From NCBI GenBank assembly GCA_959606905.1, contig CAUHML010000018.1, positions 1 to 50,763 on the forward strand: a stretch of DNA of 50,763 nt, written 5' to 3'. The DNA is from an uncultured Bacteroides sp. GTDB taxonomy: Bacteria; Bacteroidota; Bacteroidia; Bacteroidales; Bacteroidaceae. The notes beneath the pieces were generated by a model. The model saw only the letters and a list, made by a program, of their open reading frames with translations, was not told the DNA's origin and made no database searches. Made by a program: the position numbers and the translations under genes. Numbering within the stretch: position 1 is the stretch's first letter; every line of letters starts with the position of its first letter. Positions 1-50,763 of this stretch are shown piece by piece.

Positions 1-165
1 AACTTCAACCGTTTTTATTGCCTGTAAAGCCCCCTTTTCATTTCTTATAATTACCGTTATATCCTGCTTCGGTATGGTAGCTCCGTATTTTTTTATTGAC
101 TTACGGGCTTCTTCTATCCCCTTACTTATTTCAGACAAAATTTTATCCATTAATTCTTTTTCCAT
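1..165 (-). CDS. Partial hypothetical protein, C-terminus outside window
   Basis: An open frame starts with ATG at 165 and runs off the left edge without a stop, giving 55 residues beginning MEKELMDKILSEISKG. It is lysine- and glutamate-rich, with a helical N-terminus and then a beta-like stretch (QDITVIIRNEKGALQAI). I do not recognise the family. It reads in the same direction as the two small genes at 525-1102, so it may belong to the same leftward operon of the integrated element, with the stem-loop region at 188-496 lying in front of it. Confidence 0.55.
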   Translation of the reverse strand, partial: MEKELMDKILSEISKGIEEARKSIKKYGATIPKQDITVIIRNEKGALQAIKTVEV

Positions 166-187
166 AATTTACTGAATTTAAATTAGT

Positions 188-496
188 GCCTGTACCCTAA
201 TCGAATAGTAGAACCTTATTTCAGTTCAGTACAGGCTATATTTAGACCTTTCAGCGATACTTGTGCCTAACCAAGCATACTTACCACGCTAAAGACATTT
301 TGGCGTGCTGAAAGTAAGTTCATTTCAATTATATAGCCTACCACCGTTCACCGCATCCCTGCTATGGTGGCTTCTATATCTCATTATCTTTGGTTGACCT
401 TAACGGCTTATGAATTACACCGTAAAGGCTTTTACAATATGTCAAAGAGCTTAATCAATAGTGCCCGTGTAGAATATTCTCTACGTCTGCACGGGC
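188..496. other. Array of five consecutive stem-loops in non-coding DNA
   Basis: Five inverted repeats lie one after another. GCCTGTAC 188-195 pairs with 229-236. CTTTCAGC 248-255 pairs with 307-314. ATATAG plus CCACC (331-345) pairs with GGTGG plus CTATAT (366-379). CCTTAACGG 398-406 pairs with 420-428 with one mismatch. GCCCGTG 463-469 pairs with 490-496. They fill most of the gap between two leftward genes. The arms differ in sequence, so this is not a simple repeat array. It may be a structured leader, a non-coding RNA or a DNA structure used by the element. Confidence 0.6.
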
Positions 497-524
497 TGTC
501 GTGCTCGTATAATCATGTAAGATT

Positions 525-776
525 CTACGCGTATCTGCTTAAGCCTTGAATCAGACAAAGGGCATCATAATCCATGTCGTTATCTTCGTCTGTGTCCGGT
601 CCTGAAAGGATGGCTTCATAGGTATCAATTTCTTCTTCGATAACTTCTATGACATCAGCCTTGCAATCTACATTGTAAACTCTGCGGGCTGTTTCTTCAT
701 CCATATTCTGGACATTGTCCAGGTCTCTGTATAAGGCATCCAAGCCTTGTTCAATCTCGTAACGTGTCATAATCAT
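525..776 (-). CDS. Small acidic hypothetical protein
   Basis: An 83-residue, strongly acidic protein (cluster near the C-terminus: DTDEDNDMDYDALCL) with predicted helices and no membrane segment or signal peptide. I do not recognise the family. Its ATG overlaps the stop of the upstream DUF2693-type gene by 4 nt, so the two are probably translated together. Small acidic proteins are common in early operons of phages and mobile elements, where some act as DNA mimics or inhibitors, but nothing here proves that. Confidence 0.6.
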   Translation of the reverse strand: MIMTRYEIEQGLDALYRDLDNVQNMDEETARRVYNVDCKADVIEVIEEEIDTYEAILSGPDTDEDNDMDYDALCLIQGLSRYA

Positions 777-1102
777 GCAATTTTGATAAGGTTACACTTC
801 TTAAAACATCTGTATTCTTCTTTCTCTGTGTCCCAGTACACTTGTAGATTGTCATTCGGCTTTCTGCCTGTACCTTTTACCTCACCGATAAGATTCTCTT
901 TGAGAGTACCAAAGGCTTGGCGTAGCGTGCCATCGGTCTTTTTGAAGTAGAACTCTACTATCTTCACTTTTAAAGCCGTTTTCAGCTTTAAATTAGTCCA
1001 CGCGCATTTCAGTGCTTCGCTCATTGAAAAACCGTTTCTTTTCACAAAAGACCATGCTAAACTCATGACTTCTTTCATTTGATTTTTAAAATTCGTGCTC
1101 AT
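773..1102 (-). CDS. DUF2693 / WYL_2-like (Sm/SH3 beta-barrel) phage-type protein
   Basis: A 109-residue protein. The N-terminal half is helical (MKEVMSLAWSFVKRNGFSMSEA). The C-terminal half has the pattern of the DUF2693 (WYL_2, Sm-like SH3 barrel) family: VEFYFKKTDGTLRQAFGT, then VYWDTEKEEYRCFKKCNL. The family is common in Bacteroidetes phages and integrated elements and its function is not established. It is the first gene of a leftward operon, overlapping the next gene by 4 nt, and lies downstream of a minus-strand promoter-like site with operator O1 at 1195-1218. Expression is therefore probably controlled by the repressor at 1983-2681. The family call is from remembered motifs, not a search. 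Confidence 0.65.
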   Translation of the reverse strand: MSTNFKNQMKEVMSLAWSFVKRNGFSMSEALKCAWTNLKLKTALKVKIVEFYFKKTDGTLRQAFGTLKENLIGEVKGTGRKPNDNLQVYWDTEKEEYRCFKKCNLIKIA

Positions 1103-1153
1103 AATCGTGTATTTTAATATGTTTATACTATTTATTTATATCAACCTTTTTGC

Positions 1154-1161
1154 TACCTTTG
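1154..1161 (+). promoter_or_regulatory. Candidate -7 box (TACCTTTG), rightward
   Basis: A perfect TAnnTTTG box reads rightward towards the gene at 1301, but no TTTG is seen at the expected -33 distance. If it is used, the leader of about 130 nt would include operators O1 and O2. Confidence 0.35.
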
Positions 1162-1194
1162 CAAAAGTGATTAGGTTATCACTGTTTGATGATG

Positions 1195-1249
1195 CAAATA
1201 TACCAATTATTTTGGTGTAAAAAATAAAATATACCATTTTTATTGGTAT
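1195..1249. promoter_or_regulatory. Operators O1 and O2 with a leftward -7 box
   Basis: Two dyads of the form TACCA-N7-TGGTA lie here: O1 at 1201-1217 (last base differs) and O2 at 1232-1248 (perfect). O1 overlaps a minus-strand TATATTTG box (complement of 1195-1202) that would drive the DUF2693-type operon. The 17 bp TGATGCAAATATACCAA around O1 is repeated exactly at O3 near 1961. The likely ligand is the S24-type repressor encoded at 1983-2681. This is inferred from motif sharing and position. Confidence 0.6.
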
Positions 1250-1300
1250 AGAAAACGTTATTTAACTATTTGGACGGTTTATACCTTAGTTATATAGAGT

Positions 1301-1750
1301 ATGGAATGGAACAGAAGAAAGTTAGAATCCTCAATAGCTATTTTAGAGAGGTTGAGAGAGAATAAAACGATATACGATACAGAAGGAATAAAAATCGCCG
1401 GTGCATATTGGGAACCGATTAAGAGAGAGATAAAGGAACGATGTGCGTCCAATTTATCAAGAGGTGGAGTTGGGAAAAATGATGAAAAGTATGACGGGGG
1501 TATTCAAATACTATTTCCTAACCAGATAGAACCTCTACTCGCGGAGTGCAAGGATAGGCTGGATGTGATAAAAAGAGAGGAATATGATAGAGAATTGGAT
1601 AACAAGAGCAAATATGCTGCCATTAAAGCTAATAAGATAGCAAAATGTGCCATTATAATATCCGTATTAGCTGCAACAGGATTGCCGCAACGCTTATTGC
1701 AATGGCTATATAAGATGTTCTTAGAGCTTGTTTGCTTGTTATCAAACTAA
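1301..1750 (+). CDS. Hypothetical protein with C-terminal membrane segment
   Basis: A 149-residue protein: a charged, mostly helical cytoplasmic part (about residues 1-110) followed by a hydrophobic C-terminal stretch (AIIISVLAATGLP, then LLQWLYKMFLELVCLL) that could anchor it in the membrane. I do not recognise the family. It lies downstream of operators O1 and O2. Its 3' end overlaps the 3' end of the opposite-strand small membrane protein at 1653-1847 by 98 bp. In this position of a lysogeny region, a superinfection-exclusion or other membrane role is possible but unproven. Confidence 0.6.
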   Translation: MEWNRRKLESSIAILERLRENKTIYDTEGIKIAGAYWEPIKREIKERCASNLSRGGVGKNDEKYDGGIQILFPNQIEPLLAECKDRLDVIKREEYDRELDNKSKYAAIKANKIAKCAIIISVLAATGLPQRLLQWLYKMFLELVCLLSN

Positions 1751-1847
1751 GCCTTATAGAACACTCGTTTATAATTTCTTGTAGTATCACTCTGTCCTTT
1801 TCAGGTTCTGTCATTTTAAGACCGCCATCTTTTGATTCTTGTATCAT
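1653..1847 (-). CDS. Small membrane protein, tail-to-tail overlap with 1301-1750
   Basis: The open frame extends up to an ATG at 1952, but that start sits almost at the predicted transcription start. ATG at 1847 gives 64 residues and ATG at 1814 gives 53. The product has a charged N-terminus (MTEPEKDRVILQEIINECS) and a C-terminal membrane segment (SYIAIAISVAAILLQLIRIL). A perfect Bacteroides promoter, TTTG (1993-1996), 19 bp, TATATTTG (1966-1973), reads into it, and operator O3 lies inside that promoter. The leader has an inverted repeat, AGCGAC 1861-1866 with 1895-1900. Function unknown; start uncertain. Confidence 0.5.
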   Translation of the reverse strand: MIQESKDGGLKMTEPEKDRVILQEIINECSIRLSLITSKQALRTSYIAIAISVAAILLQLIRIL

Positions 1848-1965
1848 AATAATAAAGCAAAGCGACCAACTCCAAAGTTGCGGTTTGAAGTTTAGTCGCT
1901 TATATAGTCCCTTATGGGAATAGTTAAACAAATTAGTCGAAATCATCCGCAACTTGATTTTGATG

Positions 1966-1996
1966 CAAATATACCAAATAAAATGGTAAAACCAAA
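1966..1996 (-). promoter_or_regulatory. Leftward promoter with embedded operator O3
   Basis: On the minus strand, TTTG (1993-1996), a 19-bp spacer and TATATTTG (1966-1973) match the Bacteroides consensus fully. The dyad TACCA-N7-TGGTA (1972-1988) sits in the spacer and overlaps the -7 box, so a bound repressor should block transcription. The dyad also covers the start codon (1983) of the rightward repressor gene, which suggests autoregulation. Confidence 0.65.
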
Positions 1997-2681
1997 AGAG
2001 TTTAATATTGAGATTGGAAAAAGAATTAGAAAAGCGATAAACTATATCGTTTTTATAGAAGATTTAGCCAATCAACGCGATGTAGCGGAATTAGTCGGAA
2101 AGGATAAAGACAATTTATCGAAAGCCCTCAAAGGAGATACCACCTATACAGGTATCTATATTGAAGCTATTTGTGGTAAATACTCTACATTCAATAAAGA
2201 ATGGTTTTACACGGGAAATGGCGATATGTTGAGTAAAGATTTCCCCATTACCAACACTCCTACTACCGATAAAGACATTAAAATACTTGATATACGCGTA
2301 TCTGCTGGTCATGGAGTCGGTTTTGATGGAGACGAAAATAAGATATTAGGATATGTCAACATACCGAACTTTTCTGGATGCTATGGAGTGACTGTGTATG
2401 GAGATTCTATGTATGACAAATACAGTTCTGGGGATATTGTATTTGTTAGAGAGATAAAAGATAAGAGAGAAATTGAAGGGGGACAATCTTATGTAGTAAT
2501 AACAAATGAAGATCGGTATTTAAAAATGATCTATATTGAAGATGGAAAATTGAAATTGGTTTCATATAACAATGTTATCAATCCTGATGGTAGAAGAAAG
2601 TATCCTGATATGTTGATAGAGGGGGAGCAAATTAAATTTTTGTATAAAGTTGTAGGAAGGTTAGAAAGAACGCAAATGTAA
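1983..2681 (+). CDS. S24-family (LexA/CI-like) self-cleaving phage repressor
   Basis: The open frame could start at 1914, but ATG at 1983 gives a 232-residue protein that begins just before the DNA-binding domain. Residues 1-70 form a helix-turn-helix region (RDVAELVGKDKDNLSKALKG). Residues about 100-232 form an S24 peptidase domain with the Ser in GDSM (residue 142), the Lys in RYLK (residue 181) and an Ala-Gly dyad in VSAGHG (108-109) as the likely cleavage site. All catalytic parts are present, so SOS-type inactivation is plausible. Three TACCA-N7-TGGTA dyads lie nearby, one over its own start. It is the likely master switch of the integrated element. Confidence 0.8.
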   Translation: MVKPKEFNIEIGKRIRKAINYIVFIEDLANQRDVAELVGKDKDNLSKALKGDTTYTGIYIEAICGKYSTFNKEWFYTGNGDMLSKDFPITNTPTTDKDIKILDIRVSAGHGVGFDGDENKILGYVNIPNFSGCYGVTVYGDSMYDKYSSGDIVFVREIKDKREIEGGQSYVVITNEDRYLKMIYIEDGKLKLVSYNNVINPDGRRKYPDMLIEGEQIKFLYKVVGRLERTQM

Positions 2682-2747
2682 TTCATTGCAAATACTATGA
2701 AGTTTAATCAATACCCATCAGAATGTTAACCTTTTATTAATAAAACT

Positions 2748-3272
2748 ATGCCAAACACTCTACAAGAAAGTATGGAAGATGTTAGTTTTGCTTATATGCA
2801 AGCCCTTTGTGCATATAATGGATATACTTTATCAAAAGCAGAACGAGACAATGATGGTGTAGATGCTACAATCAAGTGTAAAGGGTATCCATGTAACCCT
2901 TCAGACTGTAGAAGGCGTTCCCCAATCATTGATATTCAATTAAAAGCCTCATACGTAAAACTTAAGGAAAAGAAAAATGGGGATTATTCCTTCATACTCG
3001 AAGCAAAAAATTACAATAATTTGGTTATGAACGATAGAATGACTCCAATAATATTAGTAGTTTTGCACATGGATAAAGATAGGAAGAAATGGGTAAAACA
3101 TTCAAAATCGGCTCTTAAAGTAACTAAATGCGCTTATTGGGTAAGTCTCAAAAATAATCAGCCTACGAACAATGGAAGTAGTATAACCGTTGTAATACCC
3201 AAGCAAAATATTCTATCTTGTGAATGTCTTAAGAAATTAATGATAAAAGTGGCAAAGGAGGAAGAGTTATGA
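2748..3272 (+). CDS. DUF4365-like, PD-(D/E)XK-type nuclease candidate
   Basis: A 174-residue protein. The N-terminus (ESMEDVSFAYMQALCAYNG), the block ERDNDGVDATI (residues 32-42) and IDIQLKAS (61-68) fit the DUF4365 pattern. The arrangement Glu10, Asp39 and Gln64-x-Lys66 resembles a PD-(D/E)XK nuclease core in its QxK form. Proteins of this kind are often found in defence islands and mobile elements. The gene overlaps the next one by 4 nt (ATGA), so they form a translationally coupled pair. Cleavage activity is inferred from motifs only. Strongly AT-rich codon use fits the accessory region. Confidence 0.65.
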   Translation: MPNTLQESMEDVSFAYMQALCAYNGYTLSKAERDNDGVDATIKCKGYPCNPSDCRRRSPIIDIQLKASYVKLKEKKNGDYSFILEAKNYNNLVMNDRMTPIILVVLHMDKDRKKWVKHSKSALKVTKCAYWVSLKNNQPTNNGSSITVVIPKQNILSCECLKKLMIKVAKEEEL

Positions 3273-4399
3273 AAGACTTAAAAAAAGCTATAGATCTCAT
3301 TACAGTAGAAAAGCTAGAAAAAGTTCTTTCTTTTTTAAAATGGCGCGAATTGGATGTTTTGATGAATGGAAGAGTGCGTCAATTTGTATCTCCCGACGAT
3401 GAATATGTAGCGCTAATACCACTTGTTAAAGAGTTTTCTGATTACTATAGAGTACTAGGAGAAACCTTGCAATCCATTGCGTCTTTTGAGAACAGGGCTA
3501 TAGAAGCATTGGTTAATAGGATATTAAATCCATCGTATGATATTCAAAAATGGCGCATAGCTAATAGTTATACTTCTGATGGGAAAATACCCTTCTTTAG
3601 CATGACAGATACTATAGAAAAAATAAAAGATGTTTTAGCTACAACTTATTTAGATACTTTAAATCCTACAAGATTTCACAAAAAAGTCTATACAATGGAT
3701 GTTAACAAGAATATTTCAGAATATTCTTTTGGACAAACAGAAATAGGTAGCTATATCCTAAATATATTATGTCCTCTTGGAGATTATCAATATACAATTT
3801 TTAATCCAACAGAACAGGATATTCCATTAAACCGAAAAATAAATATGCGGTTACTGTCTTCAATCAATAATATTCAAAAAGACTTAGGAAATAGTGATAC
3901 TAACAAAGTCGATGAAGATGTCGACAAAGGATTGTATAGTGTTAATTTTCTTGATTCATTAGTAGATATTTATGATGAGACCAAAGATACAGAGATGAAT
4001 ATAATTGTCGACTGGTGTAAAGATGTTAGATTTGTAAAAGAAGCTCCGGTATCCTCTATCAAATTAGAACCTATTTTTATGGAAAAAGTTAATTTTATAG
4101 CTGATAAATATAGGCCTAAAAAAGAAGAAAATGTTCAAAAAACATATTATGGAAAAATCGAAAGTATTACGGCTAATCCAGAAGTAGAGAATAGGGAATA
4201 TGTTCAAATCAAAATTGTTACCATTGGAGATGACAATAAGAAGCTTAACATACAATCAAGATTGAATTATAATGCTTTTTACTCTATTGTAAAAACTGCT
4301 TTTGATAATGGATCTAATATAAAACTGTCTGGTATTCAGAAAGATATAGGAAAACAGAAATGGATAGACAATGGCGTCTTAGAATTATTAGATAGATAA
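3269..4399 (+). CDS. Hypothetical partner of the DUF4365 protein
   Basis: A 376-residue soluble protein that I cannot assign to a family. The N-terminal two thirds are mostly helical, with an acidic stretch around residues 208-222. The last 90 residues look like a small beta-barrel or OB-like module (YYGKIESITANPEVENREYV, then SNIKLSGIQKDIG and WIDNGVLELLD). This type of C-terminal module recurs in uncharacterised proteins near defence genes. Its ATG overlaps the stop of the DUF4365 gene by 4 nt, so the two products probably act together, perhaps as sensor and effector. That pairing is inference. Confidence 0.55.
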   Translation: MKDLKKAIDLITVEKLEKVLSFLKWRELDVLMNGRVRQFVSPDDEYVALIPLVKEFSDYYRVLGETLQSIASFENRAIEALVNRILNPSYDIQKWRIANSYTSDGKIPFFSMTDTIEKIKDVLATTYLDTLNPTRFHKKVYTMDVNKNISEYSFGQTEIGSYILNILCPLGDYQYTIFNPTEQDIPLNRKINMRLLSSINNIQKDLGNSDTNKVDEDVDKGLYSVNFLDSLVDIYDETKDTEMNIIVDWCKDVRFVKEAPVSSIKLEPIFMEKVNFIADKYRPKKEENVQKTYYGKIESITANPEVENREYVQIKIVTIGDDNKKLNIQSRLNYNAFYSIVKTAFDNGSNIKLSGIQKDIGKQKWIDNGVLELLDR

Positions 4400-4431
4400 A
4401 TGGCAAAGAACAAACTAAATATTAAAGCACA

Positions 4432-5733
4432 ATGAAAAAGGTTTTATTTTTAATGGTGGCTGCATTAGCGATAATGGGATGCAGTAAAGATTCTACATTC
4501 ACAGATGATAGCGACGATAATAAAGAGATTCCGGAAGTATCCGTAACAGTAGATGCATCTGATATAAAAGTTGTAAGCGCAACGCTAACAGGAAATGTAA
4601 ATTCAAACGCACTCGAAGAAGATAGATTAGGTGTAACCAATTATGGTTTCATCGTGTCAAAAAGCAGCAATCCAACAAAAGAAAATGGATGGGTTCTAAA
4701 AGGGAATAATATAAAAGGAAATGAGTTTTCGGTTAAAGCTATGAATTTAGCTCCAACGACCCAATATTATTATGTATCATTCTTTTATGATGGTTCAAAA
4801 TATTATTATGGGAAAATTCTCTCATTTACAACCAATGATTTTAACTCAACCGATTTGAAAGCAGAAGCAAATCCTGGAGATACATACGTAGATTTCAAAG
4901 GGTATTTAGATTATGAGAAAATTGGATATTTTGATTCTTTCAAAGTCGCTTTTTGTTTGAACAATGTTCACACTGGGTATAGCACTGAAATGGTGAGCGT
5001 AGGAACTCATTATACTTATGAGACAAGCTTTAAAAGCATATCTGCTGGAACAAATCATGAGTATTATTTTTTTATTGAATATGTTGATAAAAGTAATATC
5101 AAACATACATTCAGAGGACAAAATCAAAGCTTCTGCACACCTCTAGAATTGTCAACAGGTGCTGTAGATCTTGGATTATCCGTTTTATGGGCTGGGGTTA
5201 ACCTAGGAGCAAGTTCACCTGAACAATATGGGTTATTTCTAGCATGGGGGGAATCTACAGAAAAAGACAATTATACATCTTCTAATTATTTATATAATGG
5301 CATAATTATTGGTAATGACGTAACAAAACCCGGCTTCAAAATTAAAACTTATGATATAACTAATACTGATTATGATGCACCGCATAAAATTCTATCAAAT
5401 GGATGGCATATTCCAAATCCTAAACAGATAAAAGAGTTGATTGATAATTGTAATTGGAAGTATATGAGGTATAAAGGGGTAGATGGTTTTCTCGTAACTG
5501 GGCCTAATGGAAATAATATATTTATTCCTGCCGCTGGAAAATATAATAATGATAAATATGAAGGAGAACGCAATTATGCACATTTATGGGCAGGAGAATG
5601 CATTATAGATAGAGATAGAAGATCAAGTTACGTGTTGAATGTATCCTTTTACCTAGCCAGTTTAAATACAACTAGTGGATATGTTTCATCCTATTATGGA
5701 CATAATATACGCCCTGTCAAAGATAAAAAATAA
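4432..5733 (+). CDS. Surface lipoprotein with Fn3-like domains and FISUMP/C-type-lectin-like C-terminus
   Basis: A 433-residue predicted lipoprotein: signal peptide MKKVLFLMVAALAIMGC with lipobox Cys17, then a low-complexity acidic linker. Residues about 35-130 and 135-235 look like two Fn3-like beta domains (for example NLAPTTQYYYVSFFYDGSKY). Residues about 238-433 resemble the FISUMP module (DLGLSVLWAGVNLGASSPEQ, WHIPNPKQI, IFIPAAG, ending NIRPVKDKK). Such C-termini have a C-type-lectin-like fold and are known targets of diversity-generating retroelements, though no reverse transcriptase is in the window. It is the last gene before the att site, a usual place for cargo that changes the host surface. 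Confidence 0.7.
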   Translation: MKKVLFLMVAALAIMGCSKDSTFTDDSDDNKEIPEVSVTVDASDIKVVSATLTGNVNSNALEEDRLGVTNYGFIVSKSSNPTKENGWVLKGNNIKGNEFSVKAMNLAPTTQYYYVSFFYDGSKYYYGKILSFTTNDFNSTDLKAEANPGDTYVDFKGYLDYEKIGYFDSFKVAFCLNNVHTGYSTEMVSVGTHYTYETSFKSISAGTNHEYYFFIEYVDKSNIKHTFRGQNQSFCTPLELSTGAVDLGLSVLWAGVNLGASSPEQYGLFLAWGESTEKDNYTSSNYLYNGIIIGNDVTKPGFKIKTYDITNTDYDAPHKILSNGWHIPNPKQIKELIDNCNWKYMRYKGVDGFLVTGPNGNNIFIPAAGKYNNDKYEGERNYAHLWAGECIIDRDRRSSYVLNVSFYLASLNTTSGYVSSYYGHNIRPVKDKK

Positions 5734-5859
5734 CTATATATTAACATATCAATTCTACCTTAAAAACTGCATTTGTATAGTAGATTGTGTTTTAAGAAAT
5801 TCAGAAAACGAACATATCAGACTGATAGTCAACGTAATACTTTATCCGCTACACGGGAC

Positions 5860-5901
5860 TTCGTAACGCGTAGGTCGCCAGTTCAAGTCTGGCTAGCGGC
5901 T
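5860..5901 (+). tRNA. 3' half of a tRNA-Thr(CGU) gene; right attachment junction
   Basis: From 5860 the sequence reads as the second half of a tRNA: anticodon loop TTCGTAA, 3' anticodon stem CGCGT, variable loop, T-arm GCCAG-TTCAAGT-CTGGC (5877-5893), acceptor strand TAGCGGC (5894-5900) and discriminator T. A strong terminator follows at 5913. The 5' half is absent: the bases upstream do not supply a matching acceptor strand (GCCGCTA) in place, a D-arm or a paired anticodon stem. This is the usual scar of an integrase that recombines in the anticodon loop. The intact copy should sit at the other end of the element, left of this window. Confidence 0.75.
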
Positions 5902-5912
5902 CTTGATAATAA

Positions 5913-5945
5913 AGCGTTAACTATCATCATAGTTAACGCTTTTTT
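5913..5945 (+). terminator. Rho-independent terminator of the tRNA gene
   Basis: An 11-bp perfect stem, GCGTTAACTAT with ATAGTTAACGC, and a 4-nt loop are followed by TTTTTT. It directly follows the tRNA 3' end, as expected for a chromosomal tRNA transcript, and so marks the start of core DNA. Confidence 0.85.
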
Positions 5946-5966
5946 CATAATATTGAACTGCATCTG

Positions 5967-6842
5967 ATGAAACGAAATCAAAACAGGAAATTATTCAAAA
6001 AGAAATCACGTTCTAATTATAAATTAGGATGTATTATCACTATTGTTATACTTATACCTGTTCTTTATGGTGTCTATTTGTATTGCCAACAGTTTAATAC
6101 CCAAACGCAAAAAAGCAACGAACCACAAGTTAATACATCTTCTCAAATTCCTTCCGGCAGAAATTTGGAGATCCCTGTCTCATTAGCTCCCAAACAAGAG
6201 CAAATCATTCGACATACAGGATATACCGTTTCTTATAATAAAGATTTAAAACTTCCGAATTGGGTATCCTATGAACTTACCCGACAAGAAACCAAAGGAA
6301 AAGAAAAAAGAAGTAACCGTTTCATTGCCGATCCATTAGCAATAGGGACTATTGCAACAAATGCGGATTATACACGTTCAGGATATGATAAAGGACACAT
6401 GGCACCGGCTGCAGATATGAAATGGAGTCCGAAAGCGATGAAAGAGTCGTTCTATTTTAGCAATATGTGCCCACAACATCCGCAATTAAATAGAAGAGGC
6501 TGGAAAAATCTGGAAGAAAAGATCCGGGACTGGGCTATTGCAGACAGCGCTGTCATCGTTATTTGCGGACCTATCATAGAAAGAGAATCGAAAACAATCG
6601 GAAAAAATAAAGTTGCAGTACCCCAACAGTTTTTCAAAGTAGTCCTCTCTCCTTTTGTCAAACCCATGCGAGCCATTGGTTTCTTATTCAATAATGAACA
6701 AGCAACAGATCCTCTTCACTCATATGTAGTTACCATAGACAGTATCGAACGACTTACACACATGGATTTCTTTGCAACTCTACCTGATGAAATTGAAAAC
6801 AAAATAGAAGCCGAAGCCAATTATCACCAGTGGCCGAATTAA
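5967..6842 (+). CDS. Membrane-anchored DNA/RNA non-specific endonuclease (NUC1 type)
   Basis: A 291-residue protein. A basic N-terminus and one membrane segment (about residues 20-38, CIITIVILIPVLYGVYLYC) should anchor it in the inner membrane with the catalytic part outside. The nuclease domain has the beta-beta-alpha-metal signature DKGHMAPAAD, with the general-base His, and the metal-site Asn in FSNMCPQHPQLNRRGW. Known relatives cut DNA and RNA without sequence preference. It is the first gene after the att junction, single, and followed by a strong hairpin at 6880-6915. It may help use extracellular nucleic acid or degrade incoming DNA. Confidence 0.85.
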   Translation: MKRNQNRKLFKKKSRSNYKLGCIITIVILIPVLYGVYLYCQQFNTQTQKSNEPQVNTSSQIPSGRNLEIPVSLAPKQEQIIRHTGYTVSYNKDLKLPNWVSYELTRQETKGKEKRSNRFIADPLAIGTIATNADYTRSGYDKGHMAPAADMKWSPKAMKESFYFSNMCPQHPQLNRRGWKNLEEKIRDWAIADSAVIVICGPIIERESKTIGKNKVAVPQQFFKVVLSPFVKPMRAIGFLFNNEQATDPLHSYVVTIDSIERLTHMDFFATLPDEIENKIEAEANYHQWPN

Positions 6843-6879
6843 CTATCTGTTTGGTAAACAGCAAGTAACCCATATATCT

Positions 6880-6915
6880 TTTCTTATTAGTTCCACATGT
6901 GGCACTAATAAGAAA
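6880..6915. terminator. Long hairpin after the nuclease gene
   Basis: A 12-bp perfect stem (TTTCTTATTAGT with ACTAATAAGAAA) encloses the palindrome CCACATGTGG, with one mismatch between them. No U-run follows on the plus strand, so it may act as a stabilising 3' end or a protein-binding site rather than a classical terminator. Confidence 0.5.
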
Positions 6916-7036
6916 TTGCAATTCAACCAAAACAATCTGCCGATCCGGCTCTTTAAATATAAAGAAAAACTAAATAAATTCTATTCCTTTTCAGCGATTC
7001 ATCACAGAAAGAAATCACTCCTATCCAAATTCTTCC

Positions 7037-7044
7037 TATCTTTG
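7037..7044 (+). promoter_or_regulatory. -7 box of mltG promoter
   Basis: TATCTTTG matches TAnnTTTG and lies 29 bp before the mltG start codon. A clear -33 TTTG is not seen. Confidence 0.5.
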
Positions 7045-7072
7045 GCACAGCAAAAAAATAACGTCTCATAAG

Positions 7073-8104
7073 ATGAAGAAAAGAAAGATTTTATTGACAA
7101 TTCTGGTCGGAGCCATTTTCCTATGCGCCATTGCAGGAGGCACTGTTTATTACTATCTGTTTGCTCCTCAGTTCCACCCCTCCAGAACCGTGTATATTTA
7201 TGTAGATCGGGACGACACGGCCGACTCCATATTTAATAAAATAAAACGTTCAGGACATATAAAGAACTTCACCGGCTTCTATTGGATGTCTAAATACAAG
7301 AATTTCAATCAGAATATACATACCGGACGCTATGCTATTCGCCCGAATGACAATGTATACCATGTGTATAGCCGTTTCTCCAGAGGCTATCAAGAGCCTA
7401 TGAATCTCACTATTGGAAGTGTACGGACTATAGACCGCCTTGCACGGAGTATAGGTAAACAACTTATGATAGATTCTATCGAAATAGCTCGTCAACTATT
7501 CGACTCTACCTTTCAGTCCAAGTTGGGATATGACAGTAAAACGATTCCATGTCTTTTTATTCCGGAAACTTACCAGGTATATTGGGATATGAGCGTAGAC
7601 GATTTTTTTCAGCGCATGCAAAAAGAGCATGAACGCTTCTGGAACAACGAACGGCTAGCTCGGGCTACGGCAATCGGAATGACTCCGGAAGAAGTCTGCA
7701 CACTCGCTTCGATCGTAGAAGAAGAGACCAATAATAATGAAGAAAAACCGTTGGTAGCAGGTCTCTATATCAACCGTTTACAAAAAGATATGCCTCTACA
7801 GGCAGATCCTACCATAAAATTCGCCTTGCAAGATTTCGCCTTAAGACGTATCACTAACGAGAATCTTAAAGTAAATTCACCGTATAATACTTATACAAAT
7901 ACCGGATTACCCCCCGGTCCCATCCGCATTCCTACTAAAAAAGGAATAGACAGCGTATTAAACTATACAAAACATAACTATATATATATGTGCGCGAAAG
8001 AAGATTTCTCAGGAACTCATAATTTTGCCTCCAATTATGCCGACCACATGGCAAATGCAAGAAAATACTGGAAAGCACTGAATGAAAGAAAGATTTTCAA
8101 GTAA
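7073..8104 (+). CDS. mltG: Endolytic murein transglycosylase MltG (YceG-like)
   Basis: A 343-residue inner-membrane protein. One N-terminal membrane segment (about residues 7-30) is followed by a LysM-like region and the YceG/MltG catalytic domain. The family motif CTLASIVEEETNNNEEKP carries the catalytic Glu, and LQADPTIKFAL and GLPPGPIRIP are also present. MltG cuts nascent glycan strands and sets their length. Length is normal for the family. It is a single gene with its own promoter, followed by the ior operon promoter. Confidence 0.93.
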   Translation: MKKRKILLTILVGAIFLCAIAGGTVYYYLFAPQFHPSRTVYIYVDRDDTADSIFNKIKRSGHIKNFTGFYWMSKYKNFNQNIHTGRYAIRPNDNVYHVYSRFSRGYQEPMNLTIGSVRTIDRLARSIGKQLMIDSIEIARQLFDSTFQSKLGYDSKTIPCLFIPETYQVYWDMSVDDFFQRMQKEHERFWNNERLARATAIGMTPEEVCTLASIVEEETNNNEEKPLVAGLYINRLQKDMPLQADPTIKFALQDFALRRITNENLKVNSPYNTYTNTGLPPGPIRIPTKKGIDSVLNYTKHNYIYMCAKEDFSGTHNFASNYADHMANARKYWKALNERKIFK

Positions 8105-8131
8105 TTCTGTGATAAAACGAACTGAAAAGGC

Positions 8132-8139
8132 TATCTTTG
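8132..8139 (+). promoter_or_regulatory. -7 box of the iorA-iorB-paaK promoter
   Basis: TATCTTTG is a full match to TAnnTTTG and lies 45 bp before iorA. The -33 element is weak. Confidence 0.5.
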
Positions 8140-8184
8140 CGCGATATAATAACAAACTGTGATCAACACTAATAAAAGAAATAT

Positions 8185-9777
8185 ATGAGCAAGCAACTCT
8201 TACTTGGCGACGAAGCCATTGCACAAGCTGCACTGGATGCCGGACTTTCAGGTGTTTACGCCTACCCCGGTACTCCTTCAACTGAGATTACGGAATATAT
8301 TCAAATGGCCCCTATAACGACCGAACAGAATATACACAACCGTTGGTGTACCAATGAAAAAACAGCTATGGAAGCTGCGTTGGGTATGTCTTTCGTTGGT
8401 AAACGGGCATTAGTTTGTATGAAGCACGTAGGTATGAACGTAGCTGCCGACTGTTTTGTCAACTCTGCTATTACAGGCGTGAAAGGCGGACTGATTGTAG
8501 TAGCAGCCGACGACCCAAGCATGCATTCTTCTCAGAACGAACAAGATAGCCGTTTTTATGGGGACTTCTCCCTTATACCGATGTATGAGCCCAGCAACCA
8601 GCAGGAAGCATACGATATGGTATATGACGGATTTGAATTTTCAGAGAAACTAGGCGAACCGGTTTTAATGCGTATGGTAACCCGCTTGGCGCACTCTCGC
8701 TCCGGAGTAGAACGCAAAGAACAAAAACCACAGAACGGTATATCTTTCAGTGACGATCCCCGTCAATTTATCTTATTACCGGGAAACGCACGCAAACGTT
8801 ATAAAGTTCTGCTCGCACGCCAGGATGAATTCATCAAAGCTTCCGAAGAATCACCTTACAATAAATACACAGACGGCCCTAACAAGAAATTAGGAATCAT
8901 CGCCTGTGGCATCGGTTACAATTACTTAATGGAGAATTATCCTGGAGGCTGTGAGTACCCTGTACTTAAAATTGGTCAGTACCCATTACCTAAAAAACAA
9001 ATCCTTCAGTTGGTTGAATCTTGCGACGAGATTCTTGTTCTGGAAGACGGACAGCCGTTTGTAGAAAAACAGTTGAAAGGTTATCTGGGTATTGGAATTA
9101 AAGTAAAAGGACGCTTGGACGGCACATTGTCTCAGGACGGAGAACTGAATCCTGACTCCGTAGCACGTGCAGTAGGAAAAGAAAATAAATCAGAATTCGG
9201 GATTCCTTCTGTTGTAGAAATGCGCCCGCCCGCACTTTGCGAAGGTTGCGGACATCGCGATATGTACATCACATTAACCGAAGTTCTCAAAGAAGAATAC
9301 CCGTCTCACAAAGTATTCAGCGATATCGGCTGCTATACATTAGGGGCTAATGCACCATTCAATGCGATTAATTCATGTGTAGACATGGGGGCATCCATTA
9401 CTATGGCGAAAGGTGCTGCCGACGGAGGACTCTATCCGGCTGTAGCTGTAATCGGAGACTCTACATTCACTCATTCAGGAATGACGGGATTATTGGACTG
9501 CGTGAATGAAAATGCCAATGTCACGATTGTCATCTCTGACAATGAAACAACCGCTATGACAGGCGGCCAGGATTCCGCCGGAACCGGACGTATCGAAGCG
9601 ATATGTGCAGGTCTCGGAGTAGATCCGGCTCATATCCGTGTAGTGGTTCCATTGAAAAAGAATTATGAAGAAATGAAACGTATCATACGTGAAGAAATCG
9701 AATATCGTGGTGTATCCGTCATTATTCCACGTAGAGAGTGTATCCAGACATTAGCACGCAAAAAAAGAAGTAAATAA
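8185..9777 (+). CDS. iorA: Indolepyruvate ferredoxin oxidoreductase, alpha subunit
   Basis: A 530-residue thiamine-diphosphate enzyme subunit of the 2-oxoacid:ferredoxin oxidoreductase family, which interconverts aryl pyruvates and aryl-acetyl-CoA with ferredoxin. The N-terminal domain carries AYPGTPSTEI; the TPP-binding half has PPALCEGCGHRD, the GDSTFTHSGM block and ISDNETTAMTGGQ. The protein ends at RRECIQTLARKKRSK, so the C-terminal two-cluster [4Fe-4S] ferredoxin domain of archaeal IorA is missing. It is 3 nt from iorB and 14 nt precedes paaK. The set suggests use of arylacetates for aromatic amino acid synthesis or the reverse, fermentative direction. Confidence 0.92.
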   Translation: MSKQLLLGDEAIAQAALDAGLSGVYAYPGTPSTEITEYIQMAPITTEQNIHNRWCTNEKTAMEAALGMSFVGKRALVCMKHVGMNVAADCFVNSAITGVKGGLIVVAADDPSMHSSQNEQDSRFYGDFSLIPMYEPSNQQEAYDMVYDGFEFSEKLGEPVLMRMVTRLAHSRSGVERKEQKPQNGISFSDDPRQFILLPGNARKRYKVLLARQDEFIKASEESPYNKYTDGPNKKLGIIACGIGYNYLMENYPGGCEYPVLKIGQYPLPKKQILQLVESCDEILVLEDGQPFVEKQLKGYLGIGIKVKGRLDGTLSQDGELNPDSVARAVGKENKSEFGIPSVVEMRPPALCEGCGHRDMYITLTEVLKEEYPSHKVFSDIGCYTLGANAPFNAINSCVDMGASITMAKGAADGGLYPAVAVIGDSTFTHSGMTGLLDCVNENANVTIVISDNETTAMTGGQDSAGTGRIEAICAGLGVDPAHIRVVVPLKKNYEEMKRIIREEIEYRGVSVIIPRRECIQTLARKKRSK

Positions 9778-9780
9778 GCC

Positions 9781-10362
9781 ATGAAAAAAGATATTATATT
9801 ATCAGGAGTAGGTGGACAGGGTATTCTGTCTATCGCCACAGTAATCGGCAAGGCCGCCTTAAAAGAGGGCCTGTACATGAAACAGGCAGAAGTACACGGA
9901 ATGAGTCAGCGCGGTGGAGATGTTCAATCCAATCTCCGTATTAGCGACCAACCGATTGCTTCGGATTTAATTCCTTCCGGAAAATGTGATCTCATCATTT
10001 CACTGGAGCCAATGGAAGGGTTGCGTTATCTCCCCTATCTCAGCCCCGAAGGCTGGTTGGTTACCAATGAAACTCCGTTTGTCAACATTCCCAATTATCC
10101 GGAGGAAGATAAAGTAATGGCAGAAATCAACAAACTGCCACATAAGATTGTGTTGAACGTTGACAAAGTAGCCAAAGAAGTAGGTTCCGCCCGCGTTGCC
10201 AACATTGTCTTACTGGGAGCAACAATTCCATTCCTCGGCATTGATTACGAGAAAGTGCAAGACAGCATTCGTGAAATCTTTCTGCGCAAAGGAGAAGCAA
10301 TTGTAGAAATGAATCTTAAAGCATTGGCTGCCGGCAAGGAAATTGCAGAAAAACTAATGTAA
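9781..10362 (+). CDS. iorB: Indolepyruvate ferredoxin oxidoreductase, beta subunit
   Basis: A 193-residue gamma-type subunit of the 2-oxoacid:ferredoxin oxidoreductase family. The signature ILSGVGGQGILSIATVIGKA lies at the N-terminus, followed by AEVHGMSQRGGDVQSNLR, both typical of IorB. It supplies part of the CoA-binding half of the enzyme and carries no iron-sulfur motif. It starts 3 nt after the iorA stop and is followed 14 nt later by paaK, so all three are co-transcribed. Confidence 0.93.
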   Translation: MKKDIILSGVGGQGILSIATVIGKAALKEGLYMKQAEVHGMSQRGGDVQSNLRISDQPIASDLIPSGKCDLIISLEPMEGLRYLPYLSPEGWLVTNETPFVNIPNYPEEDKVMAEINKLPHKIVLNVDKVAKEVGSARVANIVLLGATIPFLGIDYEKVQDSIREIFLRKGEAIVEMNLKALAAGKEIAEKLM

Positions 10363-10376
10363 TAATTGTCACTACC

Positions 10377-11684
10377 ATGAATACACAGTACTGGGAAGAA
10401 GAAATAGAAACCATGAGCCGCGAGAAGTTGCAGGAACTGCAACTTCAACGGCTCAAGAAAACAATCAACATAGCCGCTAACGCACCTTATTATAAGGAAG
10501 TTTTTAGCAAGCATAACATTACTGCTGACAATATACAGTCCTTGGATGATATCCGTAAAATTCCTTTTACTACAAAAGCAGATATGCGCGCTAACTATCC
10601 TTTTGGGTTAGTAGCCGGTGATATGCAGAATGACGGTGTACGTATCCACTCTTCCAGTGGTACAACCGGAAATCCAACCGTCATTGTTCATTCACAGCAC
10701 GATCTTGATTCGTGGGCTAATTTGGTAGCCCGCTGTCTATATACCGTAGGAATTCGTAAAACAGATGTCTTCCAGAACAGTTCAGGATATGGTATGTTCA
10801 CAGGCGGACTAGGTTTCCAATATGGCGCCGAACGACTCGGATGTCTAACAGTCCCTGCGGCAGCCGGAAATAGCAAACGCCAGATCAAGTTCATCAACGA
10901 CTTCAAGACTACTGCCCTGCATGCAATCCCCAGCTATGCAATCCGCCTGGCTGAAGTCTTTCAAGAAGAAGGACTCGACCCCAAGGGAACAACATTGAAA
11001 ACACTCGTTATCGGCGCCGAACCCCACACTGATGAACAGCGTCGTAAAATAGAACGAATGTTAGGTGTGAAAGCATACAACAGTTTCGGCATGACAGAGA
11101 TGAACGGTCCCGGTGTCGCTTTCGAATGCCAGGAACAAAACGGTATGCACTTTTGGGAAGATTGCTACCTGGTAGAAATCATTGACCCCGAAACCTGCGA
11201 GCCTGTCCCTGAAGGAGAAATCGGCGAACTGGTACTTACAACCCTTGATCGTGAGATGATGCCGTTAATTCGCTATCGCACACGGGATTTAACGCGGATT
11301 CTTCCCGGCAAGTGTCCGTGCGGCCGTACACACATTCGTATCGACCGTATCAAAGGACGTAGTGACGATATGTTTATCATTAAGGGAGTTAATATCTTCC
11401 CGATGCAAGTCGAGAAAATTCTGGTACGGTTCCCCGAATTAGGTAGCAATTATCTGATTACGCTCGAAACCGTAAACAATCAGGATGAAATGATTGTCGA
11501 AGTTGAACTAAGTGATCTTTCGACAGATAACTATATAGAACTGGAAAAAATCCGCAAGGATATTACCCGTCAGTTGAAAGACGAAATACTAGTGACGCCC
11601 AAAGTGAAACTAGTGAAAAAGGGCTCCCTTCCGCAAAGTGAAGGAAAAGCCGTCCGGGTGAAAGACTTAAGAGACAATAAGTAA
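10377..11684 (+). CDS. paaK: Phenylacetate-CoA ligase family protein
   Basis: A 435-residue adenylate-forming ligase, normal length for PaaK. The P-loop-like motif SSSGTTGNPTVIVHS, the adenylation motif AYNSFGMTEMNGPG, the hinge region YRTRDLTR and the C-terminal IKGRSDDMFIIKGVNIFP are present. The family makes aryl-acetyl-CoA from arylacetate, ATP and CoA. As third gene of the ior operon it links phenylacetate, hydroxyphenylacetate or indoleacetate to the matching aryl pyruvates through IorAB. Exact substrate preference cannot be told from sequence. Confidence 0.92.
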   Translation: MNTQYWEEEIETMSREKLQELQLQRLKKTINIAANAPYYKEVFSKHNITADNIQSLDDIRKIPFTTKADMRANYPFGLVAGDMQNDGVRIHSSSGTTGNPTVIVHSQHDLDSWANLVARCLYTVGIRKTDVFQNSSGYGMFTGGLGFQYGAERLGCLTVPAAAGNSKRQIKFINDFKTTALHAIPSYAIRLAEVFQEEGLDPKGTTLKTLVIGAEPHTDEQRRKIERMLGVKAYNSFGMTEMNGPGVAFECQEQNGMHFWEDCYLVEIIDPETCEPVPEGEIGELVLTTLDREMMPLIRYRTRDLTRILPGKCPCGRTHIRIDRIKGRSDDMFIIKGVNIFPMQVEKILVRFPELGSNYLITLETVNNQDEMIVEVELSDLSTDNYIELEKIRKDITRQLKDEILVTPKVKLVKKGSLPQSEGKAVRVKDLRDNK

Positions 11685-11700
11685 CTATTTAAACTGTATA

Positions 11701-11755
11701 TGTGCTAATATACCACTACCGCTTTCTTTATCATGCGGAATGGAATATTAGCACA
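11701..11755 (+). promoter_or_regulatory. Long leader hairpin before xpt
   Basis: Perfect 11-bp arms TGTGCTAATAT (11701-11711) and ATATTAGCACA (11745-11755) close a hairpin that continues inward with CCA/TGG and CCGC/GCGG and has a 12-nt loop. It sits between the paaK stop and the xpt start. It may be an attenuator, an operator-like site or the paaK 3' end. It lacks the three-way junction expected of a purine riboswitch. Confidence 0.6.
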
Positions 11756-11779
11756 TTATTAATTAACATCATATATAGT

Positions 11780-12352
11780 ATGCAATTACTTAAAAAAAGA
11801 ATCCTGCAAGACGGAAAATGCTACGAAGGAGGTATCCTTAAAGTAGACGGTTTCATCAATCATCAAATGGACCCCGTCCTGATGAAATCAATCGGGGTTG
11901 AGTTTGTCCGCCGTTTTGCAGCTACAAACGTAAATAAAATCATGACAATTGAAGCCAGCGGTATCGCCCCGGCTATTATGACAGGTTATCTAATGGACTT
12001 GCCAGTCGTGTTTGCCAAGAAGAAATCACCCAAAACAATCCAGAATGCATTAAGCACAATTGTACATTCATTCACTAAAGACCGTGATTATGAAGTCGTT
12101 ATCAGTTCTGATTTTCTCACTCCCGATGACAATGTTCTCTTCGTAGATGACTTCCTCGCATACGGGAACGCCGCATTGGGTATTCTCGACCTCATCAAAC
12201 AATCCGGAGCAAATCTAGTAGGAATGGGCTTTATTATCGAAAAAGCCTTTCAAAACGGCCGTAAAGTACTGGAAGAACAAGGCGTTAGAGTAGAAAGCCT
12301 GGCTATCATCGAGGACTTGTCAAACTGTTGCATTAAAATCAAAGACGAATAG
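11780..12352 (+). CDS. xpt: Xanthine phosphoribosyltransferase
   Basis: A 190-residue type I phosphoribosyltransferase of the Xpt family, which converts xanthine and PRPP to XMP in purine salvage. The open frame reaches back to 11702, but ATG at 11780 gives the expected N-terminus ([20 protein letters not shown]) and usual length; the upstream part lies in the leader hairpin. The PRPP-binding motif is [14 protein letters not shown], and [12 protein letters not shown] is also typical. Its last 14 nt overlap the end of the opposite-strand gene at 12339. Confidence 0.92.
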
Positions 12353-13115
12353 ATTTATCAGGGTTAAAATATTGCCCTTTGTTTCTCGTTCTTTTCCCAT
12401 ATTGCACCGCTTGCTGAGGGCAAACGTGATAACACGCCAAGCAAGAGGTGCAATTCTTTCCCCAAACAGGTCTTCCCTCCCGAAGTTTCACATTATCTAC
12501 CGGACAAACCTTCTCGCAACGCTTACATGAGATACAACTATCTGTTGCATAAAAATGTTTAGGAGACATTTGAAAACGATTAAACAAAGGATTTATAATT
12601 CTCGTTTTTAGAAAAGGCAGGCTTCCTTCGTGACAAGAAAAAATCTTCTCTCTCCTGCTTATCAATGCATTTATTTCAGTAAGCCGTGGAACTGCATTTG
12701 CCAACTTAATCCTCTCCAACTCCTTAGTATCCACATCAAAACCGGGAAGCAACACATAATTATTGGGCATAGTAACAGAAAAACCGGCATGACACAGCAA
12801 CCCCTTATCATTCAACGCTTTCACCAACACTTGTTGAGTAAGTCCCGTATCATCCCCACAAGAACAAACAAAAAACAAATACTGATTCTGGTATTCTTTC
12901 AAAGAAATTCGATTGATAAAGCGCAGTACAATTTCAGGAGGAGCCCATGAGTAAATCGGAAACACAAAACCAATCTTTTCATCTTTCTGCAAATCGAACT
13001 CCAGCGCCTCATTTTTCAACGCCTCAGGGATAAAGACCAAATCTTCATTTTGTCCTTTAGAGAGCTGATTTGCAATCCATTCAGAGTTACCTGTACCGGA
13101 GAAATAAAATATCAT
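12339..13115 (-). CDS. EFR1-type flavodoxin/ferredoxin fusion protein
   Basis: A 258-residue protein. An N-terminal flavodoxin-like domain ([21 protein letters not shown] phosphate loop) is followed by a C-terminal ferredoxin domain with two [4Fe-4S] motifs: [12 protein letters not shown] and [12 protein letters not shown]. This is the architecture of the EFR1 family, thought to move electrons in anaerobes; the partner is unknown. The gene is convergent with xpt, and the stops overlap by 14 nt. The 3' end of the 6S-like RNA lies just upstream of its start codon. Confidence 0.85.
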
Positions 13116-13127
13116 AGGAGAGTATAT

Positions 13128-13313
13128 AAAAAAGCCGTACCGACGATGTGATGAAACTCTGATAGAACAAGATTTGAGTGCCCGTCCCCTTTGTAATCCA
13201 CCGGCTTAAAGCTGTCCCGAAGGATGTGGCCCGCCATTGAAGAACGAAGCTTTCTCGGTGCATCAGATTAATTTGAAGAGTTTCCCGATCCAGTCGATAC
13301 GGCTAATATTTTT
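13128..13313 (-). ncRNA. ssrS: 6S-like RNA (Bacteroidales-1 type)
   Basis: On the minus strand an RNA of about 185 nt can fold end to end. The closing stem pairs GCCGTATCGAC (complement of 13293-13303) with GTCGGTACGGC (complement of 13134-13144), and an inner stem pairs GAAACTCT with AGAGTTTC; the middle is a long mostly open hairpin. It has its own promoter at 13320-13350 and ends in a T-run after the closing stem (13126-13133). From memory, the Bacteroidales-1 RNA, proposed to be 6S RNA, lies downstream of rplT in Bacteroidales, as here. 6S RNA would bind RNA polymerase. Confidence 0.75.
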
Positions 13314-13319
13314 GTATCA

Positions 13320-13350
13320 CAAATGTAATAAGAATACATGAAACTAACAA
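13320..13350 (-). promoter_or_regulatory. Promoter of the 6S-like RNA
   Basis: On the minus strand, TTG (13348-13350), a 20-bp spacer and TACATTTG (13320-13327) match the Bacteroides promoter. Transcription would start near 13313, just before the closing stem. Confidence 0.65.
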
Positions 13351-13416
13351 GAAAAAAAAGGATTTTGTTTGCCAACTAACATTTTTTTTATTCCCTTTCA
13401 TCTGCCTAACAAAAGA

Positions 13417-13451
13417 AAAGTGCCAGTTACTAGCTTAGTAACTGACACTTT
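13417..13451 (-). terminator. Terminator after rplT
   Basis: A 16-bp stem, AAAGTGTCAGTTACTA with TAGTAACTGGCACTTT (one G-T pair) on the minus strand, is followed by TTCTTTTG. It closes the thrS-infC-rpmI-rplT unit and separates it from the 6S-like RNA. Confidence 0.8.
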
Positions 13452-13473
13452 GTAACTCGTAAACTATTGATGC

Positions 13474-13824
13474 TTAAGCAGCTTTTGCTTTTGCAACTAC
13501 AGCTTTGAAAGCTTCCGGGTGATTCATAGCTAAATCAGCCAAAACCTTACGGTTTATTTCAATACCGGCTTTGTGCAGACCGCCCATCAATTTAGAATAA
13601 GACATTCCTTCAAGACGTGCAGCAGCGTTGATACGTTGTATCCAAAGAGCGCGGAAGTTTCTTTTCTTATTTCTACGGTCACGGAACGCGTAAGTCAAAC
13701 CCTTTTCCCAAGTGTTTTTAGCTACGGTCCATACATTCTTTCTTGCACCAAAGTAACCTCTGGTCAATTTCAAAATTTTCTTTCTTCTTGCTTTTGAAGC
13801 AACATGATTTACTGATCTTGGCAT
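13474..13824 (-). CDS. rplT: Large ribosomal subunit protein bL20
   Basis: A 116-residue basic protein of normal length, beginning [20 protein letters not shown]. The tract [18 protein letters not shown] and [12 protein letters not shown] are typical of bL20, which binds 23S rRNA early in 50S assembly. It is the last gene of the translation cluster thrS-infC-rpmI-rplT and is followed by a strong terminator. In other bacteria bL20 represses this operon; no leader target is evident to me here. Confidence 0.97.
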
Positions 13825-13922
13825 AGTTTTACTTTTTTTGAATGTTAGCGCCGCTACTTCACGCAGCGAACTTCAGGCTAATGCATTCGGTTAATACTTT
13901 AATAATACTTTTACGCTTTTGA

Positions 13923-14120
13923 TTACTTCATTGCTAAGAGTTCCTTAACCTGGCTTACATTTGTTGTATCAACAGTTGTAGAGTAGCACAGATTTCTTTT
14001 TCTCTTTTTGGTTTTCTTAGTCAAAATGTGACTGTGAAAAGCGTGCTTTCTTTTGATTTTACCTGTTCCGGTAAGGGTAAACCTTTTTTTAGAACCGGAG
14101 TTAGTCTTCATCTTTGGCAT
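13923..14120 (-). CDS. rpmI: Large ribosomal subunit protein bL35
   Basis: The open frame starts at 14162, but the family N-terminus [14 protein letters not shown] corresponds to ATG at 14120, giving 65 residues, normal for bL35. The protein is very basic ([20 protein letters not shown]) and is a 50S component. It lies about 100 bp upstream of rplT and 68 bp downstream of infC, in the usual order. Confidence 0.95.
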
Positions 14121-14188
14121 CTTACTTGTTTTTAAATTATTAAATATATAATGGTAACGCACTATACCTGCGCGTTACGCACCTTTTC

Positions 14189-14791
14189 TTATTCCGCGTC
14201 CGTTTTCGGCATTTCCGCTTTCTGTGCAGGAGCAGCAGGTTTCGCAACAACAGGCTTTTTCGGAGCTTCTTTCTTTTTCGGTGAAAGCTGAATAGTCATA
14301 CGCTTTCCTTCGAGTACCGGCATTTGATCTACTTTCGCATAATCTTCCAAGTCATTGGCAAAACGAAGTAGCAAAACTTCACCTTGTTCCTTAAAAAGAA
14401 TAGAACGGCCCTTGAAGAACACGTATGCTTTTACCTTATCTCCGTCTTCCAAAAATCCCTTGGCATGCTTCAACTTGAAGTTATAATCATGGTCATCTGT
14501 CTGAGGTCCGAAACGGATTTCCTTTACATTGACCTTCACCTGCTTCGCTTTCTGTTCCTTCTGACGTTTCTTTAACTGATAAAGAAATTTAGAATAATCA
14601 ATAACACGACAAACAGGGGGTTGAGCATTAGGAGAAATTTCCACTAAATCCAACTCTTTCTCTTCAGCCAGTTTCAAGGCCTGAAAGATAGGATATACTT
14701 TTGGTTCAATATCGTCGCCCACAATGCGGACTTCTTTGGCACGAATCTGTTCGTTGATTCTGTATTGCCCTTTTAGAGTGTCATTCTTCAT
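14189..14791 (-). CDS. infC: Translation initiation factor IF-3
   Basis: A 200-residue protein beginning with ATG and then [20 protein letters not shown], the IF-3 N-domain. The C-domain has [20 protein letters not shown] and [13 protein letters not shown], typical of IF-3, which binds the 30S subunit and checks start codons. A tail of about 30 residues rich in Ala, Pro and Lys follows the usual end, as in other Bacteroidetes. It starts with ATG, not the rare ATT known in E. coli, so the classical self-repression by start-codon discrimination is not expected. Confidence 0.96.
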
Positions 14792-14862
14792 TAAAAACGT
14801 TTACTTCCTAGTTTGATCTTTTTATTGTTCTACTAAATATTTATCATGAAACGGCTGCAAAG

Positions 14863-16803
14863 TTACCATTTATTTATCATATTCTGAACTTCTTCGTTCA
14901 AAATTTTAGCAAATTCTTCAAATTTCATGGTTCCCTTGTCACCTTCGCCCTGTCTACGAACAGAAACTTCTCCGTTTTCTGCTTCTTTTTCGCCTACAAT
15001 CAGCATATAAGGGATGCGTTTCATCTCATTATCACGGATCTTACGCCCGATTTTCTCATTACGATCATCTACAATCGCGCGAATCTCGTGTGTTTTCAAA
15101 TACATCTTTACCTGCTCTGCATAATCGTTGAACTTTTCACTAATCGGCAGAATAACTACCTGTTCAGGAGTCAGCCACAACGGGAACTTACCGGCAGTAT
15201 GCTCAATCAATACAGCAACGAAACGTTCCATAGAGCCAAACGGAGCGCGATGAATCATAACCGGACGGTGCTTCTGGTTATCAGAACCCATATATTCCAG
15301 TTCGAAGCGTTCCGGCAAGTTATAATCTACCTGAATAGTCCCTAACTGCCAACGACGCCCAATCGCATCTTTTACCATAAAGTCGAGCTTAGGGCCATAG
15401 AAAGCAGCTTCACCATATTCAATCTTAGCAGGTAATCCTTTTTCTTCACAAGCTTCAATAATAGCTTGTTCCGCCTTCTCCCAATTATCATCGCTACCGA
15501 TATATTTCTCACGGTTCACTTTATCACGCAGTGATATCTGAGCTTCAAAATTCTGGAAGTTCATAGAACGGAATACAATAGAGATAATATCCATCACACG
15601 GAGGAATTCATCTTTCACCTGGTCCGGACGGCAGAAAATATGCGCATCATCCTGTGTAAAACTACGCACACGAGTCAATCCATGCAACTCACCACTCTGC
15701 TCATAACGGCAAACAGTACCAAATTCAGCAATACGCAACGGAAGATCCTTGTAAGAGCGCGGGAAGTTCTTATAAATCTCGCAGTGATGCGGGCAGTTCA
15801 TCGGTTTCAGGAAATATTCCTCACCTTCTTCCGGAGTATGGATAGGCTGGAATGCATCCTTACCATATTTAGCATAGTGGCCGGATGTCACATACAATAG
15901 CTTATTACCAATCGGTGGAGTTATTACTTCCTGATAGTCATAACGAGTCTGAATGCGACGTAAGAAATCTTGCAGACGCAAACGCAATGCAGTACCCTTC
16001 GGGAGCCACATCGGGAGCCCCTTACCTACCGTTTCAGAGAACATGAACAATTGCATTTCCTTACCAATCTTACGGTGGTCGCGTTTCTTGGCTTCTTCCA
16101 GTAATGCCAGATACTCATCCAGCATTTTCTTTTTCGGGAATGTGATGCCATAAATACGAGTCAGCATCTTGCGGTCTTCATGTCCACGCCAATAAGCACC
16201 CGCTACCGAAGTCAACTTGATAGCCTTAATCGGAGCAGTCGTCATCAAGTGAGGGCCACGGCAAAGGTCAGTAAATGCACCTTGTGTATAAGTAGTGATA
16301 TGACCGTCTTCCAACTCGGAAATCAATTCACATTTATATGTTTCGCCACGGTCGCCAAACATTTTCAAAGCATCCGTTTTTGCAATGCTTTTTCTAACAA
16401 CCGCCTCTTTCTTTGCAGACAGTTCTAACATTTTAGCTTCAATAGCAGGAAGATCGCTTTCCTTAATCACCGCTTCTCCCGGATCCACATCATAGTAGAA
16501 TCCATTTTCGATAGCCGGTCCGATACCGAACTGGATGCCCGGATAAAGTTCCTGTAATGCTTCGGCCAACAAGTGAGCACTTGTGTGCCAGAATGCATGT
16601 TTACCTTCTTCATCATCCCATTTATAAAGTACAAAATCAGCATCTTCATTAATAGGACGTCCTAAATCATAAGTCTCGCCGTTCACGCCACATGCCAGTA
16701 CATCCTGTGCCAAGCGCGAGCTGATACTTTCAGCAATCTGTAAACCGTTTACTCCTTCGTTGTACTCACGAACAGAGCCATCGGGAAATGTTATCTTTAT
16801 CAT
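14863..16803 (-). CDS. thrS: Threonyl-tRNA synthetase
   Basis: A 646-residue class II synthetase of normal length. Order: TGS domain (1-60), editing domain with [11 protein letters not shown] and CRGPH, catalytic core with motif 2 ([19 protein letters not shown]) and the zinc ligand Cys in [10 protein letters not shown], then the anticodon-binding domain ([17 protein letters not shown]). It charges tRNA-Thr, of which one gene was split by the element at 5.9 kb. It is the first gene of the thrS-infC-rpmI-rplT cluster, with a TACTTTTG promoter box 35 bp upstream. Confidence 0.97.
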
Positions 16804-16837
16804 AATATGATTATGTTATATTTTCACAATTTGAACG

Positions 16838-16845
16838 CAAAAGTA
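16838..16845 (-). promoter_or_regulatory. -7 box of thrS promoter
   Basis: On the minus strand TACTTTTG matches TAnnTTTG, 35 bp before the thrS start; no clear -33 element at standard spacing. Confidence 0.5.
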
Positions 16846-16885
16846 ACTAAATCTTTTGAGTTTTCTATTTTTTATCAAAAAAATG

Positions 16886-18925
16886 TTATTCCGTTTGATC
16901 TGTAAAACGTTTGATTACATTATAAGCGGAAACGATACCCAATTCTCCGGCTTTGCTCAAATCAGAAATACCCAGTTTATTATTACCCAAGAAGATATGA
17001 GTAAGTCCGCGGTTGAAATAAGCGTCAGCAAAATCAGGATTCAGTTCAATAGCCTTATTATAATCTGCAATAGCCGACCGATAATCCTTCAGCATGGCAG
17101 ACACATTGGCACGATTATAATATGCATAAACAAAATCCGGAGCAAGATTAATCACCTTATCCAAATCTTTTCTTACCACCTCATAATCTACCGCAGTTAT
17201 CTCTTTACGTGCATTATCACCAGGAACATCTGTATCGGCAGTTTGTTCAGCCTTCTGATATTCCAACTGCTTGCAACGGATAAGCGCACGCATAAAATAT
17301 GCAGGGAAGAAATCACCGTCCAACAAGATTGTCTGTGTCAAATCGGAAACCGCACTTGAGAAATCCTGTACCAAATAAAAATCAATTGCACGGGCAAAAC
17401 GTTTTGAAGCATTCTTCTCATCATCCACGATAGCTGATGTATGCGTATCAATCAAAGCAAAATGGAATTTCACTTGTTCTTCTGTCAACGGAGCTTCCAT
17501 ATTCGTAATACGAAGACGCTTTGGAAGTACACCCGAGCGATTCAGTTCTTCCACATATTTGTGGAAATTCACCGACCGTTTCACATCACTCATCTTCTCA
17601 TAATAAGTCAAAGCGAACATAGGCTCCAGTGTAATATTCACATTCTTATCCTGCACACGTCCACGATAATCACTTGTATAGCGCTGTTCAGCTTCAGAAT
17701 CATCAGCTATCACTATCTTCCGATAGTTATTCATATTCTTATCTGATTTCTTACGGGTTCTATCTTTATCATCCCCTTCACTGTCCTGATCCGGATTCTG
17801 GTTTTGGGCTACATCTTTATTCGTCACTCCGTTCTGTTTATCCAGTTGAGCCTTCAAGAGTTTAAATTCATCCTGTTCAGCACCCTTCCGGTCCCCTATT
17901 TTCTTTCGGGCTTCAGCACGCTGATAATATCCGGCAAGGAAATTCGGGTGTTGGTTGATAACAGTTGAATAATCCTGTATAGCTCCACGATAATCTCCCG
18001 TCTGTGCACGAAGCAGACCACGATTAAAGATTGCCATCATATTATCCGGCTCCATTTTTATAACAAAGTCGAAATCTTCAATAGCACGGTTATCATCTCC
18101 TACCCTTGCACGCAACAAACCACGGTTATAGTGCCCGATAAAATTATTCGGATCAATATCCAATGCCAAGTCATAATCGCTCATGGCTCCCCTCAGGTTA
18201 TTCTGATGAAATCTGGCCAATGCGCGATTAATATAATTCCCGGCATTCTTAGCACTCAAATGAATAGCACGATCGAAATCAGATTCCGCTTCCCCGTATT
18301 TTGACTGTTGCAACTTGACGATCGCTCTTGCTGCCCATGCGTCCGGATCGTATTTATCCAGTTCAAGAGCTTTATTGAAATCATTCAATGCGGCAATAGT
18401 GTCTTTTTGCTGTAAAGAGACCTCTCCTCTCATCAGGTAAGCGCGAGTATAACGCGGAGATACTTTCAGCAAACTCTCCAAATCTTCTTTTGCCGAATCA
18501 TAATCTTTCTTCTGAATATGTGATAATGTCAGATTATGCCACAAAGTAATGTTCTCCGGATCATAATGCAGCGCTTTCTGATAGTCTTCAATAGCACCGT
18601 CAAATTTACTCTGCCGGATTCTCGCCAGACCACGAATCTGATAAGCACCAACCACAAACGGATTACGTTGAATAGCCGCGTCACAATCCGCCTCCGCTCC
18701 CTGAAAATCTTCCAGATTCAGCTTGGCCAGTGCTCTGAAGAAATAAGGTTCATACAGATAAGGCTTAGCATTAATTACCTGGTTAAAGTACTGGATAGAA
18801 AGTACATAGTCCTCAAAATAAAGAGCGTTCCGGGCTATGGTCATCACCCGGTCCGTATTTATCTGAGCACACACCAATGTGGGGAACAGCATTAAAACTG
18901 TTAGTATTTTTTTAATCATCGACAT
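16886..18925 (-). CDS. Secreted TPR-repeat protein
   Basis: A 679-residue protein with a signal peptide (MIKKILTVLMLFPTLVCAQ, the start may be Met1 or Met3) and at least ten tetratricopeptide repeats, in two blocks (about residues 25-365 and 520-670) separated by a charged linker (GDDKDRTRKKSDKN). Repeats have the usual pattern, such as YYNRANVSAMLKDYRSAIAD. Probably a periplasmic or outer-membrane scaffold for protein complexes. It lies between thrS and def in the same direction; a specific role cannot be given. Confidence 0.85.
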   Translation of the reverse strand: MSMIKKILTVLMLFPTLVCAQINTDRVMTIARNALYFEDYVLSIQYFNQVINAKPYLYEPYFFRALAKLNLEDFQGAEADCDAAIQRNPFVVGAYQIRGLARIRQSKFDGAIEDYQKALHYDPENITLWHNLTLSHIQKKDYDSAKEDLESLLKVSPRYTRAYLMRGEVSLQQKDTIAALNDFNKALELDKYDPDAWAARAIVKLQQSKYGEAESDFDRAIHLSAKNAGNYINRALARFHQNNLRGAMSDYDLALDIDPNNFIGHYNRGLLRARVGDDNRAIEDFDFVIKMEPDNMMAIFNRGLLRAQTGDYRGAIQDYSTVINQHPNFLAGYYQRAEARKKIGDRKGAEQDEFKLLKAQLDKQNGVTNKDVAQNQNPDQDSEGDDKDRTRKKSDKNMNNYRKIVIADDSEAEQRYTSDYRGRVQDKNVNITLEPMFALTYYEKMSDVKRSVNFHKYVEELNRSGVLPKRLRITNMEAPLTEEQVKFHFALIDTHTSAIVDDEKNASKRFARAIDFYLVQDFSSAVSDLTQTILLDGDFFPAYFMRALIRCKQLEYQKAEQTADTDVPGDNARKEITAVDYEVVRKDLDKVINLAPDFVYAYYNRANVSAMLKDYRSAIADYNKAIELNPDFADAYFNRGLTHIFLGNNKLGISDLSKAGELGIVSAYNVIKRFTDQTE

Positions 18926-18995
18926 TTTATACTTGTAAACGAAGCAAAAATAATGCTTTTCGCTTACTTAACAGGGATATAAACGTTTTTTATCT

Positions 18996-19550
18996 TTATT
19001 TCACCTGTTTCATCTTATAGGAACTACGTGCTTTCCCTTTCAACATCGTATTCAATTTGCCTTTTATCATTTGTTTACGAAGTGCAGAGATATGGTCGAT
19101 AAACATTTTACCGTCCAAATGGTCGAATTCATGTTGCATCACACGTGCCAGATAACCTTCCACTTCTTCTTCATGCTCCACAAAATCCTCGTCCATATAT
19201 TTCACACGAATTTTATTTCCTCTTTTCACGGTCTCATGAATACCGGGAAGACTCAGGCAGCCTTCTTCCATACTCACTTCCTCACCTCCTATTTCCAAAA
19301 TATGAGGATTAATATAAGCTTTATTAAAACCTTTAAATTCCGGATAATCTTCTGAAAGCGGGTCCAATGTAATCGTAACCACACGAATGGGTAAACCGAT
19401 CTGCGGAGCAGCCAATCCTACGCCATCGGCATGCACCATTGTTTCAAACATGTTCGCTATCAATTCTTTCAGATTCGGATAATCCGGGGTAATGTCCTCT
19501 GCCACCTTTCTCAATACAGGCTGGCCATATACATAAATAGGTAAAATCAT
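18996..19550 (-). CDS. def: Peptide deformylase
   Basis: A 184-residue iron enzyme that removes the formyl group from new proteins. All three family motifs are present: [19 protein letters not shown] with the metal Cys, and QHEFDHLDG with the two metal His and catalytic Glu. Length is normal. The basic C-terminal tail ([20 protein letters not shown]) is seen in Bacteroidetes enzymes. It follows ruvX in the same direction with a 44-bp gap, so the two are likely co-transcribed. Confidence 0.96.
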
Positions 19551-19594
19551 ATTTTTATACTCTACTAAAAATTAAGTTATTCTATGTTCTTCTA

Positions 19595-20011
19595 CTAAAA
19601 ACGTTTACTCTCCAAATATGTTTGCAAAATAATAGTCGCACTTATTTCATCCACCAACGCTTTATTCTGGCGATCTTTTTTCTTCAGCCCTGCTTCCTGC
19701 ATTGTGCGATGCGCCAGAACCGATGTAAAACGTTCATCCACATATTCAACCGGAATATCCGGGAAGAGTTTTTTCAATGAACGAACAAAGGGTTCTATGT
19801 TTTTCATATTTTCCGAAACCTCATTGTTCATTTGCCTGGGTAAACCGACAATGATCCGTTCTACCGGCTCTTTTGCGATATAATCACCGATAAAATTCAG
19901 AAGTTCATGCGTCGGCACTGTTGTCAGGCCATTGGCAATCAACTGCATCGTATCGCTGACAGCTATCCCCGTACGCTTTCTTCCATAATCTATTGCTACT
20001 ATCCTGCTCAT
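19595..20011 (-). CDS. ruvX: Holliday junction resolvase-like RuvX (YqgF)
   Basis: The frame allows a start at 20020, but Met at 20011 gives the standard N-terminus MSRIVAIDYGRKRTGIAVSD, 138 residues. RNase H-like fold with the catalytic Asp in IDYG, IIVGLPRQMNN, VEYVDERFTSVLA and DEISATIILQTYL. The family is linked to pre-16S rRNA 5' end maturation and was first predicted to be a resolvase. It precedes def and follows the ompA terminator. Confidence 0.93.
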   Translation of the reverse strand: MSRIVAIDYGRKRTGIAVSDTMQLIANGLTTVPTHELLNFIGDYIAKEPVERIIVGLPRQMNNEVSENMKNIEPFVRSLKKLFPDIPVEYVDERFTSVLAHRTMQEAGLKKKDRQNKALVDEISATIILQTYLESKRF

Positions 20012-20032
20012 GGGGCACAAAAATACAAAAAA

Positions 20033-20059
20033 AGACGCTTCCTATGAAAGGAAACGTCT
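20033..20059 (-). terminator. Terminator after the OmpA-like gene
   Basis: On the minus strand AGACGTTTCCT pairs with AGGAAGCGTCT, followed by TTTTTTTG. It ends the porin transcript just before the ruvX start. Confidence 0.8.
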
Positions 20060-20085
20060 CTTTTATTCTATTATTTAGATGTATA

Positions 20086-21228
20086 TTATTCTTCAACAAT
20101 AGCTACACGGCTCAGTTTAGCGTCATCATAGAACATATTGCCTACACCACCCTTGTAGTCAACCTTCAACTGAGAAGCAGGAACTCCGAATTCGTTAACC
20201 ATCAGGTCGCGAACAGCTTCAGCTCTCTTCTTACTCAACTTCATGTTGTATTCAGCAGAACCAGTACCCTTGTCAGCATATCCTGTTACAGTAAATGTCT
20301 TGTCAGGATTAGCCTTGATACCCTTAGCCATAGCTTCGATATTCATGTATTCTCTCTTGCTGATATTGCTCTTTCCGATGTTGAATACAACAACAAGACG
20401 TGGAACAAATCCGCCTTCTTTCTTAACGATAACTTCCGGTTTCTTGTTACGTGCTTCAACCAAGTCACGTTTCAGAGATTCGTTTTCACCTTTCAAAGCA
20501 TTTACTCTGTCTCTCATGTCATTCAACTGGCTTTCCGGAACCATTGGTACAGTAGGAACAGCATTCCAGCCGCGTTTCTTGAACTTATAAGTAACACCTA
20601 CTGTCACGCCACCCATTCCTTCTTTGCTAGCGCCACCAAATGCATTTTTCATCAAAAGGCCACGCAATTCTACATTAAGGTCTAAAGCAGGAGACAAGCG
20701 GAAACGGTTGATCAAACCGGCATTTATACCCAAATTCTTCTCACGAGGTTCTGACCATGACACAGCCAAACCAGCTCCTACATAAGGAATAAATGAATAA
20801 ATACGATCTTCATTGTATCCGCACAACATGTTAGAAAGGTTGAACAGAACATCACCATGGAAATTAGCCATATTCCATTTCTGTTTGTAATATCCGTTAG
20901 AATATGTACCACCTTTTGCATACCTAGCGTCAGCAGAAGGAGCTGCTCCCTTAGCTTGAAGACCATTGTATGCAAGACGCAATCCGATTCCCGGAGTAAA
21001 CCACTTACCTACGGCAATATCAAGTGCCGGAGCAAGACGTTTTCCGAAATCAGCTTTACCGTCATTGTCGCCAAAATACATTTGTGCGCCAATACCACCA
21101 CTAATAAACCAGTTAGCACCGAAGCGATTTGTTTCTACGGTATAGCTCTTCGCTGCATTTTCTTTTTCCTGAGCAGGCAGACATACAGAGGCCGCTGCCA
21201 ATAAAATAAACAATAAACCCTTTTTCAT
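20086..21228 (-). CDS. OmpA-family outer-membrane protein
   Basis: A 380-residue protein: signal peptide (cleavage near SVCLPAQEKE), an N-terminal eight-strand-type beta-barrel (about residues 30-215), a short coiled-coil linker (MRDRVNALKGENESLKRDLV), and a C-terminal OmpA peptidoglycan-binding domain with FTVTGYADKGTGSAEYN and LSKKRAEAVRDLM. It resembles the abundant major OmpA-like porins of Bacteroides that tie the outer membrane to the wall. A consensus promoter with a leader of about 115 nt precedes it and a terminator follows, so it is monocistronic. Confidence 0.93.
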   Translation of the reverse strand: MKKGLLFILLAAASVCLPAQEKENAAKSYTVETNRFGANWFISGGIGAQMYFGDNDGKADFGKRLAPALDIAVGKWFTPGIGLRLAYNGLQAKGAAPSADARYAKGGTYSNGYYKQKWNMANFHGDVLFNLSNMLCGYNEDRIYSFIPYVGAGLAVSWSEPREKNLGINAGLINRFRLSPALDLNVELRGLLMKNAFGGASKEGMGGVTVGVTYKFKKRGWNAVPTVPMVPESQLNDMRDRVNALKGENESLKRDLVEARNKKPEVIVKKEGGFVPRLVVVFNIGKSNISKREYMNIEAMAKGIKANPDKTFTVTGYADKGTGSAEYNMKLSKKRAEAVRDLMVNEFGVPASQLKVDYKGGVGNMFYDDAKLSRVAIVEE

Positions 21229-21350
21229 CTCAATTTATTTTAGTAAATAATATATTTCTATATTTTGTCTTACAGGAAATCAACCGACTCCCAAACGTCT
21301 CATGCCTGACAAAGAGACAATAAGCAACTTCCTTTTCTTGAAATTTAATG

Positions 21351-21382
21351 CAAATATAGATATTTAATATAACACAAGCAAA
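21351..21382 (-). promoter_or_regulatory. Promoter of the OmpA-like gene
   Basis: On the minus strand, TTTG (21379-21382), a 20-bp spacer and TATATTTG (21351-21358) are a perfect Bacteroides promoter. This fits high expression of a major outer-membrane protein and predicts a leader of about 115 nt. Confidence 0.75.
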
Positions 21383-21490
21383 AAAACGCGTAAAAAATCA
21401 TTCCCACACAAAAAAATAAGGAATGATAAAAGTGTTATATAACTCCGAAAGAAGACGAAAGGCATTTATTACCAAAGAATTAAAACAAAA

Positions 21491-21526
21491 AAAATAGCCG
21501 GCGATAATTGCATCACCAGCTATTTT
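21491..21526 (-). terminator. Terminator of the sulfate/sulfotransferase operon
   Basis: On the minus strand AAAATAGCTGGTGAT pairs with ATCGCCGGCTATTTT (G-T pairs included) and a T-run follows. It lies 18 bp past the stop of the last operon gene. Confidence 0.8.
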
Positions 21527-21544
21527 ATTTCTTTAATATTATAT

Positions 21545-22513
21545 CTAATAAACCAGTTTCACATTATCAACCCATAATGAATTACCCGGCGAACCGATAT
21601 AGGCTCCTCCATGACTGGACGTAAACTGTATATATATATGTGTAGGCACATCATCTTCATTTCCCCAGGCAACTTCATGAATAGGAACGCTTTCCCCTTT
21701 ACTGTTTACCGTATAGTTTTCGGTAACTTGTAATCGCATCATATGCGCTTTATATTCAGGGCGCCCTGTAATATCACCATACATAATCTCATACGAAGCA
21801 TTATTTTTCCAGTCGGTAGAATGATAATAATAAGTCACCATAGTCCCTATCCGTTTGGCATAAACATTTCCGTTCGCATCTTCCCAACGTTTTTGCAAAA
21901 ACAGAATAGCTGCCGGATAATCTTTTCCGGGCACATCCGTAATCTTACTGAAACCGGTAGCACGGATACGATTCTCCCTGTCCGACATCTTCACTTTATA
22001 ATCAAATTGAAGTGCCACCGGTTTTTTAGTAAACGGCACGCCACATTGCAACATCTTCTGCGGATTCTTAGTACCCTTAATAGGTTCATGCACCGTCCCT
22101 GTAAAAATAGAACCTGCCGCCAACACAGTGATATTAACAAGCCCCAACACTTTCACACTTTCCATGCGTGTATCCAGACGTGCACAATACCCTTCTCCCC
22201 TTTTTTCCGGGAAAACAGACGTATTTGTTTTTGTAATTCCCGCTACCTTTGCCATTACATTCGAAGTACCCCACGGTGAACCACCCATGTTTTTATAAAC
22301 CTGATCTCCTTGAATTACAGCCGTCGGTGCAATCTCATACACATTCTTCGTATTTCCTCCGATAATTCCCGATTCCTTTATCTGCCGGTCTACCCATTGG
22401 TCCATATCTCCAAAAGGAAACATTTCCACTTTATGCTGTGCCAGCAAAGACAAGGAAGAAATAAATGCGACAAAAGTTGTCACCACCAGGCGATGAACGA
22501 TTTTCTGAATCAT
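21545..22513 (-). CDS. PCMD (putative carbohydrate metabolism) domain protein
   Basis: A 322-residue exported protein: signal peptide to about residue 25 (SSLSLLAQ), then a beta-rich domain resembling PCMD, with EGYCARLDTRMESV, AAGSIFTG, and FTSSHGGAYIGSPGNSLWVDNVKLVY at the end, a jelly-roll-like pattern. PCMD proteins are often found with polysaccharide utilisation genes and are thought to bind glycans. Here the gene is last in the sulfate activation operon, 18 nt after the sulfotransferase, so it may bind the sulfated product or its acceptor. That link is inference from position. Confidence 0.75.
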   Translation of the reverse strand: MIQKIVHRLVVTTFVAFISSLSLLAQHKVEMFPFGDMDQWVDRQIKESGIIGGNTKNVYEIAPTAVIQGDQVYKNMGGSPWGTSNVMAKVAGITKTNTSVFPEKRGEGYCARLDTRMESVKVLGLVNITVLAAGSIFTGTVHEPIKGTKNPQKMLQCGVPFTKKPVALQFDYKVKMSDRENRIRATGFSKITDVPGKDYPAAILFLQKRWEDANGNVYAKRIGTMVTYYYHSTDWKNNASYEIMYGDITGRPEYKAHMMRLQVTENYTVNSKGESVPIHEVAWGNEDDVPTHIYIQFTSSHGGAYIGSPGNSLWVDNVKLVY

Positions 22514-22531
22514 TAATACCTTTCCTTTCTT

Positions 22532-23638
22532 TTATAAATTATAATCCCATTGTTTCAAAGCAAAACCCCAGTTTTCTTCTACCAATCGAATTGTCCGGTC
22601 ATCATATTTATATTTATTCTTTTTATATCCTTTCTTACCGCCGACATATTTTTCAATATCTCCACGCGCTTCGGCAAATCCGGGAATAGAGAGTGACTTA
22701 TAAATATCCTCCGTCATTCCCATTGCATCGGCTTCGAAATCCTCAAACTTCACTTCCCTCAGATTACCCTCAGGAATAAACTGCTTGTCCGATTCATATT
22801 TATGATAGAGTTTCGCATAGATAGAAAGGATATTTTCCTCTAATTGTTCATTTCCGATATCCTGCAATTTTAACGGTTGGATCGTATTTGTAAAGAAACT
22901 GCGTGTAGATTCAAATACCGTATACGGATTGCGCATCAGATAAATAAACTTAGCATTCGGGAACATTTTCACCAGTTCCCTCACTCTACCGGTATGAGGC
23001 GGATTCTTGCTAAGGAATTGCGTGCCATGAGTATTCCACAACGAAATCTTTATCAGCTTCGTAAATACTTCTTCAAACACCTTCAACTCCGCATCCGAGA
23101 TATTGTCAAACAACAGATACTTGTCAGCATATTCCTGTTGATATTTCGGCAAGAACCAAAAATTATAATAAGTATAAGGCATCATGTTTGCCAGTGCAAA
23201 TTCTTCTTCCTGCGGCAGGTCTACTGCCAGCTCCATGTTGTCCGTCGGACGTTTATCCGGCATCAGCCAACTCATATTCTTCTTGAAGAAAGGCTGTCCC
23301 CACATCATCAAATGAGGAAACACGGTCTGATAGGTCGTATTATAGCCAAAATGCTTATCACAGGAGAATACATTGTGCACAAAAGTAGTTCCGCTCCGCC
23401 AGTGCCCCAAAATAAACACCGGATCATGCTCCAGCGGTTGATTCGCCAACAACTTCTCATAACGTTTGTCCTGCAATGAGGCCAATGGAGAAAGCAATCG
23501 GCATACAGCCTTTGTCAATCGGTACTTACCCTTATAGGCTGCATCAATTTCACGACCGGCAGTAATTGCTTTAAAAGTTTTCCAGTCGGCACCTACCAAT
23601 GTATTGATCGGAAGTTTATTAAATTCGAGTAATCCCAT
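22532..23638 (-). CDS. PAPS-dependent sulfotransferase, BtSULT-like
   Basis: A 368-residue cytoplasmic sulfotransferase. The 5'-phosphosulfate loop is GHWRSGTTF (residues 78-86), and the 3'-phosphate motif region is FPNAKFIYLMRNPYTVFEST. The family transfers sulfate from PAPS to hydroxyl groups. From memory, the steroid/cholesterol sulfotransferase of B. thetaiotaomicron (BtSULT) sits in a cluster of the same composition, so a steroid, bile acid or other lipid alcohol is the best guess for acceptor. It is 6 nt after cysN and 18 nt before the PCMD gene. Confidence 0.85.
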   Translation of the reverse strand: MGLLEFNKLPINTLVGADWKTFKAITAGREIDAAYKGKYRLTKAVCRLLSPLASLQDKRYEKLLANQPLEHDPVFILGHWRSGTTFVHNVFSCDKHFGYNTTYQTVFPHLMMWGQPFFKKNMSWLMPDKRPTDNMELAVDLPQEEEFALANMMPYTYYNFWFLPKYQQEYADKYLLFDNISDAELKVFEEVFTKLIKISLWNTHGTQFLSKNPPHTGRVRELVKMFPNAKFIYLMRNPYTVFESTRSFFTNTIQPLKLQDIGNEQLEENILSIYAKLYHKYESDKQFIPEGNLREVKFEDFEADAMGMTEDIYKSLSIPGFAEARGDIEKYVGGKKGYKKNKYKYDDRTIRLVEENWGFALKQWDYNL

Positions 23639-23644
23639 ACTTTC

Positions 23645-25108
23645 TTATTTTATTATTTTCACGGCAAAACCCTGGCGTTCCAGTTCTTTCACCGCCTTTT
23701 CTACTGCTTCATAATGTTCGGGGGCGATTCCCAACTTCGACAGATCCAATACAGGAATATCATCCGTATTGCTCATATCCTTCATTTCCACCCGATCGAT
23801 AATCATACCTACCGCAGAAGTATTGTTGGTAATCGGGTCGATCAGGATAAATGAGCCACATGATTTATTCTTCTTATAAGGATCAAAGAACAACTCTTTC
23901 GCGGTTGTCAGCACCACGCAGGCAATCTGATTCAATTGCAAAGGCAGAGTCTCTTTTGTCAACTGTCCATTGTCCGGCGACAGATGTTCCATTGTGTTCA
24001 CATCCACCTTATACTTAATCGTATCAATGCGCGTACGACTCAGATTTGTTGTCTGTTTGATAAAGAACGATTTATTTATATCCATTGGCTCCTCATCCAT
24101 CCATACCAACATTGCTTCAAAGTTACGGTCAACAATCGGCAAGTTATCGGGATGTACCAGCATTTCACCACGGGATACATCAATTTCATCTTCCAGTGTC
24201 AGTGTAACCGACTGTGGAGGGAAAGCATAGTCCAACTCACCGTCATAAGTCACGATACTCTTCACTTTGGACGTCTTTCCTGAAGGCAACGCCATTACCG
24301 TATCCCCCTTACGAACAATACCCGAAGCCACCTTACCACAAAAACCTCTAAAATCCAAATTCGGACGCAGCACATACTGCACCGGGAAACGAAAATCCTC
24401 CAAATTATGGTCATTGTCAATATGAACAGTTTCAAGGAAATCAAGTAAAGAAGTCCCCTTGTACCACGGAGTACGCTCCGACTTATCCACTACATTATCA
24501 CCGTCCAACGCAGAAAGCGGAATACAGTTTACATCAGGGATTCCCAGTGGAGATACAAATTTCTTATACTCCGCAACAATCTCATTGAAACGCTCTTCCG
24601 AAAAATCCACCAAGTCCATTTTATTGACCGCCAATACCACATGTTTGATACCCAGTAAAGACACCAGGAAAGTATGGCGGCGAGTCTGTGTAATCACTCC
24701 TGTGCGTGCATCCACCAGAATAATTGCCAGATTTGCCGTAGAGCCGCCGGTAATCATATTACGGGTGTACTGCTCATGTCCCGGAGTGTCCGCAATGATA
24801 AATTTACGTCCATTGGTGGAGAAGTAGCGATAAGCCACATCAATTGTAATACCTTGTTCGCGTTCAGCCTTCAATCCATCGAGCAGCAATGCATAGTCGA
24901 TATGCTCACCTGCATTTCCTACACGTTTACTGTCGCGTTCCAGCGCATCCAATTGGTCCTCATACAATTTCTTGCTGTCAAACAGCAAGCGACCGATCAA
25001 TGTCGATTTTCCATCATCCACCGAACCGGCTGTCAACAGCCTCAGCAAGTCTTTCTGTTCATCTTTGTCCAGAAAAGCCTTTATATCTAATTTATTATCT
25101 GCCATCAC
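23645..25108 (-). CDS. cysN: Sulfate adenylyltransferase subunit 1 (GTPase)
   Basis: A 487-residue translation-factor-like GTPase; the start may be Met1 or Met2. G1 loop GSVDDGKST (28-36), G3 [12 protein letters not shown] and G4 NKMD are intact. With CysD it makes APS from ATP and sulfate, with GTP hydrolysis driving the reaction. It is not fused to a CysC domain; the APS kinase is a separate gene 0.9 kb upstream. It lies 9 nt after cysD and 6 nt before the sulfotransferase. Confidence 0.96.
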
Positions 25109-25117
25109 TAATTACAA

Positions 25118-26026
25118 TTAAAAGTATCCTTCACGTTTCTTCTGTTCCATACTCGCGTCCTGATCAAAGTCAATCACACGAGTCGTCCGTTCACTCTTGG
25201 TAGTAGTCATCATCTCCTCCACGATTTCTTCAATCGTAGCGGCACCACTTTCCACAGCACCCGTCAGCGGCCAACAACCTAATGTACGGAAGCGAACCAT
25301 CTTCATTTCAATCCGGTCGCGATATTTTTCCGGCAGACGATCATCATCCGCCATTATCAGGTTGCCATCCATTTGCACCACCGGACGTTCTTTCGCATAA
25401 TATAACGGAACAATCGGAATATTCTCCAAACGGATATACTGCCATATATCCAATTCCGTCCAGTTACTCAACGGGAACACACGGATACTTTCTCCTTTAT
25501 GTACGCGGGCATTATAAATATCCCACAATTCCGGACGTTGATTTTTCGGGTCCCACTGGTGAAACTTATCCCGGAAAGAGAAGATACGTTCTTTCGCACG
25601 CGATTTTTCCTCATCACGGCGTGCACCGCCAAAAGCAGCGTCAAACTTATACTTATCCAGTGCATGAAGCAACGCCTGTGTTTTCATCAAGTCCGTATGC
25701 ACTTTACTTCCATGTGTAAAAGGTCCTACCCCTGCATGAAAAGCCTCCATATTACTTTCTACGATCAGGTTCCATCCATATTTCTTCGCATACTCATCAC
25801 GGAACTGAATCATCTCCTTGAATTTCCATTTCGAATCAATATGCATCAACGGGAATGGTACTTTACCCGGATAAAACGCTTTTTCAGCCAAGCGTACCAT
25901 TACAGAAGAATCCTTTCCAATACTATAAAGCATCACCGGATTCTCAAATTCCGCCGCCACTTCGCGGATGATATGAATAGACTCGGCTTCGAGTTCTTTC
26001 AAGTGGCTTAATTTATATTCTTCCAT
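25118..26026 (-). CDS. cysD: Sulfate adenylyltransferase subunit 2
   Basis: A 302-residue PP-loop ATP pyrophosphatase with the motif [20 protein letters not shown] and the family blocks [16 protein letters not shown] and [15 protein letters not shown]. It adenylates sulfate to APS together with CysN, which follows 9 nt downstream. Length is normal. It comes 27 nt after cysC in the seven-gene operon. Confidence 0.96.
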
Positions 26027-26053
26027 TACTAAAATAATGATTTTATTCTTCTA

Positions 26054-26662
26054 CTAAACACTTCTTTTTACTTTGGGCAAAACCAGCTCCAACAAGCAAT
26101 TCACCGATTCTTCCAGTGTCAGTTTGGAAGTATCCAATGACAATGCCGGATGTTCGGGAACCTCAAACGGTGCAGAAATTCCGGTAAAATTCCGAATTTC
26201 CCCCTTACGTGCCTTGGCATAAAGCCCTTTCACATCTCGTTTCTCGCACTCCTCCAACGGGGTACTCACAAAAATCTCCAGAAAGTCATCCTTACCGATA
26301 ATATTTGCAGCCATTTCCCGGATATCGTTATTAGGACTGATGAATGCCGCAATTGTAATAATGCCACTATCCAAAAAGAGCTTTGAGACCTCAGCTATGC
26401 GACGGATATTCTCCACCCGGTCAGTTTCGGAAAATCCGAGGTTATTATTGATACCACTACGAATATTATCCCCGTCAAGGATACGGCAAAGCAATCCTCG
26501 CTTATGAAGTTCACGCTCCAGTGCGATAGCAATCGTACTTTTGCCCGATCCGCTCAATCCGGTAAACCAGATCATCACACTATGTTGCCCCAAAAGTTCC
26601 TCTTTGTCCTGCCGTGTCATCATGCGGTCAAATATAGGATATATATGATTCTTTTCTTCCAT
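26054..26662 (-). CDS. cysC: Adenylylsulfate kinase
   Basis: A 202-residue P-loop kinase (WFTGLSGSGKSTIA) that phosphorylates APS to PAPS. Family motifs LDGDNIRSGINNNLGFS, AFISPNNDIR and the lid region VKGLYAKARKGEIRNFTG are present. In this operon no PAPS reductase is seen, so its PAPS most likely feeds the sulfotransferase at 22532-23638 rather than cysteine synthesis alone. It is 16 nt after the transporter gene and 27 nt before cysD. Confidence 0.95.
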   Translation of the reverse strand: MEEKNHIYPIFDRMMTRQDKEELLGQHSVMIWFTGLSGSGKSTIAIALERELHKRGLLCRILDGDNIRSGINNNLGFSETDRVENIRRIAEVSKLFLDSGIITIAAFISPNNDIREMAANIIGKDDFLEIFVSTPLEECEKRDVKGLYAKARKGEIRNFTGISAPFEVPEHPALSLDTSKLTLEESVNCLLELVLPKVKRSV

Positions 26663-26678
26663 TTATAAATTCGTTTTA

Positions 26679-28232
26679 TTAAAAGTTCCAGATCATCGGA
26701 ATCAGAATAACAGAGATTATAAAGGTTATGATATTGAGCGGCAAACCGATACGAACAAAGTCCATAAATTTATAGTTGCCGATACCTTGCACAATCAGAT
26801 TAGTCTGATAACCGATAGGTGTAGAGAAACTGGCTGAAGCAGCCATACAGATCACAACAAAGAAAGGCGTCGGACTGACTCCCAACTGCGCTGCAATCGA
26901 CAGGGCCAATGGGAATGCCAATGCTGCCGCCGCATTATTCGTAATCAACTCCGTAAACAGGTTCGTAATGATAAACAACATGGCAAGCAACACGTGCGGA
27001 CCGTAATCATCGCTCAACCCGATAATGAACTTCGCAACACTATCAGCCACTCCCGAATTCACCATAGCCTTACTGATTGCAAATGCACAAGCAATCGTAA
27101 TCAAGATATCCCACGAAATGTATTTTGTATATTTACGGGCAGGAAACAGGTTCGTCCACGCCATAACAATGGTGGTGATAGACACAAAAAAGAACATATC
27201 CAGTTTGATATCCGGAAACATCTCTTTTGTCACCGGCAATTCACCGATCGTAGCACCGACAATCATCAGCACCAATAAAATCAGAGCTAGCCAGCGTTTT
27301 TTCTTTCCTGCGGTATCAGGGTCATTTCCGTTTGTCAGCAACACAAACACAGAAGACTCCCCCCATGTAGGAATAAAGGTATCATCAGCCATTACAACAA
27401 GCGTATCTCCTTCACGTAGCACCACTTCATTCAGATTAGTTACGAACCGCTGTCCGCTACGTGTCTTGATCTCCTTTACTTCCGCTCCATAATGACGCTG
27501 GAAATTAAAATCACTCAACTTCTTATTGATACCGGGGAAACGTGCCCCTAACACCGCTTCCACCCGATGCAATTTCTCCCCCTCTTCCATTTCCTCATCC
27601 GGCACAGCCGTATCAGGACGAGCATCCGGCAAAAGTCGTTTGGAGAAAAGGAAAAGATAAACAATTCCGGCAACAGCAATAAAAATGCCGACCTTTCCCA
27701 GTTCGAACATGGAGAAACCTTCAAAACCGGCTTCTAAAATCATTCCGTGCACTACCAGATTGGTAGAAGTACCAATCAACGTACAAATACCACCAAGAAT
27801 AGTCACATAAGAAAGAGGAATCAGGAATTTTGTTGCCGGGAGATTAACCGATTTCGCCCAATGTTTGATAATCGGGGCGAAGATAACCACAACAGGAGTA
27901 TTATTCAGGAAAGCGGAAATGAAAGCCACCGAAGGTAAGATACGCAACTGTGCTTTAAACACCGACGTCTTGCCCTGTGGAAGCAATTTCTTTATCACTT
28001 GCCCTAATGTACCCGATTGGCGGATACCTTCACTTACCAGAAACAGTAGGGCAACGGTAATCATGCCCTTATTACTGAACCCTTCCAGCATTTCTTTCGG
28101 GGTCAGAATACCGGCACACAAAAACAAGACCACTACCGAAAAAAGTATCATGCCCGGACGCATTTTGTCAGCGACCAAAGCAGCTACCATTCCTAATAAC
28201 GACAACAGTACAAATACAATTTCAAATGTCAT
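26679..28232 (-). CDS. SLC13/DASS-type sulfate permease with RCK_C domain
   Basis: A 517-residue inner-membrane transporter. The open frame begins at 28277, but ATG at 28232 (MTFEIVFVLLSLLGMVAALV) avoids overlap with cysQ and gives a proper first membrane helix. About eleven helices lie in two halves (SVAFISAFLNNTPVVVIFAP and NLFTELITNNAAAALAFPL, the paired hairpin motifs), separated by a cytoplasmic RCK_C/TrkA_C domain (LREGDTLVVMADD). Given its place in the cys operon, sulfate is the likely substrate, probably with Na+ symport. Confidence 0.88.
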   Translation of the reverse strand: MTFEIVFVLLSLLGMVAALVADKMRPGMILFSVVVLFLCAGILTPKEMLEGFSNKGMITVALLFLVSEGIRQSGTLGQVIKKLLPQGKTSVFKAQLRILPSVAFISAFLNNTPVVVIFAPIIKHWAKSVNLPATKFLIPLSYVTILGGICTLIGTSTNLVVHGMILEAGFEGFSMFELGKVGIFIAVAGIVYLFLFSKRLLPDARPDTAVPDEEMEEGEKLHRVEAVLGARFPGINKKLSDFNFQRHYGAEVKEIKTRSGQRFVTNLNEVVLREGDTLVVMADDTFIPTWGESSVFVLLTNGNDPDTAGKKKRWLALILLVLMIVGATIGELPVTKEMFPDIKLDMFFFVSITTIVMAWTNLFPARKYTKYISWDILITIACAFAISKAMVNSGVADSVAKFIIGLSDDYGPHVLLAMLFIITNLFTELITNNAAAALAFPLALSIAAQLGVSPTPFFVVICMAASASFSTPIGYQTNLIVQGIGNYKFMDFVRIGLPLNIITFIISVILIPMIWNF

Positions 28233-28243
28233 ATAAACATTAA

Positions 28244-29068
28244 TTAGTGTTTTCTTTTTGGCTCGACGATAAACCACGGATTCAATAAATCCTCCTTGTT
28301 ATATCGTAGAGGTTCGTCCTTTCCGGCTTGATACACTTCCATACCGGCGGCACGCGCTATCGCATGTCCGGCAGCTGTATCCCACTCCATTGTCGGAGCG
28401 AAACGCGGATACACATCCGCACTACCTTCTGCAACCAGACAGATTTTAATGGAACTTCCACTTGATATCAGTTCGACACTGCCATGTTTCTTCTTCAAGT
28501 CAGCGATATATGTTTCCGTTTCAGGTGACAGGTGCGAACGTGAAGCAACAACAATAAAATGATCACGTACATCCTCTAAAGGCATCAGCTCCGACTCTTT
28601 TATCATCTGTTGTAATGTCGTCCCTTTCCCTACCGGAGCGACAATACCGGAGCACTTATAGGCTCCCATACCTTCCACAGCAAAGTAAAGCACTCTCTTT
28701 ACAGGCACATAAATAACGCCTAACACAGGTACTGAATTCTGCACCAGGGCTATATTTACCGTAAATTCTCCATTGCGTTTAATAAATTCCTTTGTTCCAT
28801 CCAGAGGGTCAACAATCCACAAAGTATCCCATTTGCGGCGAACCTCATAATCCAGATGCTTTCCTTCTTCACTAAGAACAGGAAAAGGAGTATCGTTCAA
28901 AATAGCCACAATCGCTTCGTGCGCTTTCCTGTCTGCTATTGTCAGAGGAGAATTATCAGCCTTTCTCTCTATCTCGAAGTCCGATGCCGGATCATCATAA
29001 ATAGAAAGTATGTTTTCACCGGCTTTCAATGCTGCATCGATAGCAGCCATTACATATTTTTGTTCCAT
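28244..29068 (-). CDS. cysQ: 3'(2'),5'-bisphosphate nucleotidase CysQ
   Basis: A 274-residue Mg-dependent phosphatase of the inositol-monophosphatase fold. Metal motifs VDPLDGTKEF and MEWDTAAGHAIARAAG are intact. It removes the 3' phosphate from PAP, the by-product of sulfotransferases and PAPS reductase, which would otherwise inhibit them. It is the first gene of the operon, 11 nt before the transporter, and follows a TACTTTTG promoter box about 60 bp upstream. Confidence 0.94.
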   Translation of the reverse strand: MEQKYVMAAIDAALKAGENILSIYDDPASDFEIERKADNSPLTIADRKAHEAIVAILNDTPFPVLSEEGKHLDYEVRRKWDTLWIVDPLDGTKEFIKRNGEFTVNIALVQNSVPVLGVIYVPVKRVLYFAVEGMGAYKCSGIVAPVGKGTTLQQMIKESELMPLEDVRDHFIVVASRSHLSPETETYIADLKKKHGSVELISSGSSIKICLVAEGSADVYPRFAPTMEWDTAAGHAIARAAGMEVYQAGKDEPLRYNKEDLLNPWFIVEPKRKH

Positions 29069-29130
29069 TTAATTCCTTTATTAACACCTCACTAATATCA
29101 AGGCTGTAAATCCTCTAAATTAAGAGTTGA

Positions 29131-29138
29131 CAAAAGTA
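29131..29138 (-). promoter_or_regulatory. -7 box of the sulfate/sulfotransferase operon
   Basis: On the minus strand TACTTTTG matches TAnnTTTG, 63 bp before cysQ. The -33 element is not clear. Confidence 0.45.
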
Positions 29139-29244
29139 AAAACTTTCTTTGCTATAAAAGTTTCCCCACCTGCATTTATAACTTCTTTTAGTAGAATGAT
29201 AAAAATATCTAAACGAAACATCATTTTTCTCTCTCAACAAAAAA

Positions 29245-29266
29245 GCAGTAACTTCCCAGTTACCGC
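29245..29266 (-). terminator. Terminator after the SPOR lipoprotein gene
   Basis: On the minus strand GCGGTAACT pairs with AGTTACTGC (one mismatch) and is followed by TTTTTTGTTG. Confidence 0.7.
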
Positions 29267-29320
29267 CTTCTTATTCGGAAAAAACGTTGGTTCTTCCCAA
29301 TATATATTACCAAAAAGAAA

Positions 29321-29815
29321 TCAATATACACGATACAGCAACCAAGCGCCTTGGAAATCCGAACGATTCGGATACTTAGCCTTGAAAGCATCGCGAGCGT
29401 CAGCAGCAGCAGCCTTATCAGCAAATGAGCTAACTATTACACGATACATTGCCTTATCAGCGTTAAATGCGATTGTAGCCTGATAACCTTGTGCATCCAG
29501 CCAATCTTTCAATCCTTCGGCATTTGCTTTTACACCAAAGCTACCGGCCACTACACTATAATCTTTCAAACCGTCATTACCGGAAACAACTGTCACCTTT
29601 TCCTGACGTACACCCGATGTATCTGCTACTTTAGGTGTTGTCACAGGAGCTGCCACTACCGGAGTCACCTCAACCGGAGCTTCCACTTGCGGTTCTGCCA
29701 GTTCTTGCTGTTTTGCTTTCTCGTAAGCCTTCTTATAGGCGCTTTCGCTGGATTTACAAGATGCAAAAGCAAGCACCAAGCACACTCCCATTCCTAATAC
29801 GACCAATTTTCTCAT
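29321..29815 (-). CDS. SPOR-domain lipoprotein
   Basis: The open frame extends to 29902, but ATG at 29815 gives a proper lipoprotein signal: MRKLVVLGMGVCLVLAFASC with the lipobox Cys at residue 20. A proline/valine-rich linker follows, then a C-terminal SPOR domain of about 75 residues (YSVVAGSFGVKANAEGLKDW and YRVIVSSFADKAAAADARDA), which binds denuded glycan strands at division sites. Total 164 residues. A terminator follows at 29245. Confidence 0.88.
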   Translation of the reverse strand: MRKLVVLGMGVCLVLAFASCKSSESAYKKAYEKAKQQELAEPQVEAPVEVTPVVAAPVTTPKVADTSGVRQEKVTVVSGNDGLKDYSVVAGSFGVKANAEGLKDWLDAQGYQATIAFNADKAMYRVIVSSFADKAAAADARDAFKAKYPNRSDFQGAWLLYRVY

Positions 29816-29930
29816 ATTCCTATACTCTGTTTTAATTAATAATTCATGTTCTCGTCTATCAATATTCAGTTTCGGGCAACAAAATAATAGAAATTTTATC
29901 ATCCGGCAAAGAAATCCGGCGAAAAAACGC

Positions 29931-30704
29931 TTATTCGGACTTTTTCTTATAAGAAATCGTTCCTGTTGCCTGATTAGTCGGCATTAAAAGCACTTCCGCA
30001 ATCTGAATATGTTCGGGAGCCGAAGCAGCGAAGTAAACTGTCTCAGCCACATCCTCTCCGGTCAACGGGCGAATTCCTTTGTAGAAATTATCAGCCGCCT
30101 GCTTGTCACCCCGGTAACGCACCACCGAGAAGTTGGTTTCCACCATACCCGGTTTGATATTCGTCACTCTCAGCGGAGTATCCACCAGATCAATCCGAAG
30201 TCCGTCCGAAAGGGCCTTTACAGCAGCCTTAGTCGCACAGTACACACTTCCCCCGGGGTAAGCCGCATCACCTGCAATAGAACCGATATTGATCACATGC
30301 CCCCGCCCGCGCTCTATCATACCGGGAACCACAAGACGCGTCATCGTCAACAATCCCTTTATATTCGTGTCAATCATGATGTCCCACTCGTCCAGACTAC
30401 CCTCGAACTCTTTATCCACTCCGATCACCAGTCCGGCATTGTTGATCAACAGATCAATCGTTTTCCAGTCCGCCGGCAAGTTTTCCAGTGCAGCCTTCAC
30501 CTGTTCACGGTCACGTACATCACAAATAAGCGGCCTTGTCACCAGTTTAGGACACTCCATTTCCAACTCATATATCAGCTTCTCCAACTTTGAAGTATCA
30601 CGGGCATTCAAAATCAAATTCCAACCTTCTTTGGCAAACTTACAGGCACAAGCTTTACCAATTCCGCTAGTTGCGCCAGTAATTAAAACAGTTTTTATTT
30701 CCAT
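29931..30704 (-). CDS. Short-chain dehydrogenase/reductase (YdfG-like)
   Basis: A 257-residue classical SDR, starting at Met 30704 (MEIKTVLITGATSGIGKACA) rather than the longer frame start at 30734, because the -7 box lies at 30732-30739. Cofactor motif TGATSGIG and catalytic YxxxK (VYCATKAAVK) with the preceding Ser (NIGSIAGDAAY) are present. The nearest known type is the YdfG/3-hydroxy acid or serine dehydrogenase group; the substrate cannot be fixed. It is monocistronic. Confidence 0.88.
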   Translation of the reverse strand: MEIKTVLITGATSGIGKACACKFAKEGWNLILNARDTSKLEKLIYELEMECPKLVTRPLICDVRDREQVKAALENLPADWKTIDLLINNAGLVIGVDKEFEGSLDEWDIMIDTNIKGLLTMTRLVVPGMIERGRGHVINIGSIAGDAAYPGGSVYCATKAAVKALSDGLRIDLVDTPLRVTNIKPGMVETNFSVVRYRGDKQAADNFYKGIRPLTGEDVAETVYFAASAPEHIQIAEVLLMPTNQATGTISYKKKSE

Positions 30705-30731
30705 TATGTTTAAATTATAAATACTGAATGA

Positions 30732-30739
30732 CAAAAGTA
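30732..30739 (-). promoter_or_regulatory. -7 box of the SDR gene
   Basis: TACTTTTG on the minus strand, 27 bp before Met 30704. It supports that start over 30734. Confidence 0.5.
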
Positions 30740-30863
30740 CGCCTTAACTTCCATTGGTTAGTCTCCAAAGTCCGTTAAATAAGATTAAACCATAAAAGAA
30801 AAAAAGAAATATAAAACTATGCACTTTTTTTAGTTTTACTGAACAACCTTAGAAGAAAAATGT

Positions 30864-30871
30864 TATATTTG
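30864..30871 (+). promoter_or_regulatory. -7 box of the YtxH trio
   Basis: TATATTTG matches TAnnTTTG and lies 32 bp before the YtxH-like gene. Confidence 0.5.
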
Positions 30872-30903
30872 TTGTATCATAATCATTTTAAACATTATAC
30901 ATT

Positions 30904-31113
30904 ATGAAAGGATTGAATGTTTTAGCAGCTTTTCTGGGTGGTGCAGCCGTAGGCGCAGCCCTTGGTATTTTATTTGCTCCTGAAAAAGGAGAAGACACCC
31001 GTCACAAAATCGCAGAGATTCTTCGTAAAAAGGGAATCAAGCTGAATCGCAGCGAAATGGAAACTCTCGTTGATGAGATTGCTGCGGAGATGAAAGGAGA
31101 AATAGCAGAATAA
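30904..31113 (+). CDS. YtxH-like small membrane protein
   Basis: A 69-residue protein with a glycine/alanine-rich membrane segment (VLAAFLGGAAVGAALGILFA) followed by PEKGEDTRHKIAEI, the YtxH pattern, and a charged helix. YtxH-like proteins are linked to envelope stress in other bacteria. It is first in a three-gene set with a holin-X-like protein and a small basic protein, a common grouping in Bacteroides. Confidence 0.85.
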   Translation: MKGLNVLAAFLGGAAVGAALGILFAPEKGEDTRHKIAEILRKKGIKLNRSEMETLVDEIAAEMKGEIAE

Positions 31114-31145
31114 GTGAGTAATCAAAGACTAAAAACAGAGCGACC

Positions 31146-31508
31146 ATGTTTGCAGACGATAAAAGTATTGAGAATTTTCAGCAGTTATTTTTCGAGTTCA
31201 AGAAATATTTAGAACTTCAAAAAGAATACACCAAATTAGAGTTAACGGAAAAACTGACTATCCTGTTTTCAACGTTAATCATGGTATTAGTACTTATCAT
31301 CTTAGGCATGGTAGCCCTGTTTTACCTGCTTTTTGCTCTGGCTTATGTATTAGAACCATTGGTAGGCGGCCTCATGGCAAGTTTTGCCATTATCGCAGGC
31401 ATCAACGTTCTGCTCATCGCTCTTGTTATTATTTTCCGCAAGCAACTCATCATATCTCCTATGGTGAACTTCCTTGCCAATTTATTTTTAACTGATTCAA
31501 ATAAATAA
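31146..31508 (+). CDS. Phage holin-X-like (DUF1469) membrane protein
   Basis: A 120-residue protein with a helical N-terminus (FQQLFFEFKKYLELQKEYTK) and two membrane hairpin helices (about 48-70 and 76-98), the layout of the putative actinobacterial holin-X/DUF1469 family. In chromosomal context it is more likely an envelope protein than a phage lysis protein. It lies 32 nt after the YtxH-like gene and 3 nt before the next gene. Confidence 0.82.
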   Translation: MFADDKSIENFQQLFFEFKKYLELQKEYTKLELTEKLTILFSTLIMVLVLIILGMVALFYLLFALAYVLEPLVGGLMASFAIIAGINVLLIALVIIFRKQLIISPMVNFLANLFLTDSNK

Positions 31509-31511
31509 ATT

Positions 31512-31769
31512 ATGAGTGCGCAAACACCACAGAAATTCACATTAGAAGAAATATCCCTACGCAAAAAGAAGCTTTTGAATGAGATACATGCCCAGAAAAA
31601 AGCAATGACAGCCACAACACGCGAGATATTTGCCCCCATTGCTCCGGCTAACAACAAGGCAGATGCTATCATGCGTTCATTCAATACGGGCATGGCTATA
31701 TTCGACGGTGTGATGTTGGGGGTCAAAGTTATGAGGAAGGTGCGCACGTATTTCAGGAATTTAAGATAA
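31512..31769 (+). CDS. Conserved small hypothetical protein of the YtxH trio
   Basis: An 85-residue basic protein starting 3 nt after the holin-X-like gene. The N-terminal half is a charged helix (TLEEISLRKKKLLNEIHAQK); the C-terminal part (NTGMAIFDGVMLGVKVMRK) is more hydrophobic and could lie on the membrane. I do not know its function; tight spacing says it works with the two preceding membrane proteins. Confidence 0.75.
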   Translation: MSAQTPQKFTLEEISLRKKKLLNEIHAQKKAMTATTREIFAPIAPANNKADAIMRSFNTGMAIFDGVMLGVKVMRKVRTYFRNLR

Positions 31770-31828
31770 TTCGATCTTCTCATTAAGTAGAAGTATATAC
31801 TTCAGTAACACATTTCAATGTGAGCGAG

Positions 31829-32132
31829 TACAGTAAGTACACTTTTTCAGGCTTTCCCCTACACACGCACACATGTTATAGTAATATAGAAAAAAACGAA
31901 TAAAACGGCGGAAACTCATAACAACCGTTGTCTATTACCCTTCAAACAAGTTATTCCGAATTTTTAGCTATTATAGAAAATAGATACTTGACATAAGTAT
32001 TTTGGAAACTGAACTTTAAATTACATTATTAGGTTCTTCTTCAAATTTAGTGGTAATTTGAAGAAGAACTCATTATTATATACATGCGTGTGTGTGTATG
32101 TGGAAAAGCCTGAAAAGGTGTATTTACTGTAT
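31829..32132. mobile_element. MITE-like element with long inverted repeats and TA flanks
   Basis: Imperfect inverted repeats of about 46 bp lie at 31831-31875 and 32083-32130. The outer consensus is CAGTAARTACACYTTTTCAG, then GCTTTYCC and a CA/TG-rich part. The unit is 300 bp, has no coding capacity and is flanked by TA on both sides, as expected for an IS630/mariner-type target duplication. A perfect 15-bp stem, 32033-32047 with 32055-32069, lies inside. It fills the gap between the YtxH trio and manA. Confidence 0.65.
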
Positions 32133-32163
32133 TTATGTCTGCAAAATGAAGCGGCGTTATTTA

Positions 32164-32210
32164 ACTGCTAAAGCATAGCTTTAGAGATTGTAAAGCTATG
32201 CTTTAGCAGT
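32164..32210. repeat. Perfect 20-bp stem hairpin
   Basis: ACTGCTAAAGCATAGCTTTA (32164-32183) and its exact complement (32191-32210) flank a 7-nt loop. Each arm contains the near-palindrome TAAAGCATAGCTTTA. It lies between the MITE-like element and the manA terminator; role unknown. Confidence 0.6.
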
Positions 32211-32260
32211 CATGAAGCACAGCTTTCTAAAATTCTTCCGAAATATGAGATATTATAAAA

Positions 32261-32285
32261 AAGGCTTCCAACCCGTGGAAGCCTT
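32261..32285 (-). terminator. Terminator after manA
   Basis: On the minus strand AAGGCTTCCA pairs with TGGAAGCCTT across a 5-nt loop, followed by TTTTTATAA. A second small hairpin (CAGCTTCAT with ATGAAGCTG, 32302-32323) lies between it and the stop codon. Confidence 0.82.
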
Positions 32286-32333
32286 ATGCTTGTCGAAGTA
32301 ACAGCTTCATCTCAATGAAGCTGAAATATCCTT

Positions 32334-33305
32334 TTATACGTAAGTCTCCAGCAACTTCACGTTTGCACTTTCAGGAGTAATAGTAATATCCTGAGTGGTA
32401 GCGGGGAGCAAAATAGACTCTCCGGCATTTACTGTCAGTTCGTTGCCTTCATTGTCCACCATTTTGCATGAGCCTTCCATGCAAATAAAAATAACGAATG
32501 AATCGAGTTCCGAATAGTCACAACTGATTTCTTCGGTCATGTCATACAAAGAAGTGGTGAAATAAGGGCAGGCAACCAACTCTACCGGTTCATCCTTCAA
32601 CGGTTCGTATTTGGTACGATAATCATCCAATACTTCGTAGTTGATAGCTTCACGGGCCAAATCGGTGTGGAGTTCACGTGTTTTGCCGTTCGCATCTTTA
32701 CGGTTGAAGTCGTAGATACGGTAAGTGATGTCGGAAGTTTGCTGAATTTCAGCGATGAACGCCCCCGCACCAATGCTGTGTACACGTCCCGCAGGAAGGA
32801 AGAAAACATCTCCCGGATGAATCTCGTACTCTTGCAGCACATCGGTAATCGTATTGTTCAATACGCGTTCTTTATATTCTTTCGGAGTAATCTGTTCAGA
32901 AAATCCCGAACGCAATTTAGCTCCTTTGTCAGCATCTACCACATACCACATTTCTGTTTTACCCATTGAGTTGTGACGTTTTTTCGCAAGGTCATCGGCC
33001 GGGTGTACCTGAATGGACAAATCCTGCTTGGCATCAATAAACTTAATGAGTAATGGAAATTTGTTTCCGAAACGGGCATAATTCGCTTCACCTACCAGTT
33101 CCTCGCGATACCTTCTCACCATGTCGGCAAGGGTTAAACCTTTATCCGGGCCATTGGCCACTACGGATTCATTGTCCTCAACGCCGGAAATCTCCCAGCT
33201 TTCTCCTACTCCTTTCAAGTCTGAATTCAAATGCTTGAACGGAATAATTTTGTCGCCCCCCCAAAGCGTCTGCTTCAGAATAGGTTCGAATTTTAATGGA
33301 TACAT
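32334..33305 (-). CDS. manA: Mannose-6-phosphate isomerase, type I
   Basis: A 323-residue zinc-dependent cupin isomerase interconverting mannose-6-P and fructose-6-P. Zinc-site motifs are SIQVHPADDLAKKRH, GKTEMWYVVDAD and FFLPAGRVHSIGAG; a C-terminal cupin follows (MVDNEGNELTVNAGESILLP). Length fits the short Bacteroides type. Monocistronic, with a TATGTTTG box 60 bp upstream and a terminator downstream. It feeds GDP-mannose/fucose synthesis and mannose catabolism. Confidence 0.94.
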   Translation of the reverse strand: MYPLKFEPILKQTLWGGDKIIPFKHLNSDLKGVGESWEISGVEDNESVVANGPDKGLTLADMVRRYREELVGEANYARFGNKFPLLIKFIDAKQDLSIQVHPADDLAKKRHNSMGKTEMWYVVDADKGAKLRSGFSEQITPKEYKERVLNNTITDVLQEYEIHPGDVFFLPAGRVHSIGAGAFIAEIQQTSDITYRIYDFNRKDANGKTRELHTDLAREAINYEVLDDYRTKYEPLKDEPVELVACPYFTTSLYDMTEEISCDYSELDSFVIFICMEGSCKMVDNEGNELTVNAGESILLPATTQDITITPESANVKLLETYV

Positions 33306-33364
33306 TTTTGTTTTTCTTGTTATAAACTTAGATTAAATTCGCTCGGATTGCATGAATCCGGGAG

Positions 33365-33372
33365 CAAACATA
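33365..33372 (-). promoter_or_regulatory. -7 box of manA
   Basis: TATGTTTG on the minus strand matches TAnnTTTG, 60 bp before manA; no clear -33 element. Confidence 0.45.
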
Positions 33373-33503
33373 CAAAAAATAGTTTAGTTTTAAGAAAAGG
33401 ACGATAAAAATCTTTTTGAAAAAAAACATACCAAAAAGAATAGGAACATTAAAGTAATAACGCTAAACTTTCCTAAAGCACCTGCTATATTTAGTCCGAA
33501 TAA

Positions 33504-33535
33504 TTTGTGAGTAAGAAAGAATTTGCCTTTATTTG
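33504..33535 (+). promoter_or_regulatory. Promoter of galM
   Basis: TTTG (33504-33507), a 20-bp spacer and TTTATTTG (33528-33535, one mismatch to TAnnTTTG). It lies downstream of the GTG at 33507, so the galM start must be ATG 33561. Confidence 0.55.
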
Positions 33536-33560
33536 CAGGAAAATTTTAATAATACCAGAC

Positions 33561-34658
33561 ATGAATAACACATTCCCAACAGAGGGAAATCTTTCAGGGC
33601 TCAGCCGGAAAGATTTTCAAAAGGATATAAATGATAAAAAAACAGATTTATTTATCCTTAAAAACAAAAAGGGAATGGAAGTGGCCGTAACGAATTACGG
33701 GTGCGCCATTCTTTCGATTATGGTACCGGACAAAAACGGTAAGTATGCTAATGTGATTCTCGGACACGACAGCATTGACCATGTAATCAACAGCCCGGAA
33801 CCTTTCCTGAGTACAACTATCGGACGTTATGGCAACCGTATCGCCAAAGGAAAATTCACTTTGTTCGGCGAAGAACATGAACTCACAATCAACAACGGCC
33901 CTAACTCCTTGCACGGAGGACCTACCGGTTTCCACGCCCGTGTATGGGACGCAATCCAGATTGATGAAAGCACCGTGCAATTCAATTATGTTTCTGCCGA
34001 CGGCGAAGAGGGATTCCCCGGTAATCTGGAAGTAGAAATGACCTACCGACTGGAAAATGAAGTGAATGCACTGACTATCGAATACCGCGCCACTACTGAC
34101 AAAGCAACGGTTGTAAACCTCACTAACCACGGTTTCTTCAACCTCGCCGGCATCTCCAATCCGACTCCTACCGTCAACAACAACATCGTTACTATCAACG
34201 CTGATTTCTATACACCTATCGATGAAGTTTCTATCCCAACCGGAGAAATCGCCAAAGTGGAAGGAACTCCTATGGACTTCCGCACTCCGCATACCGTAGG
34301 CGAACGTATCGACGATAAATTCCAGCAATTGATATTCGGTGCCGGATACGACCACTGCTACGTATTGAACAAAACAGAAAGCGGTTCGCTCGACCTCGCC
34401 GCTACCTGCAAAGATCCTGAAAGCGGCCGTATCATGGAAGTATACACAACCGAAGCAGGCGTGCAACTTTATACAGGCAACTGGCTGAACGGATTCGAAG
34501 GCGCACACGGCGCTACATTCCCGGCAAGAAGCGCTATCTGTTTTGAAGCACAATGTTTCCCGGATACTCCGAACAAACCGCATTTCCCGTCGGCTACCCT
34601 GCTGCCGGGTGATGAATACCAACAAATCACAGTTTACAAATTTGATGTAGAAGAATAA
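33561..34658 (+). CDS. galM: Aldose 1-epimerase (mutarotase)
   Basis: A 365-residue mutarotase with ATG at 33561; the frame could begin with GTG at 33507, but the promoter overlaps that. Family motifs are TIGRYGNRIAKGKF, NGPNSLHGGPTGFH with the catalytic His, LTNHGFFNLAG with the second His, AGYDHCYVLN and ARSAICFEAQCFPDTPN with the catalytic Glu. It interconverts alpha and beta anomers of galactose or other aldoses. It leads a galM-gluP-galK unit for free galactose use. Confidence 0.94.
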   Translation: MNNTFPTEGNLSGLSRKDFQKDINDKKTDLFILKNKKGMEVAVTNYGCAILSIMVPDKNGKYANVILGHDSIDHVINSPEPFLSTTIGRYGNRIAKGKFTLFGEEHELTINNGPNSLHGGPTGFHARVWDAIQIDESTVQFNYVSADGEEGFPGNLEVEMTYRLENEVNALTIEYRATTDKATVVNLTNHGFFNLAGISNPTPTVNNNIVTINADFYTPIDEVSIPTGEIAKVEGTPMDFRTPHTVGERIDDKFQQLIFGAGYDHCYVLNKTESGSLDLAATCKDPESGRIMEVYTTEAGVQLYTGNWLNGFEGAHGATFPARSAICFEAQCFPDTPNKPHFPSATLLPGDEYQQITVYKFDVEE

Positions 34659-34709
34659 CAACTAAAAAATAACTAACCTAATTTTATAAACTAACATTTT
34701 TTTTGAACC

Positions 34710-36020
34710 ATGACACAAGAAAAAAAGAACGGTAAAATCATTGCAATCATTACGATGATTTTCCTTTTCGGTATGATTTCATTTGTTACCAACCTCGCTG
34801 CTCCTATGGGTATCGTGTTGAAAAACCAGTTCGACGTATCGAACGCACTAGGTATGCTGGGAAACTTCGGAAACTTCATCGCGTATGCAGTAATGGGTAT
34901 TCCGAGCGGCATCTTGTTGCAACGCGTTGGATATAAGAAGACTGCACTGATCGCAGTAGCTATCGGTTTTGTAGGCGTAGGTATCCAGTTCTTATCCGGC
35001 CATTCAAGCCCGGAAATGGCTTTCGCCGTTTATTTGATCGGTGCATTCGTTGCAGGTTTCTCTATGTGTTTGCTCAACACTGTAGTAAACCCGATGTTGA
35101 ACAAATTGGGTGGTGAAGGTAACAAAGGTAACCAACTTATCCAGGTGGGTGGCTCTTTCAACTCTGTAATGGCTACCATTACTCCGATGTTCGTTGGTAT
35201 CCTGATCGCCGGTTCTATCGAAAAAGCTACTATTTCCCAGATTTTCCCTGTAATGTATACAGCAATGGCCGTGTTTGCTTTCGCATTCTTCGTACTTTTA
35301 TTTGTACGTATTCCGGAACCGAATGCTGCTACCACAACAGAACCGATCAGCACATTGATGAAAGGTGCTTTGAAGTTCCGCCACTTTGTATTAGGTGCTA
35401 TCGCTATCTTTGTATACGTAGGTATTGAAGTAGGCGTACCGGGTACTCTGAACCTGTTCCTTACCGACCCTGTAGAAAAAGGCGGTGCCGGCATTGCTTC
35501 TACTATCTCCGGTTTCGTGGTAGGAACTTATTGGTTCCTGATGTTGGTCGGCCGTCTGGCAGGTGCTTCACTTGGCGCTAAAATCTCCAGTAAAGCGATG
35601 CTTACTTTTACATCTGCTCTGGGATTAATTTTAGTATTCCTTGCTATCTTCTCCTCCACAGGAACATTGGTTAACTTGCCCGTACTCCAACAAGGTGAGA
35701 CAGGCGGTTTGTCATTCGGTTTTGCCGAAGTTCCTATCAACGCAATGTACCTGGTATTAGTCGGTTTCTGTACTTCTATCATGTGGGGTGGTATCTTCAA
35801 CCTTGCTGTAGAAGGATTGGGTAAATATCTTGCTGCTGCTTCCGGTCTGTTTATGGTACTGGTTTGCGGTGGAGGTATCCTGCCTGTACTTCAGGGCTGG
35901 GTAGCTGATGTTGCCGGTTTCATGCCAAGTTACTGGGTAATCATTGCTGCTTTGGCATATTTGCTGTACTACGGTCTAGTAGGTTGCAAAAATGTCAATA
36001 AAGATATTCCGGTAGAATAA
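34710..36020 (+). CDS. gluP: Glucose/galactose MFS transporter
   Basis: A 436-residue protein with twelve predicted membrane helices, of the FucP/GluP branch of the major facilitator superfamily. Typical stretches: FLFGMISFVTNLAAPMGIVL, AYVMG-like helix 2 (FIAYAVMGIPSGILLQRVGY, with the MFS loop 2-3 motif) and CLLNTVVNPMLNKLGGEGN. It probably brings in glucose or galactose with H+ or Na+. It lies 51 bp after galM and 45 bp before galK, so the three form one unit. Confidence 0.9.
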   Translation: MTQEKKNGKIIAIITMIFLFGMISFVTNLAAPMGIVLKNQFDVSNALGMLGNFGNFIAYAVMGIPSGILLQRVGYKKTALIAVAIGFVGVGIQFLSGHSSPEMAFAVYLIGAFVAGFSMCLLNTVVNPMLNKLGGEGNKGNQLIQVGGSFNSVMATITPMFVGILIAGSIEKATISQIFPVMYTAMAVFAFAFFVLLFVRIPEPNAATTTEPISTLMKGALKFRHFVLGAIAIFVYVGIEVGVPGTLNLFLTDPVEKGGAGIASTISGFVVGTYWFLMLVGRLAGASLGAKISSKAMLTFTSALGLILVFLAIFSSTGTLVNLPVLQQGETGGLSFGFAEVPINAMYLVLVGFCTSIMWGGIFNLAVEGLGKYLAAASGLFMVLVCGGGILPVLQGWVADVAGFMPSYWVIIAALAYLLYYGLVGCKNVNKDIPVE

Positions 36021-36065
36021 TCTATTACTGAACTCAATTTATTCACCTTATAAAATTAAATTATC

Positions 36066-37220
36066 ATGGATATAGAACACGTAAGAAGTCGCTTCATTAA
36101 ACATTTCGATGGTACTACAGGATTTATATATGCCTCTCCGGGACGTATTAACCTGATTGGCGAACACACTGACTACAACGGCGGATTCGTATTTCCGGGT
36201 GCAGTAGACAAAGGTATGATTGCCGAAATCAAACCGAACGGTACTGATAAAGTAAGAGCTTATTCTATCGACTTGAAAGATTATGTAGAATTCGGTCTGA
36301 ACGAAGAAGACGCTCCACGCGCAAGCTGGGCAAGATATATCTTCGGTGTATGCCGTGAAATGATTAAACGCGGCGTAGACGTAAAAGGATTCAATACTGC
36401 TTTCTCCGGTGATGTGCCTCTGGGTGCAGGTATGTCTTCTTCTGCTGCCTTGGAAAGTACGTATGCTTTTGCATTGAACGAACTGTTCGGTGAAAACAAG
36501 ATTGATAAGTTCGAACTGGCTAAAGTGGGTCAGGCTACTGAACACAATTACTGTGGTGTGAACTGCGGTATCATGGACCAGTTTGCTTCCGTATTCGGTA
36601 AAGCAGGCAGCTTGATCCGTTTGGATTGCCGTTCACTGGAATATCAGTATTTCCCATTCCACCCGGAAGGCTATCGTCTGGTTTTAATGGATTCAGTTGT
36701 TAAACACGAACTGGCTTCTTCTGCTTACAACAAACGCCGCCAGAGCTGCGAAGCTGCTGTTGCCGCTATCCAGAAGAAACATCCGCACGTTGAATTCCTG
36801 CGCGACTGTACTATGGAAATGTTGGAAGAAGCTAAGGCTGACATCAGCGATGAAGATTATATGCGTGCAGAATACGTAATCGAAGAAATCCAACGCGTAC
36901 TCGATGTTTGCGATGCTCTGGAGAAAGATGATTACGAAACTGTAGGTCAGAAGATGTACGAAACTCATCACGGCATGAGCAAGCTGTACGAAGTAAGCTG
37001 TGAAGAACTCGACTTCCTGAACGACTGCGCTAAAGAATACGGTGTAACCGGTTCACGCGTTATGGGTGGCGGATTCGGCGGTTGTACTATCAACCTTGTT
37101 AAAGACGAATTGTATGACAACTTCGTTGAAAAGACAAAAGAAGCATTCAAAGCTAAATTCGGCAGAAGCCCGAAAGTGTATGACGTGGTAATCGGTGACG
37201 GTTCACGCAGATTGGAATAA
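36066..37220 (+). CDS. galK: Galactokinase
   Basis: A 384-residue GHMP kinase making galactose-1-phosphate. The galactokinase signature SPGRINLIGEHTDYNGG is at residues about 20-36, the ATP loop PLGAGMSSSAALE in the middle and the C-terminal GHMP motif GSRVMGGGFGGCTINL near the end; the catalytic Asp follows NCGIMDQF. Length is normal. It ends the galM-gluP-galK unit and is followed by a strong terminator. Confidence 0.96.
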   Translation: MDIEHVRSRFIKHFDGTTGFIYASPGRINLIGEHTDYNGGFVFPGAVDKGMIAEIKPNGTDKVRAYSIDLKDYVEFGLNEEDAPRASWARYIFGVCREMIKRGVDVKGFNTAFSGDVPLGAGMSSSAALESTYAFALNELFGENKIDKFELAKVGQATEHNYCGVNCGIMDQFASVFGKAGSLIRLDCRSLEYQYFPFHPEGYRLVLMDSVVKHELASSAYNKRRQSCEAAVAAIQKKHPHVEFLRDCTMEMLEEAKADISDEDYMRAEYVIEEIQRVLDVCDALEKDDYETVGQKMYETHHGMSKLYEVSCEELDFLNDCAKEYGVTGSRVMGGGFGGCTINLVKDELYDNFVEKTKEAFKAKFGRSPKVYDVVIGDGSRRLE

Positions 37221-37246
37221 GAAATTATCCAATATAAATAATCAAG

Positions 37247-37277
37247 AAGGGCGGTTTCCATTACGGAAGCCGCCCTT
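37247..37277 (+). terminator. Terminator after galK
   Basis: AAGGGCGGTTTCC pairs with GGAAGCCGCCCTT (one G-T/A mismatch) over a 5-nt loop, followed by TCTTTTC. It lies between the convergent galK and GH51 genes. Confidence 0.85.
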
Positions 37278-37329
37278 TCTTTTCAATTAACAATTAAGAC
37301 TTAAATCTATTATCTAACAAACCTTATCG

Positions 37330-39312
37330 TCATTTCTTTGTAAATTTATAAACAGCAAAAGTATTCGGTTCCTGCTCGGTTGTAAACACATGACCTTCAA
37401 CAGACACCGCAGTTTCTTGAGGAGTGATGGCAAAAGGTTGTTCAAGCGTATTATCCTTATCCAAATCAAGTGAACGAAGCTTGATGCAGCGGCCATTCGA
37501 TAATACGTCTTGTTTCTTCAATCCGGCAAAGTTCAAAGAGATTGACTGGGCAGTATTTGAAGTATTGGCAACCTTTACAATCAGTTCATTCTTGTCCTTA
37601 TCGTATACGGCACTGGCAAAGAGCCCATTCTGCCCTTCGGCTCCTGTCACACTTTTCTTGTTCATGGTAAGCGGAAGCACATTAGTTCCTTTATTTTGAG
37701 CATACAGTTGCTGTACATAGTAGCTTACAGTACGCACGGAATTCAGGTTGTCAAACCAGATCATATCCGGGCGCCACTGCCAACCTTCCACATGGGCGAA
37801 AAGAGGAGCATAGGTAGCCATATGCACAATATCTGCGTTACGCTCCAATCCGGTCATAAAAGCGGCTTCAAGCAGAGCAGCATTGAAATGATTCCATTTC
37901 TTGCCCTTTCCGTGGCAGGCATATTCGCCGGCAAAGACTTTCGGCCCCTTACGGTCGTAATTATCATAACGCGCCCCCTGAGCCAGAAACCAGCTTTCGG
38001 GCCGATAAAAATGTTCGTCTACCAAATCGGCTTTCAGACGCTTCATTTCAGGCCATAGGTAATCAAAGTCTTTTCCTTCGGAATTCGGGCCGGAACTTCC
38101 TACAATCTTGATTTCCGGATGAACTTTGCGAATAGCTTTGATAAACGGTTCGAGGCGTTCGGGGTACTCTTCTCCCCACTGTTCGTTCCCAATACCGATA
38201 AATTCCAGATTGAAAGGCGCCGGATGTCCCATATCGGCACGTACTTTTCCCCAAGTTGTATTTATATCACCATTGGCAAATTCTATAAGGTCGAGCGCAT
38301 CCTGAATATAACTATCCAAGTCGCAAACAGCGACATGAGCCTTCGGGTCACTATTCTGATATTGACAGGACAATCCGCAATTCAAAATAGGAAGCGGTGC
38401 CGCCCCCATTTCTTCGGACAACAGGAAGTATTCATAAAATCCCAATCCGTAGCTTTGGTAATAATCAGGGAAGAAACGGTGGGTAAACGTATATTGCCAG
38501 CGATTCTCATTCAAAGGACGATTCTCTACCGGACCTACCGACTTCTTCCAGTCATAACGGGTTGCCAAATCCGTCCCTTCCACAATACAACCGCCGGGGA
38601 AACGGAAGACTCCCGGATGAATATCTGCCAACGCTTGGGCCAGATCTTTACGAAGTCCGTTTTCATGCCCTTTCCAGGTATCTACCGGAAAAAGAGAAAT
38701 GTGTTCCAAATCTACGGTTCCTTTAGAGGTAAGGAAAATGCGGAGCACTGCTTTAGGATTTGTGGCACCGGGTTTCAGAATTATCTGATATTTTTTCCAT
38801 TCTTTTGAATCAATCGCAAGACTCTGTGTGGCAAAAGCCTGGTGCTCGCCCATTGATTTGGTATCGACCAATTCAATACGTAATGTTGCTTTCGTACCTC
38901 CCTGTGGCAATCGTGCCCAGACGGAGAAACGATACTCCTCTCCTTCTTTGACGCCGACACCGAAGAAACCTTCGTTGTCAAGTCCGGTATGTTTATGCCC
39001 ATGTCCCGGGTCGGAAAGGCGTACATAATGAGGATTGCGTTCAAAAGGGCCGTCATCCTGCAATGTTACTTTTCCATAAGTCTTCCACCCCATTAGGTGT
39101 TGGGGGAACTCGAATGAACGGTTCTTGACCAATTCGGCATAAAGTCCGCCGTCAGCAGCATAATTAATATCCTCAAAAAAGAGCCCGTACATGGTAGGTT
39201 GGATTTCTGCTCCCAACTTTCGGGTTTGAATCACCATTTCATTGGTTTGCGCATGAAGTGCCATTCCGGCAGACAAGGCTAATACAGCCAAGATTTCTGT
39301 GTATCTTCTCAT
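37330..39312 (-). CDS. GH51 alpha-L-arabinofuranosidase
   Basis: A 660-residue secreted enzyme: signal peptide (ALSAGMALHAQ), a CBM4/9-like beta-sandwich (about 60-190), then the GH51 barrel with acid/base Glu in IGIGNEQWGEEYP and nucleophile Glu in KVFAGEYACHGKG, and a C-terminal beta domain (ETAVSVEGHVF). It removes terminal arabinofuranose from arabinan or arabinoxylan pieces. It is divergent from the ara operon and shares its control region; its own TATCTTTG box is at 39350-39357. A remnant of another GH51 gene lies at 46222-46407. Confidence 0.93.
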   Translation of the reverse strand: MRRYTEILAVLALSAGMALHAQTNEMVIQTRKLGAEIQPTMYGLFFEDINYAADGGLYAELVKNRSFEFPQHLMGWKTYGKVTLQDDGPFERNPHYVRLSDPGHGHKHTGLDNEGFFGVGVKEGEEYRFSVWARLPQGGTKATLRIELVDTKSMGEHQAFATQSLAIDSKEWKKYQIILKPGATNPKAVLRIFLTSKGTVDLEHISLFPVDTWKGHENGLRKDLAQALADIHPGVFRFPGGCIVEGTDLATRYDWKKSVGPVENRPLNENRWQYTFTHRFFPDYYQSYGLGFYEYFLLSEEMGAAPLPILNCGLSCQYQNSDPKAHVAVCDLDSYIQDALDLIEFANGDINTTWGKVRADMGHPAPFNLEFIGIGNEQWGEEYPERLEPFIKAIRKVHPEIKIVGSSGPNSEGKDFDYLWPEMKRLKADLVDEHFYRPESWFLAQGARYDNYDRKGPKVFAGEYACHGKGKKWNHFNAALLEAAFMTGLERNADIVHMATYAPLFAHVEGWQWRPDMIWFDNLNSVRTVSYYVQQLYAQNKGTNVLPLTMNKKSVTGAEGQNGLFASAVYDKDKNELIVKVANTSNTAQSISLNFAGLKKQDVLSNGRCIKLRSLDLDKDNTLEQPFAITPQETAVSVEGHVFTTEQEPNTFAVYKFTKK

Positions 39313-39349
39313 GGTTCTTAATAAAAAAAATTATATCTAGTTATGAATG

Positions 39350-39357
39350 CAAAGATA
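39350..39357 (-). promoter_or_regulatory. -7 box of the GH51 gene
   Basis: TATCTTTG on the minus strand, 38 bp before the start codon; no clear -33 element. Confidence 0.5.
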
Positions 39358-39521
39358 ATCAGAATCCTAATTCACTCTTTGCCCGATCCCACCATTAACA
39401 GGCGTTTATCAGTCAAAAAGGACCAATTTCCATTCATTTGCATGATTTCCCAGCTATGACACGTCATTTATAATACGAATTCATATAAAAATGTACCTTT
39501 TATGCTGCACAACATACAAGA

Positions 39522-39560
39522 GTGTATTTGATACACCAAAACAAAGTGTTACTTTTACAC
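39522..39560 (+). promoter_or_regulatory. ara operon promoter with two AraR-type operators
   Basis: Two dyads GTGT-N7-ACAC lie at 39522-39536 and 39546-39560, 24 bp centre to centre. The promoter TTTG (39527-39530), 19 bp, TACTTTTA (39550-39557) is embedded so that one dyad covers the -33 box and the other the -7 box. This predicts tight repression, probably by the Nudix-type AraR encoded at 41561 with arabinose as inducer. Confidence 0.65.
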
Positions 39561-39602
39561 TCAAAACAAGATAAGTATCTCATTTACATTAAAAATAAAA
39601 CC

Positions 39603-39812
39603 ATGAAAAAACATTTCTTACTTGCAGGAATTGCCGTGCTAATGCTAGTTGCACGCAATAACAAGCCGGCTTCCGAGCTGACTTCCCCGGAAAGCGGTAT
39701 CACAGTAGAAGTATACACCAACGAACCGGGTATTCAGGTCTATACAGACAATTTCCTCCCGGGACAAACTTATAACAGTGAATGTATTTTCAAATTTTCC
39801 GTAGAGAAATAA
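39603..39812 (+). pseudogene. Internally deleted mutarotase (araM) remnant
   Basis: A 69-codon open frame made of three pieces of an aldose 1-epimerase lipoprotein: an N-terminal signal (MKKHFLLAGIAVLMLVA), a C-terminal segment (EVYTNEPGIQVYTDNFL, which aligns with EVYTTEAGVQLYTGNWL of the galM product), and the extreme C-terminus (PGQTYNSECIFKFSVEK, aligning with PGDEYQQITVYKFDVEE). The catalytic centre is gone. The lipobox position reads VARNN where VACNN is expected. It keeps frame and lies between the ara promoter and araT, where B. thetaiotaomicron has a full araM. It is almost certainly not an active mutarotase. Confidence 0.8.
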
Positions 39813-39837
39813 TATTAACTTATAAATCAGATTTATT

Positions 39838-41532
39838 GTGGAAGCATTAGATTGGCTAGTAATCGGAGTCTTTTTTCTGGCTCTTATCGGTATTATAGTT
39901 TGGGTAGTCAGACAAAAGCAGAATGACTCTGCAGATTATTTTTTGGGTGGACGCGACGCAACATGGCTCGCGATCGGTGCCTCTATTTTCGCATCAAACA
40001 TCGGTTCGGAACACTTGATCGGTCTGGCCGGAGCCGGAGCCTCAAGTGGTATGGCTATGGCACACTGGGAAATTCAAGGTTGGATGATTTTGATTCTGGG
40101 GTGGGTATTCGTTCCTTTCTACACACGAAGCATGGTATATACCATGCCGGAATTTCTGGAACGCCGTTACAATCCCCAATCACGTACAATCTTGTCGGTT
40201 ATCTCTTTGGTTAGTTATGTATTGACTAAGGTAGCTGTTACGGTATATGCCGGAGGCCTGGTATTCCAACAGGTATTTGGTATCAAAGAATTGTGGGGTA
40301 TCGACTTTTTCTGGATTGCTGCCATAGGGCTGGTGGTATTGACCGCACTCTATACGATCTTCGGAGGTATGAAATCGGTACTTTATACTTCCGTTCTTCA
40401 AACCCCTATCCTATTGTTGGGTTCATTAATCATACTTGTTCTCGGTTTTAAGGAATTAGGCGGTTGGGACGAAATGATGAGAGTTTGCGGAGCAGTTACC
40501 GTTAATGATTACGGTGATACAATGACAAACTTGATCCGTAGCAATGATGACGCGAATTTCCCCTGGCTGGGTGCTTTGATCGGTTCTGCCATTATCGGTT
40601 TCTGGTACTGGTGCACTGACCAGTTTATCGTACAGCGCGTGCTCTCCGGAAAGAACGAAATGGAAGCCCGCCGTGGTACTATCTTCGGTGCTTACCTGAA
40701 ACTGTTGCCTGTATTTCTGTTCCTGATTCCGGGTATGATTGCGTTCGCATTACACCAGAAATATATCGGTGCCGGTGGTGAAGGTTTTCTTCCGATGCTC
40801 GAAAACGGAACCGCAAATGCCGACGCTGCATTCCCGACATTGGTAGCCAAATTACTTCCTGCCGGTGTGAAAGGTCTGGTGGTATGTGGTATTCTGGCTG
40901 CTTTGATGAGTTCTCTGGCTTCTTTGTTCAATTCGTCAGCGATGTTGTTTACTATCGACTTCTACAAACGTTTCAGACCGCAGACTTCGGAAAAGAAACT
41001 GGTCGGTATCGGACAGGTTGCTACTGTGGTAATCGTTATCCTGGGTATCCTCTGGATTCCTATCATGCGTAGCGTAGGCGATGTACTATATACCTACTTG
41101 CAAGACGTTCAATCAGTATTGGCTCCGGGCATTGCCGCTGCCTTCTTACTGGGCATCTGCTGGAAACGTACTTCTGCGCAAGGAGGTATGTGGGGATTGA
41201 TTTCCGGTATGGTGATCGGTCTGACCCGTCTCGGTGCAAAGGTATATTACAGCAATGCAGGTGAAGTGGCAGATTCTACATTCAAATATTTGTTCTATGA
41301 TATGAACTGGCTGTTCTTCTGCGGTTGGATGTTCCTGTTCTGCATTATCGTTGTGATTGTAGTCAGTCTGGCAACAGAAGCTCCCACTGCCGAAAAGATT
41401 CAGGGACTGGTATTCGGTACAGCTACTAAAGAACAAAAGGCTTCCACACGTGCAAGCTGGAATCACTGGGATATTATCCACACGGTGATCATCCTGGCTA
41501 TCACGGGGGCATTCTACTGGTATTTCTGGTAA
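39838..41532 (+). CDS. araT: Sodium/arabinose symporter of the SSS (SLC5) family
   Basis: A 564-residue transporter starting with GTG (VEALDWLVIGVFFLALIGII), with about fourteen membrane helices. SSS motifs: ADYFLGGRDATWLAIGASIF, ASNIGSEHLIGLAGAGASSG with a sodium-site region, and YWCTDQFIVQRVLSGKNEMEARRG. Position in the ara operon makes L-arabinose the likely substrate. It lies 25 nt after the araM remnant and 28 nt before araR. Confidence 0.9.
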   Translation: MEALDWLVIGVFFLALIGIIVWVVRQKQNDSADYFLGGRDATWLAIGASIFASNIGSEHLIGLAGAGASSGMAMAHWEIQGWMILILGWVFVPFYTRSMVYTMPEFLERRYNPQSRTILSVISLVSYVLTKVAVTVYAGGLVFQQVFGIKELWGIDFFWIAAIGLVVLTALYTIFGGMKSVLYTSVLQTPILLLGSLIILVLGFKELGGWDEMMRVCGAVTVNDYGDTMTNLIRSNDDANFPWLGALIGSAIIGFWYWCTDQFIVQRVLSGKNEMEARRGTIFGAYLKLLPVFLFLIPGMIAFALHQKYIGAGGEGFLPMLENGTANADAAFPTLVAKLLPAGVKGLVVCGILAALMSSLASLFNSSAMLFTIDFYKRFRPQTSEKKLVGIGQVATVVIVILGILWIPIMRSVGDVLYTYLQDVQSVLAPGIAAAFLLGICWKRTSAQGGMWGLISGMVIGLTRLGAKVYYSNAGEVADSTFKYLFYDMNWLFFCGWMFLFCIIVVIVVSLATEAPTAEKIQGLVFGTATKEQKASTRASWNHWDIIHTVIILAITGAFYWYFW

Positions 41533-41560
41533 TTAAATAAAAACTCATATCAACAAAACA

Positions 41561-42238
41561 ATGAATAACTATTATAGCTCAAATCCGACCTTCTACATCG
41601 GTATCGACTGCATTATCTTTGGTTTTAGCGAAGGCGAAATAAGCCTGTTACTGCTGAAAAGAAACTTCGAACCGGCAATGGGCGAATGGTCATTAATGGG
41701 AGGATTCGTACAAAAAGACGAAAGCGTGGACGACGCAGCCAAGCGTGTATTGGCAGAACTTACGGGATTAGAGAATGTATATATGGAACAAGTGGGAACC
41801 TTCGGAGCCATTGACCGCGATCCGGGAGAACGGGTTATCTCTGTTGCTTACTATGCATTAATCAACATCAATGAGTATGACCGCAAACTGGTTCAGAAGC
41901 ACAATGCCTACTGGGTGAACATCAACGAACTTCCGGAATTAATCTTCGACCACCCGCAAATGGTGGAGAAAGCACGGAAACTGATGCAACAGAAAGCATC
42001 GGTAGAGCCGATCGGGTTCAATCTGCTACCGAAACTCTTTACGTTATCCCAACTGCAAAGCTTATACGAGGCCATTTACGGTGAAGCAATGGACAAGCGG
42101 AATTTCCGCAAACGTGTTGCCGAAATGGATTATATAGAAAAGACTGATAAAATTGACAAACTGGGTTCCAAACGTGGTGCCGCCTTGTATAAGTTTAACA
42201 GCAGGGCATATCGCAAAGACCCGAAATTCAAATTATAA
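41561..42238 (+). CDS. araR: Nudix-type transcriptional regulator AraR
   Basis: A 225-residue regulator: an N-terminal Nudix-fold domain that would bind arabinose and a C-terminal winged helix ([20 protein letters not shown]). The Nudix box has changed: in G48-x5-E54-x7-R62 the following REUXEE glutamates are Val63 and Leu67, so hydrolase activity is unlikely, as known for NrtR/AraR regulators. It probably binds the GTGT-N7-ACAC dyads at 39522-39560 and is released by L-arabinose. The gene lies inside the operon it controls. Confidence 0.9.
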
Positions 42239-42243
42239 TCAAT

Positions 42244-42927
42244 ATGCTGGAAGAACTAAAAGAAAAAGTATTTCATGCCAATCTTGAGTTGGTAAAGCAT
42301 GGATTAGTCATCTTCACCTGGGGCAATGTTTCTGCTATCGACCGTGAAACGGGACTGGTAGTAATCAAGCCCAGTGGCGTAAGTTATGATGATATGAAAG
42401 CAGAAGATATGGTAGTAGTGGATTTGGAAGGCAAAGTCGTCGAAGGGCGGCTGAAGCCTTCCTCCGATACCCCTACTCACGTAGTACTTTACAAAGCATT
42501 CCCGGAAATCGGAGGAGTCGTACACACCCACTCTACTTATGCTACCGCATGGGCACAAGCCGGATGCGACATTCCGAATATCGGAACAACTCATGCCGAT
42601 TATTTCCACGACGCTATACCCTGTACGGCCGATATGACGGAAGCAGAAGTAAAAGGGGCCTACGAACTGGAAACCGGAAATGTTATTGTGAAACGTTTTG
42701 AAGGATTGAATCCCGTACATACACCGGGAGTACTGGTCAAAAACCACGGTCCTTTCTCCTGGGGAAAAAACGCACAGGATGCAGTACACAACGCGGTAGT
42801 TATGGAGCAAGTAGCCAAAATGGCAAGTATCGCTTATACCGTAAATCCGAATTTAACAATGAACCCGCTGCTGATAGAAAAGCATTTCAGCCGCAAGCAT
42901 GGTCCGAATGCATATTACGGACAATAA
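42244..42927 (+). CDS. araD: L-ribulose-5-phosphate 4-epimerase
   Basis: A 227-residue class II aldolase-fold, zinc-dependent epimerase that makes D-xylulose-5-P. Motifs: [20 protein letters not shown], the zinc His pair in [29 protein letters not shown], and [19 protein letters not shown] with a third zinc His. It lies 5 nt after araR and 36 nt before araA. Confidence 0.95.
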
Positions 42928-42963
42928 ACAACTAAAATTATAACTCAAAAATTAAATAGAGAT

Positions 42964-44490
42964 ATGAACGCATTTGATCAATATGAAGTATGGTTCGTAA
43001 CAGGAGCACAGCTTTTGTACGGAGGTGACGCAGTAATCGCAGTAGACGCACATTCTAACGAAATGGTAAATGGATTGAATGAATCCGGTAAACTACCTGT
43101 AAAAGTAGTGTATAAAGGAACAGCCAATTCTTCTAAAGAAGTGGAGACTGTTTTCAAAGCAGCCAATAATGATGAAAAATGTATTGGTGTCATCACATGG
43201 ATGCATACTTTCTCTCCGGCAAAAATGTGGATTCACGGTTTGCAACAGTTGAAGAAACCGTTGATGCACCTGCATACTCAGTTCAATAAGGAGATCCCCT
43301 GGGACACAATGGATATGGACTTCATGAACTTGAACCAATCGGCTCACGGTGACCGCGAATTCGGCCATATCTGCACCCGTATGCGTATCCGCCGTAAAGT
43401 GGTGGTAGGTTACTGGAAAGACGAAAACACGCTGCACAAGATCGCTGTCTGGATGCGTGTATGTGCAGGCTGGGCAGATTCACAGGATATGCTGATTATC
43501 CGTTTCGGCGACCAGATGAATAATGTGGCTGTAACCGACGGAGACAAGGTAGAAGCCGAGCAACGTATGGGTTATCACGTAGACTATTGTCCGGTAAGCG
43601 AACTAATGGAATACCACAAAGAAATCAAAGCCGCTGATGTGGATGCATTGGTAGCGACGTATTTCAAGGAATACGATCATGAATCTTCTCTGGAAGACAA
43701 ATCGACGGAAGCTTATCAGAAAGTATGGAACGCCGCAAAAGCAGAATTAGCTCTCCGCGCTATCCTGAAAGCTAAAGGGGCCAAAGGCTTCACTACCAAC
43801 TTTGACGACTTGGGCGACCTGGAACATAATGGTTTCGACCAAATCCCGGGACTGGCTTCTCAACGCCTTATGGCAGAAGGTTATGGATTCGGCGCTGAAG
43901 GTGACTGGAAATCGGCTGCTCTTTATCGTACCGTATGGGTAATGAATCAGGGACTTCCGAAGGGATGTTCTTTCCTCGAAGACTATACATTGAATTTCGA
44001 CGGTGCTCAAAGTTCTATCCTGCAATCGCACATGTTGGAAGTTTGTCCGCTCATCGCAGCCAACAGACCGCGTCTGGAAGTACACTTCCTCGGCATAGGT
44101 ATCCGCAAGAGCCAGACTGCCCGCCTTGTATTCACCTCAAAAGTAGGTACAGGATGTACTGCTACCGTAGTGGATCTGGGCAACCGTTTCCGCCTGATTG
44201 TAAACGATGTGGAATGCATCGAACCGAAACCGCTTCCTAAATTACCGGTTGCTTCCGCACTTTGGATTCCGATGCCCGACTTTGAAGTAGGTGCAGGTGC
44301 ATGGATTCTCGCCGGTGGAACTCACCACTCTTGCTTCTCTTACGACCTGACAGCCGAATATTGGGAAGATTATGCTGAGATCGCAGGGATTGAAATGGTA
44401 CATATCAACAAAGATACCACAATCAGCTGCTTCAAGAAAGAACTGCGCATGAATGAGGTTTATTATATGTTGAATAAAGCACTTTGCTAA
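42964..44490 (+). CDS. araA: L-arabinose isomerase
   Basis: A 508-residue Mn-dependent isomerase converting L-arabinose to L-ribulose. The N-terminus YEVWFVTGAQLLYGGD and MHTFSPAKMWIHGL are typical, and the metal/catalytic residues are in the region of GFGAEGDWKSAALYR (Glu) and QSHMLEVCP (Glu, His), with GGTHHSC (His) further on. Length is normal. It lies 36 nt after araD and 21 nt before the kinase. Confidence 0.96.
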   Translation: MNAFDQYEVWFVTGAQLLYGGDAVIAVDAHSNEMVNGLNESGKLPVKVVYKGTANSSKEVETVFKAANNDEKCIGVITWMHTFSPAKMWIHGLQQLKKPLMHLHTQFNKEIPWDTMDMDFMNLNQSAHGDREFGHICTRMRIRRKVVVGYWKDENTLHKIAVWMRVCAGWADSQDMLIIRFGDQMNNVAVTDGDKVEAEQRMGYHVDYCPVSELMEYHKEIKAADVDALVATYFKEYDHESSLEDKSTEAYQKVWNAAKAELALRAILKAKGAKGFTTNFDDLGDLEHNGFDQIPGLASQRLMAEGYGFGAEGDWKSAALYRTVWVMNQGLPKGCSFLEDYTLNFDGAQSSILQSHMLEVCPLIAANRPRLEVHFLGIGIRKSQTARLVFTSKVGTGCTATVVDLGNRFRLIVNDVECIEPKPLPKLPVASALWIPMPDFEVGAGAWILAGGTHHSCFSYDLTAEYWEDYAEIAGIEMVHINKDTTISCFKKELRMNEVYYMLNKALC

Positions 44491-44511
44491 ACCTTAAATA
44501 GTGATTTCGAC

Positions 44512-46110
44512 ATGAAATTAGATGCTAAATCAACAATAGAAACAGGCAAAGCCATTCTGGGTATAGAGCTCGGTTCAACACGAATCAAAGCAGTTCTGAT
44601 AGACCGGGAAAACAGGCCTATTGCCCAAGGCAGCCACACTTGGGAAAATCAGTTAGTCGACGGGCTTTGGACGTACAGTATTGAATCCATTTGGTCCGGA
44701 TTGCAAGATTGCTACGCTGACCTTCGTTCGAATGTGAAGAAGTTATATGACGGCATAGAAATCGAGAGTCTGGCGGCTATCGGCGTCAGTGCCATGATGC
44801 ATGGTTATATGCCATTCAACGAGAAAGAGGAAATTCTCGTGCCTTTCCGTACTTGGAGAAACACCAATACAGGCCGGGCGGCAGCAGAACTATCGGAGCT
44901 ATTTGTCTATAACATCCCTCTGAGGTGGAGCATTTCCCACTTGTACCAAGCTATCCTGAACAACGAAACGCATGTCAAAGACATCAAATTCCTGACAACC
45001 CTTGCAGGTTATGTACATTGGCAAATAACAGGTGAAAAAGTATTGGGCATAGGAGATGCATCGGGGATGCTCCCCATAGACCCGGCTACCAACAACTATT
45101 CTGCTGAAATGGTGGAGAAGTTCGACAATCTGATTGCTCCTAAAGAATATAACTGGAAACTTGAGGATATTTTGCCCAAAGTACTGTCGGCAGGCGAAAA
45201 CGCCGGTGTCCTTACACCGGAAGGCAGCAGAAAGCTCGACATATCCGGTCATTTGAAGGCAGGAATACCGGTCTGTCCGCCGGAAGGAGATGCCGGTACC
45301 GGCATGGTTGCAACCAATGCAGTCAAGCAGCGTACCGGAAACGTATCGGCAGGTACTTCCTCATTCTCCATGATTGTATTGGAGAAAGAGTTGTCAAAAC
45401 CCTACGAAATGATCGACATGGTTACAACTCCTGACGGAAGCCTCGTAGCCATGGTACACTGCAACAACTGTACATCCGACCTCAACGCATGGGTCAACCT
45501 GTTCAAAGAATATCAGGAACTCCTGGGTATCCCCGTAAATATGGATGAGATTTACAGCAAGCTCTACAATATTGCCCTCACAGGTGATACTGACTGCGGA
45601 GGTCTCCTCTCATACAATTACATTTCAGGAGAACCTGTAACGGGACTTGCCGAGGGAAGACCATTGTTTATACGTTCGGCAAATGATAAGTTCAGCCTGG
45701 CAAACTTTATGCGGACTCATTTATATGCCTCGGTCGGAGTTCTCAAGATTGGCAACGATATCCTGTTCAACGATGAAAAAGTCAAAGTAGACAGAATTAC
45801 AGGACACGGAGGACTATTCAGAACAAAGGGAGTAGGCCAAAGAATACTTGCGGCAGCTATCAACTCACCGATTTCAGTCATGGAAACAGCCGGTGAAGGC
45901 GGCGCCTGGGGTATTGCCCTATTGGGTTCTTACCTTGTGAACAATGAAAAGAAACAATCCCTTGCCGATTTTCTGGATGAAAATGTATTTGTCGGCGACG
46001 CGGGTATCGAGGTATCACCTACGCCCGAAGATGTAGCCGGCTTTAACGCATACATCGAAAGCTACAAGGCAGGATTGCCTATTGAGGAAGCAGCTGTCAG
46101 ATTCAAATAA
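44512..46110 (+). CDS. araB: FGGY-family ribulokinase
   Basis: A 532-residue carbohydrate kinase of the FGGY family, in B. thetaiotaomicron also called araK. The N-terminal phosphate motif [20 protein letters not shown], the catalytic Asp in [14 protein letters not shown] and the C-terminal ATP region [15 protein letters not shown] are present. It phosphorylates L-ribulose to L-ribulose-5-P for AraD. It is the last intact gene of the ara operon and is followed by a long hairpin (46131-46179). Confidence 0.92.
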
Positions 46111-46130
46111 AATTTTCTGCCAAAGTCAAA

Positions 46131-46179
46131 CAAGTTTGCAAAACGCCCGCTAATTGTGCGGGCTGATTTTGCAAGCTTG
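46131..46179 (+). terminator. Long GC-tipped hairpin after araB
   Basis: CAAGTTTGCAAAA (46131-46143) pairs with TTTTGCAAGCTTG (46167-46179, one mismatch), with CCCGC/GCGGG nested inside. No U-run follows, so it may be a 3' stabilising structure rather than a simple terminator. Confidence 0.5.
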
Positions 46180-46221
46180 TCAAATCGATGCTAAAAGCCA
46201 GCGGGCGTAAATCACGGTTAA

Positions 46222-46407
46222 TCCGGGAAATATAAAAGCAAAAAAGCAGTCGGCGAAATCCTTACTTCGGCAAATCTGACTGATCACAATTCTTTTGAAA
46301 ATCCTAATATTGTAAAACCGGCACCCTTCAAAGAGGTAAAAATCAATAAAGGCACAATGAAGGTGAAACTTCCTGCTAAATCTATTGTTACATTAGAGTT
46401 ACAGTAA
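46222..46407 (+). pseudogene. C-terminal remnant of a GH51 arabinofuranosidase gene
   Basis: A frame without a start codon, open from 46222 to TAA at 46407, encodes about 61 residues that match the C-terminal domain of GH51 enzymes: VGEILTSANLTDHNSFENPN, then IVKPAPFKEVKI, and KVKLPAKSIVTLELQ. The rest of the gene is missing, and a stop precedes the frame. B. thetaiotaomicron has, from memory, a full GH51 gene between the ribulokinase and transketolase, so this looks like a deletion scar. Confidence 0.75.
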
Positions 46408-46482
46408 TTTAAGGGCAAATACTTATTGTACCACAAACAAAAAGACTGTTGAATTGGTAATAAAAAAGATAGCACTTTAGGA

Positions 46483-46512
46483 TTGTTAAATCCACATAAA
46501 GAGTTATCTTTG
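46483..46512 (+). promoter_or_regulatory. Promoter of tkt
   Basis: TTG (46483-46485), a 19-bp spacer and TATCTTTG (46505-46512) fit the Bacteroides consensus. No GTGT-N7-ACAC dyad is seen here, so tkt-rpiB may be expressed independently of AraR. Confidence 0.65.
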
Positions 46513-46549
46513 CCAACAATCTGACAGAAATCAATTAAATTTTAATGAT

Positions 46550-48559
46550 ATGAACGATAATAAACTTATGAATCGTGCAGCGGATAACATCCGTATTCTC
46601 GCTGCTTCAATGGTTGAAAAAGCCAATTCCGGTCATCCGGGTGGTGCCATGGGTGGTGCTGACTTTATAAATGTACTCTTTTCTGAGTTTCTAGTATACG
46701 ATCCTGAAAATCCCCGCTGGGAAGGACGTGACCGTTTCTTTCTCGATCCGGGTCACATGTCTCCCATGCTCTATTCTACATTGGCATTGACAGGTAAATT
46801 CACATTGGATGAATTGAAAGAATTCCGTCAATGGGGAAGCCCTACTCCGGGACATCCTGAAGTAGACATCATGCGCGGTATAGAAAATACTTCCGGTCCG
46901 TTGGGGCAGGGACACACCTTCGCAGTAGGTGCCGCTATTGCTGCCAAATTCCTCAAAGCCCGGTTCAACGAGGTGATGAACCAGACAATCTATGCTTACA
47001 TCTCCGACGGTGGTATCCAGGAAGAAATTTCTCAAGGTGCCGGACGCATTGCCGGTGCACTGGGTCTGGACAATCTGATTATGTTCTATGACTCCAACGA
47101 CATCCAGCTTTCTACCGAAACGAAAGATGTGACCGTTGAAGACACTGCCATGAAATATGAAGCATGGGGCTGGAACGTACTTAGCATCAACGGTAACGAT
47201 CCTGACGAAATCCGTGCCGCTATCAAAGAAGCACAGGCTGAAAAAGAACGTCCGACGCTGATTATCGGTAAGACTGTAATGGGTAAAGGTGCACGTAAGG
47301 CAGACGGCAGCAGCTACGAAGCCAACTGTGCTACTCACGGTGCTCCGCTCGGTGGCGACGCTTATGTAAATACAATCAAGAACCTGAATGGTGATCCGGC
47401 CAACCCGTTCGTCATTTTCCCGGAAGTAGCCGAACTGTATGCCAAACGTGCAGAAGAACTGAAGAAAATCGTAGCAGAAAGATATGCAGTAAAAGCCGAA
47501 TGGGCAAAAGCAAATCCTGAACTGGCCTGCAAACTGGAAGCTTTCTTCTCCGGAAAAGCTCCGAAAGTAGACTGGTCTGTTATCGAACAAAAAGCAGGTG
47601 GCGCAACCCGCGCAGCCTCTGCAACTGTATTGGGAGCACTTGCTACACAAGTAGAAAACATGATTGTAGCTTCTGCCGACCTTTCCAACTCCGACAAGAC
47701 GGACGGTTTCCTGAAGAAAACACATTCTTTCAAGAAAGGTGATTTCAGTGGGGCATTCTTCCAAGCCGGTGTATCCGAATTGTCAATGGCTTGTATCTGT
47801 ATCGGTATGTCACTTCATGGGGGTGTTATCGCTGCTTGCGGTACCTTCTTCGTATTCTCCGATTACATGAAACCTGCCGTACGTATGGCTGCCCTGATGG
47901 AACAACCGGTGAAATTCATCTGGACACACGATGCATTCCGTGTGGGTGAAGACGGTCCTACTCACGAACCGGTAGAACAGGAAATACAGATCCGTTTAAT
48001 GGAAAAACTGAAAAACCATAAGGGACACAATTCTATGTTGGTACTCCGTCCGGCAGATGTAGAAGAAACCACAATCGCATGGAAACTGGCTATGGAAAAT
48101 ATGTCTACTCCGACAGGATTGATTTTCTCTCGTCAGAACATCGCTAATCTTCCGGCTGGAACTGATTACGAACAAGCCACCAAGGGTGCTTATATCGTAG
48201 CTGGTTCAGATGAGAACCCGGACGTTATCCTGGTAGCTTCCGGTTCGGAAGTTGCTACACTGGTGGCCGGCACTGAATTACTTCGCAAAGACGGTATAAA
48301 GGTACGTATCGTATCTGCTCCTTCCGAAGGGTTGTTCCGTAGCCAGCCTAAAGAATATCAGGAATCAATCCTTCCGTCAGAAGCTAAAATCTTCGGTCTG
48401 ACTGCCGGTTTGCCTGTCACTCTTCAAGGTCTGGTAGGTTGCCACGGTAAGGTTTGGGGATTGGAATCTTTCGGTTTCTCCGCTCCTTATAAAGTATTGG
48501 ATGAGAAACTTGGATTTACTGCTGAAAACGTATATAACCAAGTAAAAGCAATGCTCTAA
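46550..48559 (+). CDS. tkt: Transketolase
   Basis: A 669-residue thiamine-diphosphate enzyme of normal length. Motifs: KANSGHPGGAMGGAD, TPGHPEVD, GPLGQGHTFAVGAAIAAK, the TPP motif ISDGGIQEEISQGAGRIAG with a metal Asp and later Asn, and TGLIFSRQNI. It moves two-carbon units between pentose, triose and hexose phosphates and takes up xylulose-5-P from AraD. Its TAA shares a base with the ATG of rpiB (TAATG), so the two are translationally coupled. Confidence 0.96.
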   Translation: MNDNKLMNRAADNIRILAASMVEKANSGHPGGAMGGADFINVLFSEFLVYDPENPRWEGRDRFFLDPGHMSPMLYSTLALTGKFTLDELKEFRQWGSPTPGHPEVDIMRGIENTSGPLGQGHTFAVGAAIAAKFLKARFNEVMNQTIYAYISDGGIQEEISQGAGRIAGALGLDNLIMFYDSNDIQLSTETKDVTVEDTAMKYEAWGWNVLSINGNDPDEIRAAIKEAQAEKERPTLIIGKTVMGKGARKADGSSYEANCATHGAPLGGDAYVNTIKNLNGDPANPFVIFPEVAELYAKRAEELKKIVAERYAVKAEWAKANPELACKLEAFFSGKAPKVDWSVIEQKAGGATRAASATVLGALATQVENMIVASADLSNSDKTDGFLKKTHSFKKGDFSGAFFQAGVSELSMACICIGMSLHGGVIAACGTFFVFSDYMKPAVRMAALMEQPVKFIWTHDAFRVGEDGPTHEPVEQEIQIRLMEKLKNHKGHNSMLVLRPADVEETTIAWKLAMENMSTPTGLIFSRQNIANLPAGTDYEQATKGAYIVAGSDENPDVILVASGSEVATLVAGTELLRKDGIKVRIVSAPSEGLFRSQPKEYQESILPSEAKIFGLTAGLPVTLQGLVGCHGKVWGLESFGFSAPYKVLDEKLGFTAENVYNQVKAML

Positions 48560-48993
48560 TGAAAACAATCGGATTAGCATGCGACCATGCCGGTTTTGAA
48601 CTGAAAGAATATGTTCGCGGCTGGCTGGAAGCAAAAGGCTGGGCTTACAAGGATTTCGGAACTAACTCTACCGCAAGCGTAGACTATCCGGATTATGCTC
48701 ATCCGCTGGCTCTTGCAGTGGAATCGGGAGAATGTTATCCCGGTATCGCTATCTGCGGCAGTGGAAACGGAATCAATATGACGCTGAACAAACATCAGGG
48801 AGTTCGTGCCGCACTCTGCTGGAATGCAGAAATAGCGCACCTCGCCCGTCAGCACAATGACGCCAATATCCTGGTAATGCCGGGGCGCTTCATCAGTACT
48901 GAAGAGGCGGACATGATTCTGACAGAGTTCTTCTCCACACAGTTTGAAGGGGGACGCCACCAGAACCGTATAAATAAGATTCCAATAAAATAA
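48559..48993 (+). CDS. rpiB: Ribose-5-phosphate isomerase B
   Basis: A 144-residue protein of the LacAB/RpiB family: IGLACDHAGFELKEYV at the N-terminus, the catalytic Cys in GIAICGSGNGINMTLNKH, and HNDANILVMPGRFIS. It interconverts ribose-5-P and ribulose-5-P. It overlaps the tkt stop by one base and is followed by a terminator. Confidence 0.95.
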   Translation: MKTIGLACDHAGFELKEYVRGWLEAKGWAYKDFGTNSTASVDYPDYAHPLALAVESGECYPGIAICGSGNGINMTLNKHQGVRAALCWNAEIAHLARQHNDANILVMPGRFISTEEADMILTEFFSTQFEGGRHQNRINKIPIK

Positions 48994-49015
48994 GCCTGAA
49001 AAGACTTACAAAATA

Positions 49016-49063
49016 AGGCAGCTATTATTATTCGGGGGATCACCTCAAATAAAATAGCTGCCT
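49016..49063 (+). terminator. Terminator after tkt-rpiB
   Basis: AGGCAGCTATT (49016-49026) pairs with AATAGCTGCCT (49053-49063), followed by CTATTTTTTTTG. Confidence 0.82.
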
Positions 49064-49122
49064 CTATTTTTTTTGAATAATCCAAGCGTATATCCGGGAA
49101 ATATGTATTCAATATTTACCAC

Positions 49123-49191
49123 TTAAATATCCCCAAAACATTCATTTGTTTTTTCGCTTTCATAATCCATTGAAAATAGTTTATCCTTCAT
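49123..49191 (-). CDS. Possible 22-residue small protein
   Basis: ATG at 49191 opens a 22-codon frame (beginning MKDKLFSMDYE and ending NECFGDI) on the minus strand, just downstream of the palindrome array at 49209-49265. No consensus promoter is seen. Weak evidence; listed because it lies in otherwise empty DNA beside an operator-like array. Confidence 0.2.
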   Translation of the reverse strand: MKDKLFSMDYESEKTNECFGDI

Positions 49192-49208
49192 ACACAAACT
49201 TTTTTTAA

Positions 49209-49265
49209 GTTTATAATAAAAACATTCATCGTTTATTATAAACGGGTATAGAGTTTATTATAAAC
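49209..49265. repeat. Three palindromes at exact 22-bp period
   Basis: GTTTATTATAAAC occurs at 49231-49243 and 49253-49265, and a copy lacking the last base match (GTTTATAATAAA) at 49209-49220. Starts are exactly 22 bp apart, about two DNA turns, so a regulator could bind all three on one face. The outer copies can also pair over 14 bp. No gene with a clear link lies next to them. Confidence 0.6.
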
Positions 49266-49312
49266 TTTCAAAAGGCATTGCAGTAGCTTATATTAGAATT
49301 TATACAACAAAA

Positions 49313-49345
49313 AAGGCTGCAAAACCTGTAATAGATTGCAGCCTT
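49313..49345 (-). terminator. Terminator of the small-protein unit
   Basis: On the minus strand AAGGCTGCAA pairs with TTGCAGCCTT over a 13-nt loop, followed by TTTTGTTG. It lies 27 bp past the stop of the 30-codon frame. Confidence 0.7.
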
Positions 49346-49371
49346 AAGCCTTTGAAGGGATTAGTTATACC

Positions 49372-49464
49372 CTAAATTCCAGAAGTATCACCTAGGACAT
49401 CTGTTGTAATATTACACTTTATTATAATTAAATATAGACGCTTATATGGATTACTTTCTTTCAT
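49372..49464 (-). CDS. Candidate 30-residue small protein with its own promoter and terminator
   Basis: ATG at 49464 opens a 30-codon frame: start MKESNPYKRLYLIIIKC, end NITTDVLGDTSGI. A full promoter (49506-49536) lies 42 bp upstream and a terminator 27 bp downstream, so it is a complete expression unit. The middle is hydrophobic (LYLIII) but too short for a membrane helix; the C-terminal VLGDTSGI looks distinctive. It could be a peptide precursor, a signal or a small regulator, or the transcript may act as an RNA. I do not know its family. Confidence 0.45.
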   Translation of the reverse strand: MKESNPYKRLYLIIIKCNITTDVLGDTSGI

Positions 49465-49505
49465 TTTCAAATTTTAATTTATAGTTTTATTGCACGTTAC
49501 TTCTA

Positions 49506-49536
49506 CAAATATACAACATAAAAATGCGTTTGTCAA
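49506..49536 (-). promoter_or_regulatory. Promoter of the small-protein unit
   Basis: On the minus strand TTG (49534-49536), a 20-bp spacer and TATATTTG (49506-49513) match the Bacteroides consensus. Confidence 0.65.
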
Positions 49537-49616
49537 GTCCTTTTCATTACTGACTGCATACTTGATGTAGAAAAAGAAACGCTTAGCGTACAAAAACACA
49601 GTTTTTTCTATCAGTA

Positions 49617-50096
49617 TCACTTGATAAATCCGAGGATAAACTGATAGCAAAAGTAACCGCAGACAACAAACTTCAACAAAGTGCCCAGTATAAATCCGAT
49701 TAATGAGCCTACTCCTGATTTGAGTGCTTGCGAGAACTCTTTATTGCCAAGCAATTCACCAATCACTGCTCCCAAAAACGGACCGAGAATAACACCCCAA
49801 GGCAAGAAAAGAAGTCCGACAAGGGTCCCCATTATACATCCCCAATTTCCCCATTTACTGCCACCACTATACTTACTGCCAAGCATCGGAGTAAAGTAGT
49901 CCAACACCTGCACCACGGCTACAATCAACAGCCAGATTATCAACTGTGTCGGAGTATAGTGTACCTTATCTGTAAAATGAAGAAATACCAGTCCCAAATA
50001 TGCTATGGGAGGACCGGGGAGGAACGGAAGCACACAGCCGGCCAACCCGGCTATCATGCAGAGGGCGCTTACTATAATCAGAATAACATCCAGCAT
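49617..50096 (-). CDS. DUF456 membrane protein
   Basis: A 159-residue protein with about four membrane helices. It begins MLDVILIIVSALCMIAGLAG with CVLPFLPGPPIAYLGL, and has GSKYSGGSKWGNWGCIMGTL and the glycine-rich GPFLGAVIGELLGNKEFSQA, the DUF456 pattern. Function is unknown in all species; it is monocistronic with its own promoter. Confidence 0.85.
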   Translation of the reverse strand: MLDVILIIVSALCMIAGLAGCVLPFLPGPPIAYLGLVFLHFTDKVHYTPTQLIIWLLIVAVVQVLDYFTPMLGSKYSGGSKWGNWGCIMGTLVGLLFLPWGVILGPFLGAVIGELLGNKEFSQALKSGVGSLIGFILGTLLKFVVCGYFCYQFILGFIK

Positions 50097-50120
50097 AACC
50101 TATCTTATTTAATATATGCA

Positions 50121-50151
50121 CAAAAATACGGTATCTTTCAATATATACAAG
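50121..50151 (-). promoter_or_regulatory. Promoter of the DUF456 gene
   Basis: On the minus strand CTTG (50148-50151), a 19-bp spacer and TATTTTTG (50121-50128), 25 bp before the start codon. Confidence 0.6.
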
Positions 50152-50322
50152 GACATATCAAAACTTTATATCATCCTTACCTCTTCACTTTCTTCCGTAC
50201 CTTTGTAATCTACTGTGACCTACAACCACCCCAAACGTGAAATACAGGTCAATCAAACCACTTTTAATTATTTATTCATCTAATATGCAATAAACTCAAA
50301 ACGTTGCAAATTTCCGTCCACG

Positions 50323-50356
50323 TTTGCCCCATTTACATAAATAAAAACTATCTTTG
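50323..50356 (+). promoter_or_regulatory. Promoter of the TPR-korD unit
   Basis: TTTG (50323-50326), a 22-bp spacer (slightly long) and TATCTTTG (50349-50356), 29 bp before ATG 50385. Confidence 0.55.
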
Positions 50357-50384
50357 CGTTTCAGAATCCCGAAAGACGAAAGAA

Positions 50385-50666
50385 ATGGAGCAAATAGACA
50401 ACCTAAAAGAGCTTATCAATCAAGGGGACGTGGACACAGCGATTGAGCAATTGGACCAGCTTCTCCAAAACACTTCTGTCGAAAAAGAGAAAGATACTCT
50501 TTACTATTTACGGGGAAATGCCTACCGGAAAAAAGGAGATTGGAAACAGGCACTGGATAATTACCAGTTTGCCATTGATATCAATCCGGAAGGTCCTGCC
50601 GTTCAGGCAAGAAAAATGGTAATAGATATCCTCAACTTCTACCACAAGGATATGTTCAATCAATAA
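50385..50666 (+). CDS. Small TPR protein upstream of korD
   Basis: A 93-residue protein; ATG at 50385 is chosen because the promoter lies inside the longer frame that starts at 50304. It holds about two tetratricopeptide repeats (DTAIEQLDQLLQNTSVEKEK and YYLRGNAYRKKGDWKQALDN). It lies 53 bp before korD in the same direction. In Bacteroides such a TPR gene often leads the 2-oxoglutarate:ferredoxin oxidoreductase operon and may help assemble the complex; that role is inferred from position. Confidence 0.85.
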   Translation: MEQIDNLKELINQGDVDTAIEQLDQLLQNTSVEKEKDTLYYLRGNAYRKKGDWKQALDNYQFAIDINPEGPAVQARKMVIDILNFYHKDMFNQ

Positions 50667-50719
50667 AAGATATGTTTAATCAGTAATCGAACTCAAAGAT
50701 AACGTAATAAATAAAGATT

Positions 50720-50763
50720 ATGGCAAAAATCAAAGGAGCAATCGTAGTCGACACGGAGCGTTG
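50720..50763 (+). CDS. korD: Partial ferredoxin-type subunit of 2-oxoglutarate oxidoreductase
   Basis: ATG at 50720 starts MAKIKGAIVVDTER, cut by the window edge. The opening matches the delta subunit (4Fe-4S ferredoxin) of 2-oxoglutarate:ferredoxin oxidoreductase in Bacteroides, whose first cluster motif should begin at the next codon, CxxCxxC; the last bases TG fit Cys. The rest lies outside the window. Confidence 0.7.
   Translation, partial: MAKIKGAIVVDTER

Follow-up and report, generated by a model that had tools for sequence, protein, structure and literature searches.

An element integrated in the genome of an uncultured Bacteroides sp. carries, close to one of its ends, two overlapping genes, and the question raised by this locus is whether the two form an anti-phage system and how such a system would act. 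A reading made from the sequence alone had proposed a candidate anti-phage system, composed of a DUF4365 nuclease-like protein (here A) and an unrecognised partner (here B), and knew of no described system with this composition. Our analysis of the whole stretch of DNA (50,763 nucleotides, hereafter the window) supports this proposal, since the pair is kept together, PADLOC lists both proteins as defence candidates and A is predicted to fold like a defence nuclease. The composition is, however, on record: judging from profile matches, the pair is a member of the already catalogued candidate class PDC-M02 (PADLOC-DB 2.0.0) and not a new composition.

Location of the gene pair at the end of an integrated element

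The features of the locus are summarized in Table 1. The coordinates, the strand and the ATGA overlap of the two open reading frames (ORFs) are as the sequence-only reading gave them, and the pair does lie between a phage repressor gene and the att site, with a lipoprotein gene also intervening.

Table 1. Features of the PDC-M02 locus in the window
Feature	Position	Strand	Description
S24-type phage repressor	1914..2681	+	Peptidase_S24 2e-13; phrog_4 1.1e-28; directly upstream of A
Gene A	2748..3272	+	174 aa; DUF4365 / DREN-type PD-(D/E)XK nuclease (predicted); PADLOC PDC-M02A
A Glu10	2775..2777	+	helix 1; 30/30 rows of A2, 24/25 rows of A4
A Asp39	2862..2864	+	30/30 rows of A2, 25/25 rows of A4
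A Gln64-x-Lys66	2937..2945	+	Q64 and K66 each in 30/30 rows of A2 and 25/25 rows of A4
ATGA overlap, A stop / B start	3269..3272	+	from ORF coordinates; putative translational coupling
Gene B	3269..4399	+	376 aa; proposed sensor/activator; PADLOC PDC-M02B
B motif GQTEIGS	3731..3751	+	residues 155-161; conservation in the family is highest here
B C-terminal OB fold	4124..4396	+	residues 286-376 of the predicted model; SSB/PriB/RPA-like
Lipoprotein gene	4432-5733		between B and att
att repeat	5860..5902	+	43 bp, 3' end of tRNA-Thr(CGT)

In G001, the nearest genome compared, the 3' end of tRNA-Thr(CGT) has exactly the sequence of the att repeat, and two copies of the 43-bp stretch are present, 79 kb apart. 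The G001 DNA beside the nearer copy, past the common host flank, does not match the window, and G001 seems to carry another element there. The viral contig L086 shares its host flank with the window (99.8% over 940 bp) and its element with G001 (98% over 7 kb); neither A nor B is present in the 10.5 kb of L086 examined. From these comparisons of the att/tRNA-Thr site and the host flank with G001 and L086, the integrated element extends into the window with its right end, and its left end is outside the window. At least two distinct elements use the 3' end of tRNA-Thr(CGT), that of the window and that of G001 and L086 (loci L035, L036 and L086).

A has a G+C content of 34% and B one of 30%, compared with 43% at positions 7000-50000 of the window. 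The repressor, A and B follow one another in the same order at the syntenic locus L001, where the 1.8 kb downstream of B differs from the window and ERF-, NinB- and NinG-like genes (assigned by eye only) are on the opposite strand. The lipoprotein gene is absent from this 1.8 kb and is possibly variable cargo; the C-terminus of its product weakly resembles FISUMP (TIGR02145, E 0.016, below the cut-off). Window positions 1301-1750 encode a protein of 149 aa that is hydrophobic at its C-terminus and matches no family, and in L001 the repressor is preceded by a similar ORF of 137 aa. The L001 record, with its window-like locus, is named Lachnospira, and L002 (Eubacterium) and L006 (Bacteroidales) equal it in B score and layout; binning errors may lie behind the names of these assembled genomes.

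The position of the pair near the att end, on the same strand as the repressor, suggests expression in the lysogen. No perfect match to a Bacteroides-type promoter motif was found between the repressor and A, and no relatives of the window repressor were found in the viral contigs searched.

A predicted DUF4365 nuclease with a SPARDA-type active site

Protein A matched Pfam DUF4365 (5.8e-21) over residues 10-165 and the PADLOC-DB 2.0.0 model of PDC-M02A (PDLC04297, 1.5e-55) over model positions 3-164 of 165. The best structural matches of its predicted fold were the SPARDA nucleases, which ranked above Hjc, with resolvases and restriction enzymes next in the lists, and A is predicted to have a defence-nuclease-like PD-(D/E)XK fold. 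The sequence-only reading had placed Glu10, Asp39 and Gln-x-Lys (64-66) correctly and in PD-(D/E)XK order; these residues are conserved in all 30 rows of an alignment of close relatives (A2) and in 24 to 25 of the 25 rows of a distant set (A4) that omits three loci (L010, L011 and L024) in which A is broken. From the order of the motifs and the common fold, Asp39 would correspond to the catalytic D41 of the NbaSPARDA DREN nuclease (PMC12205087). Q64 and K66 would correspond to Q60 and K62 of the same protein (PMC12205087) and to Q62 and K64 of TmuRE (PMC10810196).

Conservation of the pair and its distribution

Scans with the B profile found 27 loci, 17 of them in genome contigs and 10 in viral ones, and all 27 had a DUF4365-profile match directly upstream of B (two are repeats of others). 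All searches pooled, there were 54 distinct B-matching ORFs of at least 300 aa. An immediately upstream DUF4365-profile ORF was present for 48 of 51 distinct B ORFs, a count that omits the window itself, ORFs shorter than 300 aa, repeats identical in their last 150 residues and three ORFs with less than 400 bp upstream, and that includes one ORF (L057) matching only the first part of B. The pairing of A and B, kept in many groups, is far from chance, and rare co-occurrence of the homologues, against which the sequence-only reading had set its proposal, is refuted. Among the 48 paired loci, the exact 4-bp overlap was found in 23, and A was readable only as short or broken pieces in six. The pairwise distances of A and B were correlated (r 0.83, with none of 9999 permutations as high) in the 22 of 25 pairs left after removal of rows at least 70% alike.

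Judging from the record names, many of which are those of MAGs, we take the records matched by the B profile to be from Bacteroidota, Bacillota and Pseudomonadota, with a Roseibacillus and a Methanosaeta MAG. The pair is also on two plasmids, in Leptospira phage LE1 and in M. abscessus prophages; in one of these, prophi102-2, it consists of genes 1-2 and lies at an end of the record. A tblastn search of named phages with the window B gave nothing, and more distant B queries matched phage LE1 and two M. abscessus prophages. The distribution is patchy, with the system in 15 of 395 Bacteroidota genomes. Among 148 relatives, two have the pair by the close B profile and at least four when those found by DUF4365 are counted. 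The DUF4365 search of these 148 gave eight places above the cut-off, five with B directly downstream; the other three are longer ORFs (335, 342 and 643 aa) with Aga_REase as the best PADLOC match (1.4e-15, 8.8e-19 and 1.8e-6), a family that its label describes as an Argonaute-associated nuclease.

Neighbourhoods and partners of other copies

We scanned 121 ORFs around 22 other copies, with at most three ORFs per side, against family models (best 25 of 254, 25 of 110 and 25 of 113 families). The matches listed include HEC-01A (two ORFs), AriA/OLD/GajA-type ATPases (two ORFs) and models of reverse transcriptase, PtuA, PDC-S05 and type II restriction-modification, and also phage head genes, integrases and ordinary metabolic genes. 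Because the scan had no background control, six of the 22 loci were viral contigs and the matches are those of the best 25 families per list, we claim no enrichment of defence genes around the pair.

Three B ORFs are not paired with A. One (L038) follows, after a gap of 272 bp, a gene matching MmeI (1.9e-68), and another (L045) follows a DUF1828 gene (7.7e-27) after a gap of 39 bp; neither genome (99% and 97% complete, respectively) has a DUF4365 match. The third (L057) is a fusion in which an AAA ATPase, weakly like OLD, GajA and PtuA, carries at its end the N-terminal ~94 residues of B, and the two DUF4365 matches of the genome are elsewhere. These three ORFs also point to an exchange of partners. 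The L057 fusion, at 1188-2597 on the minus strand, adjoins a helicase-like gene (by eye).

Protein B and its predicted OB fold

Protein B had been regarded as unrecognised, which is right in that no Pfam family matched it and wrong in that it matched the PADLOC-DB 2.0.0 model of PDC-M02B (PDLC04320, 2e-195) over model positions 1-373 of 374. Within its GQTEIGS motif, Q156, E158, G160 and S161 are invariant in the 28 rows of alignment A3. The small beta-barrel-like module noticed at the C-terminus is in the predicted model an OB fold of the single-strand-DNA-binding type. The Pfam OB family tRNA_anti-like was matched, at a limit of E 10, by 13 of 33 close B relatives (best 5.2e-4, the position in the protein not being given) and not by the window B.

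A phage structural or replication protein, the identity that the sequence-only reading had set against its own proposal, was rejected for B, with no such named family found in Pfam, PHROGs or NCBIfam. A relation of B to Argonaute or APAZ was dropped: no Argonaute family was found in Pfam, NCBIfam or the best 25 of 31 PADLOC families, nor was there one among the fold matches listed, a list that by itself could not rule it out. Weak matches to RlmF, cystatin and threonine synthase were treated as chance, and toxin B subunits among the OB matches as a generic fold. In L051 and L058 (G476), an ORF of ~200 aa matches the B profile in the N-terminal and OB parts and not in the middle, as a natural short form or a deletion.

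Probable relation of B to PDC-M63B and possible link to PD-T4-10 proteins

DUF6575 has been described as a domain of a defence system that was obtained by selection in E. coli (PMC9519451). A DUF6575 protein, L064, matched PDC-M63B over residues 112-369 (1.4e-10), and its neighbour matched PD-T4-10_A (8.7e-8). A hybrid protein, L083, has a PD-T4-10_B N-terminus (2.7e-10) and a PDC-M63B C-terminus (4.2e-9) and is beside PD-T4-10_A (1.2e-28). In L081 and a Klebsiella plasmid copy (L085), PDC-M63A overlaps PDC-M63B, and the L085 pair follows an S24-family gene amid phage-type genes.

When the B profile was compared by hhalign with five such proteins, chosen by their match to PDC-M63B, DUF6575 or another such protein and not by likeness to B, the alignment had E 1e-5, probability 82 and 198 collinear columns, and none of 120 shuffles was as good. 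With three PDC-M63B proteins the values were E 1.4e-4, probability 53 and 223 columns (0/120 shuffles), and with L064, L081 and L083 together E 0.015 (1/200 shuffles as good). Comparisons with L064, L081 and L083 singly were not significant (E 0.091, 0.13 and 0.49, respectively). The profile comparisons suggest that the window B and PDC-M63B are probably remote homologues. A BFVD match of B to a DUF6575 protein had E 1.9e-7 but a TM of 0.29 and an rmsd of 16, and no relatives of L064 were found in viral contigs. DUF6575 is present both in proteins of ~370-420 aa (L064 and L083, both beside a PD-T4-10_A-like gene) and in free-standing ones of ~140 aa (L078 and L079 among the loci), an example of which is beside ParA-/ParB-type genes on a Parabacteroides plasmid.

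We tentatively consider that B may belong to a superfamily of infection sensors, composed of a conserved 'GS' domain and an OB-like barrel, which would swap effectors among the DUF4365 nuclease, PDC-M63A, parts of PD-T4-10, a DUF1828 protein and an AAA ATPase. In that case PDC-M02 would be the equivalent of SPARDA without an Argonaute, the same collateral nuclease being assembled by a sensor with an OB fold. Such a superfamily is not recognised in the literature searched.

Comparison with known systems and alternative functions

Both proteins of the window match the PDC-M02 models over nearly their full length, and no difference from this computational candidate class was seen. PDC stands for 'phage defence candidate' (PMC11514479), and PDC systems are termed unpublished candidates (PMC11811056). 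No published mention of, or phage experiment on, PDC-M02 was found in the literature searched; nor did we meet there a SPARDA-type active site in a putative Argonaute-free pair, or the probable link of B to a module occurring with several different enzymes.

SPARDA, a short Argonaute with a DUF4365/DREN-APAZ protein, shares with A the nuclease domain, the catalytic D and Q-x-K. In contrast to SPARDA, A is free-standing, with DUF4365 occupying most of its length and no APAZ fusion, and the pair is flanked by the repressor and lipoprotein genes without a neighbouring Argonaute, its partner B ending in an OB fold. PDC-M63 likewise has a small gene first, overlapping a B-like gene, and a copy with phage-type surroundings is preceded by an S24-family gene; its partner is, however, the nucleotidyltransferase-like (by eye) PDC-M63A, in the place of which the window has the DUF4365 nuclease, and the alignment of B begins at about residue 85, the first part being without an aligned counterpart. 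Deletion of PDC-M63AB from the native host revealed no defence activity against a limited phage set (PMC12409345).

The PD-(D/E)XK fold of A would also suit a direct, restriction-like immunity, in which B would detect some feature of phage DNA and direct A to it, so that only the invader is cut and the cell survives. One B adjoins the MmeI-like restriction enzyme gene, and direct immunity was reported for 7 of 11 DNA-binding or cleavage systems by Vassallo et al. (PMC9519451). We regard this explanation as unlikely, since the best structural and motif match of A is a collateral nuclease, even if resolvases and restriction enzymes come next, and no methyltransferase is coupled to the pair within the window, which sets it apart from type II restriction-modification with a cognate methyltransferase beside the nuclease.

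PD-T4-10, which has tested anti-phage activity and, like the pair, consists of two overlapping ORFs, brings in another explanation: its second protein is toxic and is neutralised by the first (PMC9519451), and B could thus be more than a sensor. The pair might be a toxin-antitoxin or addiction module serving to maintain the prophage, with defence as a side effect or no part of its function, either B being the toxin and A the brake, as in PD-T4-10, or the reverse. The gene overlap and the L083 hybrid uniting PD-T4-10_B and PDC-M63B parts are in favour of this explanation. We nevertheless consider it quite improbable, because a plain antitoxin would not need the D39, Q64 and K66 kept in all distant A rows and A is predicted to be a folded enzyme; the PD-T4-10_A and _B models were not among the best 25 of 27 (A) and 25 of 31 (B) PADLOC families, PDC-M02 being at the top for both. 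Least probable of the three is a role in phage recombination or replication as a Holliday-junction-resolvase-like nuclease with an SSB-like protein: A does resemble resolvases, but the SPARDA nucleases outscore Hjc, the pair is on the strand of the repressor, separate recombination-type genes (by eye) are present in L001 on the opposite strand, and copies are on plasmids and in chromosomes, some adjoining defence genes.

Proposed function of the pair

With modest confidence, we favour a function of the pair as a two-gene defence system that is expressed in the lysogen, in which B, an OB-fold sensor, assembles the silent nuclease A and indiscriminate cutting of DNA stops the infection. The prophage would express the pair from the lysogenic side, near the repressor and the att end, and its host would be guarded from other phages. 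By analogy with SPARDA, A alone would be silent and safe until assembled. B would sense a signal of infection through its OB fold and, because of this fold, the likeliest trigger would be DNA exposed in phage replication (single-stranded DNA or a replication complex). The GQTEIGS domain of B may relay the signal or take part in the assembly. Molecules of A gathered by B would then cut DNA indiscriminately, and the infection would be halted, probably with the loss of the cell. That a collateral nuclease without Argonaute may be gated by a partner is directly testable because the catalytic residues have been mapped in SPARDA.

A collateral nuclease of the SPARDA kind, there used with RNA-guided Argonautes, would in this proposed system be under a different switch, and across many bacterial groups. 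If B is a common sensor, knowledge of the trigger in one case would bear on the uncharacterised candidates PDC-M02 and PDC-M63 and on PD-T4-10-like systems.
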